Assembly (NCBI RefSeq): GCF_023612375.1
Contig: NZ_CP076852.1
Span: forward strand, 1 to 64,000
Direction of reading: 5' to 3'
Source of the DNA: Mycoplasma sp. SG1
Lineage (GTDB): Bacteria > Bacillota_I > Bacilli_A > Mycoplasmatales > SG1
Length of the DNA: 64,000 bases
Part shown: one piece after another, positions 1 through 64,000 of the stretch
Layout: each line of letters opens with the position of its first letter
Position numbering within the stretch: the stretch's first letter is position 1
Position numbers and translations under genes: made by a program
Notes under the pieces: generated by a model
What the model saw: only the letters and a program-made list of their open reading frames with translations
Database searches by the model: none
What the model was told of the DNA's origin: nothing

Positions 1-315
1 GAAATTAGTTTTTGTAAATGGCGTAACTCCTAAACGTTTAATAATAATTGTTTCTTTATACCTTAAAATAATTTGTGGAAATGAAGAAATCCCTAACGAA
101 ACAATTACTAAAGCGATCGTTCCAGGGGCAACATTTAAAAATGCTAAATTAAGTATTTCATCGTCTGAAGGACCAGGAAATCAAGAAATAATAGAACCGA
201 TAATAAATAAAGAAATAAGCGGGAAAATGAAAGCAAAAAATGGTCCTTGAAAACCACGAATAAAGCTTTTCATTAACAGCTTGTAAAGCGCAAAATACTT
301 ATTGAGAATAAACAT
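1..315 (-). CDS. ABC-2 type transporter permease (partial, C-terminus beyond window)
   Basis: N-terminal 105 residues of a membrane protein whose 3' end lies left of the window. It begins MFILNKYFALYKLLMKSFIRG, has a hydrophobic helix from about residue 25 to 45 and a second hydrophobic stretch around residues 65-80, followed by a segment containing RYKETIIIKRLGVTP. A short charged loop ending in a R-L-G-V-T-P-like motif is typical of ABC-2 exporter permeases. Its start lies 15 bp downstream of the stop of an ABC ATPase on the same strand, so the two should form one exporter. The substrate cannot be inferred. Confidence 0.75.
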
Positions 316-330
316 AAATTTATTTTTGTT

Positions 331-1215
331 TTAGTTAATTTTTTTGTTTCGTTTAAAAATTTTTTTAAAAAAAGATAACTCTTTTGAAATTGTATCAGAC
401 AATTTACGTTCACTGTCTGCTTTCTCTTTTAATTCACGATTTTTTTTATCTTCAATTTCTGTAATATAAGTAAAGTATTTGTCAATAAAGTTATAAACTG
501 TTTGATACTTCTCTTCTACTTCTTTAACTGTTAAGTCATAAACAATTTTACCATCTTCAATAACCAAAAGACGATCACATAATTCTTCTAACTCTTCCAT
601 ATTATGTGAAACCATAATTACTGTCCAATTATTTTCAACGATTAAACTTTTAATAAAATTTTTTATTCTTTGTTTTTGTTGAATATCTAGACCTGTACTT
701 AATTCATCTAGAACTAATAATTTAGGATTATGAATAACCGCTAATAAAATATTCAATCGTTGTTGTTGACCACCAGAAAGACGTTTAGCGTATGAATCCA
801 TATGTTCCCTTAAATTAAAAGAATCAATTAATTCATTCAAACGATCTTTAATAAATTGGTTTCCTGAATAAACATCACGATAAAAATAAATTAAATCTTT
901 AACTTTTATTCTGTCAGGATAGGTATTATCTTGGAATTGAATTCCTGATAATTGTGAAATCTCTTTTTTAGTATTTCCATAACTTCGGATTATTTTTCCA
1001 GATGTTGGATCTTTAATTCCAATAATCATTTCAACTAAAGTTGTTTTTCCTGCTCCATTTTTACCAATAATACCAACTACTTCACCTTTTTTGAGTTTAA
1101 AAGAAATATTGTCAACTACTGTCTTATGACCATATTTTTTCGTAAGTTTATCAACTGTTAATAAATATTCTTGAGATTCAATATCTGGATTATTTAAGTT
1201 GTTTATTTGTTTCAT
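331..1215 (-). CDS. ABC transporter ATP-binding protein
   Basis: ATPase subunit of an ABC exporter, 294 residues from the ATG at 1215. Visible motifs are Walker A GKNGAGKTT, signature LSGGQQQR, Walker B LLVLDELSTGLD and the switch histidine in MVSHN. The frame stays open upstream to 1332, but that extension is Lys/Ile-rich low complexity and is probably untranslated. I chose the internal ATG before KQINNLNN, which has a purine-rich GGAAAA just upstream. The C-terminus carries a charged tail of about 60 residues. It pairs with the ABC-2 permease immediately downstream. The subfamily resembles drug, lantibiotic or lipid exporters; the substrate is unknown. Confidence 0.85.
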   Translation of the reverse strand: MKQINNLNNPDIESQEYLLTVDKLTKKYGHKTVVDNISFKLKKGEVVGIIGKNGAGKTTLVEMIIGIKDPTSGKIIRSYGNTKKEISQLSGIQFQDNTYPDRIKVKDLIYFYRDVYSGNQFIKDRLNELIDSFNLREHMDSYAKRLSGGQQQRLNILLAVIHNPKLLVLDELSTGLDIQQKQRIKNFIKSLIVENNWTVIMVSHNMEELEELCDRLLVIEDGKIVYDLTVKEVEEKYQTVYNFIDKYFTYITEIEDKKNRELKEKADSERKLSDTISKELSFFKKIFKRNKKIN

Positions 1216-1312
1216 AATTTTTTCCAAACAGATTATTATTTTTTTAATTGATATTAAATTATAAGAATAAAAGATAAAAAACTTAATTTTATTGTAATAA
1301 AATGATTTTATT

Positions 1313-1948
1313 CTAATTTTTGCTATTATCAAGCATTTCTTTTAATATTTTTGTATTTTTATAAATTATTTGTTCACCAATTTCATAACTAGCAATTTTA
1401 CTTTGTTCAATGTGGAACTTTATTGGTATGTTTAATTTAATAAAAAGTTCTGGTTTGTCTTTTCATAATTTTTTTAAATTTTTTGCCATTATTTGAATAT
1501 TAGAAGATGTTTGAACTAACATGTCTTTGTTTATATAATAAGGGTCGCAATAACCAAACCCTAATCCACTTATGACAAATATCGTTGCATAATTTCAATT
1601 TATATTTATAGGATTATCACCTCTCCTGTTCATTATTATAAAATTTGAAATTATAGATTTTGAGGAAGTTTTTATACTCATCTCGCAATTATTAACTATT
1701 AAATCGATCATGTTTTTTTTATGTCCTGCTAAAATACATTCTAAACCTATTTTTTTAAATAAAACGTAACAAAAAAATTCTACAACTCCGCCAACAATAA
1801 ATTTATTTTCATTAATTTTACTGTCATAACTTTTATATAAAACTTCAAATAATTGTAAAAACTCATCTACAACTTTTTTATTTTCTGAACTATAAATATA
1901 GTCTTTGATTTGTTGAAATATCTTTTGGTGATTTTTGTAATGATTCAC
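1313..1948 (-). CDS. Probable type II restriction endonuclease partner of the adjacent methyltransferase
   Basis: Protein of 211 residues read with TGA as Trp, probably from a GTG start at 1948. I do not recognise the family from sequence alone. The restriction call rests on context: its start overlaps the end of a cytosine-5 methyltransferase gene by 59 bp in another frame, the classic layout of a compact type II R-M pair. Internally there is VGGVVEFFCYVLFKKIG followed by a segment with MIDLIVNN and then MSIKTSS. That spacing of E, D and K could be a PD-(D/E)XK-like core, but this is only suggestive. The TAG stop is at 1313. It could instead be an unrelated hypothetical protein. Confidence 0.55.
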
Positions 1949-2915
1949 TTATTATTACTATTTCTTCGATTAATTTTTCTAATATTTTTACGACAATTGA
2001 ATTACCAGACAAAGATATTATTTTTTTATCATTGATTTTTTTAGATAATTTTAAATAATCGTCGCTTGAAAAACCCATTAATTTAAGACTTTCAAGGGCA
2101 CTTAATTGTGAAACTTTTGACCCGTCTGTTATTTTAATGATATTTGAATAAGATATGGTACCACAGTATTTATCTATTTTTCATGCTCTATTATAAGAAC
2201 CATTTTTGTTGCCTTTTTTATCATATCAACTCATAAAATTGGAGAAATTAAATATCGGTTTTTTCTCTAATAAATATCTTTTTTCAAAATTTTTAATATC
2301 TAAATAATCTGTTAATTTACTTTTTAAAACTTCTTGCCCGTAAGTTAAAGTTAATTTGTCTATTATTAATTGATCAAAAGAAAAGACAATAAATAATCTT
2401 TCCCTATTTTGGGGAATGTTATAGTTAAGGGCGTTTAAAATTTTATATTTGTAAAAATATCCCATACTACTCATTTCGTTTAAAAATTCTTTTAAAACCT
2501 GATTGTGATTATTATTAATTAAAAGATTTTTTACATTTTCAAATATAACTATTTTTGGTTTTAGATAACTTATAATCTCTAAAGATTTTCAAACCAAACT
2601 ACTCCTTGTATTAGATTCTTTAAAACCGCCTTTGTTTTTTCCTGCATGTGAAAAGTCTTGGCAAGGACTGCCCATAAATAAAAAGTCAACGTTATTTTTA
2701 TAAAACTTTATTTGTTCTTTTTTGATTGATTTTATATCTCCGAAATTAGTTACTACTTCATCATAAAGAAGGTTATATCCATCAATTGCTTCTTTAAGAA
2801 TTTCACTAATAAACAACGTTTGATGCGGAATTTTTAAATTAATTAATGCTTTTTTTGGTGCACCTATTCCGCTAAATAATTCAACAATTTTTAATTTTTC
2901 TTTAAAAACAGCCAT
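1890..2915 (-). CDS. DNA (cytosine-5-)-methyltransferase
   Basis: Transfers a methyl group from SAM to C5 of cytosine in DNA, presumably protecting against the adjacent nuclease. The 341 residues carry the family motifs in order: motif I VELFSGIG near residue 11, the catalytic Pro-Cys in MGSPCQDFSHAG (motif IV), FENV (motif VI), PQNRERLF (motif VIII) and LSGNSIVVKILEKL (motif X). The gene reads through several TGA codons as Trp, for example at the VWK and MSW positions. The variable region before motif X is short, so a single short target is likely, but I cannot state the recognition sequence. Confidence 0.9.
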
Positions 2916-2981
2916 AAAAATTAAATATAAGGATTATTTTTTCTATATTAATTTATCTTTCACTTTTTCAAAATTAAAAAA

Positions 2982-3064
2982 TGGTCCCCAGAGTGGGACT
3001 TGAACCCACACGAATTTCTTCAAAAGTTTTTGAGACTTTCACGGCTACATTACGTCATCTGGGG
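2982..3064 (-). tRNA. tRNA-Leu (CAA)
   Basis: 83 nt with CCA encoded at 2982-2984. The acceptor CCCCAGA pairs with TCTGGGG; the anticodon loop is CTCAAAA and there is a class II variable arm. Last gene transcribed in this eight-tRNA cluster. Confidence 0.93.
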
Positions 3065-3088
3065 CGCCGACTTTTTATTTTAAAAAAA

Positions 3089-3162
3089 TGGAGCAGATAA
3101 AGGGAATCTAACCCTTACTTACAACTTGGAAGGATGTTGTTCTAACATTAAACTATATCTGC
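3089..3162 (-). tRNA. tRNA-Gly (TCC)
   Basis: 74 nt with encoded CCA; anticodon loop CTTCCAA. The anticodon stem contains one T-T mismatch (ACATC against GTTGT) in my folding. Confidence 0.92.
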
Positions 3163-3163
3163 A

Positions 3164-3250
3164 TGGTGTCTAAGGTGGGACTTGAACCCACACGGGAAAA
3201 ATTCCCATAAGATCTTAAGTCTCATATGGCTACCATTACATCACTTAGAC
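3164..3250 (-). tRNA. tRNA-Leu (TAA)
   Basis: 87 nt with encoded CCA and a long variable arm. Anticodon loop CTTAAGA on stem TGAGA/TCTTA; acceptor GTCTAAG pairs with CTTAGAC. Confidence 0.93.
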
Positions 3251-3325
3251 TGGTACCCCCAATAGGACTCGAACCTATATTTATTGATTAAAGGTCAACT
3301 ACTTTAGCCTTTAAGTTATGGGAGC
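3251..3325 (-). tRNA. tRNA-Lys (TTT), unusual C33
   Basis: 75 nt with encoded CCA. Anticodon stem GTTGA/TCAAT with loop CCTTTAA, so the anticodon is TTT. Position 33, almost always U in tRNAs, is C here. The acceptor closes with wobble pairs (G1-U72, U3-G70). It abuts tRNA-Leu(TAA) directly. Confidence 0.85.
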
Positions 3326-3326
3326 A

Positions 3327-3401
3327 TGGATAGGATGGCTGGAATCGCACCAGCGATCGAAGAATCAAAATCTTCTGCCTTAACTACTTAGCTACACCCT
3401 A
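3327..3401 (-). tRNA. tRNA-Gln (TTG)
   Basis: 75 nt with encoded CCA; anticodon loop TTTTGAT on stem GAAGA/TCTTC; acceptor TAGGGTG pairs with CATCCTA. Confidence 0.93.
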
Positions 3402-3408
3402 AGGAAAA

Positions 3409-3494
3409 TGGTGGAAGGGGTAGGATTCGAACCCACGAACCTATTAAGGATCTGATCTACAGTCAGCTGCATTTAACCACTTTGCTACCCTTCC
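3409..3494 (-). tRNA. tRNA-Tyr (GTA)
   Basis: 86 nt class II tRNA with encoded CCA; anticodon loop CTGTAGA and a long variable arm; acceptor GGAAGGG. Confidence 0.93.
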
Positions 3495-3495
3495 G

Positions 3496-3570
3496 TGGTG
3501 CTAGATATTGGACTCAAACCAATTTCTGATGATTACAAGTCAACTGTTTTGCCCGTTAAACTAATCTAGC
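3496..3570 (-). tRNA. tRNA-Thr (TGT)
   Basis: 75 nt with encoded CCA; anticodon loop CTTGTAA; acceptor GCTAGAT pairs with ATCTAGC. The anticodon stem has one T-T mismatch in my folding. Confidence 0.92.
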
Positions 3571-3571
3571 A

Positions 3572-3648
3572 TGGTGGAGTGTACAGGACTCGAACCTATC
3601 ACCTTTTGTGTGTAAAACAAACGCTCTAGCCAGATGAGCTAACACTCC
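3572..3648 (-). tRNA. tRNA-Val (TAC)
   Basis: 77 nt with encoded CCA; anticodon loop TTTACAC on stem TTTGT/ACAAA; acceptor GGAGTGT. First gene transcribed in the cluster. A TATAAT-like hexamer on the minus strand at 3682-3687 could be its -10 element. Confidence 0.94.
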
Positions 3649-3882
3649 GTTTATAAAATATAACAAAAAAAATCAGAATATATTATATAAAATAATATGA
3701 AACTTAATATATAAACTATTCTATAACAATAAATCGATTAAATTTTTATCATTAATATTATAAATATAAAATATAAAAGTTGTACAATATTGATTATTTT
3801 TGAATATTTTTTTTGATTATTTTTAACTTATAATAATTTTTTGACTAAAAAAGATAAAAATGATTGAAAGTGAAGGTGATGT

Positions 3883-4815
3883 ATGAGCAAAATAGTTGTA
3901 GCAATCGGCGGGAATGCTTTGGGCAATACTCCTAAAGAACAAAAAGAAATAGTTAAAAATACTGCTAAGCATTTGGTTAAATTTATCAAGCAAGGTAATG
4001 ATTTAGTTATTGTCCATGGAAATGGTTTACAAGTAGGGATGATTAACAATGGTTTTTTTCTAGCCCATAAACACGAATCAACATCCCCAGTTGTCGATTT
4101 TCCTGAATGTGGTGCAATGAGTCAAGGTTATATTGGTTATCATTTACAACAAGCAATTAAAAATGAGTTAAAAAAAGAAAAAATTAACAAAGATGTTGTT
4201 ACTTTAATAACTCAAATTGTGGTTGATAAAAATGATGACGCTTTTAAAAATCCAACAAAACCGATTGGTCGATTTATGAGTGAAGAAGATGCAGAACTGA
4301 TTGCTAAGAAAAATCATTGAGTAGTTAAAAAAGATTCCGATCGAGGTTGAAGACGCGTTATTGCATCTCCACAACCGATAGACATCATTGAAAAAGAAAT
4401 TATTAATAAACTAATTGATAATAAAGCGATTGTTATAACAGCTGGAGGGGGCGGAATCCCTGTTATATATGACAAAAATAACGGTTATGCTGGTATTCCT
4501 GCTGTTATTGATAAGGATTTTTCTGCTTTTGTTGTAGCAAAAATGGTTAACGCTGAAAGATTGGTTATCCTAACCGCTGTTGATGAAGTTATGTTAAATT
4601 ATGGTACAGAAAATCAAAAAGGTTTAAAAACAGTAAAAAGTAGTCAAATAAAGGAATTGATTAAGACAAAACAATTTGCATCTGGATCAATGTTACCAAA
4701 AGTTTTAGCTGCCCTATCATTTGTTGAAGCAAGTCATAAATCTGCTGTTATTGGAAACTTAAATAAAACCGAAGAAGTTTTAACAGGTAAAAGCGGAACA
4801 AAAATAATTTTATAA
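3883..4815 (+). CDS. arcC: Carbamate kinase
   Basis: Converts carbamoyl phosphate plus ADP to ATP, CO2 and ammonia, the energy-yielding last step of arginine or agmatine fermentation. The 310 residues start IVVAIGGNALG, with VHGNGLQVG, ITAGGGGIPV and LTAVDEVMLNYG as in the family. Two Trp are encoded by TGA near 4318 and 4348. The start is supported by AAGGTGAT just upstream. It stands alone on the plus strand, convergent with the agmatine deiminase operon (45 bp between stops), so it probably fulfils the AguC role for that pathway. A TATAAT-like -10 lies at 3829-3834. Confidence 0.95.
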
Positions 4816-4860
4816 TCTTTTATTTCCTGTTTTGGTGGTTATTTTAGATCAAGAAAATTT

Positions 4861-5967
4861 TTAAAGTTTTAGTTTTTTTGGTTCTTGTTGGGTTATACAA
4901 TGAATATTCCCGCCCCCTAATAAAATCTCTCTTGCATAAATTGGTTCAACCTTACGCTTTGGAAAAACTTCTTTGATCGTCTTAATAGCGTTATCATCTC
5001 ATTTTTTATCATTAAAAATTGGAAGAATAACCGCATTATTAGCAAGATAGAAATTAGCATAACTAGCTGGTAAACGAGTATGAGATTTTCTTAACATACC
5101 ACCTGATGGATCGATATCACTAACTTCTTTTTCTTTATAAAAGATTGGATCTGGTTGATGAATTTTTGTCACTTTAATTTTTCTGCCCTTGGCATCTTTA
5201 TTTGATGTTAAAAAATTATAAGCTTCTAAAGAACGTTGATATTGAGGATCTTTTTGATCATCAGTTCAAGTTAAAAGAACATGCCCTGGTTCAATGATTT
5301 GGATAACGTTATCAACATGACCACTTGTTTCATCGTTATAAACCCCACGTGGAATCCATAAAACCTTTTCAACACCAAGATAATTTTTTAAATGGTTCGT
5401 AATTTCTGCTTTAGTTAAGTCAGGGTTTCGGTTTTTATTCAATAAACATTCTGCTGTTACATAAACAGTTCCATCGCCATCTGAATGAATCGACCCCCCT
5501 TCTAAAACTAAAGGGGCATTATAATATTCATAATCTATCAATGAACAAACTTTATGAGCGATGTTATTATCATCATCTCATGGAAAATAAAGGCCTTCAT
5601 TGATACCCCCTCAAGAATTAAAGATTCAATTAACACCTCTTACTTCTCCTGTTTTTTCATTTCTAACAAAGGTAGGTCCAATATCGCGCATTCAAGCATC
5701 ATTATTAGACATTTCGATTACTTTAACTTTTTTATCGAGATGAAATCTAGCGTTTTCATATTGCTTGTTTGAAACCAACATAACCACTGTTTCATATTTA
5801 GCGATTGTATTAGCAACTTTTGTAAAAACTTTTTGAGCAGGTTTTGCACCATGTCTTCAGTTATCGGTTCTTTCAGGTCATATCATTCAACATCTTTCAT
5901 GTTCAGCTGTTTCAATCGGCATAGAAAAACCATCTTCTTTAGGATTTGATTTTAGATTGTTGTTCAT
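4861..5967 (-). CDS. aguA: Agmatine deiminase
   Basis: Hydrolyses agmatine to N-carbamoylputrescine and ammonia. The 368 residues match agmatine deiminases over the full length: [49 protein letters not shown], and the C-terminal [11 protein letters not shown] containing Cys357, the family's catalytic Cys position. It lacks the arginine deiminase architecture. Several Trp, including in WMRDIGP, are TGA codons. Its start overlaps the end of the upstream permease by 29 bp, so it is the last cistron of the aguB-permease-aguA operon. Confidence 0.95.
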
Positions 5968-7468
5968 TCTTTTGTTCTTTTTTGTTGTTTAAAATAATAT
6001 TATTTGTTGTGTTTGTATTTATATTTGTTGTGTTTACATTTAAATTATGAATATTTTTATCATTTTTACGTTCTTTTGAAGCTCATCAAATTAAAATTTC
6101 ACCAACTAAAATACAAATAATAGTTCCAATAATTGAAAATAATACAAACGGACCACCAGCGTTAACACCAGACATAGAAATACTTTTATTACCAACAATA
6201 ATATCTCCAAAAATAAATAAAATAATACTTAAAACTAAAATACTCATTGGAAGTAAAGTTACAGATCATTGAATAAAGCGATTACCAGGAATTTTAAAAG
6301 GGCGATCAATATTTGGTTCTTTTTTTCTTAAGATTAAAAATGATGGAAATATGAACAGATACGGCATTAAAAAAATAATAGATGAAAATGAATATAATTG
6401 TCAAAAAAGATCAGAAATACTTCTGCCTTTTGAAGTTAATCCTGCGATTATTAATAAAATAGTTGAAATTGCTCCTGTAATGATTGTTGCTCATAATGGA
6501 GAATCGTTTCCTAGTTTTGAAGCAAATAATTTTGGAAACTCACCATCATCTGATGCTTCTTGAATTGCTCTATTTGAACCTGCTGTTCATGTAACCATAT
6601 TCCCAAAAAAAGTTATAACCAAAAAGAAACCAAAAATTTTTGTCAATCACCCAGGAAATACTTTAGCAATTGTTTGAATAATACCATTTGAAATATTTAA
6701 ATCTTTAACATTTAAAATAATATTAACCGCCACTGTTCCTAAAACATAAGCAACAATAACAGTGACCCCTGCTAATAAAATTGATAATGGAATGTCCCGT
6801 TTGGGATTTTTCATATTTTTAACCGTGTTAGAGCCTAATTCAAATCCTGAAAGGTTATAAATAATAACCGGTAGAAAAACAATCCCTGTTGATCATGATG
6901 GTAAAATACCATATTTAGGATCATTAAATGGCGTTTGAACTCCTCCCCCTTTTGCTAATCAAACTATCAAAGCAAGAACTAATCCACATGTTACAATAAC
7001 TTTTGCAAGTGATGATAGGTTTGGAAGTCATTTAGTGTAGTTAATATTCATTAAACCAACCAAAACCGTTATTCATGTAATCAAAACAGCAATCCCAATT
7101 TGAATCCAGATAGATAATGGGTGGTTAGGAAAAAAGATTAAAGATATTGAAGATGAAAAAGCAATATAAACAGAAGACATTCATAAACCAACGTTTAATC
7201 AATAAAATCAATTAGTCCTAGCTGCTCATTTCGGACTAAAAGCACGTTTAACCCATGTATAGATCCCCCCACCATCACTGTAGGTAGATCCTAATTCGAC
7301 GGTTAATAAACCGTATGGTAAAAAATAAATAACTGCTAAAATACATCAATAGATGATAGATTGTCATCCGATAGCTGCTGCTGCTGAAAATGAATCTAAA
7401 ACAAAAACAGCACTGAATGTAAAAGCGATAATATCGAAGAGTTTTAACCCTTTTTTTCTATTTGCCAT
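5939..7468 (-). CDS. aguD: APC-family antiporter, probably agmatine/putrescine exchange
   Basis: Membrane transporter of 509 residues with about 12 predicted helices. The N-terminus MANRKKGLKLFDIIAFTFSAVF and the internal SDGGGIYTWVKRAF segment are typical of the AdiC/GadC-like branch of the APC superfamily. Placed between putrescine carbamoyltransferase and agmatine deiminase genes, it most likely exchanges extracellular agmatine for putrescine; this substrate is inferred from position only. The C-terminal cytoplasmic tail is low-complexity Asn/Thr (encoded by two 13-bp direct repeats) and Lys-rich. It overlaps the aguA start by 29 bp. Arginine/ornithine exchange is the main alternative. Confidence 0.82.
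6002..6035. repeat. 13-bp direct repeat, 21-bp period, inside the permease tail
   Basis: ATTTGTTGTGTTT occurs at 6002-6014 and 6023-6035. It encodes the low-complexity Asn/Thr stretch in the C-terminal tail of the permease; the period is a multiple of three, so copy changes would stay in frame. Confidence 0.7.
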
Positions 7469-7480
7469 GTTAATCCCAAT

Positions 7481-8581
7481 CTATTTTTTTTGAACGTTAT
7501 CGTTTTTAGAATCGTTATTATAAGTGTAACGCTCTTTTCAAGATCGATTAATCGATTTCATAAAACTTTCTATTCTACCGCGATGATAAATTTTAACTGC
7601 TTTTGAACTTTCATCAATTCTTGGATATAAATAATAAACTAACAATCCCATTTGAGCAGTTAATCTGTTTTCAGCTTGCTCAAAAACAATTGATTGTTTT
7701 GAATCGATAACTTCATCAAAAACTTCAACATTTCTTGATGCAGGTAAACAATGCATAAATAATGCATCACGACCAGCTTTTTGCATTAAACGAGGAGATA
7801 CTTGATAAGTTGGTTTGAAAGCTTTCACCCTTTCAGTTGCTTCATCTTCTTGATCGACCCATCATCAAAGATCGGTATACACAATGTCTGCCCCTTTTAT
7901 CTGATCAACATCATTCGTTCATTTAACTGATCCTGAATGAGCTTCTTTAATGTTTTGTTGCGCCATTTTAATCCATTCATCAGGTGATTTATATTTATCT
8001 GGGGATATGTGAATAAAATTCATCCCTAATTTTGTAACAATTTGCATTGTTGATGAACAAACATTTGTTCTATCACCAATAAAAACGACTTTAATGGTTG
8101 AAAAATCGATTTCGTGATATTTTTTGTTTTTCAATTTAGGAATATATTCAAGCATTGTAAACGCATCACAAATGGCTTGAGTTGGATGATTGTAATCAGA
8201 TAATCCATTTAAAACCGGAACATCTGAATACTTAACTATATTTGTTATGGTTTTATGTTTCAACGCACGACACATAATGCCATCACAAATATGTGAAAGG
8301 ACTTTTACAGTATCATAAAGACTTTCTCTTACCCCTAAATGGATTTCGCCTGGTTTTAAATACTGAGCGTGTCCGCCTAATAATGTCATTGCAGCTTCAA
8401 AAGAAACCCTTGTTCTTGTTGATGGTTCTTCAAAAATCATAGCTAAAGTTTTATTAGCTAATAGTTTCGGAACCGCTCCATTATACCTAGCCTCTTTTAA
8501 AAAGCCCATCAAAGTAAAAATTTCAAAAATTTCTTTTCTAGATAATTCTTGAATGTCAACAAAATGTCTTATTTTGTTCAT
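7481..8581 (-). CDS. aguB: Putrescine carbamoyltransferase
   Basis: Transfers the carbamoyl group between carbamoylputrescine and phosphate, giving putrescine and carbamoyl phosphate. The 366 residues show carbamoyl-phosphate binding EPSTRTRVSFE, then NGLSDYNHPTQ, VVFIGDRTNVC and FMHCLPASR. The substrate loop lacks the ornithine-type DxxxSMG motif, and there is a C-terminal extension past residue 320 as in putrescine enzymes. With agmatine deiminase in the same operon, the putrescine assignment is favoured over ornithine carbamoyltransferase. I start at the ATG at 8581 with AGAAAGG ten bases upstream; a TTG at 8590 is too close to that site. Confidence 0.88.
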
Positions 8582-8734
8582 AATATACAAACCTTTCTAA
8601 GCGATTATTCTAAATTTTACAAAAATATAAAAACTGAATAACTTATTAACTTTAATAATTTGTCTTAGTTCTTGCCTTAGTATATATTAAAGCAATAATT
8701 AAAAAAAATATTCAATATTTTGCAATAATTAGGC

Positions 8735-10027
8735 TTATTTTTTACTTTTTAATGGTGAAAATGAATTTTTAACTTCTTGTTTATAGAACTCTACCCCTGG
8801 TTGATCAAATGGATTGAGATCAAGTAAATAACAATATGCTGTACAACTAACCATAAAGAAGTGGTATAAGTAACCAAATTCTTTTTCTGTTAAACCGTTA
8901 TTATTAACTTCAATAATAACAATTCTATTTTCTGAAATATTGAAATGACTTTTTTTAACTGAACGATAAACTACATCTTGAATAAAATTAAATGATTTGT
9001 TTTCTAAATAGTTTAGTTGATCATAGTTTTCTAAAAATTTCGGAACATTTAATGTTTTAATATTATTTTTAAAAAATAAAAATGTTTCAAAAAATATTTT
9101 GCTTCCTTGTTGTAAAAACTGTCCTAAAGAATGAAGATCTCTGGGAAAAACCAAACCAGCAGGAAAAATGCCTTTTTCTGCTTTACCTTCGCTTTCTGCA
9201 AACAGTTGTTTCCATCATTCAGTAAATACATCTAAATGTGGTTCAAACTGAATAAACGCTTCTACTTTTAAATCATTGTTATATAAAATATTTCGAATAA
9301 CAGCATATTTATAAGCATTATTTTTAATTAAATTTGATGTTTTGCTTAAATCTTGATAAGCATCTATTCCACCTTCAATAAATTTATCGATATTTAAATT
9401 CATAAAAGCCATCGGTAAAAGACAAGATGGTGTAAAAACTGAATATCTACCTTGAATGTTTTCAGGTATTTCAAAAAAAGTAAAATGATTAAAATCACTG
9501 AAATTTTTTAAAAATCCAACATTTTTACTGCTAATTATTACGATTCTTTTTTGAAAATCTTGTGGGAATTTTTCTAACAATATTTTATATACACAACGAA
9601 ATGAAAGTAAAGGCTCAAGGGTTGTGCCTGATTTTGAAACCAATATGATCGAAAAGTTAACTGTTTTTAAGTATTCAAGGGTTGAACTAATTTCTTTTGC
9701 TGATAAGGTGTCTCCTAAGTAAACGATTTTTTGTTTACTTTTATATTGATCTACTAATGCTGAAATTGTTGCTTTTGCTCCTAAATTAGAACCTCCTACT
9801 CCGATTAAAACCAAAACATCTCCTAATTCTTGAAGTCGCTTTGCTGTAGTTTTAATTGATGTAATGATATTTTTATCATAATCCTTACATAATCCATACC
9901 ATCCAAGATTTTCAGATGTTATATACATTGATTTTAAAATTTTATTATGAATAAAATCTATTTTTTTGCTGTATTTTTTTACTTGTGGTAAATATGCTTG
10001 TAAATATTTTAATCCTATTTTAACCAT
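8735..10027 (-). CDS. pgi: Glucose-6-phosphate isomerase
   Basis: Interconverts glucose-6-phosphate and fructose-6-phosphate in glycolysis. At 430 residues it matches the short bacterial form. Visible features are LVLIGVGGSNLGAKA near residue 90, the phosphate-binding ILVSKSGTTLEP loop near 130, IPENIQGRYSVFTP, and the C-terminal LLDLNPFDQPGVEFYK that carries the end of the active site. Three internal TGA codons encode Trp in the EWWKQLF region. It is the final cistron of the minus-strand run sufS-sufU-fthC-pgi, 13 bp after fthC. Confidence 0.95.
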
Positions 10028-10040
10028 AATTGTTGCTTTC

Positions 10041-10613
10041 TTAGTTAGTAATTATTTTATCTAGTTGAACGTCATATTTTTCTTGAAATAAAATGGTTGA
10101 GAATTGAAAATGATAAGCAACGCCTAAAGTTTTTAAATTTGGATTCTGAATCTTGATTTTTTGTAAGGCTTTATCATAATAACCATGTCCGTAACCAATC
10201 CTGTAATTTTTTGAATTAAAAGCGATTAATGGGCAAATAATTAAATCTATTTTTTGAACAGGAAAATCATTTATATCCATCGCTTTTCTTAAAAAAAATA
10301 TTTGTTTTTTTTGATGAAAAGTATTATATTCAATTTTTTTAAATAATAAAATTGCGGAGTTATTTAGACTGTAACATGCTGGTAAAAGGCAAATTATTTT
10401 CAATTTTTTACAATAATCATAAAATAATTTTAAATCAACTTCGTTATTAATTGATCAATAAAAGGCTATCGTTCTGATGTCTGAATTATTTTTTAAATAA
10501 TCAATTAATTTGTCAAAAATAACAAGATTATAAATCGATAATTGCCATAAAGAATATTCTTTTCGATATGTTAAATATTTACTTCTTATTTCTTTTTTAA
10601 TCAGATGATTCAT
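10041..10613 (-). CDS. fthC: 5-formyltetrahydrofolate cyclo-ligase
   Basis: ATP-dependent conversion of 5-formyl-THF to 5,10-methenyl-THF, feeding the folate one-carbon pool; folD later in the window acts on the same intermediate. The 190 residues end with LIICPLIAFNSKNYRIGYGHGYYDKAL, the family signature for substrate and Mg-ATP binding. The N-terminal basic RSKYLTYRKE segment also fits. The start overlaps the end of the sufU-like gene by 17 bp, suggesting translational coupling. It is diverged but close to normal family length. Confidence 0.88.
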
Positions 10614-11079
10614 TCTTTTTTGAATGTTTGTTTAATAATTGAAGGAATAAATTAGGACCTAAAGTAGCGCAATTTACGCGACTAGGTTGTAAATAAATAT
10701 TTTCAAAAGCTATCAATTCATCCATTTCTTTTTCATTATAATGTTCGTGTTTTATCATCTGGAAATATTGATTAATCAGATTAATTGCATATTTAACAGG
10801 TTTATTTTTTAACATTTCTGCGCAAATGTCAGTTGATGCGGTGCAAATTGCGCATGCTTTACCAGTAAATTTAGCATCAATAATTTTTGTTTTTGTTTCA
10901 TCAAGTTTTAAAAAAACTGTAATTTCATCAATACAAAAATCGCTGTTGTAATACAAATGTAAAAAATCATTTAAAACGGATTTATCTTTAGTTAAAAATA
11001 AATAATTTAAAGGGTTTTTATAATGAGAAACAATTATTTGACGATAGATGAGACTGTTGGGATTATCATTATTATTCAT
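10597..11079 (-). CDS. sufU: SufU/IscU-like iron-sulfur or sulfur-relay scaffold
   Basis: Protein of 160 residues that takes sulfur from the upstream cysteine desulfurase for Fe-S assembly. Conserved features are the tyrosine- and histidine-containing N-terminus (IVSHYKNPLN), the first ligand Cys-rich loop GKACAICTAST, and a later Cys in PSRVNCATLGP. The order sufS then sufU with a 33-bp gap is as in many Firmicutes. The classic N-terminal metal ligand region appears altered compared with SufU, so whether it binds zinc or assembles a cluster cannot be told. Confidence 0.85.
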   Translation of the reverse strand: MNNNDNPNSLIYRQIIVSHYKNPLNYLFLTKDKSVLNDFLHLYYNSDFCIDEITVFLKLDETKTKIIDAKFTGKACAICTASTDICAEMLKNKPVKYAINLINQYFQMIKHEHYNEKEMDELIAFENIYLQPSRVNCATLGPNLFLQLLNKHSKKNESSD

Positions 11080-11112
11080 GTTAACTAATTTCTTTAAACC
11101 TTTTTTAAATAT

Positions 11113-12336
11113 CTAAATTAATATAAAATCATCCTTGATGCCTTGTTTTAGCATCTTGATCAAAATATCAATATCTTCTTTTATATTATAAACAGCAAAC
11201 GATATTCTTACCGCTTTTGGTTCAAGAATAAGACATCTTAATAATTTAACGCAATGATCGCCTGCCCTAGTAATTATTTTATGAGACATTAAATAGCTAG
11301 CAACGTCTTGACAGAAAAAACCTTTAATATTAAATAAAATTATCCCTGCATTGATAGATTGGTTATAAATAACAATATTATCAATTAATTTTAATTGTTG
11401 AATCGCATATTTTGATAATTCTATTTCATGATCTTGAAGGTGTTTTTTACCGACCTTATTAATAAAATCAAGCGCTTTATTTCAACCACAAATTCCAGAT
11501 AAATTTAAAGTCCCAGGTTCAAGACATAACGGCATCTGTTTATAAACTATTTCAAGGTCATCTTCAACTGCTAAAACAGAATTACCACCACCAAAAACTG
11601 GAGTTAAATGATTGAAATCTTCAGATTGGTATAACATTCCAATCCCGGTTGGAGCATACATTTTATGAGCTGAACAGGCAAAAAAACTGATATTAGCTTT
11701 TTCAATATCCAAGTCGTTGTATAAACATCCTTGTGCTCCATCAACAATAAAAATTAAATTTTTCTTTTTTATATCTTCTTTTAAAGCATGACCAATTTCT
11801 TCAATTGGTAAACTAAAACCAAAAATGTTTGAATGGTGAATTAAAGATAAAACTTTCAGATTCTTAGTTTTTTTAATTTGCTTTAAAATATCATCTAAAT
11901 CAATATTTTTAAAATCTATATCTAAAAATTGAACTTTTGCTTTAGTTTTTTTAGCTAACTGAAGTAAGGGCATTAAGTTAGAACTGTGTTCATAATAGGT
12001 TGTTAAAATAACATCATTTTCATCAAGTAATGGTTCAATTAAATGATAGGCTGTATTTAAAGCCATCGTTGTCCCGCTTGTAAAGACAATTTGTCTGATG
12101 TTTTTAATTTTAAAAAAGGCCCCTAATTTAGCTTTTGTATCTCAATAAATATTGAGCAAATTATCAGTTATCTTCGATTCACCACGATAGATATTAACTG
12201 TTAATTTAGTATTATAATCATTGACTGCATTAACAACGTCAAGTGGTTTTAAAGAAGTTGCAGCGTTATCTAAATAAACAGTGTTAGGGTTAAAAGAAAA
12301 AAATGGAAATAATTTTTTAATTTCTGAAAAATTCAT
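11113..12336 (-). CDS. sufS: Cysteine desulfurase (class V aminotransferase, SufS type)
   Basis: PLP enzyme that mobilises sulfur from cysteine. The 407 residues include VYLDNAATSLKP near the N-terminus, TSGTTMALN, the EHSSNLMP segment, IVDGAQG, the PLP lysine in FFACSAHKMYAPTGIGMLY, and the catalytic Cys in TRAGDHCVKLL near residue 363, which is the SufS/CsdA-type loop. It is the first gene of the minus-strand operon and diverges from the HIT gene at 12462. A TATAAT-like hexamer at 12373-12378 (minus strand) is a candidate -10. Confidence 0.92.
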
Positions 12337-12461
12337 TATAAGTAAAGGAGATTAACTCTTTCTTTCAATATAATTATAAACGTATAGATTATCAAGTTAT
12401 AAAATGAATATTTTTAGTCTTGATTTTATTAAAATTTTAAAAATTAGAGAAAGAAAAAATT

Positions 12462-12863
12462 ATGGAAGATTGTATTTTTTGTAAAATAGTTGAAGGAAAA
12501 TCTGCTGGATATAAAATCGCAGAAAATAAGAATTGAATCGCAATATTAGATATCGCTCCAATTACGTTTGGTCATGTTCTTGTAATTAGTAAAAAACATT
12601 ACAAAAACTACTTAGAAACGCCTATCGATACTTTAAATGATGCTCATCAACTAATTGAAACAATTTGTTTAAAAATTAAAGATAAATTGAATGCTAAAGG
12701 ATTTAACATTACAACTAATATTAATCGTCAAGCTAATCAGGTTATTTTCCATATGCACTGGCATATTATCCCGCGCTATGACGAGGTTTATCAAATGAAA
12801 CCAAATCGTTTAACAATAACTGCTAAAGAATTGCAGAAACTTGAAAAAATGTTAAAAATATAG
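12462..12863 (+). CDS. HIT family protein (histidine triad nucleotide-binding)
   Basis: Small hydrolase of 133 residues, probably acting on nucleotide phosphoramidates or dinucleoside polyphosphates. It opens with the metal-binding-like DCIFCKIVEGK, continues with DIAPITFGHVLVI, and carries the histidine triad FHMHWHIIPRY near residue 95. Two Trp codons are TGA. It is transcribed away from sufS and converges on the phosphohexomutase gene with a 25-bp gap. No neighbour points to a specific substrate. Confidence 0.93.
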
Positions 12864-12888
12864 TTTTAAATAAATAAAACTTAGTATT

Positions 12889-14582
12889 TTATTGTTTACC
12901 AAGAACTTCTAACATTTGTGTACTTACAATTGTAGAAAGGGCATTTTTTAATTTTTGGAAAATGATTTGCGTTTGGGTTTTTGTTGGAGAATGAATTGAA
13001 AAGTAAACTTTTATTTTAGGTTCAGTTCCAGAAGCTCTAATCGCAATTCAACCAAATTCAAATTTAATTTTTACAAGATTACATTTATACTCTGGTTTTG
13101 GATAATTAACAGAAAAATCTTGTTTACTTAAAACCAAGTATTCAGCAATCGTATTAATTCGTCTTTGGGTGAATATTTCCATTACTTTTTCAAAAACTTC
13201 ACCACTTCGTGGATTATCTAAAGTAAATGAAATATCTTCTTCGTGATAATATCCATATTCTTGATATATTTCTTCTAATACATCTAAAGGCGTTTTGTTT
13301 TCTACTACTTTATAGTAATTAGCTAAATCAACAAAGAAAGTTGCTGCTTGCAATCCATCTTTATCATGGACAAAATCGCTAAGTAAATAACCAATTGCTT
13401 GTTCAAAACTAAAGAAAAAGTTGTATGTTTTTTTGTTTTGTTCTATTTCGTTGGCCATTCATTTAAAACCAGTTGGAGTTAAAAATGTTTTAACGTCAAA
13501 TTTTTTACCAATTAAAGATGGTAGTTCTCCAGAAACAAATGTTGTGTATAAAGCTAATTTTGATGGCAATTCATCTCTTTTTTTCAATTGCTGTAATTTA
13601 TAATAAACCATTAAACTAGCAACTTGGTTCCCATTTAAAATAACGTATTCTTTTTTATTTCAAATCGCAACCCCCATTCTATCAGCATCAGGATCATTCA
13701 TAACAATAATGTCACAATTCTCTCTGCTTCCTGTGATTTTTGCTAACTGAAAACTTTCAGGAATTTCAGGATTAGCTGTAATAGTATGTGTAAAATTAGG
13801 ATCTGGCACACATTGTTCAGCGATTGGACAACATCATAACCTAATTCAGTTAAAATTTGGGGAACTAATTTATATGATGTTCCGTGTTGTGATGAAAAAG
13901 CTACTTTTAGTTTTTTTTCTAAAGCTGAATTTAAAGCCAATGATTTAACATAATTAACATAATTATGCTCTATTTCATCAGGAACTGTTCTAATCAAATC
14001 TTTATTAGGTGATATTTTTAAGTTTAGAACATCTTTATCATTTATTTTTTTAACTTCAGCGTTAATTGCTGTTGTTTCTTTTGGTAAAAGCTGTTCTCCT
14101 TCTTGACCGTAAACTTTAAAGCCGTTATATTGTTTTGGGTTATGACTTGCTGTAATAATAATCCCACCTAATGCTCCGATTTCACGAACTGTAAACGACA
14201 TAAGTGGAGTTGGTTTTAAATCATTATTAGGAGCTAGATAGACAACTAATCCTCGTTCTGAAAAAAGATTAGCTAATTCCATTGTAAATTCTTTACTGTA
14301 ATGACGATTATCATGAAAGATAACAATACCTTTGCTTTGAAAAAAATTAGTTCAACCACTTTTTTTTAAATAATTAAAATAACCAAGACCTAACTTTCTA
14401 ATTGTATAAATATTTAATAAACTAGAACCTAATCCAAGTTTAGCTCTAACGCCAGCTGTTCCAAACACAAAAGGAAAATCAAATGCTAAATGAATTTGAT
14501 TTTCATCCATTGATTTCAATTCTTTCAGTTGATCTGGACTTTTTATATTATCCAGTCATAGTTGATAATTTTCGTTTTTCAT
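12889..14582 (-). pseudogene. Phosphoglucomutase/phosphomannomutase, one-base frameshift
   Basis: Interconverts hexose-1- and hexose-6-phosphates. All catalytic landmarks are present across two frames: the phosphoserine loop TASHNPKQYNGFKVYG, metal-binding NDPDADRMG, sugar loop FEQAIGYLL, and the phosphate-binding RASGTEPKIK. The frame breaks in GYDVV; adding one C to the CC run (plus 13826-13827) restores VVPIAEQC and gives an intact 564-residue protein. The length of 1694 bp is exactly one base short of a multiple of three. Everything else looks functional, so a sequencing error or very recent mutation is likely. It lies 144 bp downstream of metK. Confidence 0.88.
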
Positions 14583-14726
14583 TTTTAATGAGTTTTAAAG
14601 TATAAAATTTTAATTTAGTTTTAATTTTTAATAATATCTTAAATTTTAATATTAGAAAAACAATTAAAGAAAAAAGAATGATTAGGAAAGACTAAAAAAG
14701 AATAAAAGATATAAAAAGATTTTAGA

Positions 14727-16022
14727 TTAAGATTTATTTTTAGTAAACCATTCTTTTATTGCTTCAACCTTGTCTAATTTTTCTCAAGGTAAAATATCTA
14801 AATCACTTCTTGCAAAATGACCAAAAACTGATAAATCTCTAAAATGAATATTAGCGGAATTAACAAAATTAATAATGTTAAAAATACTTAAATCAAAGAT
14901 CTCCTTTACTGCTTTTGAAATATTAATATTATTATAAATATTATTAGGACTGACTTCAATAGAAATATCAGCAAGTTTTGGTAATCCCATGATGTAATGA
15001 AGTGAAACTAAGCATTGATTAATATTCAAAGCTGCAACGATATTTTTAGCAATATAACGAGCAAAGTATGCTCCGCTTCGATCTAGTTTTGAAGGATCTT
15101 TGCCAGAAAAAGCGCCGCCACCAACTGGTATTCCCCCACCATAACTATCAACTACTATTTTTCTTCCAGTAGCTCCTGTATCAGCAAAAAGTCCACCGAT
15201 GTGAAAAGAACCAGATGAATTGACAAAAATATTTTTTTTATCTAATAATGAAGAATCGTAAACTATTTTATTTTTAACGCTATCATCTGTTAAAACGTTA
15301 TTAACAATTTCCTTAACAACTTCATCTTGGAATTGTTGAATGTCAGTTCCTTCTTTATTTTGAATACTTAAAATAATTTTTTGAAGATGAAAATGAATTT
15401 GGTTATTTTTTTCAAAATAATAACCAATCACTTGTGATTTCATATCCAAGTAGCAAGTTTTATAAAGATATGAATCTTTTAAAGCTTGTTTTTTAGCAGC
15501 CGTACGTAAAAGAAGGTGTGCTAAATAGGCATGAGTTGGAAAATAGTCTACTCCAAATGATGTAGCATAACCAAAACTATATCCTTGATCACCTGCTCCT
15601 GTTACTTTGCTATCCAATGAAACGTGGTTATTTTCAGGTGATGTTATGGTATTAAAAATCTCTTGTGATTGAAAATTAAAATCAACAACAATTTTTTTTT
15701 CAGTAATAGATTGATAGTTAGAATCGCGTTGTGTTAATTCTTTAAAAAAAGCAAAAACTACTGCTTTTATATCTTTATTTATTTCTTTTAGTTTATCATC
15801 ATGTATTTTAGTTGCGACATTAATTTCACCTAAAATAGTGATTTCATTAAAGCCACAAATAACTTCACAGGCAATTTTAGCATTTTTCCCATAATCAAGT
15901 CTTAAATGGTCAACTACTAAATCTGCGATTTGATCAGCTAACTTGTCAGGATGCCCATAACCAACCGATTCAGCGCTGTATACAACACTGTCTAGATTTA
16001 AATCTTTAATAACCTTTAACAT
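14727..16022 (-). CDS. metK: S-adenosylmethionine synthetase
   Basis: Makes SAM from ATP and methionine, the methyl donor needed by the methyltransferase at 1890-2915. The 431 residues are somewhat longer than the usual 380-400. Motifs: SVGYGHPDKLADQIAD near residue 20, TGAGDQGYSFGYA, FADTGATGRKIVVDSYGG and GGGAFSGKDPSKLDRSGAYFARY. The extra length is in the N-terminal half (around 75-115) and at the C-terminus (WFTKNKS end). The loop GATGRK replaces the more common GLTGRK. It appears intact. Confidence 0.95.
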
Positions 16023-16082
16023 AGTGTTTTTATTATAACTCTAAAAAATTTGACAATAAAGATTTATAAATTGAATTGAAAT

Positions 16083-17636
16083 CTATACTCCGTCATCTTC
16101 ATAAACTGATGAATGAGACATTTTTTTCTCTAAATATTCTACTTCTGGGATGATTTTTTCTTTTCTTGCTAAAACAGCAGCAGCTTTTTCAGGTCATTTT
16201 AAATATTTTGAAAGGAAGTAAGTTAAAGTAGAAGCGATAATTAAAAAGATAAAAAATCCAATTTGGAATACATAACCTTCGTTATGTGCTCAATCTGTAG
16301 ACATGTTAACGATGTTGGCAATAACATATCAAGAAAGAAACACCACCATAACAATAATTGCTAAAACAAAATAAATAACTTCTCACGTTTTCATTTTTAA
16401 AAGTGGTTGCTCGCCGTTTTTTGGTTTAAATTTCGCTAATTTAATTGAAGCAGCAATTGTTAATGAATACTGAACAAAGGCAGTAATAGTATAAACTTGC
16501 AACATCGCTGACATGTTATCACCATATGATTTTGGTCCAAATATAGCTATTAATATATAGGCAAGAACTAAGATTGAAGTGAAAATGAAGTCAAGTCAGA
16601 AAGCGTTTTTAAATTGATCGTATTTGTTTGTTTTTGCTAAACCTAAAGGTAATAGTCCATCAACAGCTAAAGGAGCAATAAATCTTGTATTTACTCATCC
16701 ATATTGTAAACGACCAGATAATTTATTAGCAACTTGTGAAACAATAAAGATTGAAGTAATTACGATTGCTAAAACTCCAGCACTACCGAATAATTTTTTA
16801 ACTATTAAATTAATCATATTTACAGATGAGTCTGTGCTAGGAGCAAGAGCGCTCCCAAGCGCACCTAAAATAATGTAATAAAAAACTAAATAAAAAATTG
16901 TAGCAGCGCCTAAAATAATTAATAAACCTTTGGGAACATTTTTTTCTGGATTTTCAACATCATCAGATATAGCAGCGATCCCTTCAATTCCACCAAAGGC
17001 AAAAAAGAAAGCGGATGTTCCAATTACAATATCTGTAAGATTTCTATTCCCTTTCGGAACAAGATAACCATTATTAAAAATATTATGTATAAAATTACCA
17101 TCTGTATTAAAATCAATAACAAAAATAGCAAGCGCTAAAATGATAGAAAATATCAGAACTCCTCATTTTAAAAATCATAAAATGATTAAAGTAATCTTAG
17201 TTGATGTTATCCCAAAATATAAAACAGAAGAAACTAAAATATATAAAATACCTGCAATTAAAAAAGTTCACTTTGTAAAAGAGTGTGGGATAAAATTACC
17301 AACTGTTTGTTGTGTAGCTCAAACGATTCCTGAAATAACACCAAGTGATACAGCGGGTGCTTGCGCATATTGAAATCATCCTGTTAAATTGGCTCAAAAA
17401 GGTCCGAAGGCTTTCTTAACATATAGGTAAGAACCACCATAACCTTTTATTTTATTTGATAGTTTAGCGAACGCTAACCCAACAGCAAAAGCGATGGCAG
17501 CACAGAAAAAGACCATAAACGGAAATCAATTTCCAACACTTCCATATGCTTGACTTAACGCTATTAGAAAAGCGTAACCAACCATCATATTAAAACCAAA
17601 AATTAACAGAACTTTTAAGGGTTGTTTTTTTGACAT
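16083..17636 (-). CDS. Amino acid permease, APC family (paralogue 1)
   Basis: Integral membrane transporter of 517 residues with about 12 helices. Shared signatures with the next two permeases are IFGFN in helix 1, FAKLSNKIKGYGGSYLYVKKAFG after helix 2, FFFAFGGIEGIAAISDDVENPEKN in the middle, and WVNTRFIAPLAVDGLLP late in the protein. These match the amino acid-polyamine-organocation family. The substrate is unknown; the three paralogues presumably cover different amino acids. The C-terminal 30 residues are acidic and cytoplasmic. Many Trp are TGA. Confidence 0.87.
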
Positions 17637-17858
17637 TAGTATATTGTTTAAAACTGAATATTAACCTTCCTTTTTTAAAATGATTAATGAATTAATCAAA
17701 ATGGTAAAAAATATGGTTAATAAGAGTTTTTGCTTTGTATTCCTTTCTTTAAAATGAAAATTTAAAACCTAGATGTTTTTTAATTTTTAACTATTTTTTA
17801 ATCTTTTATTATAACTATTTTTTTTTCAATTATTTTGAAAACAATAACAGTAATGATC

Positions 17859-19379
17859 TTAATAAAGAATTTTTGGATCAGCTTGTGATTTTCAGTTTAG
17901 TCAATCGCCAACAAAATATAAACCAAAACCAACAACTCCTGAAATGAAAAAAAGAAATAGTTGATAAATATGATCATGAAAATCATTAATTAAGTTATTA
18001 AAAACATAAAAAAGAAGAAGAAAGACCAAAAAGAAAGAAAGAAATAAGTATCAATACCGCTCTGTTTTTTTTAATTTGAGGACTTGATCTTTTTGTGATG
18101 AAAGTTTAAAAGCAGCTAATAAGGTAAAAATATATTGAATAAAAATAATCAGTGAATAAATATCAACCGTTGATATTAAAAGTGTTTTTAAATTAGGGTT
18201 AACAAAAATAAAAATTAAATAAACGATAACTAAACTAACTGTAATTCCAGAGTCAAGAAATAAAGCATTTTTAAATTGATGATTTTTATCTTTTTTAGCA
18301 AATCGGATCGGTAAAAAACCATCAGCAGCTAATGGTGCTATTGACCTTGTATTTATTCAACCAATTTGAATGCGACTAATAAATCTCATCGCAATTTGAG
18401 CAATGATCGTAAAAAAAGCAACAATCGAAGCAGCTAAGGTTAAACCACCATTTTGGTTAAACAATTGATAAAAAATTAAATTAATCGGATTGTTATAAAC
18501 CCCTGTTCCGCTATCAACCAAACTATTAGGTCCAGATGCCCCTAAAGTTCCTAAAAATAAAATAAAAACAAGAAGATAAAAAATAACAATCGTAATGACA
18601 ATTCCTAAAATTATTTTCGGCATTTTATGATGTTTTTTATCATCAATATCTTTTGTGATTGCTCCGATCCCTTCAATCCCGCCAAAAGCAAAGAAAAAAA
18701 CAATTAAGGTGTTAACAGCTGTTCCAAAATCTAAATTTTTGGGCGTGTAACCGTTATAGAAAATGTTCGATATAAATTTATTGGGATAAATAAAAAAATA
18801 AACAAGAGTGAAAATGATTGCTAAGATGATAACCGCTCATTTTAAAATTCAAGTTATTTTTAAAGTTCAAGAAGTTGATGCTAATCCAAAATATAAAACA
18901 ATAATTGTGATAAAGAAAATGACAAAAGCAAATATAAATAGATATACTTCAAATTTCTTAAAAAAATCATAATCAGGATTTGTTGTAAAACCATGTCAGC
19001 CAGCAAAAGTTCAAACAATCGAAGCGATGATAGCAGAAGCAGATAATGGTGCTTGAATGTATTGAAATCATCCTGCAAGATAACCTGGAAATCTTCCAAA
19101 TGCTTTCTTAACATATAAATAAGAACCACCATATCCAACAATTTTGACTGATAAACGAGCAAAAGCTAAACCAACAGTGAAAGCGATTATAGACGTAAGC
19201 GCTAACATTAAAATAAAATAATTTCCAACATTTGAAAAACTATAACCTAAACTAAAGAAAAATCCATAACCAAAAATATAATTTAGTCCAAACATGAACA
19301 TCATTGCAGGAGAATATTTTTTAATCGGTTTAGGGTTTGTTGATGAACTATTGGCAGTTTTATTTTTCGAAATTGGCAT
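17859..19379 (-). CDS. Amino acid permease, APC family (paralogue 2)
   Basis: Paralogue of the permease at 16083-17636, 506 residues with about 12 helices. It shares MFMFGLNYIFGYGFFFS, SVKIVGYGGSYLYVKKAFGRF, FFFAFGGIEGIGAITKD and WINTRSIAPLAADGFLPIRFAKK. A short hydrophilic N-terminal extension (residues 1-20, Ser/Asn/Lys-rich) precedes helix 1. It ends without the long tail seen in paralogue 3. The 222 bp between it and paralogue 1 are AT-rich with no recognisable gene, so the two may be separate transcription units. Confidence 0.87.
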
Positions 19380-19473
19380 TAAATTTAAATAATAATGTAA
19401 TTTAATAGAAAATCATTATACACTTAAATAAGATTAATAATTTTGATTTAATTAATATTTTTATTTTTAAATA

Positions 19474-19497
19474 AAAAAAACCCCAAAATTGGGGTTT
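19474..19497 (-). terminator. Rho-independent terminator after the lipoprotein gene
   Basis: Minus strand reads AAACCCC, loop, GGGGTTT followed by a run of T. It lies 27 nt past the restored stop of the lipoprotein gene. Confidence 0.85.
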
Positions 19498-19523
19498 CAA
19501 ATAAATTTTATATGTTAATTTGT

Positions 19524-20022
19524 TTAAATTAATTGCTTCATTGGAAAGCTTTGGTATCATCTTTTAAATTGTCGGTTGATTTGTGGTATCCGAAAATCAT
19601 AGGTTAACTTATATTTAGTGTCTGTATTATGTATAACATATTTGTTAAACTTACCTTGAACTACATTTATACTTCCAGCAAATTGAAATGTGTAAATTGT
19701 TTCGAATAAATTTTGTAGATGTTTTTTCTTGTGTAACTATAAAATCATTAGATTGCACTTCAAAGTTTTTTGATGGATCGAATCCTGAAATTTTATTTGA
19801 TGAATTCTCAATTCAAGAATATACATCGCTAGTTATGTCAGCTAAAATATCTTTAACTTGAAATTTAGGATTGTCTATAGGTGTGATTGGTGTTCGTGGT
19901 TTAGGTGTAACCGGAACTGGCGTATTCCCGCCGCTTTGTTTATGTTGATGACCTGAATTATTACATCCAGCAAATAATAATGGCAGGATTAATAATGGTA
20001 AGAATTTAATTTGTTTTTTCAT
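19524..20022 (-). pseudogene. Lipoprotein gene with one-base frameshift in an A6 run
   Basis: Begins with a signal peptide and lipobox: basic MKKQIKF, a hydrophobic core, then LFAGC with the lipidated Cys at residue 19. A Gly/His/Ser and Pro-rich linker follows. After VTQE the frame meets six A residues (plus 19722-19727). In the present frame translation ends about 24 residues after the run. With one A fewer, the reading continues as KHLQNLFETIYTFQFAG and on to a stop at 19524, and the total length (499 bp) then fits. The restored protein would have about 165 residues of unknown function. A homopolymer phase switch is possible, but sequencing error is equally likely. Confidence 0.75.
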
Positions 20023-20052
20023 CGGTTGTGTTTGTTTTTACATCGGTTGTGT
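20020..20052. repeat. Direct repeat at the start of the lipoprotein gene
   Basis: CATCGGTTGTGT occurs at 20020-20031 and 20041-20052. The first copy contains the reverse complement of the lipoprotein start codon; the second lies in its leader. Possibly a duplicated 5' leader; no function assigned. Confidence 0.6.
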
Positions 20053-20621
20053 ATGGTATATTTTTAAATGTTTTTTTGTTTTTAAAAGTTTGTGGTTTTT
20101 ATGAATTATCCAAATCATTAAAAAATATTGTTAATTTTTTGCAGAAAAAAATTAGCAATTAAAAATATTTTACACTATTTATATAAATTATTTATTTTTT
20201 TACTTTATTTTTAAAAAATTAAAATAGGTCATATTTTTAACTTTTTTTAATTTATAAACGAAATAATAAAATTATAAAAAAATAAGAAAATGATATAAAA
20301 AATAAAGTTAACCTATTGAATAAATTAATCTCTTAATTAAAAAAAACTGTTATCAGATCCAAAGTATATAAAAACTAGCAACATTTAATCGCAAGTAATA
20401 TATTAATTCTAGATGTTGTTTAGTTTTTAAAATAAAGTTCAACGATATTCCAAAATATTTTACAGTTTTTTTAAAATTTGTAAAAAATTGATTGAATTTT
20501 TTTTGCTTTTTAAGTAAAAAAATTAAAAATGACTACCTAAAAAGATGATATAAAAATTAATATTTAATTTAAATTTCTTAAAATTTTATTTTTAAAAAAA
20601 GAAAATACTAACTATGTTATT
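20053..20621. other. Non-coding AT-rich gap with an imperfect hairpin
   Basis: The longest gene-free stretch of the window. I see no open reading frame with coding character and no tRNA. The only structure is an imperfect inverted repeat: AAAACTAGCAACAT at 20371-20384 against ATGTTGTTTAGTTTT at 20412-20426, with a loop of about 27 nt. It is not followed by a clean T run on either strand. It may be a small RNA, the relic of a repeat end, or chance in AT-rich DNA. Confidence 0.5.
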
Positions 20622-21653
20622 TTAAATATTTACTGAACCTAAAGATGCTATTTGTAATCATACAAATAGATCATATGAATTACCTCAATTTGTAGCACAT
20701 TTTGTCATTCATTGAAAATAAATATTATGATTATCTCTTCAAATATATAAATCAAAATCAAAATAATTTCATTCTGATTTTGAAATAACAACCGTTGTCC
20801 AAAGCATTTTTGAACTTGGAATTCTTTCTAAAGGGATTGGTTTTTTATCATACTTAGCTACATCTGAAGTTTCTGAATTATTTACTCTTATTTCAGAAAA
20901 TGATGAATCAAATGAAAGAACTTTGAATTTTTTAACTACTTGATCTCAAGTTCCATATTTATCTCAATTTTCAAATAAAATATGATCATCTGATTTATCA
21001 CTAAACTTACTATAGTATCCATCGTATTTAAAGTTATATCCAATATTGTAACTATTTTCAAGGTTAGCTTGATATAAATTAAATTGTTGAAGAGTTATAT
21101 TAAGCGATTGATAACGGTAAGCATCATATCCTGGTGGTGTTGTAATTCCATCTTCTTTATAATACCATTGATAGAAAATGTCCTTTGCATCATGTCACAT
21201 GTAGAAATAAACTTTGTTATAACCACCCATTTTTTGGTTTTCTAAATCCAAAGAAAAAAATGGTTTTAAACCATGAATCGGTTTATAGGCTGGAATATCA
21301 CTTACTTTATAAAATTTGTTTAAATTATTTGATTGAGAATCCCCTTCATTAGGTTTTGAACCTGATTTAATTGATATGATTGACTTATCACCGAAATTAA
21401 AATATTGATATTTCTTTGTAAATTTATCTCAGTTGGATGCATACTTGTTCCATCCATTATATGAATAAACTTGGGAATGATCTTTAATTCCTGTTGTTGG
21501 AAAATCTTTCAGATCATAAACATGATCTCATTTGTAATCAGAAAGATATTCAACGACCTTTGAATCGTTGTTGTCAGAATCTTTTTTATTGACAAAACCA
21601 GCAGATGATAATGAGCTGATAGCAGTTAATGCTAATAAAGTATGTTTTAACAT
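20622..21653 (-). CDS. Exported Trp-rich protein with two internal repeats, unknown function
   Basis: A 343-residue protein with a signal-peptide-like N-terminus (LKHTLLALTAISSLSSAGF) and no lipobox, so probably secreted or cleaved. I do not recognise a family. Two related units are visible: roughly residues 60-170 (YNGWNKYASNWDKFTKKYQ ... VYFYMWHDAKDIFYQWY) and 220-330 (FENWDKYGTWDQVVKKFKV ... FDLYIWRDNHNIYFQWM). Both end in an aromatic (Y/W)-x-W-(H/R)-D ... FQW block. About half the Trp codons are TGA, so the gene is invisible under the standard code. The ATG at 21653 is preceded by AAGGAG; an ATG at 21665 overlaps that site and is less likely. Confidence 0.8.
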
Positions 21654-21758
21654 ATTAATAGACATCTCCTTCAAATAATAATATATATCTTATTATTACA
21701 AATTAAGCAAATGTTTTCAAGATGTTTTTAATTAAATTCTTTGTTCTTGCTGATAATA

Positions 21759-21787
21759 AAAAGCACCCTAAAAATTAGGGTGCTTTT
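21759..21787 (-). terminator. Strong rho-independent terminator
   Basis: 12-bp perfect stem AAAAGCACCCTA / TAGGGTGCTTTT with a 5-nt loop, followed by T-rich sequence on the minus strand. Lies 43 nt past the stop of amino acid permease 3. Confidence 0.9.
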
Positions 21788-21829
21788 ATTTTTGGTAAAG
21801 ATAAATATCTTAAATCTTAACTTCGTTAT

Positions 21830-23620
21830 TTATTCTTTTTTGTGTTTAAAAAAACTAATAAATTTCTTCTTAATCTGATTAAATTTGGCTTTAATTTTGT
21901 TTTCTTGTTTTGATTGTTCAATATCAATAACTAAATCTGCTTTTTGAATATTTTGCGGTTTTATATCGTTTGGTTTTGGATTTTCAATTGTATTAATAAC
22001 CGCTTTTTTAATATTTTTTAAATGATTTTCTTTTGTATCGTCTGAAATTCTATCAATGATGTCTTCAAGATTATAGTTTCTATCTCTTGTTTTTTTTCAA
22101 TGTTCATAAGAAATGTCAGCTTCTTCAAGATCAGGGTCATGAACTTTGTGAGCTTGTTTTCTTCAATTTAATCAATCTCCAATTGGATACAATGATAAAC
22201 CAACAATTCCAGCAATTACAAATAAAATAATTTGATAAATATTTTGCATTGTATGTTGAACAATAGCATTTGTAACGTTATTAACTAAATAATAACCTAA
22301 AAGGAAGAAAAGAAAGATGCCACCAAAGAAATACATATATCTTTCTCATTTTTTGACCGTCAAAAAACCAACTTTTGGTGAAGCTAATTTCCATGCTGCA
22401 AACATCGTTAGTCCATACTGGACAAATACGACCAATGAATATAAATCAAGCGAACCAGATAATACATCCATCCCAGCCCCTGATTTGAAAAATGGCACTG
22501 AAAGAAAAATTGAAAAGTAAATTAAAACTAAAACGATACTGATAATTGAATCAAGGAATAAAGCGTTTTTAAATTGATGATATCTATTTCTTTTTGCAAA
22601 TCTAATTGGTAAAAAACCATCGGCAGCTAAAGGAGCGATTAATCTTGTGTTTACTCATCCGTTTTGAATTCTACTTGTCAATTTATTAGCAATTTGTCCA
22701 ACAACAGCAAGAAGACCTAAAAGCATTGCTACAACCCCTCAATTTAGTTTTGTTTGAAAAAGGTTTTTAAAAATCATATTAATTGGATTAACATCAGAAC
22801 CAGAAGCTAAACCATTTTGTGCCCCTAATGCTCCAAGAAATAATAAAAATGCAAAAACATAGAAAATAGTTGTAAAAATGATAATACCTAATAAAATTTT
22901 AGGCATATTTTTATGTGGGTTTTCAACATCATTAGCAACCGCTGCAATACCCTCAAAACCACCATAGGCAAAAAAGAAGGTGATTAATGAATCAACAGCT
23001 TGCCCCATATTTAAATTTTTCGGCGTATAACCATTATTGAAAATATTCGAGAAGAAACCTCCATCACCTGAATTTGATCAAAACATTCTTGAAAAGCAAA
23101 GAACAAGTGAAAAAATAATTACGCCCCATTTTAAGGCTCATAAGAATCATAAAGAATAAGTTGTTGGCGCCAATCCAAAATAAAGAATAACAATAATGAT
23201 AATAACAGATAGAATAGCAAAAGCAATAATTCAAAACTGATAGTTGTCATAAAAATTACCACTCGTACTAAAACCTGTCCAACTTTTAAAAGCTCAAGCA
23301 ATCGCTGAAACGGTTGTTACGCAAACAAAAGGTCCTTGAATATATTGATATCATCCAGCAATATATCCCGTGAAGTTACCAAATGCCCTTCTAACATAAA
23401 TATATGAACCACCAAATCCACCAAATTTTAAAGTTAATCTTGAAAATGAAAGACCAACCATAAAAGAAATTAATGATCCTGCTACTAATATTAAAATGAA
23501 GTAGTTTCCAACAGCTGCGAAACTGCTTGGTAAAGCGAATAGGAAAGAGAATCCAACCAAAAAGTTGAATCCAAAGATGAACATCGCTCTTTTAGTATAT
23601 TTTTGAATTTGTCCTGACAT
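21830..23620 (-). CDS. Amino acid permease, APC family (paralogue 3, with long C-terminal tail)
   Basis: Third member of the APC permease set, 596 residues. The 12-helix core repeats the shared signatures (FIFGFNFLVGFSF, GGFGGSYIYVRRAFG, FFFAYGGFEGIAAVANDVENPHKN, WVNTRLIAPLAADGFLP). It differs by a hydrophilic tail of about 110 residues after WLNWRKQAHK. The tail is rich in Lys, Glu and Asn and ends KKFISFFKHKKE; it is probably cytoplasmic and regulatory or anchoring. I start at the ATG at 23620, aligned with the paralogues; a TTG nine codons upstream is possible. A strong terminator follows. Confidence 0.87.
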
Positions 23621-23741
23621 ATAAATGCATTGTTTTTTAATAGGCAACCCTATTTACTTTTATTGAATATTTATTTAATAATATCTTATTTTGATAATAA
23701 TTAAAACATTATATAAAAAATAAAAAATAGTTTTTGTTTTT

Positions 23742-24917
23742 TTAATTATTAGTATAAGCGATTTTTCCCCTAACAATTGTTTTTAAAATATCCAAATTAT
23801 CTTTATCTAAAACGATTAAATCAGCTCATTTTCCTGTTTCAATCGAACCAGTTTTATCAAACATTTGGATAATTTTAGCAGGATTGTATGAAATCATTTC
23901 GATCATATCTTGAATAGAACATTTAAAACCTTTTAAACCTGTTTTAAAACAATGAATCATCGAAGCAGCAGAACCTGCTAGAACTTCAGGATTTGAAGCA
24001 AGATACATCGCGCCATTTTTTTTATATGTTTTTAAATTGCCTAATGTGTAATCGCCATCAGGGGAACCATTACCTTTTGTCGCATCTGTTATAACACAGA
24101 TTTTTTCTTTCCCTTTGATTTTATAAGTTAACTCTAAAACTAATGGATTAACATGAAAACCATCAGTAATTATTTCTGTAATTATGTTATCACTGCTTAA
24201 ACACCCATTCACAACCCCAGGATGGCGGTGATGAAACGGAGACATACCATTAAAAAGATGTGTGGCTAAGGTTAAATTACCAGTTTTTGCTAATTCTAAA
24301 ACATGTTGTGCCGTATCATTTGAATGTGCTACTGTAGCGATGATGTTGTTAGATTTTAAAAACTCTAGATCTTTAGGTGAAAGGTATTCAGTTGCAACCC
24401 CTAAAATTTTAATCAGGTTATTTGAAATTTTTTGATATTCAAGAATTTCAGATTCAGAAAAAGGTCTGATTAGTTTTTCCTCATGTGCTCCTTTGGTAAT
24501 CGGATTGATATAAGGACCTTCTAAATAAATACCATTAAAAAAAGTTTGTCCATCATTTATATCTTGGTTGTTGAAAAAATTTAATGATTTCTTAAGAATG
24601 CTTTTAATTTTAGCATCATCGCTTGTAACAATTGTTACCAAACAAGATGTTACACCATCTTTTGGTAAATTTTTCATCATAACTGGTAAAGCTTTAAGAT
24701 CGTTGTCGGTTAAATCATATCCAAAACTTCCGTTTGTATGAACTTCAATAAAGCCGGGTATTAATAAATTTCCTTCTAAATCAATAACATTATTTTGATG
24801 TGAAGCAGATTTATATTTACCTTCATGAATTTCAGCAATTTTATTATCAAGGATCTTTATCCAGCCATTTTCAATAATTTTGTGAAATGTATAAATTTTA
24901 CAATTATGTAAGATCAT
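23742..24917 (-). CDS. nagA: N-acetylglucosamine-6-phosphate deacetylase
   Basis: Deacetylates GlcNAc-6-phosphate to glucosamine-6-phosphate in amino-sugar use. The 391 residues form the amidohydrolase fold: LIPGFIEVHTNGSFGYD near residue 55, IYLEGPYIN, THLFNGMSPFHHRHPG, ITDGFHVNP, the catalytic Asp in CVITDATKG and VLAGSAASM. The early metal site reads V-H-T-N-G, closer to the E. coli V-Q-L-N-G form than the H-x-H of Bacillus NagA, so a mononuclear metal site is plausible. It stands alone; nagB is not in this window. Confidence 0.93.
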
Positions 24918-25012
24918 ATCCTAAATTTTTTGTTAATTTCAAAAAAAATTAATTATTTATATTTAGTTATAACAAATATTTTAAGATGACTTTATCTAAA
25001 AAAGTGTTTTTG

Positions 25013-25070
25013 TAAAAAAAAACCATTTTTATTAAATCCTAAAAAAGTATTTAGTTCTAATAAAAATGGT
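25013..25070 (-). terminator. Terminator of the ten-tRNA cluster, overlapping the last tRNA 3' end
   Basis: Inverted repeat ACCATTTTTATTA at 25022-25034 and its perfect complement at 25058-25070, with a smaller nested stem inside. On the minus strand the second arm is followed by nine T residues. The 5' arm includes the ACCA end of tRNA-Phe, so folding would compete with tRNA 3' maturation. Confidence 0.75.
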
Positions 25071-25140
25071 GACTAGGAAAGGAATCGAACCTCTGCACAT
25101 AGAGCTTCAGTCTACTGCTCTACCACTGAGCTACCAAGTC
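25067..25140 (-). tRNA. tRNA-Phe (GAA)
   Basis: 74 nt with encoded CCA; anticodon loop CTGAAGC; acceptor GACTTGG pairs with CCTAGTC except for one T-T mismatch. Last gene of the cluster. Confidence 0.92.
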
Positions 25141-25216
25141 TGGCGGTCTAAACGGGACTTGCACCCGTAGTCTCCTCTGTGACAGAGAGGTGTGTTAACT
25201 ATTACACTATTAAACC
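25141..25216 (-). tRNA. tRNA-Asp (GTC)
   Basis: 76 nt; loop CTGTCAC on stem CCTCT/AGAGG; discriminator G as usual for Asp; encoded CCA. Abuts both neighbours with no spacer to tRNA-fMet. Confidence 0.94.
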
Positions 25217-25293
25217 TGGTCACAGAGGAAAGGAATCGAACCTTTCTACCTTTGGATTATGAGCCCAATGAGCAACCAATGCTCCTCTCTGCT
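25217..25293 (-). tRNA. Initiator tRNA-fMet (CAT)
   Basis: 77 nt with anticodon loop CTCATAA. Initiator character: unpaired position 1-72 and three consecutive G at the base of the anticodon stem. Its place between Ser and Asp matches fMet in the Firmicutes tRNA array. Confidence 0.88.
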
Positions 25294-25338
25294 ATATAAA
25301 GTATACACAAAAAAATTAAGATATATACATCGAAAAAA

Positions 25339-25430
25339 TGGCGGAGAGGGTGGGATTCGAACCCACGCAAACATTTCTGCTCCTCTCGGTTTTCAAGACC
25401 GGCCCCTTATAACCACTTGGGTACCTCTCC
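25339..25430 (-). tRNA. tRNA-Ser (TGA)
   Basis: 92 nt class II tRNA with encoded CCA; anticodon loop CTTGAAA; acceptor GGAGAGG pairs with CCTCTCC. Confidence 0.94.
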
Positions 25431-25432
25431 TT

Positions 25433-25507
25433 TGGTGGATCCTACAGGAATCGAACCTATGTCAATTGGTTATGAGCCAAGCGCTTTAACCACTAAGCTA
25501 AGGATCC
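25433..25507 (-). tRNA. tRNA-Ile2 (CAT, probable lysidine target)
   Basis: 75 nt; stem TTGG/CCAA with loop CTCATAA; acceptor GGATCCT. The GGCTCATAACC core and its position between Met and Ser match the AUA-reading Ile tRNA in the Firmicutes array rather than a second Met. Confidence 0.78.
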
Positions 25508-25516
25508 TAATAAAAA

Positions 25517-25594
25517 TGGTGGCGGGAGAGAGATTTGCACTCTCAACCTCTTGGGTATGATTCAAGCGCTCTAAACTCTTGGAGCTACCCCGCC
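25517..25594 (-). tRNA. tRNA-Met (CAT), elongator
   Basis: 78 nt with encoded CCA; anticodon loop ATCATAC; the following CCCAAGAGG resembles elongator Met tRNAs. Adjacent to Ala as in the Firmicutes array. Confidence 0.82.
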
Positions 25595-25669
25595 TGGTGG
25601 AACTAATCGGAGTCGAACCGATGTCTTTTGAATGCAAATCAAGTGCTCTCCCACTTAAGCTATAGCCCC
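25595..25669 (-). tRNA. tRNA-Ala (TGC)
   Basis: 75 nt; anticodon loop TTTGCAT; acceptor GGGGCTA pairs with TAGTTCC through two G-T wobbles; encoded CCA. Confidence 0.93.
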
Positions 25670-25673
25670 AGAA

Positions 25674-25747
25674 TGGTCAGAAAGACTGGACTCGCACCAG
25701 CAACCCCTTGGTCCCAAACCAAGTACTCTACATTGAGCTACTTCCTG
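25674..25747 (-). tRNA. tRNA-Pro (TGG)
   Basis: 74 nt; stem CTTGG/CCAAG with loop TTTGGGA; acceptor CAGGAAG pairs with CTTTCTG; encoded CCA. Confidence 0.93.
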
Positions 25748-25771
25748 AAAATAAATAAAATTAAAAGAAAA

Positions 25772-25847
25772 TGGCGCACCTAAAAGGACTCGAACCCTTA
25801 TCTTCTGATCCGTAGTCAAATGTTCTATCCAATTAAACTATAGGCAC
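25772..25847 (-). tRNA. tRNA-Arg (ACG)
   Basis: 76 nt; anticodon loop CTACGGA, so A34 would need deamination to inosine to read CGN widely; encoded CCA. Confidence 0.93.
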
Positions 25848-25849
25848 AC

Positions 25850-25924
25850 TGGAGGCACTGGTCAGAATCGAACTGACAATAAAAGTTTTGCAGACTCCTG
25901 CCTTAACCATTTGGCTACAGTACC
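25850..25924 (-). tRNA. tRNA-Cys (GCA)
   Basis: 75 nt; anticodon loop CTGCAAA; acceptor GGTACTG pairs with CAGTGCC; encoded CCA. First gene transcribed; a TATAAT-like -10 candidate lies at 25952-25957 on the minus strand. Confidence 0.93.
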
Positions 25925-26008
25925 AGATAACATTTAATCTAACCGATTAATATTATAAATTAAAAAAAATAAATAAGATATATTAATTATTAAAAGTCTT
26001 AAAAAAAT

Positions 26009-28291
26009 TTAAGATTTTAACAGAAGATTGTAATAGTTAGCTATCTCATTGTTTAAATTATAATCTAAAACTTCGGCATTTAAATTAAACATTTGAGGTT
26101 TTCAAACATTATTAATTCAACCATTAATATTAGGTTGTGGATTATTGAATGAAGAGTCAAGTCAAAACAGTGATCTAAAGTAGGCAGGTTCAGTTTGTTG
26201 GTACTGTTTTCTGAAATGTTCAAAAATTTGGTTATTGGGAATTGAAAAGCTGTAATTATCGGTACTATCAACCCCTGAATTATAAGAAAGAAGATAAGAA
26301 ATTAAATTTTCAGCTAATGCTTTTTTTTGTTGTGACAAGTTTTTATTGATAACAAAACCATCAGCATTAACCGTTTGTGATTTATCATCATTAATTGGAA
26401 CGTTGTTAGATGAGTTAAGAAAAGTGGGTAAATAAGCATTTTGTGATTGATATTTATCAGTAATATCTCTTACCTTTATGCTTTCTGCAAACGATGAATT
26501 ATAAGTTAAAGCATAATCAAATTTTTCATTATTTAAATAAGTATCGATATCATCAGAATGAATCGAAACAGTTCCTTGACTAAAGGGTCCTTTTATAACA
26601 TCATAAACATCTTTCACACAACTAGGAGATGAAAAATTAATAAATGATAGATCTTTGATGTTGCTAAAGCAGTCATTGTAATAGGACTTATATTGATCTT
26701 TTTTTAAATAAATAATCACTTTACCTAAAGTAAAAACTATTCTAGGATCATCTTGTATAATAACATTTTTACCATTTTCAATAGCGTTTCATAATTGAAG
26801 TCATGGATTTAAATTATTATGCTCGCTTTTTTTTGATATGATTTGGGTGTTTTGAATAAAGGCAGGGAAAAAATAACCTTGATTATCGTTTATATTCTTT
26901 GAAGTTAAATGATCGCCTGAATTGTCGATTGGAATTCTATTGTAAACATCGTTAACCATTTCAAACATTGTTGTGCTATCATTTGAAGGGTTATTTTTAT
27001 TTATCAATTGTTCAATGTATTGTGAGTTAAGGGGTTGAATTAAATCGCTTGCTTTTAAATAAGAAACAAAATAATCAGATGGCATCATGACATCAAAAGA
27101 TGCGGTGTTAAGTTTATTTGAAAGTTCCTCGTTTGAAGAATAAGTAATCAATTGAACATTCCATCCTGTTTTATCTTCTCATTTTCTAATCGAACTATCA
27201 GTAAAATATTCAGATCAAACTGCTAATGATATGACTTTCTGATTTGAAACAAAATAATAAATTAATAAACCAACCCCACCCAATGATAAAGATGATAATC
27301 CAAAAACAGATAAAACTTTCCGTGAAAGTAGTTTATTTTTGATCAAAAATGTTTTTGGTCTTTTAGGTTTTTTTTCAACAACTTGATTATCGCTTTTTAA
27401 AATCGGTTTTGAAGTTATTTTAAATCATTTCAAAAAGTAGTTTTTAACTTTTAAAAATTTACTATTATCAGCGGTTAAGTTGTTGAGTGCTAATTTAGTT
27501 TTTCTTGATTTGATTTTTGTTAAAGATTGGAAAACGATAAAAAGAACTACTAAAAATAAAATTAATAAAACTCCGAAAGCGTTAACAAATGGTTGGAAAT
27601 GACGCATTGTATAAATATAAACAGAATAATTTTGTAAAGAGCCTGATGTGAAATAAGAAATAATAAAATCATCGATGCTCATCGCAAAAGCAATCGCTGC
27701 CCCTGCGTATATACCATTTTTAATTAACGGAATGATAACTTTTTTGATGGTATAAAACGGCGTTGCGCCTAGGTCAAGACTTGCATCTAAGTAATGCTTA
27801 TTAACTGATTTTAATTTCGCTAAAACTGTAATCGTTACATACGGAACTGAAAAACTAATATGAGCAGCTAATAATGTTAAAAAACCAAACGAAAAAGCTA
27901 ACGAAATAAAGAGAATCATTAACGATGCTCCGATAATAATATCAGCATTAATTAAGGGAATATTATTAAAGAATTGAATAACTGCTTGTGATTTTTTTGA
28001 CAGTCTTTGAAAACTAATCGCAGCTAAAGTACCTATAACAGTTGAAATAAAAGTCGAAAGTAAGGAAATAAGAATTGAAACTAAGATAGCTTTTAAAAAT
28101 AAAGATTGTTTAAATAAATCACCATAGTATTTAAAACCAAAACTAAAACCACTAAAACTTCAAGTTTGCCCTGAGTTGTTAAATGAAAAAATAAAAACAA
28201 CTAATAAAGGCAAATAAAGAAACAAAATCATTATTAAAAGAAATGCAGTTGAAAATCAAGAAGATTTTTTCAATTTTTTTAATTTTTTCAT
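26009..28291 (-). CDS. potCD: Spermidine/putrescine ABC transporter, fused permease and substrate-binding protein
   Basis: One 760-residue chain joins two subunits. Residues 1 to about 275 are a PotC permease with six helices and the ATPase-contact loop DASLDLGATPFYTIKKVIIP. A basic linker and a transmembrane anchor (about 322-345) follow. The rest is a PotD-like periplasmic-binding domain starting ISLAVWSEYF, with FDVMMPSDYFVS and DDPRIVFTLGK, ending near WKPQMFNL. The fusion tethers the binding protein where there is no periplasm; comparable fusions occur in other mollicutes. Last cistron of potA-potB-potCD, 4 bp after potB. Confidence 0.92.
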
Positions 28292-28295
28292 AATA

Positions 28296-29165
28296 TTACT
28301 TTAACGGCTTTTTTCGATGTCAAACTTTAGTTTGCAGGAACTTAGAAATTAATTTAAAAATATACAATGAAAAGTAAATAACAACTAAAACAATCAAAGA
28401 TATAGCAGCAGCAAAACTAAAATTATTGCTTCTAAAAAAGAAGTTTTCAATGACATTTGAAATTAAAACATGCTTTCCGCCCCCTAAAAAATGCGGAATT
28501 ACCAACGAAGTTGCTGTTGATATAAAAACTAAAATAAAACCAGCAAAAATACCATTAATCGAAAGCGGAATGATTATTTTTCGAATTGTTGCTCAATTAC
28601 TTGCGCCAAGATCTGAACTAGCATTAATATAATCTTTATCAATTGAATTTAAAGAATTGTAAACATTAATGATTAGAAAAGGAACAAAAGCATTAACTGC
28701 TCCAATAACGATCCCACCCCAAGTTCCGACTAAGTCAAAATTAGCATTTGAGATTAAATGAAAAAAAGATGTTAGACCATATGTTCTTATTAACAAATTG
28801 ATTCAAATTGGAAAAATAAATAAGGCCCATAAAAATTGTTTTCTTAATTGATGTTTAACTTTATAGGCTAAAATATAAGCTACTGGATAACCGATGATAA
28901 GACAAATAATTGATGTAATAAATGCAACTAAAATTGTATATAAAAGAACTAAACCAAGGTCTTGATTGTTAAAAAAATTAATAAACTGTTGAAAACTAAT
29001 TTTTAAAAAACCTTGATGACTGTATGAAATAATCGCATAAATAATCGTGATTAAAAACGGTAACAAAATTAATAAACCCAAAACTATCATATATGGAGTT
29101 ATTAATAAAACTAAACTGTTAATGTTTTTCAAACTGCGCGTAAGAAGTAAAAATAATTTTTTCAT
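28296..29165 (-). CDS. potB: Spermidine/putrescine ABC transporter permease
   Basis: Membrane subunit of polyamine import, 289 residues, about six helices. The EAA-type loop that docks on PotA is INASSDLGASNWATIRKIIIPLS near residue 185. The ATG at 29165 is preceded by AAGGAGAATAAC, an excellent ribosome site lying in the last codons of potA, so translation is likely coupled. The frame is open 14 codons further upstream, but that stretch overlaps potA and lacks a ribosome site. Confidence 0.92.
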
Positions 29166-29166
29166 G

Positions 29167-30291
29167 TTATTCTCCTTCTTTTCACATGACATGAATAGCA
29201 TCTTCATCTCATTGAATTGCTACTCTTTTACCAATAATAAAATTGATTGTTGTGTCAACTAAATAAATCCGATCACTACCATCTGCTTTAAAGACAACCT
29301 CTCAATGAACCCCTTGAAAACTTTTTGAAATAATCACACCATTGAAAAAGCCTTTATTTTCAAAACAAATTTTAATATCTTCAGGTCTTAAAACAATATC
29401 AACTGGTTCATTTTCACCAAAATCAATATCTAAACAATAAAATTCTTTATCATCTCATTTAACAAAATTGTTTTTAACAAAAATACCATCTTTAATAATG
29501 TTTGATTTACCAATGAAGGTAGCAGTTCAAAGATCATCTGGTTCATTATAAATTTCGATAGGATCTCCGATTTGTTTAATCTGGCCTTGGTTAATTAAAA
29601 TAATTCGATCGCTTATTAATAAAGCTTCGTTTTGATCATGAGTTACTAAAATAAATGTAATCCCAACCTCTTTTTGAATTCTTTTTAACTCCACTTGCAT
29701 AACTTTACGATGCAATGGATCAAGGGCTGATAAGGCTTCATCTAATAAAAGAATTTTTGGTTTATTAATTAAGGCACGCGCAATTGCAACTCTTTGCTGT
29801 TGTCCACCTGATAAGGTATCAACAGAAGCATGTTTAAAATCAACTAATTTAACTAATTTAAGAAGTTTGTCAACTTCTTTATCAATTACTTCTTTTGATC
29901 ATTTTTTTATTCTAGGTCCATATGCTATGTTTTCATAAACATCCATATGTGGAAATAAAGCGAAATTTTGAAAAATAATGTTAAAGCTCCGCTTATACGG
30001 CGGTTCTTTATTAATTAATTTATTTTCAAAAAAAATTTCCCCAGAGTTCATTGGTTCTAGCCCTGCAAGAATTTTTAAAATAGTAGATTTCCCAGATCCA
30101 GATGGACCAAGAATGGATACAAATTCACCACTTTTTATATTAAAATTAAGCCCTTTTAAAATAATCTTATTATCATATTCTTTAGAAAGATTTCGAACTT
30201 CTAAATATGATGAAAGAACAGAACTTTTCTTTTTTAAAGCTTGAATTATTGGCTTTTTCTTTTTTTTTACTTCTGAAATAACACTTGTCAC
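29167..30291 (-). CDS. potA: Spermidine/putrescine ABC transporter ATP-binding protein
   Basis: Energises polyamine uptake by the PotB/PotCD complex. Over 374 residues it shows Walker [11 protein letters not shown]-loop [10 protein letters not shown], signature [15 protein letters not shown], Walker [13 protein letters not shown] and the switch His in [12 protein letters not shown]-terminal TOBE-like regulatory domain follows ([12 protein letters not shown]). About 28 basic residues precede the ATPase core. It starts with GTG at 30291 behind a strong GGGGGAG ribosome site. First cistron of the operon. Confidence 0.94.
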
Positions 30292-30409
30292 CTATCACTC
30301 CCCCTTCATTACATTATTTAAAAGGAAAAATACTATTTTGTAATTTATAGAATACAATTATACAAATAATTTATTTTTTGTTAATAAAAAATAAAGTGTA
30401 AAAAATCTT

Positions 30410-31255
30410 TTAAATCGACTCGTCAATCATTTTTGCTATATGATGGTCATTCGTTTTTTTAAAAATTGTTTTCACGTAAGGCAAAACAACTGGATTGTAA
30501 TTAGCAGTTGTAAAACTATTTTTAAAAATTTGAAACATCGAAACATCATTTCCGTTGTCGCCTGCCACTAAAACTTCATCATTTTTTAAGTTTAAATACT
30601 TACAAAGTTTAAGAACAGCATTGCCTTTGTTAACATTTGTTGTTGTTATTTCAAAAACAAGATTATTGCTCATTATAAAGAGTTCTAAATTAATATTATT
30701 TTCATTTAATCAAGATTTAAAACTTTTGATTTGTTCTTCATTGTTAAAAATAACCAATAATTTAAAAAAAGGAATAGAAAGTTTTTCTAAGTCTGCTTTA
30801 TTAATCATTTTAGGCGACATATGATATGGAGAAAAACAATGATAATTAATATGTAAATTTATTTCTTCGTCATATTTTGAAACTTTGTTGTGATACATTA
30901 TTTGATTATGACCATCGAAAAAGAAAAGAAAAATAGTTGGAAAAGATGATAAATATTCTCAAATTTTTAAATATTCTTCTTTATTAAAAGGTGCTGAAAA
31001 AATAAACTTCTCTTTCTTAAAATCATATATTTGCGCACCATTATTTGATATTAAAAAACCAGCATTTTTATCTAAAGAAAGTTCTTTTACAAAATTAACT
31101 GAATTTTCAAAAGCTCTTCCGGTTGCTATCGTTATTATCTTATTTTCTTTCTGTCATTTAGTACAAGTTTTAATGTTTTCAGTAGAAAGCAATGAATTAG
31201 AATTCAACAAAGTTCCATCTAAATCAAAAACGCATAATTTAATGTTTTTTTTCAT
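30410..31255 (-). CDS. HAD-superfamily hydrolase, Cof type
   Basis: Sugar-phosphate or nucleotide phosphatase of the Cof/IIB HAD group, 281 residues. Motif I is CVFDLDGTLLNS with the two catalytic Asp, motif II IITIATGR, and the C-terminal motifs III/IV are NKGNAVLKL and VAGDNGNDVSMF. The cap domain between is diverged. It begins 2 bp before the end of the upstream HAD paralogue, so the two are co-transcribed. The substrate cannot be predicted. Confidence 0.88.
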
Positions 31256-31257
31256 TT

Positions 31258-32100
31258 TTAAGTATTTAAAATATGATTGTTAATAACATCAGCAACAGCT
31301 GATTGACCTGCAGATTTAGTTGAAACAACATCCGCAATTTCTTTAATTTTTTTAACTGCGTTTCTTGGACAAGCCTTAAAACCAGAATAAATTAAAAGAT
31401 CATAATCATTTTCGCTATCACCGATGGCTGCAACTTGTGTTAAAGGTAAAATATTTTTAGTTTGACATAGAAACTCAACGGCAGTTTTCTTTGAAACGCC
31501 TTTTGGTGTCACTTCAATAATTCTTTTTTGAAAAACAAATTGATAATCTAAATTAAGCGATTCAGTCAAGTTTTTAATTATTTGAATTGATTTTTTAGAA
31601 AATCCACAAAATAAGTTTTTAGAAAAAATAGACAGCTTAAAACACTTCGTATCATCATTAAACTCTGTTATATTAAATTTAATCAAATCATGAAAATAAT
31701 ATTTCTTAATTCTTTTCTTCAAAAAACTGCATGATATATTAGACAATGATTTATTTTTAATGCCAATAACAAATAAAAATTTATTTTGGTATAAAACTTG
31801 AATAAACTTTTTTAAAATGTTGATTTTTTTGAAAGGTTTTTCAAGCAAATAAACATTGTTTTTACAATCATAAACTAAAGCTCCGTTATAAGCAACTCAA
31901 TAGTTATTAAATTTGGGTTGAAATAGATTTAAACTATTTGCAAAAAAAACAGTGGAAGCTTCGTTTCTACCAGTGGTTATAAGAATGCTTGTCCCACTTT
32001 TCATTAAATTATTACAAGCGTACTTGTTTTTAATACTAATCTTTAATTTACGATTTAGTAATGTTCCATCTAAATCAATGCAAAAGAATTTATAGACCAT
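31258..32100 (-). CDS. HAD-superfamily hydrolase, Cof type (paralogue)
   Basis: Second Cof-type phosphatase, 280 residues. Motif I is FFCIDLDGTLLNRK, motif II SILITTGRNE, and the conserved Lys plus acidic motif are in KKTAVEFL and AAIGDSENDYDLL. The cap region is Lys/Phe-rich and unlike that of the downstream paralogue, suggesting different substrates. First gene of the pair; thioredoxin lies 25 bp upstream on the same strand. Confidence 0.88.
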
Positions 32101-32125
32101 TTTATTAAGATTTTATAATTAAAAA

Positions 32126-32446
32126 CTATTGATAATTTTTAATGTATGCTTCTAACATTTCCTTAGTCTTAAAACCTTCTGTTCTAAAAATTTCTTTTTT
32201 GTTTTTAAAAAATATAAGAGCAGGGATAGAAGATACTTTTCAAATTTGATTAGCAAAAGCACGATCACTGTCAACATTAAATTTATAAATTTTTGTTGAT
32301 TGTGTTTTATTTAATTCATCAACAACTTGCGATAACATACGACATGGCCCGCATCATTCTGCAAAAAAATCAACAATAAATAGTTCATCTGTTGATTGAA
32401 GTATTTTTTCAAATTCTTTTTTTGTTATTATTATTGTATTCCCCAT
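32126..32446 (-). CDS. trxA: Thioredoxin
   Basis: Small disulfide reductase of 106 residues. The redox site WCGPC sits at about residue 32 in VDFFAEWCGPCRM, followed by the cis-Pro loop SSIPALIFFKN. The Trp before the Cys is encoded by TGA, a clear check on the code. It would keep cytoplasmic thiols reduced; Spx at 43319-43789 is a possible partner in disulfide stress. The thioredoxin reductase is not in this window. Confidence 0.95.
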
Positions 32447-32572
32447 TTTATTTCTTATTACTTAATATTATTTATATTCTTTTTATATTTAATTAGCCTT
32501 AAAAATTAAATTATAGTTTATTCCGTTATTCCATTTTTAAAAAATAATAAAACTTTTAAATTTTTTTAAAAA

Positions 32573-32659
32573 TGGTGCAGATGATGGGACTCTAACCCAT
32601 ACGGAATAATTCCATTAGATCCTAAGTCTAACGCGTCTATACAATTTCGCCACATCCGC
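32573..32659 (-). tRNA. tRNA-Leu (TAG)
   Basis: 87 nt class II tRNA with encoded CCA; stem TTAGA/TCTAA with loop CTTAGGA; acceptor GCGGATG pairs with CATCTGC. An inverted repeat CCATTTTTAAAAAA begins at 32531 and is completed by the tRNA 3' flank. Confidence 0.93.
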
Positions 32660-32765
32660 AATTATTAGTGTAAATTTTTCTTTTTTAAAAAAATATCACC
32701 TTTAAAATTATATAAACTTTATCTATAAAATGTTAAATTTTTGAGTAAAAAATATCAAATTAAAA

Positions 32766-33446
32766 TTAATTTGTAATTAAATTTTGACTTTCTTCAATCA
32801 TTATTTTTACCCCAGAAGAAGTACCAATTCTTGAAACACCTTTACTTATATATGCTTTTGCAAGTGGATAGTCTCTAATTCCACCAGATGCTTTAATTTT
32901 AGTGAATGATCCAGCTATTGCTTTTTTCATTACTTCAACCGCTTCAAAAGTTGCACCGTGTTTGCTAAAACCTGTTGAAGTTTTTACAAAGTCATAATGT
33001 AACTTTGCTGCTAATTTAGATACTTCAAAAATTTCATCATCGGTTAAAAGACATGTTTCAAGAATTAATTTTATTACTTTACCTTGTGAAAATTTTCTTA
33101 GTTCATATAATTCTTGTTCAACTAGTTCATAGTGGTTTGATTTTATTCATGAAATGTTAACAACAACATCTATTTCATCAGCACCATCTTTTATAACTTC
33201 CTTTGTTTCAAAAATTTTTGAAGAAGTTGAAGAATTACCTAATGGAAAAGCGACAACAGCAGCAATTTTGATATTTGTTCCTTGTAAAAATTTTTTAGCA
33301 TATTTAACAAAACATCCAGGAACACAAACAGCATAAAATTGATAAACTCTTGCCTGCTCACATAAAGTGGCAACTTCATGCAATGTTAAGTCTGCTTTTA
33401 GCGCTGTATGATCAATATATTGGTTAATTTTTATTTTTTTATCCAT
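32766..33446 (-). CDS. deoC: Deoxyribose-phosphate aldolase
   Basis: Cleaves 2-deoxyribose-5-phosphate to glyceraldehyde-3-phosphate and acetaldehyde in nucleoside salvage. The 226 residues include IDHTALKADLT at the start, ADEIDVVVNIS with catalytic Asp, and the Schiff-base Lys in FVKTSTGFSKHGAT, then KASGGIRDY. One Trp is TGA. It lies 29 bp after folD on the same strand and may be co-transcribed. Confidence 0.95.
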
Positions 33447-33475
33447 AATTTTTTATTGTAATTTTTTACATATTT

Positions 33476-34333
33476 CTATTTATTAAATTCTTGATTTTTA
33501 TAAGTTTCTAATAAGTTAGAAATTAAAGAAACAACCGTTAAAGGCCCAACTCCTCCAGGCACAGGTGTTATCATTCTTACCTTTTTGGAAACAAAATTAA
33601 AATCAACATCTCCATAAACTTTATCATTTATTATTGATGTTCCGATGTCAATAACGATGGCATCATTGTTAACCATATACTCTTGAATCAAATTTATTTT
33701 ACCAACACAACTTATAACAATATCAGCTTTTTTAGTAAAAACTGAAATATCAGAAGTAAATTTATTACATGTTGTTACGGTTGCACGAGAATTTAATAAC
33801 ATGTTAGTTAATGCTCTTCCAGTTATTAGTCCATCACCAACAATTGTGATATTCTTGCTTTTTGGATCAATTCCATATTCATTAAATAAAAGAAATATAG
33901 CAGACACGATTGCAGGTTGAAAAACTGGCTCAAACTTTTCAGAATTTAACAATCCATAATTATATGGATTTAATCCATCAATATCTTTTTTCTTAGAAAT
34001 TGATGATAAAATTCTTTTTAATGAATAAGTTTTTGGAATTGGAAGTTGAATAATTAATCCATGAATTGAATCATTTTGATTAATTTCTTTGATTTTTTCA
34101 ACTATCACATTTTCAAACGTTGTCTCAGGAAACTGATAAGTTAATACATTAATCCCGATGTTTTTACATGTTTTGATTTTTATTTTAATAAACTTATGAC
34201 TAGCAATATCTTCGCCAATTCAAATAATAGCAAGGGTTGGTCTTTGATAACCTGAATGAACCCACTTTGAAATTAAATTTTGATAGTTATGAAGTTTTTG
34301 TTTTGCTAATTTTTCGCCATTAAGTAAGATCAT
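33476..34333 (-). CDS. folD: Methylenetetrahydrofolate dehydrogenase/cyclohydrolase, diverged
   Basis: Bifunctional folate enzyme interconverting methylene-, methenyl- and formyl-THF; 285 residues, normal length. Recognised by GLIIQLPIP, KKDIDGLNP, and PVPGGVGPLTVVSLI. The active-site segment is IGEDIASHKFIKIKIK: the catalytic Lys is kept at 52, but the usual Tyr is Phe48. The cofactor loop, usually G-x-S-x-I-V-G-x-P, reads GDGLITGRA, and the FxPCTP motif reads FEPVFQPAI. The fold is clear, but activity or cofactor preference may differ. Confidence 0.88.
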
Positions 34334-34470
34334 GTAATAAAATTAATCCCTAATATTCTAAATAATTATATTTCTTTTATTTCCTTTTACTTTATAAATA
34401 AATTAGAAAGTCCTTAAATTTTCTTATTTAAAGATTGTTATTTTGATAAAATAGTAAGTAAAGAATAAAA

Positions 34471-34498
34471 TAAAAAATAAAAAATAAAAAATAAAAAA
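34471..34498 (+). repeat. Four tandem TAAAAAA heptamers ending in the enolase start codon
   Basis: Perfect 7-bp unit repeated four times; the last A is the A of the enolase ATG. No Shine-Dalgarno-like sequence separates the repeat from the start. Copy number would change the leader length before a highly expressed glycolytic gene. Confidence 0.85.
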
Positions 34499-35853
34499 TG
34501 TCAAAAATAATTGATATAAAAGGTCGACAGGTTTTAGATTCTAGAGGAACTCCGACCGTTGAAGTTGAAATATTAACAGAAATGATGATCAGTGCTACTG
34601 CAATAGTTCCATCTGGGGCATCAACTGGAGAAAAAGAAGCTTATGAATTAAGAGATAATGATCCAAAATACTTTAATGGAAAAAGTGTTTTAAAGGCTGT
34701 AGAAAATGTTAATACAATCATTAAAAAGGCTATTCTTGAAAATGAAATATATTCTGAAAATCAAGAAGAACTTGATAATTTATTAATAAAATTGGACGGA
34801 ACAAAAAATAAAAGCAAATTAGGAGCGAATGCAATTTTAGCGGTTTCTATGGCTGCAGCTAAAGTTTCAGCGATGGAACAAAGTACTCCTTTATATAAAT
34901 ATCTAGGTGGGGTTGGAAGCAATGTATTACCAATTCCATTTTTAAACGTTATCAATGGTGGTGCTCATGCTGATAATATTATAGATTTTCAAGAATTTAT
35001 GATTGTTCCAACTGGGGCTAAATGCTTTTCTCATGCTATGGAAATGGCATACAATGTTTACAATAATATTAAGAAAATTTTAAAAAACAAAGGATTATCT
35101 ACTAATGTTGGAGATGAAGGGGGTTTTGCTCCAAATCTAGAAAGTATTGAACATGTCTTAGATATTTTGGTTGAAGCTATCAAAATGAGTGGCTATAACC
35201 CAAAACAATTCGGAAAAAATGCAGTTGCAATAGCTTTGGATGTTGCTGCTAGTGAATTGAATATAAAATCAGGTCCTGATACAGGTAAATACTTAATGAA
35301 AAAGCTTTCTAAAAAACACAACAAAAACATCATCAAAACAAGCGATGAAATGATCGCTTTTTATGAAACTCTGATCAATAAATACCCTGTTGTTTCAATT
35401 GAAGATGGCCTTGGAGAACATGATTGGGCTGGATTTGAAAAATTAAACAAAGCGATAGGTAATAAAGTTCAAATTGTTGGTGATGATTTGTTTGTAACAA
35501 ACCCTAAATTAATTGTTAAAGGAATTGAAAATAAAGCGGCTAATTCTGTTTTAATAAAAATTAATCAAATTGGAACAATAACAGAAACTATCCAAGCAAT
35601 TAACTTAGCTAAAAAATACAATATGTCTGCAATGATTAGTCATAGATCTGGAGAAACAGAAGACACATTTATCGCAGATTTAGCAGTTGCATTTAATACT
35701 GGTCAAATAAAAACTGGTGCTATGAGCAGAAGTGAAAGAATTGCTAAATTTAATCGCCTTCTAAGAATCGAAGAATCTTTAGATAAATCAGCTCATTACT
35801 TAGGTTTGTGTGGTTGTGCTTTTTACAATTTAAAAGATAAAGACTTAAAATAA
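34498..35853 (+). CDS. eno: Enolase
   Basis: Dehydrates 2-phosphoglycerate to phosphoenolpyruvate. The 451 residues contain the full set: RQVLDSRGTPTVEVE, PSGASTGEKEA, NVGDEGGFAP, VSIEDGLGEHDW, VGDDLFVTNP, and SHRSGETEDTFIADLAV with the catalytic Lys region before it. It is one of only three plus-strand genes here, with carbamate kinase and HIT. The leader lacks a ribosome site and is an A-rich tandem repeat; a -10-like GATAAAAT occurs at 34445-34452. The stop is 5 bp from the converging stop of the next gene. Confidence 0.97.
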   Translation: MSKIIDIKGRQVLDSRGTPTVEVEILTEMMISATAIVPSGASTGEKEAYELRDNDPKYFNGKSVLKAVENVNTIIKKAILENEIYSENQEELDNLLIKLDGTKNKSKLGANAILAVSMAAAKVSAMEQSTPLYKYLGGVGSNVLPIPFLNVINGGAHADNIIDFQEFMIVPTGAKCFSHAMEMAYNVYNNIKKILKNKGLSTNVGDEGGFAPNLESIEHVLDILVEAIKMSGYNPKQFGKNAVAIALDVAASELNIKSGPDTGKYLMKKLSKKHNKNIIKTSDEMIAFYETLINKYPVVSIEDGLGEHDWAGFEKLNKAIGNKVQIVGDDLFVTNPKLIVKGIENKAANSVLIKINQIGTITETIQAINLAKKYNMSAMISHRSGETEDTFIADLAVAFNTGQIKTGAMSRSERIAKFNRLLRIEESLDKSAHYLGLCGCAFYNLKDKDLK

Positions 35854-35858
35854 ATAAA

Positions 35859-36323
35859 TTATTTTAATTTAAAGTTATAAAATAAATTAACATCTTTTTT
35901 AACATTATGTTTATCATAATCTTTTAAGAATGTTAGTTTAATTAACGTTTTAATTTCTTTGTCATTAACAGATTTATACTTAAAATTAAGCTCAAAATTG
36001 TAACCTCATTTTTTTAATTTATTTTCAAAAAAATTATTAACTAATTGTTTGTAACTATCTTTGTTTATTAACAACTCGTTATTTTGATCAATTATTAAGT
36101 TTTTTACTAAGGTAGAACTTAACGATTGATCTTTATATCAATACTTGGGATCAAAAAATTTTTTTTCCTCAGCAGAAAAAGCGACATCATTATTATTATT
36201 ATCAGAGGATGAATTGTTTCAAAAATAAAGCTTAAATAATAAACCCCCCACAAACACTCCAATAAAAATAATAAACAATAAAATTTTTATTATTATATTC
36301 TTTCTAAAATTTTTAAAGTCCAT
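35859..36323 (-). CDS. Membrane-anchored protein of unknown function (short member of pair)
   Basis: A 154-residue protein: basic N-terminus, one hydrophobic helix (about residues 9-30, IIIKILLFIIFIGVFVGGLLF), an Asn/Ser/Asp-rich spacer, then an extracellular Lys-rich domain. No lipobox and no recognised family. It begins 4 bp after the stop of the larger membrane-anchored gene, so the two are an operon and may form a surface complex. Stops converge with enolase. Confidence 0.75.
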
Positions 36324-36326
36324 TGA

Positions 36327-37427
36327 TTATCAAGTAGAATGATTTATTGTTGTAAGTGAATTCTGGTCATTTTTACTATCATACATTTTTAAAGTGTTTA
36401 AATCGTATATTACTTTAAAGTTGATGATTTTATTTACCTCAAGATTTATAATCAATTGGGCGGGGGCATCATCGTTATAAATATTAAGCGGAAGTCCATG
36501 ATATGCTTTATCGTTGCTTGGAGCGGTTTTATAAAATTGATTCTGCGATGGATCATAATAAAAGTAGTCATTAATTGAAAAAAGATGCTTATAACATCCA
36601 TCTTTTGAATCTTGAGTAATTTTTATAACTGGTAGATTTTTTGGATCTGAAAAATAATGGTGAATAGAACCTTCAGTGATTGAAACAGATTTAATCTCTA
36701 TTCCGACATATTTTTTTGATTTAATTGTTAAAAAGTTATTATTTAAAGTAACAGTATGGTCGTTTGCTAGTTTGGTAATAAACTCTAAATTGATATCTTT
36801 TGACTCTTGTTCTTTTGACTCATTGTAATTAATTTGCAAGGTGCTATTAAGCTGTAGATTGCCTCCAGTTGAATTATTTATAAAAACATCGCCATAATTA
36901 TTTGATTTTTCTAAAACCAAATGTCATTTTGTCAGATTATAGTGTCAAAATTTTGACGCATCTAATATATCTGGAAAAAATGGATCTAAATAAAAAGTAA
37001 TGTAGTTTATATTTTGAAATTCTGTTTTTGGAACTATTAGTGTAAAGTAATCTTCGGATGCAATTGGTGTTTGTTTTTCTTTTTTTACAGGTAAAAATAA
37101 TTTACCGTTGATCGAATATAAAAGTTCATATTTTAAAAGTTCATTTTGCTGTTTAGGAATATCGTTGTAATAATAAACTTTGATTTGATAATTAAGATCG
37201 GGGTTTTCTTTAAAAATTGCTTTAGTAAAATGAAATTTACATCAATCAATTTGGATGAAATCAATTTTTGATTCATTATCTACGTATTCAAATTGATCCT
37301 CTCTGTGTTCGGTGTTGTCTTTCTCTGCAGGATGATAAATATAGTCTTGGATGAAAATACAAAATCCAAAAGCGAATAAAATAAATAAAAAGAATAAAAA
37401 TAGAATAAAATATGTTAACTTGGACAT
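36327..37427 (-). CDS. Membrane-anchored extracellular protein of unknown function
   Basis: A 366-residue protein with an N-terminal anchor (about residues 5-30, Phe/Leu-rich) and a long extracellular part that looks beta-rich (alternating hydrophobic runs such as YIGVEIKSVSI- and QLIINLEVNKII-like strands). No family is recognised. It contains YFYMW-free, Asn/Lys-rich sequence typical of mollicute surface proteins and reads three TGA codons as Trp. The next gene starts 4 bp after its stop; they likely work together. Confidence 0.75.
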
Positions 37428-37555
37428 AAGAATTAAGGATGTGTTATTGTGTTTGTTTTGTATCTAAAAAGTTCATATATATGAAAAAAATGCATAAAAA
37501 AATACAATATAAATTGCATTTATTGGAAAAAATAATTTTTTAAATATAAAAAACT

Positions 37556-38137
37556 TTATTTTATTTTATTTAAAAGTGAATTAAAAAGTAAATCTTTTTT
37601 TTTAGGATTTGTCTCTAATTTTGAATGAATGTAATAATCTTTGTCATTAATTTCTAAATCAAAAATATGTGACTTTAGTTGTTTAAATTTTAATTTCTGG
37701 TTAATTTTATCAAATTTTGTAAAAATTATAAAATGTGGAAAAGATTTAAAATCTTTGTAAATTGCAATATCATTTTCCGTTAATTTTCACCTTAAATCAA
37801 AAAGAAAAATGACTAATTTAATTTTTTCTGTTTTGGTTTGAAATAAATGTGATATTGCTGTTTGAGCGCGTTTTTGTTGTACAAAACTCATCTTTGAAAA
37901 ACCATAACCAGGTGTATCAATTAAATAACCGTTAAAATTATTTAATTGAAAAGTAAAATAATTTAAAAGTTGTGTTCTTCCTGGCGTTTTTGAGATATAT
38001 GCTAGGCGTTTATTATTTGAAATTCAGTTAATAAACGAACTTTTACCAACATTTGATTTCCCAATTAAAATTATTAATTCAGAATCAATGTTTAAACTTT
38101 GTGGTGATGAAGAAAAAAACTTAAGTGATACTTGCAA
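37556..38137 (-). CDS. engB: Ribosome-biogenesis GTPase EngB/YsxC
   Basis: GTPase needed for large ribosomal subunit assembly; 193 residues. G1 is LIGKSNVGKSSF, G2 region KTPGRTQ, G3 IDTPGYGFS and G4 FTKFDK. The likely start is TTG at 38137, just downstream of AAGGGAATAATT; that ribosome site lies inside the last codons of lon (stop 38140-38142), implying coupled translation. The C-terminal Lys-rich end reads through a run of nine A without breaking frame. Confidence 0.9.
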
Positions 38138-38139
38138 AA

Positions 38140-40622
38140 TTATTCCCTTAAAGCGAAACAATTTCCATGAACTAAATCATCGCTTTTTATTGTATTTATG
38201 TCAATAACATCATCTTTAATTGGTTTATTTTCAAAGAGATAGTCATACAATTCAGAATAATGAGAAATAGGGATGATTTTTAAATCTTTTAATACCTCTT
38301 TTGGAACATCAACTAAGTTTTTAACATTTTCCTTTGGAATAAAGATAGTTGTTATTTTTGAACGAGCGGCTGAAATTAATTTTTCTTTTAATCCGCCAAT
38401 TGCTAAAACTTTACCTGTCAAAGTTATTTCTCCAGTCATAGCTATGTATTTACTTACAGCAATATTTTTCAGCATACTAATAATAGCAGAAGTTAATGTA
38501 ATACCAGCGCTTGGTCCATCTTTTGATACAGCCCCTTCAGGAACGTGAATGTGAATGTCTTTTTTATCAAAACCCTTGATCGGAATATTAAATCTTTTTG
38601 CCTTGGATTTAATATAGTCTAAAGCGATTGATGCTGATTCTTTCATAACATCCCCTAGTTGCCCTGTTAAAACAAGATTGCTTTTTCCATCAAAACTTGT
38701 TACCTCAATTGGTAAAATATCTCCTCCAAATTGAGTTCATGCCAAGCCAGTAACAACACCAGGGATATTTTTTGCTTCGCGTTTTGTGTAATTATAAATT
38801 TCATATCCTAGAAATTCCTTAACTACTTGTTTTGTTACCTGCATTTTTTTAATTTTATTTTGTAAAATTAAAAGAACAACTTTTCTAGCTATTTTTAAAA
38901 GCAGTCTTTCTAATTGTCTTACGCCAGCTTCTTTTGTATAGTAATTGATGATATATAAAATAGCCTCTTTCGTAAAACTTAACTCGCTTGATGTTAATCC
39001 CGATGCTAATAATACTTTTTTAATTAAATAATATTTTGTAATTTGAAGCTTTTCTAGTTCTGTATAAGATGATAAACTAATAATCTCCATTCTATCAAGG
39101 AGCGGATAAGGTATGTCTTCAACATAATTAGCGGATGCTATAAACATAACATGACTTAAATCATATGTTTCTTCAAGATAGTGATCTGAAAAAGATTTAT
39201 TTTGTTCAGGATCAAGAACTTCAAGCATTGCACTTGATGGGTCTCCCCTAAAATCTGAATTCATTTTATCAATTTCATCAAGCAAAATAACTGGATTTAT
39301 AACTTCAGCTTTTCTCATTGTTTGGATAATTTTTCCAGGCATAGCCCCAATGTATGTTCTACGATGACCTCTTATTTCAGCCTCATCTCTAACCCCACCT
39401 AATGATATTTTAAAAAATTTACGATCAATAGATTCAGCAATTGATTTAGCCAATGATGTTTTCCAACCCCTGGAGGCCCAACTAAACAAATAATATCACC
39501 AAAACCGGTTTTATTAGTTTTTTCTAATTGTATTTTTACAGCTATATATTCAACAATTCTTTCTTTTAATTTTTTTAAACCATAATGGTTTGATTCAAGA
39601 ATTTTTCAAACTTTATCTAAATCTTTTGATTCTTTACGAACCTGCCATCATGGTAATTTTATTAATCAATCAATGTATGAATAAATAACATTACTTTCAG
39701 CTGAAGCTTGAGGAATAATTTCGTATTTTTTTAATTCTTCTAAAATTTTAGCTTTGATATTTTCAGGATATGGTTCTGTTTGAACTTTATTTCGAATCTC
39801 ATTAATATCTGTGTCTTTGCCAGAAAGTTCGCCAAGTTCTTCTTTTATAACTTTTAATTTTTCTCTTAAAAGATATTCTTTTTGCGTTTCATCAATTTTT
39901 GAACGGATTTTTTTTGAAATTCTTTTTTCAATATCTTTTGAAGATTTTTGTCGTTTTAATTCATCAATTAAAATTTCCAAACGTCTTTTAACGTTAGAAT
40001 CTTTTAAAATTTGTTGTTTTATTTTTGAAGAAATCGGTAAATAATGAGCAATACCATCGCAAATCAAAGATATATTTTTATCATTATCATAAGCATCAGA
40101 TGAGCTCATGAAATTACTTGGAATTAAATTTTTGGTAATGATTTGTTCATCAAGTAAAGTGATGATTTGATTCAACAAACTTTTTTTATCAACCAAACTA
40201 GATGGTTCCTCTTTTGGTAATTTGTATGTTGAATAAAATATACCGTTTTTAATAGATATATCCTCTTTTGAAATTTGAGTCCGACTAATACCTTTGATCA
40301 TGATTTTTTTAGAACCATGAATCATTATATTTTCTGCTATTGGCGATATATGGGCTAAAACTCCATATTCGTAAATATCATCAACTGCCGGAGAATCTAT
40401 TTCTTGATCTTTTTGTGAAATAATAATACAATCTCCATTATAATTTTCAAAAATAACTTGAATCGTTTGAATACTTATATCCCTGGCAAAATCAATTTCA
40501 AGTGAATATCCAGGAAAAATAAATAATTCTCTAGTAATTAAAATCGGTAAGTATGACTTTTTATTTATTTTTGATTTAGAAATTTTTGAAGGTGTTTTTT
40601 TATTATTTATTTCTTGTTCCAT
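38140..40622 (-). pseudogene. lon: ATP-dependent protease Lon, one-base frameshift at Walker A
   Basis: AAA+ protease degrading misfolded proteins. Domains in order: N-terminal substrate domain (about 1-215), coiled coil with KIRSKIDETQKEY, ATPase with ILLDEIDKM and GGVRDEAEIRGHRRTYIGAMPG, and the protease domain with catalytic Ser in EGAVSKDGPSAG and Lys in GGLKEKLISA. The frame breaks inside the Walker A, GPPGVGK then TSLAKS, where AAAA (plus TTTT 39459-39462) needs a fifth A. The span of 2483 bp is one base short; restoring it gives 827 residues, normal for Lon. All other motifs are intact, so sequencing error is likely. Confidence 0.9.
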
Positions 40623-40833
40623 TTGCTATGATTTGTTGTTTATTTTCCATCTTATCTATAATCTAAACTTTTTAATTTCTTATGATTATTAAAACAAAAT
40701 CTTATCTATATTTTTATTTAGAAAAATATTATATAAAATTACAAAATTTTAAGTTATTTGTAACTTTCTTATTAATCTACAAAAAATAGAATTATTTAAA
40801 TATTTTAAACAATTTAATTTATTAAAAAAATAA

Positions 40834-42147
40834 CTATTTATTTTTAAAATTTTCTCCCATATCAGAAACTAGTAGTTTCCAAACTTTATCATTAGTTAAT
40901 CTAAAACGAATGTCTTCTATATTTTTTATTTGATTTTTAACTTCTTCGATTGACTTTTGACTTTGTTGTGCAACTAATTTAAAGAAATCTTCAATTTCTT
41001 GATCTGTTGTTGTTAAATTATATTTTTTAGAAATATCCTTGAAAATAAAACCTAAAACAAGACGTGCTTCTGCATCTTTTTTAAATTGAGCTAATAAATG
41101 ATCTTCTTTTTGATTTAATGTTTTTAAGTAATCGCTTCGATTAATATTATGTTTTTTTAAACTTTCATCAAAAACAGTAACTATTTGTTGATACTCTTCG
41201 TTAAGCATCATTTCTGGTATTTTTACTTCAGAAATTTTCATTAACTCTGAAATAATTTTTTCATTAAAGTCATCTGAACTTTTTTTTTCGTATTTTGATT
41301 GAAGCTCATTCTTAATACTTTCTTTTAAATGATCAACCGTTTCTACTCCGTTAATTTTCAAATTTTTAACAAATGTATCATCTAATGTTGGCGTGCTTTT
41401 AGCTTTAACTTCATGAACGGTAACTTTAAATATAGCATCTTTCCCTGCTATATTTTTAGCATCATAATCATCAGGAAATCTTACTTTAATATCTTTAATA
41501 TCACCGGCTTTTAAACCAACTAATTGATCTTCAAAACCTTGAATAAATTGATTTGAACCTAATTCAAGCGAATAATTTTTTCCAGAACCGCCAGCGAATG
41601 ATTTATCATTAATTTTCCCAGCATAAGAAATAACAACCATATCGCCAATTTTTGCTGGTTTATCTTCAACTAATTTAAAAATAGAATTTCTTTTAAGAAG
41701 ACTATCTATATTACTATTAATTTCTTTATCTGTTACCTTGTAATCATTGAACTTAACTTTTATTTTTTTTCAATCACCTAATTTTACAACAGGACTCATT
41801 GAGAATAGAAAACTAACTTGACATGAATCTTTGCTAATAACATCATATTTAGTTTGAATTTTATTAAAATTATGAGGTTTAACTTTATATTTTACTAAAT
41901 TTTCACGTGCATGATAATAAGATTTATGAGCAAAGATTGAAGCTGCTTCTTGCAATATATTTGCTTCTGGTATTTTTTTATTTAAAACGCTGTCAGGTAT
42001 ATGTTCTGATCTAAACCCTGGAATTTTTAAATTCTTAGAAAGTTTTTTCTTTGCGTCTTTAATGTATTGTTGTCAATCGCTTCCTTCCGATGAAAACGTA
42101 TATTCACCGGTTAATGTAGTTATGTTTTCTTTTTCTGTGAATCTCAT
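40834..42147 (-). CDS. tig: Trigger factor
   Basis: Ribosome-bound chaperone with a peptidyl-prolyl isomerase domain; 437 residues. The ribosome-docking loop is near residues 43-50 (KIPGFRSEHIP, the family's GFRxG-x-x-P site with Gly changed to Ser). The FKBP domain includes GDMVVISYAGKIND and FIQGFEDQLVGLKAGD. The C-terminal chaperone arms are helical and charged. Two Trp are TGA. It stands alone between lon and tRNA-Arg. Confidence 0.92.
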
Positions 42148-42359
42148 ATATAGTAATTTTAACTGTTAAACTATCTTAATTTATTTTATATTTGTATTAA
42201 TATTATGTAATTATTACATTATATTATTTTATATTATTTTATGGATGTTTGATTATTTTTTTATTGATTTATTCATATTTATTTAAAATAAAAAAGTAAT
42301 ATTTAATTAATATTAGGCAAAAATTGAAGCTAAATTAAATCAATAAAAAAATAATAAAA

Positions 42360-42436
42360 TGGCACCCACGATAGGACTCGAACCTACAACAGAATGCTTA
42401 GAAAGCATTTGCTCTATCCTATTGAGCTACGTGGGC
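42360..42436 (-). tRNA. tRNA-Arg (TCT)
   Basis: 77 nt with encoded CCA; stem AATGC/GCATT with loop TTTCTAA; acceptor GCCCACG pairs with CGTGGGT. Reads the AGA codon dominant in AT-rich genomes. Confidence 0.94.
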
Positions 42437-42481
42437 GCTTATATTATAAATAAATTAAGGAAAAAGATATAAAAAGATGCT

Positions 42482-43303
42482 TTATAAAAAAATGTCTTTT
42501 AATTTTTTATAAATCAGATCTTTAGTATCATTTTTATTTGCTAAAATTTTTAATTTATTGGGAACTAAAGAAAATGAAATTTTTGATTTAGCTGTTGGAC
42601 TAAATTTATAATTTTGATCAAAACCATCACAGACAATCTTTAAATTTTCTTCGTTTTGCGAAGAAAATTTAAATGAAACAACATCTTTTTCTGTTAAAAT
42701 AATAGGAGATTGTAACGATCTTTGCCGTTTGTTGTTAATTGGAGCAAGTTCAGTTAATAAGTAAAGATGGGGGTTGTTAAAAATAATTGGTCCTAAAATT
42801 GATTTATTAAAACCTGTCGATCCTAGATTAGAAGAAAGAACTAGTCCAGAACCAAAATGAGTGAATAAATGAATATCGTTTATGAAAACATCAAAGACAT
42901 TTGTTTTAACAAGATTGCAAATCTTAATTTCATTAATAGCGTAATAATTAACATCATTTATTGTTAATTTTAAAACTGGTTCATTTATTTCAGAAAAATT
43001 ATTATTTTTAAAATCTTTGAATAAAAGGTCAAGTTTATCAGCGTTGTATGTTGACAAACGCCCAATCAAGCTGGTTTGAATTGGCAAAAATTTTAAATTC
43101 TTAATATTAAATTTAAAAAGATTTTGAAATGCGTACAAAAGAACACCATCTCCACCGATAGTGACTACTAAATCTAATTTATTTAAATTTGAAATATCAG
43201 TAACAGATAAAGATTGATGACCGTGATTTTTTAAAAATAAAGCGATTTCTTCGCCCACTTTATGAGTTTGATTTGAAAGGTTATCTAAAATAACAAAATT
43301 CAT
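42482..43303 (-). CDS. nadK: NAD kinase
   Basis: Phosphorylates NAD to NADP. The 273 residues hold the diagnostic VVTIGGDGVLLYAF near residue 50, the NE/D region INEIKICN, and LGSTGFNKS with the second conserved Gly-rich loop, followed by LTELAPIN. Short for the family but with all motifs. It starts 15 bp after spx on the same strand, so both probably share a transcript. Confidence 0.93.
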   Translation of the reverse strand: MNFVILDNLSNQTHKVGEEIALFLKNHGHQSLSVTDISNLNKLDLVVTIGGDGVLLYAFQNLFKFNIKNLKFLPIQTSLIGRLSTYNADKLDLLFKDFKNNNFSEINEPVLKLTINDVNYYAINEIKICNLVKTNVFDVFINDIHLFTHFGSGLVLSSNLGSTGFNKSILGPIIFNNPHLYLLTELAPINNKRQRSLQSPIILTEKDVVSFKFSSQNEENLKIVCDGFDQNYKFSPTAKSKISFSLVPNKLKILANKNDTKDLIYKKLKDIFL

Positions 43304-43318
43304 CGAAATAACGAATTG

Positions 43319-43789
43319 TTAATCTTTACGGAGAAAAATTTCTATCTGTTCTTTTTTAAACCCTACTTGGATACGATGTTTTGATTGTTGGATGATAATA
43401 GGTCGTTTTAGAACTGTTGGGTTTTCTTTTATAAATTCAATAATTTGATCAACCCTTGAATTATAAATTTTATGACGGTTATTTTTTAATTCTTTACTTC
43501 GGTTAGAAATTATTTCCTCAAAACCTGAATGAGAATATTTAATAATTTCTTTGATCTCATCTGTTTCAAAATTATGTTTTAAAATGTTTTTTTCAGTAAA
43601 ACCAATCGAATTTGATTTAAACCATGATTGAACTTTTTTACATGAACTACAACTAGGAGATGTATAGATAATAAAATCATTAGTTACTGAATTATTAATG
43701 AAATTGCTGTTACACAAATCTTGTTTAGGTTTTTGTGTAGATGGATTTGATTTTGTTATCTTTTTAATTTTGTTCACGACTTTTTTCAT
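43319..43789 (-). CDS. spx: Spx/ArsC-family regulator
   Basis: Thioredoxin-like protein of 156 residues. The redox switch is PSCSSCKKV (CxxC), with the family C-terminal TVLKRPIIIQQSKHRIQVGF. It has an extra basic, Ser/Lys/Gln-rich N-terminus of about 37 residues before the core. In Firmicutes Spx binds the RNA polymerase alpha C-terminal domain and responds to disulfide stress; that role is inferred here. An arsenate-reductase-like enzyme is less likely given the CxxC. Confidence 0.85.
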   Translation of the reverse strand: MKKVVNKIKKITKSNPSTQKPKQDLCNSNFINNSVTNDFIIYTSPSCSSCKKVQSWFKSNSIGFTEKNILKHNFETDEIKEIIKYSHSGFEEIISNRSKELKNNRHKIYNSRVDQIIEFIKENPTVLKRPIIIQQSKHRIQVGFKKEQIEIFLRKD

Positions 43790-43930
43790 ATAAAACCCTT
43801 ATAATTTCAATATTAATATTTTTAATTCTTAACAATATAAAAAAAATAAAAACCAACCGTTTATTTATATTTACTGAAGTTTACAATATTATATAAAAAT
43901 ATTTCATTTTATGGAGTTTTACTATAAATA

Positions 43931-45856
43931 TTAGTCTGAACTTTTTTTAGAAAACTTCTTAGGAGTTAAGTCCTCTTTTTCAATTGGTAATGGAAATAAT
44001 AATTTACGGTTTGTGGCTGTATATTTACATTCAGGATAATTGCTACAAGCGATAAAATCTCCAAATTTACTATTTCTAATAACTAGTTTTCCTGTATCAC
44101 AACTAGGACATGGAATATTTAAAGAAATAGAATTTATATAATCCATTTTTTTAAAACATGCTTGGATTTGATCTTCAAAATCTTTAAAAAATTTTTCCAA
44201 AAACTGTTTATAATCAAGCTTTTCTTGACTGATTTTATCTAATGTTTCTTCAAGGTTACTACTAAATTTATAGTTAATAAATTGAGAAAAATATTTTTCA
44301 ATATTTTCATCAGTTAAAATACCTCGATAAGATGGAATCAATTTACCTTGTTGTTTTGCGATGTAATTAGATTGCTTTGTTTTAAAGATCGCATCATTAT
44401 ATGTAGATGGTCTTCCAATCCCTAATTTTTCTAATTTATCAATAATTGAAGACTCTGTTAAAAGCGGTGGAGGTGAGGTTTCTTCTTCTTTTCAGTTAAC
44501 ATTAAGAACTTGGTAATTCTCTCCTTTAACAAAATGAGTTATTAATTTTTGATTTAAAGTTTTTTGTTCTTCAATTTTTGTTTTTTTACTGATTATTTCA
44601 AATCCTAAAAATTGATTCATTTCGATTTTTTTAGAAAAAAGAAAATTATTATTTTCAAATATAAAATCATAAACTTTATATTTAGATTGAGTCATGTACA
44701 TCATTAAACAATTGTTATAAATTAATTGATAAACATTAAATTGTTCAGGTGTTAAAAATTGTTTAATTGTGTTTGGAGAATATTCTAAGTTTGTAATTCT
44801 AATTGCTTCATGAGCATCTTGAATGTTAAGAGCTTTTTTGGTGTCTGTAAATGAAACATTATTAAGATAATCTTGACCAAAATCGTTTTTGATTTTATTA
44901 AGAATCTTTATTTGAAAATCTTCATTTATTCTTTGTGAGTCAGTTCTTGGATAAGAAATAAGTCCGACATTGTTTTCTTCGATTTTAACCCCTTCATAAA
45001 GCGATTGTAAAATAAAATTAATTTTTTGAATAGAATAACCAAAATTAGCAATTCCAGCTTTTAAAATGGTTGCGGTTATAAAAGGTTTGGGCGGATTTTT
45101 AATCTTATTTGTAACTTTTACATCAAAAAGATTAGCTGAATTGTTTAGTTGCTTTTTAGTTTCTAAAAATATCTCTTTATTTGTAAAATTTTTATATTTA
45201 TTATTTTTATCTCCAATCAAAAATACTTCAAAATCGTGCTCTAAAAGTAAAGAAAGAGTTCAAAATTTTTCTTTATTAAAATTTTGGTTTTCTTTAAAGC
45301 GTTCAACAATCATTTTTAAAACGATTGACTGGACTCTACCTGCTGATCGTGAATTAATTTTAACCGATAGCAATCTACTTAATCTAAAACCGATAATTCT
45401 ATCTAACATTCTTCTAGTCAGTTGTGAATTAATCATTGGTTGTGAAAAAACGGTTGGATTTTTGATAGCATGAATGATTGCATCAGGAGTTATTTCATTA
45501 AAAACAATCCGAAAAAAAATAATTTTTTTATTCTTTAACTTTGAAGATATAGCATTATGAAGATTATATGCAATCGTTTCACCCTCTCTATCAGCATCAG
45601 TGGCAAAATAAATAACATCAGCTTTTTGAGCAAGGGCAACAATTTGTGTAACAATTTTTTTATGTTTTGGTTCAATTTCTCACTGCGGTTCAAAAGTATT
45701 TAAATCGATCCCAAGATTAAGTTTTCCTTTTTTTTGAAGTTGATAAATGTGGCCTTTTGAACTGATAACTTCAAATTTATCATCTTTGAATGCTTTATCG
45801 ACAAATTTCTGAATCGTAACTGCTTTACTTGGAGATTCTGTAATTAATAACTTCAT
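43931..45856 (-). CDS. topA: DNA topoisomerase I
   Basis: Relaxes negative supercoils by a type IA mechanism; 641 residues. The Toprim domain starts KLLITESPSKA and has YFATDADREGETIAYNLH; the catalytic Tyr lies in LISYPRTDSQR; then QDAHEAIRIT and EKLGIGRPSTYN. A single C-terminal zinc ribbon follows (CPSC ... CSNYPEC), fewer than in many bacteria. It is followed upstream by dprA on the same strand, a common order in Firmicutes and mollicutes. Confidence 0.95.
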
Positions 45857-45919
45857 GCTAATATCAACTTAAAAAAATAATCTTAAAAATATATATTGAA
45901 TTACTATTATAAAATAAAA

Positions 45920-46762
45920 TTAAATTAAAATTTCTTTAGCATAATCATGTTCAATTAAATAATTACAACCTGATTTTTCATCGCTGTGATCGTAAAAACA
46001 AAAAATATCACGATCATTGTTAAAGGCATGAAAAGCTGTGTTTAATGTTCCGCTTTGCGGACCTGCTTCAATGATGAAAACTGATTTAGATAAACCAGCG
46101 ATAATTCTATTTCTTGCTTTAAATTGATGTTTTTTGATTCCAACAAAGTATGGGTACTCTGTTAATAATAAATGCTCTTTTTTAATTTTATTGATTAAAT
46201 ATTTATTTTGACGAGGATATAAATAATTGAATCCAAAACCCAAAACTCCAACTGTTTTTAAATTTAAATTCATGGCTGATTCATGCGCAAAGCGATCAAT
46301 TCCATTTGCACAACCTGAAACAATAACGGGTTTTTTATAAGTGTTTTTTAATTTTGAAACAATAAAATTGGTCCTAATATATCCGATCGGTGAATAATTT
46401 CTTTTTCCAATGACAGAAAAAATAAAAAAATTATTAAAAATATTAATATCGCCTAAGTAATATAACACTCAAGGTGGTTGCTCAATGTGCTTTAAATAAA
46501 ATGGATAATTTTTATCATAAATTGTAACAAAACGCGTTCCAATTATTTTGATAATTTGTTCATATTTTAAATTCATTTTAGGTATATTTCCTAAAAATAA
46601 ATTTTTCTTAATTAAAAAATAATCGCCGTTATGTTCAATCGACAAAAGTAATAATTCTTGGCGTTTTTTGCTTAAATTTTCTTCTTCTTTTGAAATGTCG
46701 AAACTGTCATCAATATTTTGTAAACTAAAATTTTGAACCGTTTTGCTTTCTTCTATTTTCAT
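45920..46762 (-). CDS. dprA: DNA-processing protein DprA/Smf
   Basis: Rossmann-fold single-strand DNA binding protein; in transformable bacteria it loads RecA. The 280 residues show VSGCANGIDRFAHESAM, VGVLGFGFNYLYP, FKARNRIIAGLS, and EAGPQSGTLNTAFHA, all DprA signatures. The N-terminal 100 residues are diverged and the usual C-terminal winged helix is missing. Mollicutes lack most competence genes, so the role here may be recombination. It lies 63 bp from topA. Confidence 0.9.
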
Positions 46763-46914
46763 ATAAAACTCTGAAGTAATCTCTTGTTAGTTAAAACATT
46801 GTGCTTTAAATAAAATAAATAATTAGTTCATTCCTTATAAAATTATATTCAAATTATGCGTTCTATTCAAAAAATGCATTCATTTATAAATAATAATAGG
46901 CAAAAATAAAAGAA

Positions 46915-49650
46915 TTAAATCAATCATTCTTTGAAAATTTTAACATAAGCAAGTTTTAAAAATTGCGAACAACCAAGATAAGCAAAGACAACAGCAATAA
47001 GAAATCCATAATAAAAAGCAGGGAGTTGAACCATTGAAAAAGCGGTTCTTGTGAAATCAATATTTGGTAAAATAAGGGCAACGATGACAACGATACTTGT
47101 TGATAAAAATAAATATTTTGATGCTCTTGACTGTAAAAAAGGAATTTTTTTCGTTCTAACAGAATGAATAATTAACACTTGAGTAATAACTCCGATCAAG
47201 AATCAACCAGTACTGAATGCATTACCAGAATCTAAATTATTATATTTTAAAACATATCAAAGGAAAACGAAGGTAATAATATCAAACAAACTACTTAAAA
47301 TAGCATTTGAAAAAATAAATCAGACAATATTTTTATTTTTTCATTGCGTTTGCGTTCGAATATCTTGATCATCAACGTTATCTCAAGGAATTAAAATTTG
47401 CGAAAAGTCATACAATAAATTTTGGAATAAAATTTGAATTGGAATCATTGGCACAAATGGTAATCAAACTGAAGCGATTAAAACTGAAAAAATATTTCCA
47501 ACATTCGAAAACATCGTGATTTTTAAATATTTGGTTGTATTAACAAATGTTTTTCTGCCAACAACGATCCCATCTTTAATAACATTTAAATTTTTATTTA
47601 ACAAAATAATATCAGAACTTTGTTTTGCAATATCAGATGCATTATTAACTGAAATACCGACATCTGCAAATTTTAATGATGGACTGTCATTTATCCCGTC
47701 CCCTAAAAAACCAACGACATGTTTTTGTTCTTTTAAAATCCGTATAATCCGTAATTTTTGTAATGGTTCAAGTTTTGCAAATAAATTACATATTTTCAAA
47801 GCTTCCCCTATTTCTATATCAGACATTTTTTCGATTTCTGATCCAACAATAATTTTTTCAGTATCAAGGTCGATATGCTTACAAATTGTTCTTGTTATCT
47901 CAGGACTGTCCCCTGTTAAAACTTTAACTGCAACCCCATAGTTAATAATTTTCTTAATTGCAGATATTGCTGATTTTTTTGGTTTATCTAAGAATTGTAA
48001 AAATCCAACAAAAATTAAATCTTCTTCATCCCGCTCATGATAAACGGTGTTTTCAGTATCAATTTTTTTATAAGCAACTGCCAATGTTCTTATTCCTGCT
48101 TCATTCAGTTTTTTAGCTTTTTTATGAATTTTATCAAGGATAGAACTATCGATTGGAATTGGATTTTTTTTATCATCGTTATGGTAATACTTTGAATGAT
48201 CTAAAACTTCTTCAAGTGAACCTTTCATTAAAAGAAGGTGATCATTTTCTTTTTTTGGTTTTAAAATAATAGTTAAACGTCTTCTTGCAAAACTAAAAGG
48301 AATTTCATCTATTTTAATGTAATCTGATGCAAAAATATTAACTCCTTGGCTGTTAACATATTCAATGATTGAACGATCAATCGTACTTTTAACTCCGGTT
48401 TGAAAATAACTATTTAAATAACCAAGCTTTAACGTAAAGTCGCTATTAGCACCAAAAATATCAATTGATTTTAATAAACTAATATTATCATGGGTTAATG
48501 TGCCTGTTTTATCAACACACAAAACATCAATCGCTCCAAGGTTTTGAACAGAACTTAAATTCTGGGTAATAATTTGTTTTTTTGATAACAAAACCGCCCC
48601 CCTGGACATATTAGCGGTTACAATTAAAGGTAACAGTTCAGGTGTGATTCCAACTGCAACTGAAATAGCAAATAAAAAAGCATTATTTCATGTATGAGGA
48701 TGTAATAGACCATAAACTAATAAAACAGACGGCATCGCGATTAACATAAATGTAACTAACATTAATGAAATTTTACGAATCGTTTTATCAAAATTTGTTA
48801 ATGGATTTTTTGATTGTAATGATACTGCTAATTGTCCTAAATAAGTACTTTTTCCGGTTCCAATGACAATTCCAATTGCTGATCCACTTGTTACAGTTGA
48901 CCCCATATAACAAATGTTTTGTAAATCTAAGGGGTTAATTTTTTTGCTTTTAATTTTTCATTTAGTATTAGTGGAAATATTAATATCAGGAAGTGGAAAT
49001 GAATGTTTTTCAACTGGTTCAGATTCTCCTGTTAAACTTGATTGACTGACATATAAATCTTTTGATGCAATTATTCTTAAATCGCCTGGAATCATATCAC
49101 CAGCTGATAAATAAACAATGTCGCCAGGAACAATATCTGAAAATTTAATTTCTTTCGTATTTCTTGCGACTAAGTTATAGTTAACAAGATCTATTTTTAA
49201 TGGTTTGTTTGGATCATAACGAAATACAGAAGCAGTAACATTTATTAAAGATCGTAGTTTATTAACAGCTGTTTGAGATTTTAATTCTTGGAAAAAATTA
49301 ATTGAAACACTTATTAAAATCATTAATGCAACTATAATCGCTCCAATTAATGATGAAAGACCCGCACCTTGAACTGCTCATGTATAAAAGTTATAACTTG
49401 AAATACAGGCTAAAACAATAACAAAAGGATTAAAAATACAACTTAAAATTTTTTTTAATCAACTAAACTTATTTGATTTAAGTTCATTTTTTCCAAAAGT
49501 TTCAAGTTTTTGTTCAACTGCATCTTCAGATAAACCATACTCAGAAGAATTTAAATATTCATAGCAGCTTTCAGAATCATATAATGAGTATTTTCTCATT
49601 TCCTGAAAGTTTAAACTAACTAATTTTCTTTTCGTAAATTTTTTAAACAT
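46915..49650 (-). CDS. mgtA: Magnesium-importing P-type ATPase, MgtA type
   Basis: P-type ATPase of class IIIB importing Mg2+; 911 residues. The phosphorylated Asp380 is in VLCVDKTGTLTHD; other motifs are SLTGESEPVEKH (actuator), VKVLTGDSPE, and FLGDGINDSPSLKFADVGISV. The N-terminal tail and ten helices fit MgtA rather than calcium pumps, including the PELLPLIV motif in helix 4. Four or more Trp are TGA. The leader (49651-49768) is short and no Mg-sensing riboswitch is evident. Could transport another divalent cation, but Mg is favoured. Confidence 0.92.
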
Positions 49651-49768
49651 GATAAACTAATAACCTCATTTTACGATCAAAAAGAACAATTTTTCTTAAA
49701 ATGGAGAAAATGTTTAAATTTTTTTATATCTGTTTATATTTTAAAAGAAATTTAAAAAAAACTAAGTT

Positions 49769-50395
49769 TTAAGATAATTTTTTAATTTTAAATGATTTAC
49801 GATGATGCGAACAATAACCATTCTTTTTTATTTGCTCAATATGATATTTTGTTCCGTATCCTTTGTTTTGCGAAAAATTATATTCTGGAAAATCTTTGCT
49901 AATTTCTGTCATCATTCGATCTCGACTAACTTTGGCTAGAATACTAGCTGCAGCAATATGAAAACTTTTTTGATCACCTTTTTTCAAATTAAAAATCGGG
50001 ATATTGTCAAAATGATTATAGACTGGTGAAAAATCTGCTAAAAAATAAATATTATCAACTTTTGCTTGAAAATAATTAAATAATTCTGCTATTTCTTCTT
50101 TAATGGCTTGATTTAAACCCATTTGATCAATTTTATTATTTTGAACTTGAACAGTTTTGTATAAAATATCTTGCTTTAAAATCTCTTCTTCTAATCTTGA
50201 ACGTTGTTGTTTAGTTAAAAGTTTTGAATCATTAACCAATGAGTGAAAATAATCTGATAAAAAACAAACCCCAGTTATAAAAATTGGTCCAGCAAGAGCC
50301 CCTTTTCCTGCCTCATCTATCCCAACTAAATATTTAACTTGATATTTTTCTTTAAATTCTTGATCAAAAATTAATAATTTAGAATCATTATTCAC
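49769..50395 (-). CDS. rnhB: Ribonuclease HII
   Basis: Cleaves RNA in RNA-DNA hybrids and misincorporated ribonucleotides; 208 residues. Catalytic motif LVGIDEAGKGALAGP has Lys where most have Arg; also KVSRDRMM and FSQNKGYGTKYH. The start is GTG at 50395, 1 bp after the phoU stop, so it is translated from the phosphate operon transcript although functionally unrelated. No strong ribosome site is seen. Confidence 0.93.
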   Translation of the reverse strand: MNNDSKLLIFDQEFKEKYQVKYLVGIDEAGKGALAGPIFITGVCFLSDYFHSLVNDSKLLTKQQRSRLEEEILKQDILYKTVQVQNNKIDQMGLNQAIKEEIAELFNYFQAKVDNIYFLADFSPVYNHFDNIPIFNLKKGDQKSFHIAAASILAKVSRDRMMTEISKDFPEYNFSQNKGYGTKYHIEQIKKNGYCSHHRKSFKIKKLS

Positions 50396-50396
50396 A

Positions 50397-51050
50397 TTAA
50401 GAAAGATTTATATAACGATTTTTATAAATAAATATTTTTTCTCTTAAAAATTGAATACATAAATCAGCACATCATTCAAGATTTTTTAAACATCCCATAA
50501 CAGTTGTTAATTGAATAATTTCATCCTTACTTGCGCCTTGTAATTTTTTATTTAAATTTATTAATAATGAATTACAATTATTGTTAATTAAATTTTCAGT
50601 TTGAATAATCCTTGATAAACTTTCTTCGTTATATTTTTTAATAAACTCAATACTTTCTTTAATTTGGAAAATTAATTTATTAATTAGTTTGACTAAAAAT
50701 TCATTAAAGTAATTAAAACTCTTGTAATAGTATTTAATAAATCTTTTTCCGATATCTAAAATTAAATTTGAAATCCGATAACAATCACGAAAAATATTGA
50801 TATAAGCAATCATTTTTCTTAAATCCTTAGCAATCGGTGATTCTTTGGTGATTAATCAAATAATATCAGAAATAATAGTATCGTACTTATCTGAAATTAA
50901 AACATATTCATCAACGTGTTTTTCTGCTCTTTCATGATCATTGTCGATGATAATAATTGTTAATTTTTCAATATAACTAAGAACATCGGTCATGTAGTTG
51001 ATCAAAGCTTTTTTAATAAATTTAATTTCTCTATCGATTGTTCTTGTCAT
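50397..51050 (-). CDS. phoU: PhoU-like phosphate regulator
   Basis: Helical protein of 217 residues, one three-helix-bundle repeat pair. The first repeat has IKKALINYMTDVLSYIEK and the second YNEESLSRIIQTENLINN; the acidic E/D-xxxD metal sites of PhoU are partly kept (VDEYVLISDKYD, EWCADLCIQF). It follows pstB by 18 bp. In other bacteria PhoU restrains the Pst transporter and the PhoR kinase when phosphate is plentiful; with the two-component genes upstream, that is the natural reading. Confidence 0.88.
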
Positions 51051-51068
51051 AATAAATGGTTTTTATAA

Positions 51069-51896
51069 TTATATCTTATCAACTAATTTGTCATATCTTC
51101 CAGTAATATATTTCTCTGTTAATCAATGTTTTGGTCTTGAAAATAAATTTTTTGTATAGTCAACTTCAATTAACTTACCATCAAGAATAAAAACTGTTTT
51201 ATCAGATATTTTTTTAGCTTGATTCATTGAGTGGGTAACTAAAATGATTGTATAATTTTTTTTCAACTTCAAACATAATTCTTCAATTTTACTTGTAGCG
51301 ATTGGATCAAGTGAACTTGTTGGTTCGTCCATTAAAATGACTTCAGGTTTTAAAGCTAAAGCCCTTGCTATACATAAACGTTGTTGTTGTCCACCTGATA
51401 ATTGATGAGCGGGTTTTTTTAAACTGTCTTTAACTTCATCTCATAAAGCTGCTTGTTGTAATGCTTCTTTAACGATTTGTTCTATCACTTGTCTATTTTT
51501 GATACCGTGGATTCTTGGACCAAAAGCAACGTTTTCAAAAATAGAAATTGGAAAAGTGGTTGGTTTTTGAAAAATCATACCAATTTTATAACGTAAATTC
51601 ATTGGATTATAATCAAAAACAGATTTACCATCAAACAAAATATCACCTTCAATTTTAAAACTTTTGCTAATTTCATGCATTCGGTTAATTGACCTTAAAA
51701 TGGTTGATTTCCCGCAACCAGAAGGACCAATGATTGAAAGAATTTTATTTTTTTCAACATTAAAACTAACGTTATCAATTAATTTTTTATTTTCAAAAAT
51801 TACATTAAGTCGATCAACTTTAATTTTCAAAAAATCATCATCTTGATAAGTTGAAGTTTGCTTAGATTGACTATCAATTTCCTTAATATTCGTCAT
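51069..51896 (-). CDS. pstB: Phosphate ABC transporter ATP-binding protein
   Basis: ATPase of the high-affinity phosphate importer; 275 residues. Walker [22 protein letters not shown], typical Pst[21 protein letters not shown], signature [15 protein letters not shown], Walker [14 protein letters not shown], and switch [14 protein letters not shown]. The start ATG (51896) abuts the pstA stop (51897), so the genes are coupled. A 20-residue polar extension precedes the core. Confidence 0.96.
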
Positions 51897-52952
51897 TTAT
51901 TTAGTTTCTGTTGATTTTATTTTACAATTTTTCGAATTTTTAAATTTAATTTTCGATAATAAAAATCGATAACTTTTATTAATTCAATGGCGTTTTGGTT
52001 TTATCCCTGAACTAACATTCATTTTGTTGATAATTTGTTTAGCGGTGAAATTTAATACAATAATAATTAAAAGAATAATAATGATCATTGCGTAAGCAAA
52101 ATGAACAGCATACGGATCTCTTGACTCTTGAAACAAAAGATAGACGGCCGCTGTTAATGTTCTTCCTTGATCAAAAATATTGTGCGGTAAAAAATATGCT
52201 CCTCCCATTGTTAATAGCAAAGGAGCTGATTCTCCAATAATTCTGTTAACAGTTAAAATGATAGTTGAAATAATACCGTTTTTTGCTAACGGAATAATCA
52301 TTTTAAAATTAATCTGAGAAGAAGTAGCACCTAAAGCATAACAATTATAAATTGTATCTTTTGAAACTGTATTAAAACTTTCAAGAAATCCAAATGTCAT
52401 TGTTGGTAAAACAACAAAACAAAGCGTAAATGCCCCTGCTATAATTGAAAAACCAACATAACCTAAACGAAGCGTTTCAACAAATAAACTTAACCCAACC
52501 AAACCAATAACCAGTGATGGAATTGAATTAAGTAACATCATTAAGAAATTTAAAATTTTTTTAACAATTGATTTGTGGGGGGAGTTTAAATATATGGCAG
52601 CAAATAAAGATACAGGGAAAGCAATAATAATTGTAAATACAATAATTAATAAAGTTGAAACAACAAAAGGGGCGACTCCAGAATGCTTAAGATCGCTAGG
52701 ATTATAATCTTTCCAAAGAAAATTTCACTTAATATAAGGTAAACCTTGGACTAAAATATAAATAATAATCGTTAAAATAACTAAAGATAAAATTAAAAAA
52801 GGGATAAATAAGAATAGTCAATATGATGTGCTTTTCAATCCTCTTCTGGTTAAAAAATTATCTTGGAAAAAGTTTTTAACTGAAGATCTAGATACTTTAA
52901 ATCTTAAGTTGTTTTTAAAAGATGAAAATAATTTTTGAAAGTTTTTTTTCAT
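51897..52952 (-). CDS. pstA: Phosphate ABC transporter permease PstA
   Basis: Membrane subunit of the phosphate importer; 351 residues, about six helices. Diagnostic for PstA is NSIPSLVIGLVGLSLF, FNTVSKDTIYNCYALGATSSQINFKMIIPLAKNG (the ATPase-contact loop), and RIIGESAPLLLTMG. A basic N-terminal cytoplasmic extension of about 45 residues is unusual. Located between pstC (9 bp upstream) and pstB (adjacent). Confidence 0.94.
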
Positions 52953-52961
52953 TTTAGAAAA

Positions 52962-53879
52962 TTAATGATGTTGATGAGAGAATTTCAAACTTTTTTTCTG
53001 AATAAAAATAACAGAAAAATTTAAAATACCAACGACTAAAATTAAAATAAAAGCAAAAGTGTATAAAACGGTTTTGTGTTGGCCAAGTGCTTCTAAAATA
53101 TCATTAAAAATTTTATTCGTAATTGTTGAACCTGAACCACCTAAAAATTGCGATCAAAATTTATCCCAATTAGGCATACCAACCGCCCCACCTATAACCA
53201 TACTAACAGCCATAGTTTCTCCAACGGCTCTTCCGATACCCATTAAAAATCCTGAATAAATTCCTGGTTTAATCATCAAAAAAACAATTTTATAATTAAC
53301 TTCTATTTTACTTGCTCCTAAAGCATAAGCTGAATCCTTATAAACTTGTGGAATTGCGCTTAAAGATATGATAATAAAAGTTGAAATAATCGGAGTTATC
53401 ATAATCGCTAAAACAAGTCCTGCAGTAAACAAAGAAAGATTAAATATTGGAACTAAAATTGTTAAACCTAAAAGACCAAAAACAATTGATGGTATCCCTG
53501 ATAAAAATTGGATAATTGAAAATAAAATCGTCTTAATTGGTTTTGAACAATAATCATAAATAAAAAGTGAAAACCCAATCGAAAGCGGTAAGGCAACAAG
53601 AACAGCAATAATAGTTGTTGTAATCGTTCCAATTAAAAACGGCAAGATTCCAAAATGATTAGTTGAAGGATCTCAATTTGAAGAAAAAATTGAACCAAAG
53701 CCATTAACCCCATAAACAAAAATAAAAATTATTATCCCAATAACGATAGCTAATGACAAAAAAATAAAAAATCAAACTAATGTTTTAAAGATATGATTAA
53801 TAACTTTAAGATATTGGTGATATCTATCAAAGCTTGAGGGAATAATTAATGGAGTGAGTTTTGATGGAGGTGTTTTCAT
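52962..53879 (-). CDS. pstC: Phosphate ABC transporter permease PstC
   Basis: Membrane subunit of the phosphate importer; 305 residues. Signatures: NWDPSTNHFGILPFLIGT, LSGIPSIVFGLLG, KDSAYALGASKIEVNYKIVF, and GIGRAVGETMAVSMVIGG. It starts 4 bp after pstS on the same strand. Several Trp are TGA. The periplasmic loop between helices 1 and 2 is short, as common in Gram-positives. Confidence 0.94.
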
Positions 53880-53883
53880 AAAA

Positions 53884-55011
53884 TTAATTATTTCATCAAT
53901 AAGGTTGAATTTGCTTATTATAATCAGATACTTCTATAAATGTTTTCATATATCGATCAAATGAAAGATAACTATCACCGATTTTATTGACTATGACTAT
54001 TTCATTAGAATGTCCGCCACATTTTTGATCACTACAATATATATTAATATATTTTTGATCATCTACAATCGATTTACCTTTCGGTCCAAGAATCCAGTTT
54101 AAAAAATCAAATAAATATTTTTTCTTAGCATCTTCTAAACTGATGATTAAATTTAAAGGGTGCCAAAATAAATAATAGTTTGGATCGTTTGGATGTAAAA
54201 CACCATTCTTAAATATATCATCTGAAACATTTTTGCTATTTGGATCGATTACATCTGTTGATTGAGTATTGTATTTTATTTTTGGCAAATCAATAAAATT
54301 GTAATTGGATTTGATAATATTAATATAACTTAAAGGTAAATAGGCAATCGAACCCTTCATCATTGATAAAATAGAAAGACTTAGTCCGTTTGAATTTGAA
54401 ATTGAAAGATTTTTTGAATCTGGAAGTTTCATATCTGGATGACCGTAAGCTTTCATCGCATTATAAAAACTATCTCTTGTCCCGCTTCCGTTCTCTCTTG
54501 AAATTAAATAGACAGGAACAGGATTACAATCTGGGAAAACATCTTTTCAAGTTTTAGCTTTTCCAGAAAATAATTTGTATAGAACGTCGATTGTGAAAAC
54601 ATCATTTGGAGAAATATTTACTCCTTTTGCGTTAACACCAAAGATAATCCCGTCATATGCAATTGGAAAAGTAGAAAGTTGATTGTTTTTTCAAGTTGAT
54701 GTCTTATACTCGACATCTTCAGGATTTCTTGAAGCATTCCCGATGTTTGTCAATTTATTCATTATGAAATTGATTCCAACTGTACTTCCCCCGCCTGAAA
54801 CACCAATTTTTGTTTCATTAGTGTCATTAAAATATTTATATCCAAGATTTTCTAATAACGGTAAAACTGTTGTGCTCCCGTTAGCAAAAATAACATTACC
54901 GCTTGGAAATACCATGGTTAATAAAAAAGCTAAAAAAACGATAAAAAGAAAAAATAAATAAAGGAGTGATTTTTTTTGATTTTTAAAATATTTTAAAAAT
55001 TTGGTCGACAT
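53884..55011 (-). CDS. pstS: Phosphate-binding protein PstS, membrane-anchored
   Basis: Solute-binding component of phosphate import; 375 residues. It has an uncleaved-looking N-terminal transmembrane anchor (residues about 14-35), rather than a lipobox, then IFANGSTTVLPLLENLG, GVSGGGSTVGINFIMN, NASRNPEDVE and ISRENGSGTRDSFYNAM, the phosphate-ligand loops of PstS. Anchoring suits a cell without periplasm. It starts 8 bp after the kinase stop, so it belongs to the same transcript as the two-component genes. Confidence 0.94.
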
Positions 55012-55019
55012 TTTAGTAT

Positions 55020-56156
55020 TTAGGATTTATTAAATAAAATGTTTACTTGATTATTTAACTTTTTTGAAGAAATGAAAAATTTAATATTATATAAAGTTAA
55101 TAAATATAGTGTTATGTTTAACCCTTTGCCAAGATTCTTTAATAAAAAAAGAATATCAAGCGAATCTATATTTTTTTGATTTATTGTTTTTAAAATTTTA
55201 TCATTTATTGGTTGATTATTGTCTTTAATTGTAACAAAATTATAGTTATTATTATTACCTAAAGTTATTTTTATTTCTAAATCATCAAAATTATCCATCG
55301 AATGAATAATGCTGTTAAAAACTATATTATTTAAGCATAACCAAAAAACTTCATAATGTATTCAAACTTTAATATTTTTGCTCTTATTATAATTAATAAA
55401 TTTTATTTTAATATTTTTAAAAATAGATTTTATGATTTTAAGATAATCTCTAATAACTAAATTAAGATCTATTTCTTTATTTATCTCAAATTTTTTGATA
55501 TCGCTTTCCTTTAAAGATATTAATTCTAAAGTTTTTAAAAAGTTTTTTATTTTTGTAACATGATATTCTGTTTTCTTTTTATTGGACGTTAAAATCATAT
55601 TTTGAAGTGAAGAATTAATTTCATGATTAATAAAGTTAATTATGTTACGAAACAGGAACGAAAAACTCTGATCAATTTCTGAATTTTTAATTGGTTTTCA
55701 AACTACATAATAACATTTATATTTATTTATAAATACTTCTTCAAAATAAATTCTAAATAATCTATTTTTGATTAATAAATTGTTTTTTGTTTTATGTGAA
55801 AAAAAATTATTAAAATAAGTAACTAGTTGTTTATCTTGTAATAATGATAACTGATTTTGATAAAACTTTTTGTTCTTAAAGATGATTGAGTCTTTAAAAA
55901 TAATTGTTATTATATGATTTGAATTCAGATTAATCCAAAATAATTTTAATATCATCAAAAGATCAAGATACGATAAATGTTCTTTTGTTAAGTTGAAAAA
56001 ATAAACTTCCAACATAATAAAAAACAAAAAAGAAATGATGATTATAAAAGTTAGAAAAAAATGAAATTTACCTATATTTAAAAATAAAATTATTAAAAAC
56101 GAAAATATCAATAATTTTAAAATAAGTTTGGAATTAAATGAAAAATATTTGGACAT
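55020..56156 (-). CDS. Sensor histidine kinase, strongly diverged (PhoR-like by context)
   Basis: Membrane kinase of 378 residues. Two adjacent hydrophobic helices (about 10-51) are followed by a cytoplasmic input domain, the H-box FINHEINSSLQ with His178, the N-box LNNIVFNSIIHS (275-286), G1 KDNNQPI (311-317) and G2 LGKGLNI (342-348). The boxes are weak but in the right order and spacing. Sitting between an OmpR-type regulator and pstS, it probably senses phosphate status through the Pst complex, as PhoR does. It lacks an extracellular sensing loop. Confidence 0.85.
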
Positions 56157-56167
56157 TGATATAAATA

Positions 56168-56854
56168 TTATTTTTTATCATTAATTATTAATTGATATCC
56201 TTTTTTATAAACACTTGAAATAGAAATTAAGTCATTAAAATTAATAATTTTTTTCTTAATTTGGGATATCATAACATCTAAACTTCTTGAAGTATTTACA
56301 TACTCTTCATCAAATAATGATGCTAAGTATTTTCGTGATAATATTTGGTTTTGGTTTTCAATTAAAGATAAAAATAATCTGTATTCTTTTTTTGTAAAAT
56401 TGATCTTTTTTCCTTCGATGATAAAATGATGATTCAAATCATCGCTTTTAATTGATATATTTGTTGTTAGTTGTTGGTTTTTAAATTCTTTATAAAAACG
56501 TAAAAGGCGATATTTAAGTGCTGTTCAAGAAATTGGTTTTCTAAAAAAATCATAAACTTCAAGTTTAAGACTTTTTTCTTCAACTTTTTCGTTTAGAAAA
56601 AAAGCGGTTATAAAAATAATTTTGCTATCTATTTTATTTTTTTTTAATCATTTATAAAACTGAAAACCGCTTTCATAACTTAAATTAACATCAATAATAA
56701 TTAAGTCAAAGTAGTTTGCTCTACATAAACTGATTGCGTTTTCAATCGTACTTGAAAAAGAAAAATTAAAATGTTGGTGCTTTTGTGATTTTTGTTTAAT
56801 TTCAGATAAGAAATAATAATCATCATCAAGAAATAAAACTGAAAGTTTGTCCAT
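56168..56854 (-). CDS. OmpR/PhoB-family response regulator
   Basis: DNA-binding response regulator of 228 residues. The receiver has the acidic pocket LDDD (10-12), phospho-acceptor Asp55 in IIIDVNLSYESG, Thr83 in FITAF and Lys106 in FFRKP. The C-terminal winged helix (about 135-228) has FTKKEYRLFLSLIENQNQILSRKYL and TSRSLDVMISQIKKKI, with KKGYQL in the wing. It is 11 bp from the kinase gene and starts the phosphate run; a minus-strand TATAAT at 56934-56939 could be its promoter. Two-component regulators are rare in mollicutes. Confidence 0.93.
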
Positions 56855-56933
56855 TGTATTTTTGAAAAAATTAACTTAAATTTAAAAACTTAATATATCT
56901 ATTTTTTTATATATCGGTCTATTATTATAAAGA

Positions 56934-56939
56934 ATAATT
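56934..56939 (-). promoter_or_regulatory. Candidate -10 element for the two-component/pst operon
   Basis: Perfect TATAAT on the minus strand, 80 nt before the regulator start, preceded by TTATTCTT. No convincing -35 is visible, which is common in mollicutes. It lies just inside the short gap after the GGDEF/EAL-like gene. Confidence 0.4.
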
Positions 56940-56944
56940 AAAAA

Positions 56945-58738
56945 TTAGTTATAGAAATAATATTTAAATTTGTGTTTCTGTTCTGAAGATAAATCTTTTG
57001 AAGTTGGATGAGTTATGTATTTATAAAAACTATCAGAAATGCCAGGATTGCTTTCGAAACAAAGGTTAACGCTGTTGTAATAGCAGTTATTAATAAAAAT
57101 TCTAAAACGATTTAAAAAGTATATATTGCTTAAAATTTTTTTACTAACAAATTTATCGATAAAAATGTATTTGGGTTTTGTTACTAAAATTAAATTTAAT
57201 TGTTCGCGATTAAAAATATTAGCATAAAAAGAAAATAAAATATTTTTTTCTTTAAAGAATTCAACTATTTTAAATAATTTATAATGGTTTGTAAAAAATA
57301 AGTTATTTATAAAGAAGCAAACATAATTGGTTAAATTATTCGCTTTTAACATATCGCTTATTACGGTTAAATTATCAAATAATATTTCAAAAGAAATGCT
57401 GATGAAATAAGTTAAAGATGGTTTTTTTTTCGATTTTGCGCTTTTAGCAAGATGCTCTTTTTGAACAATAATATTTTTATTTATTTCAGAAAAAATATAT
57501 TTAATAACCTGCAATAAATATGATGTTTGTTCGGCTGGAATATTAAAGAAAAATTTTTCTGCTGTTTTGTTTCAAAAATTAATTGCTCAGAAATTGGTTT
57601 CTGGTTGGTCAAAAATATCTATTAAATAACCTAATGGATTATTTATTTTTCTTTTTTCTTTATAAATTGGTGAAAAGTTTAAATTTAAAAAGTTTTTTGA
57701 TTTTAAGAACGAAAAAGAAAAAGTCTTTAAAAATACATTTAAATATTGATTTTGAGTATCAAAAATAGTATAAAAATCACATTGATTATGTTGTCCTAGC
57801 AATAAAGCAATTTGAGCGTATTTAAATGATAGATCTAATGAAACTGTTTGATTTAAATTATTTTTATTTTTAAAAATATAATATCCTGATCTTACTTTAA
57901 CTTGGAAAAAATTATTAAAATAATTTAATTTTGTAAATATTCTTTTATTAAAAGCGCTATCTATTTTTTTTAAATGAAGTCTATTTTTGATATGCGGTTT
58001 GTAAATGATTATTTCGTTAATTGTTGAAAAAAAAATAATAATATCCTTACCTAAAGTTGAATATAAAATTTTAATTAAATTAATGATATAGCGATTTAAA
58101 TACTCAGTAGCATAATCATGGTTAAAAAGGTATCTAAAAAAATTTTCGATTTTAATTGTTCCGATAACGCCATATCTTCGATAATCAAATTTTTTAAAAA
58201 TTTGACTATTCGTTGTTTGCTTGGTATAAATCTTATAAATAAAATTACTAAAATTAAAATAGTTATAAACCCGTTCTGGAAGTTCTTTAATTACTGCATC
58301 AGAACTTTTAAATTGTTGGACATTAAAAATATTATTAAAAATAAGTAATGCTTCTACTTTTTCATTAGTTAATTTTGTAATTTTAAAAAAACAAGGTAAA
58401 AGAGTTCCATCTTTTAATTTAACATCTGTTTTAATTGTTAAATATAAATTGGGAACTTCTTCGATATTGTTGTACTTTTTAACACATTCTTTGATTGTAT
58501 ATGCATTTAAGGAAAAAATATCTGAAAAATTATTAAGAACATATTCTCTGTTCGGTTTAATTCATAACTCATTACTAGTAGTTGTGAATTCATTTTTTAA
58601 TTTATCAATTTTAATCAATGCTGGTAAAAAATGAAAATTAAAATGTTTTTTTTGTTTTTTTAGCAATAGATAAAATAATATCAAAGCTCAACCTACAAAA
58701 AAGGATAAAAAAATAAGAATAAAAATCAAAAAATTCAT
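56945..58738 (-). CDS. Membrane protein with degenerate GGDEF-like and EAL-like domains
   Basis: A 597-residue protein not recognised by direct motif. One N-terminal helix (about 2-26). A possible PAS-like segment lies at 60-150. Residues about 188-325 follow the GGDEF layout: YGVIGTIKIENFFRYLF (like the diDxFK strand), a helix, FFSTINEIIIYK where GGDEF should be, VKVRSGYYIF, and SFKYAQIALLLGQ (like the ADxALYxAK helix). Residues about 345-560 follow an EAL layout: LNFSPIY, LGYLIDIF at the EAL position, FISISFEILF, FFKEKNILFSFYANIF (DDFG-like region), KPKYIFIDKFV (IKID-like). None of the catalytic residues remains. Probably a binding or scaffolding signalling protein of the adjacent two-component system. 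The fold assignment is inference. Confidence 0.6.
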
Positions 58739-58798
58739 TAACGGATTTTTGTTGTTTGTATATATTATTATAGAATTATAATTTTATTTAAATAATCA

Positions 58799-58832
58799 TA
58801 AAAAAAATAACCAGACTAAACATCTGGTTATT
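58799..58832 (-). terminator. Rho-independent terminator after MFS transporter 1
   Basis: Stem AATAACCAGA / TCTGGTTATT with a 7-nt loop; on the minus strand it is followed by a run of T. Located 9 nt past the MFS stop; separates that gene from the GGDEF/EAL-like gene. Confidence 0.88.
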
Positions 58833-58840
58833 TCTAATAA

Positions 58841-60457
58841 TTATTGAACCCTCAATAAACTAACTTTTAGAAGGAGAATAGATCTTAAATAAATTAAAAT
58901 TCTTAAATCAATAATATTTTTTCATCTTAAAATATATCTTCTATAGATGTATGTGAATATAAATTGATTTATTTTTATTTTGTACTCTTTAGGATCTTGA
59001 GGTGAGTTTGTGTTAATGTTTAGCATTTGGTTTTGTACTTTTGTGATGTGTTTATTGATTTTACCATCAGTAGGTAGTTTATAAATTCAATATCATAAAA
59101 GAAATGATGCTAAAAGTCCAACTAAACCGACAGCAATTGAAAATAACATAATTAATTGATTTCCTAACTGATCAGTAGCATACCCAATTGATGGATATAA
59201 AACTTGATGATGAGATTGAATCGCTGATTTAACTGCTTGGAAGAAAGCATCTGGAAGAAAAGCGATGAATGAAATAAAAGCAACCGCTCCTGAATATTGT
59301 TGTTCATTAATTTTTAACTCTGTTGCTATAGCACTTCAACGAATAGTTACTAAACATCAAGCTGCAAATCCTAAACAAATCATATTTAAACCGGCAAGAA
59401 TTTGAATTGGAATAAAGTATCAAGCTTGGGAATGATCTCTAAAATTGTTATAAAATCCTGGGAGAATAATTACCAAAAGAGTTAAAGTGGTTGAGATAAC
59501 TAACCCTCACGTAATATAAAGAATATAATGGTTTTTTTTATCAGCAAATCTTCCCATAACAAATGAAGAGACAAATCGCATTAAATAAGTTTTTGAAAGT
59601 CCTAAGATAAAGACAACAATTGAAGAAAATAAAAAGACATTTTTCATGTAATCAGTGTAACCACTTAACGCCATCTGATACATGTAAATGCCCATTACTG
59701 AAATTGAATATAGTCAAAGTTTTGGACTTGCCGCGTTTTTAAAACAAGCTTTAAAGTTGTTTCAAAGATTTAATTTAGATTTTGTTTTCACTTCATCTTC
59801 TCTTACATATTTAATAACAAAAATGAAAGAGATAAGAAGTGACACAGAATAGCAAGATGTTAAAACTAAAAATCCGATATGAATGTGCCCGACTTGGGGA
59901 TTGATAAAAAGGAAGATTGTCCCTATAACAGCAATTAATGCCCCTAAAAATCCATTGATTGATCCTTCAAGACCATTCATTGTTCCAACTTGTTCTTTTT
60001 TTCCTTGCATTGCTACTAGTTTTCATAGCGGAGATCAAAAAAACAAAACCGAGAAAACTCCCATCGCGATAAATATTAACAGATAATTTCAAAAAGCAGT
60101 GCTGTAGACATAATCATGGGGATTGGGGTTGGGTCAAATAATTGGTACCAATGAATATCATACCCCGATGACAAACATTCCAAAAACACCAATTAAAATT
60201 AAAGTTTTACATTTAAACTTATCTGCAAAAGACATCGCAAAGACATATAAAACGATGTTAACTATTCCATAAATACTTCTAACAAGTGACAACTGATAAT
60301 CTGTAATCTGCATATCATGTTGAAGATTAGGTAAAAAATTTGAAAGATAGGATGGAAATGCAAATATGGCTAAATCACTTAAAGCTAAAACAGCAATCGG
60401 AATAACTTGTCAACGAAAACTTAAGTCTTTAAATAAAAAATTTTTTATCCGTTTCAT
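58841..60457 (-). CDS. MFS transporter (paralogue 1)
   Basis: Major facilitator protein of 538 residues with about 12 helices. Motif-A-like loop between helices 2 and 3 is FAMSFADKFKCKTLIL, and the matching loop in the second half is VMGRFADKKNHYILY. The overall pattern resembles organophosphate:phosphate antiporters. With a phosphodiesterase-type gene next door, uptake of phosphorylated compounds is a fair guess, not a demonstration. The C-terminal tail of about 60 residues is basic and polar. It is closely related to the transporter at 62210-63790; stretches such as MGIYMYQMALSGYTDYMKNV are identical. Confidence 0.85.
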
Positions 60458-60493
60458 AAATTACAACTATTATTTATTTTTTAAATGTATGGT

Positions 60494-61627
60494 TTATATA
60501 CTAATTTTTATCCTTTTTAATAAATTCTTATCTTCATCGTACAAATAAAGATATTGTATTTTGTTTTTCTTAGCAAAGATGATTGCATTATCGATTGCTC
60601 TTTTTTCACCGATTGATAAAAATATATTTTTAGCTTTTCAATAAAGAGCATAAGTAGCTCCTCCATATCTTTGATATAGACATAGTCGTCCATTATCTCA
60701 ATCTTTAAACATAAAAGAAAGATTTTTACCATTTCAGTAATCAGGAAAAGGAATGTCTAGTCTTCAAAGAAGCGTTTTAGCAAAATCATAATGCATTAAA
60801 GGGTATGGGATATGTCATCTTTTTACCATTTTCCCATAGAAAATCATCGGTACTGTTAACTCTAACGGATTAAGTCCTCCATGACATTCATCATCACAAG
60901 CGACTCCACCGTGATCAGCAAGAAAAGTTAATAAAGTCGTTTTTCTAACTTCATCATCTTCTTCTATCATCTTTAAAACTTCTCCTAATCAATAATCAAT
61001 AACTTTGGCTCGTTCAAATATGTAATCTGTTTGATGACCATAAACATGTCCAGTTGTATCAGGTTCATTAACATAAATGATTAAAAGGAATGGTTTCTCT
61101 TTTTTAAAATATTCGATCGCTTTATCTACAATATCATAATTGACTAACATGTTGTCTTGATAATTGATAGTTAATGATTTAGGGGTTGTCCCTCAGTGTT
61201 CTTGATCTTCTTTTGAAACTGGATTGTAATAATAATCAGCTAAATCTAATTCAACGATATCATTCCATTGCGGTCATCTAAAAAAAACAGCAACTTTTTT
61301 ATTTGGAAATCTTTCCTTTGTTAATTTAACAATACTTGGTGGATTTAAATATTTGTCATCGTACTTATCTAGTTCAGGAGTTGATGAATTTCATTCTGTC
61401 TTACCGTGAATATTGGTTGAAACGCCACGCATTAATGTGTTCCAATTATTAGCAGAAACAGAAGGAAAAACGGCATGACTTTTTAATGAATAAGCTCCAT
61501 CTTTAATTATTTTTTTTAGGTTTGGAAGATTATCTAAATTATTTCTGATTAAATAACTTCCGAAAGCATCAGCGCCAAATATTATTGTGTGTTTAATTTG
61601 GTTAGTACTATCAAGTGTTTTTTTCAT
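60494..61627 (-). CDS. Alkaline-phosphatase-superfamily phosphodiesterase/nucleotide pyrophosphatase
   Basis: Metal-dependent phosphodiesterase of 377 residues. IIFGADAFGSYL gives the first metal Asp, VFPSVSANNWNTLMRG the Ser nucleophile region, NEPDTTGHVYG the PDxxGHxxG metal site, and FLADHGGVACDDECHGG the DHGG site. No signal peptide, so it seems cytoplasmic. It lies between two MFS paralogues and 11 bp after a smaller relative, suggesting degradation of an imported phosphodiester. The exact substrate is unknown. Confidence 0.85.
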
Positions 61628-61638
61628 AATAATCTCTT

Positions 61639-62181
61639 TTAATTTTTGATGAAATTGATTTTTTTACCACGTTTATTTTCAATAAATTCGTTATAAAAAC
61701 TATTAATCGTAATAGCGACATCATTGATAGTGTAAAACTTATCTTCAATTTTTTTAGACTCAAAATAAGGACCAGCGAAAATAACAGGTAAATTGATATC
61801 TTTATCTTGAACTCCTCCGCCTGTTATTGTTCCAGGATCTTTTTCTCCTTCAGTGCTAACAATGACAAAATTAGTATTTTTACATTTGTTAGTAAAACAA
61901 TTAACTATCTCATTAATTTGTTGATAAATATCAGAAATGTTAAGGTCAGAAGTTTTATTGAGAATTAAAATATCTTTGTTTTGAATAATCTTTGAGCTTT
62001 CAAAACCTGCAGCTATTAGTTCAGTTGGTAATCCATCATTTAAAATAATTTTTTTATTAAATCTTGCAAGATTGGGTAATCCAGATCTTATTTTTTGAAA
62101 AAGAAACGAAAAGTTTAATTTTTCTTTATTTTCGATAAAGCTTTTATAGCTTAAATTTTTAATTAAAATTAATACTAACAT
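61639..62181 (-). CDS. Short alkaline-phosphatase-superfamily relative, catalytically altered
   Basis: A 180-residue protein, about half the length of its neighbour. The C-terminal region, IVSTEGEKDPGTITGGG then LPVIFAGPYFE and NDVAITINSF, aligns with the ADHGG ... VPMIFYGK ... HYDFAKTLL region of the phosphodiesterase, but the key Asp-His are replaced by Thr-Glu. The N-terminal MLVLILIKNL matches the first strand with the metal Asp changed to Lys. It may be a degenerate duplicate, a pseudoenzyme partner, or a truncated gene; it ends 11 bp before the intact paralogue. Confidence 0.65.
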   Translation of the reverse strand: MLVLILIKNLSYKSFIENKEKLNFSFLFQKIRSGLPNLARFNKKIILNDGLPTELIAAGFESSKIIQNKDILILNKTSDLNISDIYQQINEIVNCFTNKCKNTNFVIVSTEGEKDPGTITGGGVQDKDINLPVIFAGPYFESKKIEDKFYTINDVAITINSFYNEFIENKRGKKINFIKN

Positions 62182-62209
62182 TTTAATAATTTTGTAAAAT
62201 TTTTATTAC

Positions 62210-63790
62210 TTATAATAATGATCTTATAGGTGAAAGGAACAACGTTTTTTTAAATTTGGCTAATATCAACAGTCATTTAGTTTTAAAACTTTCAAGTCTA
62301 CTAATTACATTACTGTCTGTTTTTTGTTCTATGTTTGGAGTGGCTTGTTTTTTGCAATAAAAAAGAAGTTTATTACGAACTTTTTGAACAAATTTATTCA
62401 TTCTTTCGCTATTTGGATATTTATATATTCAAAACCAAAGCAAAAAGGCAGATACTAAACCAAACAAACCAACTGCTAATGAAAATAATAATATATACTG
62501 ATTTCCTAATTGACTTGTCGCATTTTTATGTAAAGCAGGATATCAAACTTGATGGTCTGATTGAATTGCTGACTTAACAGCTTGAAAGTATGCATCTGGT
62601 AGAAAAGCTATAAATGAAACAAACGCAACTGCTCCTGAATATTGCTTTTCATGAATTTTTAACTCTGTTGCTATTGCACTTCAACGAATGGTTACTAAAC
62701 ATCAAGCAGAAAAACCCAAACAAACCATATTTAAACCAGCAAGGATTTGAATTGGAATGAAATATCATTGTGAAGTTTCATCTCTAAAATTATTCCCAAA
62801 CCCTGGCAAAAGAATAACCATCAAGGTTAAGGCGGATGAAATTACAAGTCCTCAAAGAATATAAAGTGTGTAATGATTTTTCTTGTCAGCGAAACGCCCC
62901 ATAAAATAAGATGAAACAAACCGCATTAGATAAGTTTTTGAAAGTCCTAAAATAAAGACAACTACTCCTGAAAATAAAAAGACATTTTTCATGTAATCGG
63001 TGTAACCGCTTAAAGCCATTTGATACATGTAAATTCCCATAACTGAAATACCATATAATCATAATTTTGGACTTTTGGCATTCCCAAAACATGCTTTAAT
63101 ATTACCTTTAAAATCAAAAGTAGAAACTTCTTTTCGATCTTCTACAACGAATTTCCCAACCGCAAAAAATGAACAAATTAAGACAAGCGAATAACAAGAT
63201 GTTAAAACAAAAAAGCCGATGCTGTGACCATCGACTTTAGGATCTATAAAGAAAAAAATTGTTCCTATGATAGCAATAATTGAACCAAAGAAACCATTAA
63301 ATGAACCTTCAAGTCCATTCATTGTTGAAACTTGTTCTCTTTTTCCTTGAAGAGCAATTAACTTTCATAGTGGAGCTCAGAAAAATAAACCTGTAAAAAT
63401 AGCGATTAAAATAAAGATAACTAAATAATTATAAAAATTTGCTGTATAGACGTCTGGGGAAGGATTCCCAGGAGTTCAAATTATTGGAACTAAACTATAT
63501 CAAATGCCGGTTAAAAACATTCCAAAAATACCAATCAAAATTAAAGTTTTACATTTAAATTTATCTGCAAAAGACATCGCAAAAATATATAAAAATATTT
63601 TAATACCACCGTAAATACTTCTGATCAAAGATAGTTGAGAATCTGCGATCCCCATATCACTTTGAAGGTTTGGTAAAAAATTAGAAAGATACGATGGAAA
63701 GGCAAAAATTGCTAGATCACTAAATGCTAGCGCAATGATTGGAATAATTTGTCAACGGATACTTAATCCAGCAAAAAGTTTTTTAAACAT
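62210..63790 (-). CDS. MFS transporter (paralogue 2)
   Basis: Major facilitator protein of 526 residues, close paralogue of the one at 58841-60457. Shared features: AFSDLAIFAFPSYLSNFLP in helix 1, FAMSFADKFKCKTLIL, QGKREQVSTMNGLEGS, GRFADKKNHYTLY and WCLVTIRWSAIATELKI. Differences concentrate in the loop around 135-150, the extracellular loops and the C-terminal tail. First gene of a probable run with the two phosphatase-like genes and MFS 1. Substrate unknown; organophosphate/phosphate exchange is the leading guess. Confidence 0.85.
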
Positions 63791-63930
63791 AATAAAGTTT
63801 ATTATCTTTTTTTTATGAAGTTTTTGTCAAAAACGCTTTTATCTAATATATATTAAACCTTTTTTAACTCCATCGCGCAACTAAAATAACTTTTAAATTA
63901 TAAAAATAAATAAATTAAAAAAATTAGAAT

Positions 63931-63959
63931 AAAAACTTTAATTGATTAAAGTTTTTTTT
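63931..63959 (-). terminator. Rho-independent terminator of the gene entering from the right edge
   Basis: Stem AAACTTTAAT / ATTAAAGTTT with a 2-nt loop; T runs on both sides, so it could act on either strand. Lies about 20 nt past a possible TAA stop at 63976-63978. Confidence 0.65.
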
Positions 63960-63975
63960 AAGGTGAAATAAGCAT

Positions 63976-64000
63976 TTATTTTGCTGTTACTAAAATCGGT
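63976..64000 (-). CDS. Possible 3' end of a gene continuing beyond the window
   Basis: On the minus strand a frame reads PILVTAK and then TAA, followed closely by a terminator. With only seven residues this rests on the stop plus terminator arrangement alone; another frame stays open through the hairpin and is less likely. Confidence 0.3.

Follow-up and report, generated by a model that had tools for sequence, protein, structure and literature searches.

At the head of a phosphate-transport cluster in the window (the whole 64,000-nucleotide stretch of Mycoplasma sp. SG1 DNA analysed here) stands a gene whose product, P0001, raises the question of what a protein with the domain order of a c-di-GMP enzyme would be doing beside a two-component system in a mollicute. 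The initial annotation had recognised one membrane helix, a GGDEF-order segment and an EAL-order segment, and had proposed a catalytically dead relic reused as a signalling scaffold or ligand binder, possibly as a third component of phosphate sensing. The reading frame is intact over exactly the interval given in Table 1, with 4 TGA codons read as Trp, and the host genome (622,752 bases) is the sole representative of its family among the genomes compared.

Searches of Pfam, NCBIfam and the PDB sequences with P0001 alone returned no match, and the separate PF00990 and PF00563 matches that had been anticipated for it did not appear in Pfam; relatives in the same alignment do match EAL. A scan of the wider genome contigs with P0001 returned no relative. 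Relatives were instead located by scanning 320 genomes of the order for EAL. Of these genomes, 48 encode EAL-like proteins above the Pfam cut-off, and the scan distinguished two kinds of mollicute EAL-like protein, one with multiple membrane helices and one with a single membrane helix like P0001. Proteins of the multi-helix kind (loci in Table 1), which combine about 6-7 membrane helices with GGDEF-like and EAL-like parts and lie at a conserved place, exceed the Pfam EAL cut-off in many genomes, yet their EAL and DD signatures are replaced. A GGDEF profile search of the order proved a false trail, the matches sampled being GdpP-type c-di-AMP phosphodiesterases.

A profile of P0001 and eight single-helix proteins gave 13 matches in the PDB, exclusively to EAL proteins (BlrP1 1.4e-4); this result may be driven by the members with clear EAL domains, and P0001 was therefore tested by itself. 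On its own it scored 37.3 against the multi-helix EAL profile (best shuffle 27.5) and 41.6 against the profile of MHO_4530, an uncharacterised M. hominis protein (NF045955), where the best shuffle reached 23.9 and residues 442-569 matched in register; 0 of 151 shuffles of P0001 attained its score against the EAL-type or MHO_4530 profiles. Among 167 native decoys from the same genomes, the equal scorers belonged to the family save for one protein, which matched the multi-helix profile through a membrane helix, and E. coli PdeH, a true EAL enzyme, reached only 26.6 in the same test. In profile comparison the GGDEF half alone (residues 150-345) did not stand out from its shuffles, of which 7/150 and 4/150 reached its score. 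CsrD fails this same test, and the counterpart of P0001 in G002, a genome of another mollicute family, passes it (GdpP GGDEF profile, 75% probability, 0/150 shuffles).

The AlphaFold2 model built from P0001 and 15 relatives (16 sequences) has one membrane helix followed by a PAS-like domain, then a domain in the GGDEF order and a barrel in the EAL order; together with Foldseek it bears out the helix and both segments first read from the sequence, and its elements agree with the limits originally drawn for GGDEF (188-325) and EAL (345-560). In the GGDEF part, strand 189-197, helices 200-229, hairpin 234-250, helix 253-272, strand 280-290, helix 301-318 and strand 325-327 follow the strand-helices-hairpin-helix-strand-helix-strand order of the fold at pLDDT 45-67, while the EAL barrel, with antiparallel first strands, extends from 351 to about 576 and is best defined over 441-580. 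The mean pLDDT is 55, with the PAS-like and GGDEF parts below 70. When the model was compared with the PDB by Foldseek, the best match was 5xgb, the PAS-GGDEF-EAL structure of PA0861 (RbdA) from Pseudomonas aeruginosa (E 1.8e-13 over about 617 columns), followed by DosP, MorA and LapD; all 50 matches listed were GGDEF-EAL or EAL proteins, with 0 unrelated folds among those. Over the full soluble part of P0001 no structure matched better than PA0861, which differs in having c-di-GMP binding and catalytic residues and in sharing only about 10% identity. TM-scores were about 0.6-0.65 against EAL targets and 0.38 for the whole chain, the latter being low because domain placement is uncertain. Modelled from its single sequence, P0001 gave a pLDDT of 38, meaningless Foldseek matches and no fold, so the fold rests on the homologues and the controls. 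Taken with these, P0001 very probably has a degenerate GGDEF-EAL fold, of which the GGDEF half is the weaker assignment, predicted from the model and the G002 counterpart.

The catalytic motifs are gone, as the initial annotation had supposed. The first strand of the GGDEF domain reads IKIENFF against D-x-D-N-F, the metal Asp residues being replaced, and its hairpin reads STINEI where GGDEF is expected, the GG(D/E)EF motif being absent. FSPIY in the EAL part corresponds to the first strand that is conserved there, and by comparison with PdeH the positions of EAL, Asn, DD and Lys are taken by GYLID, ISIS, FYAN and YIFID; of the catalytic set E(AL), N, E, DD, K, E, Q at most one Glu is kept (FES at the AEGVE position), and EAL has lost its C-terminal QGY part. 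Pfam GGDEF and EAL models (diguanylate cyclase included) match nothing anywhere in the host genome, which does encode a c-di-AMP cyclase. Judged from these residues, it is very probable that P0001 carries out no c-di-GMP turnover. Degenerate GGDEF-EAL proteins are already known in LapD, FimX and CsrD (PMC10333796). The c-di-GMP receptors LapD and FimX share with P0001 the domain order and the loss of catalysis but retain a binding signature that P0001 is without, while CsrD of E. coli is likewise membrane-bound, strongly degenerate and non-enzymatic.

P0001 belongs within a wider circle of proteins. NF045955 has matches in 131 of the 320 genomes of the order, nearly all of them in one family (here f7), and in 0 of 14 control genomes. 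Proteins of the MHO_4530 family (about 515 aa) resemble P0001 in having one N-terminal membrane helix and a GGDEF-then-EAL-like order, and they share with the G002 counterpart a chromosomal slot after pcrA; P0001 differs in being longer, in adjoining a two-component pair and pst, and in falling below the family model. As it scores under the curated NF045955 cut-off, we name it a distant homologue and not a member. A protein from the genome G009 bridges the two (NF045955 1.8e-8 over its whole length, EAL 0.019). By this evidence of gene order and profiles, the MHO_4530 family, for which no fold had been described before, is a degenerate GGDEF-EAL family; the literature searched held no account of its fold or of a link to the Pho two-component system, the name MHO_4530 appearing in one line of an expression table (PMC5533444). 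One genome carries two MHO_4530 copies with identical scores (G086:C1:18171-19703 and 683363-684895, 265.9 bits), possibly a duplicated contig end.

Close pairs in the MHO_4530 family have dN/dS of 0.03-0.25 (n=11), indicative of purifying selection, and the wider family is by this measure a working protein and not a decaying relic. The proposal of a relic thus holds in one part, in that P0001 is degenerate and dead, but needs correcting in the other, as the EAL-like proteins, the MHO_4530 matches and the selection on them show that it is no lone survivor. For P0001 itself, the idea of a pseudogene was rejected on the same dN/dS values and on a 597-codon frame that stays open at very low G+C.

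On the minus strand, an MFS transporter gene is followed by a strong terminator-like hairpin, P0001, the regulator, the kinase, PstS, two permeases, PstB and PhoU (Table 1), which confirms the adjacency to a regulator/kinase pair and the pst genes that was noted at the outset; the arrangement is conserved in G002. The gap between P0001 and the regulator is 90 bases, against 0-18 bases between the downstream genes, so that P0001 either opens the operon or stands as a single gene immediately before it. Terminator-like sites across the region are at chance in number; the 58803-58835 hairpin is placed exactly after the MFS gene, and given this position P0001 probably begins a new transcription unit. 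A promoter scan of the region was at chance level, and the idea of an RNA element at the locus was rejected, Rfam having no match near P0001. The regulator, for which the top NCBIfam scores are PhoB models, retains the acidic pair, the phosphoacceptor Asp55 and Lys106; since the receiver residues are intact, the regulator/kinase pair is predicted to be able to signal. The H-box HEIxxxLQN is common to the window kinase and the G002 kinase, and the ATPase domain scores 0.12 in Pfam and 2.1e-4 in NCBIfam in the former and 5.9e-7 in the latter. A scan of the wider genome contigs with a PstC alignment found matches only in distant bacteria and archaea. The cluster resembles PhoR-PhoB with PstSCAB-PhoU in its PhoB-best regulator and in the presence of all Pst genes and PhoU, and departs from it in the extra GGDEF-EAL-fold protein at its head. 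Two closely related MFS transporters lie upstream, at 58841-60457 and 62210-63790, and between them are a type I phosphodiesterase/nucleotide pyrophosphatase gene (60494-61627) and a 180-aa ORF (61639-62181) with no Pfam match; the MFS and phosphodiesterase genes may form an organic-phosphate uptake cluster beside the Pho cluster.

Table 1. Features of the P0001 locus (window positions) and loci of related interest in other genomes.
Feature	Position	Strand	Details
P0001, predicted membrane-anchored PAS-like/GGDEF/EAL-fold protein without catalytic residues	56945..58738	-	597 aa, code 4
P0001 residues 2-31, single N-terminal membrane helix	58646..58735	-	AlphaFold2 pLDDT about 90 over residues 1-20
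P0001 residues 41-134, beta-rich PAS-like domain, low confidence	58337..58618	-	pLDDT 35-46; Foldseek alignment to PA0861 structure
P0001 residues 187-327, degenerate GGDEF domain	57758..58180	-	AlphaFold2 element order, Foldseek, sequence
P0001 residues 345-576, degenerate EAL barrel	57011..57706	-	Profile controls, AlphaFold2 (pLDDT 64-87 over 441-580), Foldseek, PdeH comparison
Intrinsic-terminator-like hairpin between upstream MFS gene and P0001	58803..58835	-	14 pairs and T tail
PhoB-like response regulator, receiver and winged helix	56168..56854	-	REC 2.8e-14, Trans_reg_C 5.6e-12
Histidine kinase, N-terminal membrane helices, divergent ATPase domain	55020..56156	-	NF008468 2.1e-4
PstS phosphate-binding protein	53884..55011	-	PF12849 3.9e-18
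Pst permease, PstC position	52962..53879	-	38% identity to G002 counterpart
Pst permease, PstA position	51897..52952	-	38% identity to G002 counterpart
PstB ATPase	51069..51896	-	phmmer 1.8e-96 vs G002 counterpart
PhoU	50397..51050	-	PF01895 1e-14
Orphan PhoB-like regulators (other genomes)	L081 8080-8766, L082 7836-8510, L083 7035-7712, L085 7598-8272, L086 7733-8413		
Multi-helix EAL-like proteins (other genomes)	L004-L033, L054, L055, L062, L065-L067		

With X standing for P0001 or its counterpart, the order X-regulator-kinase-PstS-PstC-PstA-PstB-PhoU is found again in a second family of mollicutes and a third family has X-PstS-PstCA-PstB-PhoU, a recurrence that is newly described here. In G002 the full order is AsnRS-RDD-PcrA-X-regulator-kinase-PstS-PstC-PstA-PstB-PhoU-ProS, with X a protein of 540 aa that has one membrane helix and a Pfam EAL match of 0.0016. 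In G058, of the third family, it is X-PstS-PstCA-PstB-PhoU-ProS, without regulator or kinase and with PstC and PstA fused; there X matches EAL at 0.0087 and the PstS-like protein matches TIGR02136 at 1e-9. Genomes of families f10 and f7 have X between PcrA and ProS with no pst there, and those of f4 have X before ProS. The slot after pcrA or before proS is filled by the G002 and G009 proteins; P0001 is not located there. The simplest history is an ancestral RDD-PcrA-X-regulator-kinase-pst-PhoU-ProS block from which different parts were lost, the window having kept X-regulator-kinase-pst. In the G002 regulator (L089 8229-8880) the receiver ORF ends in a stop and the winged helix continues in another frame, which is either a frameshift or a sequence error.

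Receiver domains occur in 12 of the 320 genomes of the order. In one family the order is MetRS-regulator-PstS-PstCA-PstB-PhoU, without kinase and without X, and we infer that this family comprises the M. penetrans relatives; the orthologue beside two-component genes that the initial annotation had proposed to look for in such genomes is not at that place, an orphan regulator preceding pst. These orphan PhoB-like regulators (Table 1) have lost the phosphoacceptor Asp and kept the winged helix, and may be seen as a phosphorylation-independent Pho regulator in the making.

What, then, might P0001 do? The best reading is that of a non-enzymatic modulator of the Pho sensor pair, a function that, together with its ligand, partner and direction of effect, we infer. 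We assign a probability of roughly 0.55 to P0001 being an accessory component of the phosphate-sensing circuit, with its dead GGDEF-EAL body employed as a scaffold; for a functional link to the Pho/Pst circuit as such, we consider the chances to be even. With both catalytic folds dead, and one membrane helix and a PAS-like domain besides, binding is the activity that is likely to be left. The body would bind proteins as a scaffold that responds to a ligand, with its one helix fixing it at the membrane, and its PAS or nucleotide-like pockets would read a cytoplasmic cue; contact with the adjacent kinase (or PstB/PhoU) would then shift the kinase/phosphatase balance, and in turn alter the PhoB-like regulator driving pst. 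Its retained position in front of pst and of a receiver/kinase pair that is intact suggests an accessory which adjusts the kinase or links it to PstB/PhoU. The role of third component envisaged at the outset is plausible from gene order, because three families keep the gene at the front of the pst operon.

The leading rival, nearly as likely as the accessory Pho role, is a general housekeeping function outside phosphate, in which X was ancestrally placed as pcrA-X-proS, the Pho/pst cluster lay by chance between X and proS, and P0001 lies by the regulator only through an inherited neighbourhood. All or part of pcrA-X-proS is found in f7, f10 and f4 genomes with no pst at that place, and in f7, where 128 genomes carry the family, PhoU was detected in only 38 of the 124 searched. 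As most genomes with the family lack detectable PhoU, phosphate sensing cannot be its only role, nor does its function depend on Pst/PhoU in general; as MHO_4530 members also lie between pcrA and proS where neither pst nor a two-component pair is present, adjacency to pst need not mean a role in phosphate sensing. However, the window X lost pcrA and proS as neighbours and kept the regulator-kinase-pst cluster, and G058 kept X-pst without regulator and kinase; in families with extensive rearrangement the retained linkage is the pst one, which counts against mere inherited order.

Other readings concern what the body itself may be. A nucleotide receptor, binding c-di-AMP, GTP/ATP or scavenged c-di-GMP without catalysis in a dead pocket of the GGDEF or EAL domain, in the manner of LapD, FimX and the GdpP GGDEF domain, is unlikely: the structures of LapD and FimX share the domain order of P0001 by Foldseek, and the genome encodes a c-di-AMP cyclase, but LapD and FimX keep an ExLxR-type signature (PMC10333796) where P0001 has GYLID at that strand and no QGY part, c-di-GMP use is not known in mollicutes except Acholeplasma laidlawii (PMC11535214), and Pfam identifies no diguanylate cyclase in the host. 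That P0001 is not a GGDEF-EAL homologue at all, but an unrelated membrane protein of alpha/beta type forced into the fold by the alignment, would agree with its having no Pfam or PDB sequence match alone and with the meaningless single-sequence model; it is nevertheless very improbable, given that the EAL comparison passed the shuffle and decoy controls, that the gene-order orthologue carries its own EAL match, and that Foldseek agrees over all three domains in the right order. A CsrD-like role, in which a dead membrane-bound GGDEF-EAL protein steers RNA decay, is improbable, if less so. Among known proteins CsrD comes closest to P0001 in how far it has decayed, the mollicute multi-TM EAL profile recognises it at 74% probability, and a weak CsrD match (0.005) is seen in the G009 homologue of P0001, yet P0001 itself has none in NCBIfam and no Rfam match lies near the locus. 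CsrD acts via RNase E on the CsrB/C RNAs, and RNase E is not known from mollicutes.

The accessory role in phosphate sensing would place P0001 within a broader pattern. Mycoplasma-related bacteria, having apparently dropped c-di-GMP, may have kept the enzyme chassis as a conserved non-enzymatic membrane regulator, the MHO_4530/P0001 superfamily, which in at least three families may have become a dedicated phosphate-circuit component acting on PhoR-PhoB or directly on Pst, a generalisation that we offer only tentatively. One further mollicute protein, the product of gene U1 of Candidatus Oceanoplasma callogorgiae, is alike by description only, with a membrane segment and an EAL match; U1 is the highest-transcribed of four unannotated genes, and its EAL match was taken as evidence for c-di-GMP use (PMC11535214). 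Our results suggest, contrary to that inference, that EAL-like signals in mollicutes need not mean c-di-GMP signalling. They also provide a fold and a testable role for an uncharacterised family that about 130 genomes of the mycoplasma order encode, among them those of several human and animal pathogens. For very small genomes, in which two-component systems are seldom found, they make P0001 a candidate extra component of phosphate sensing.
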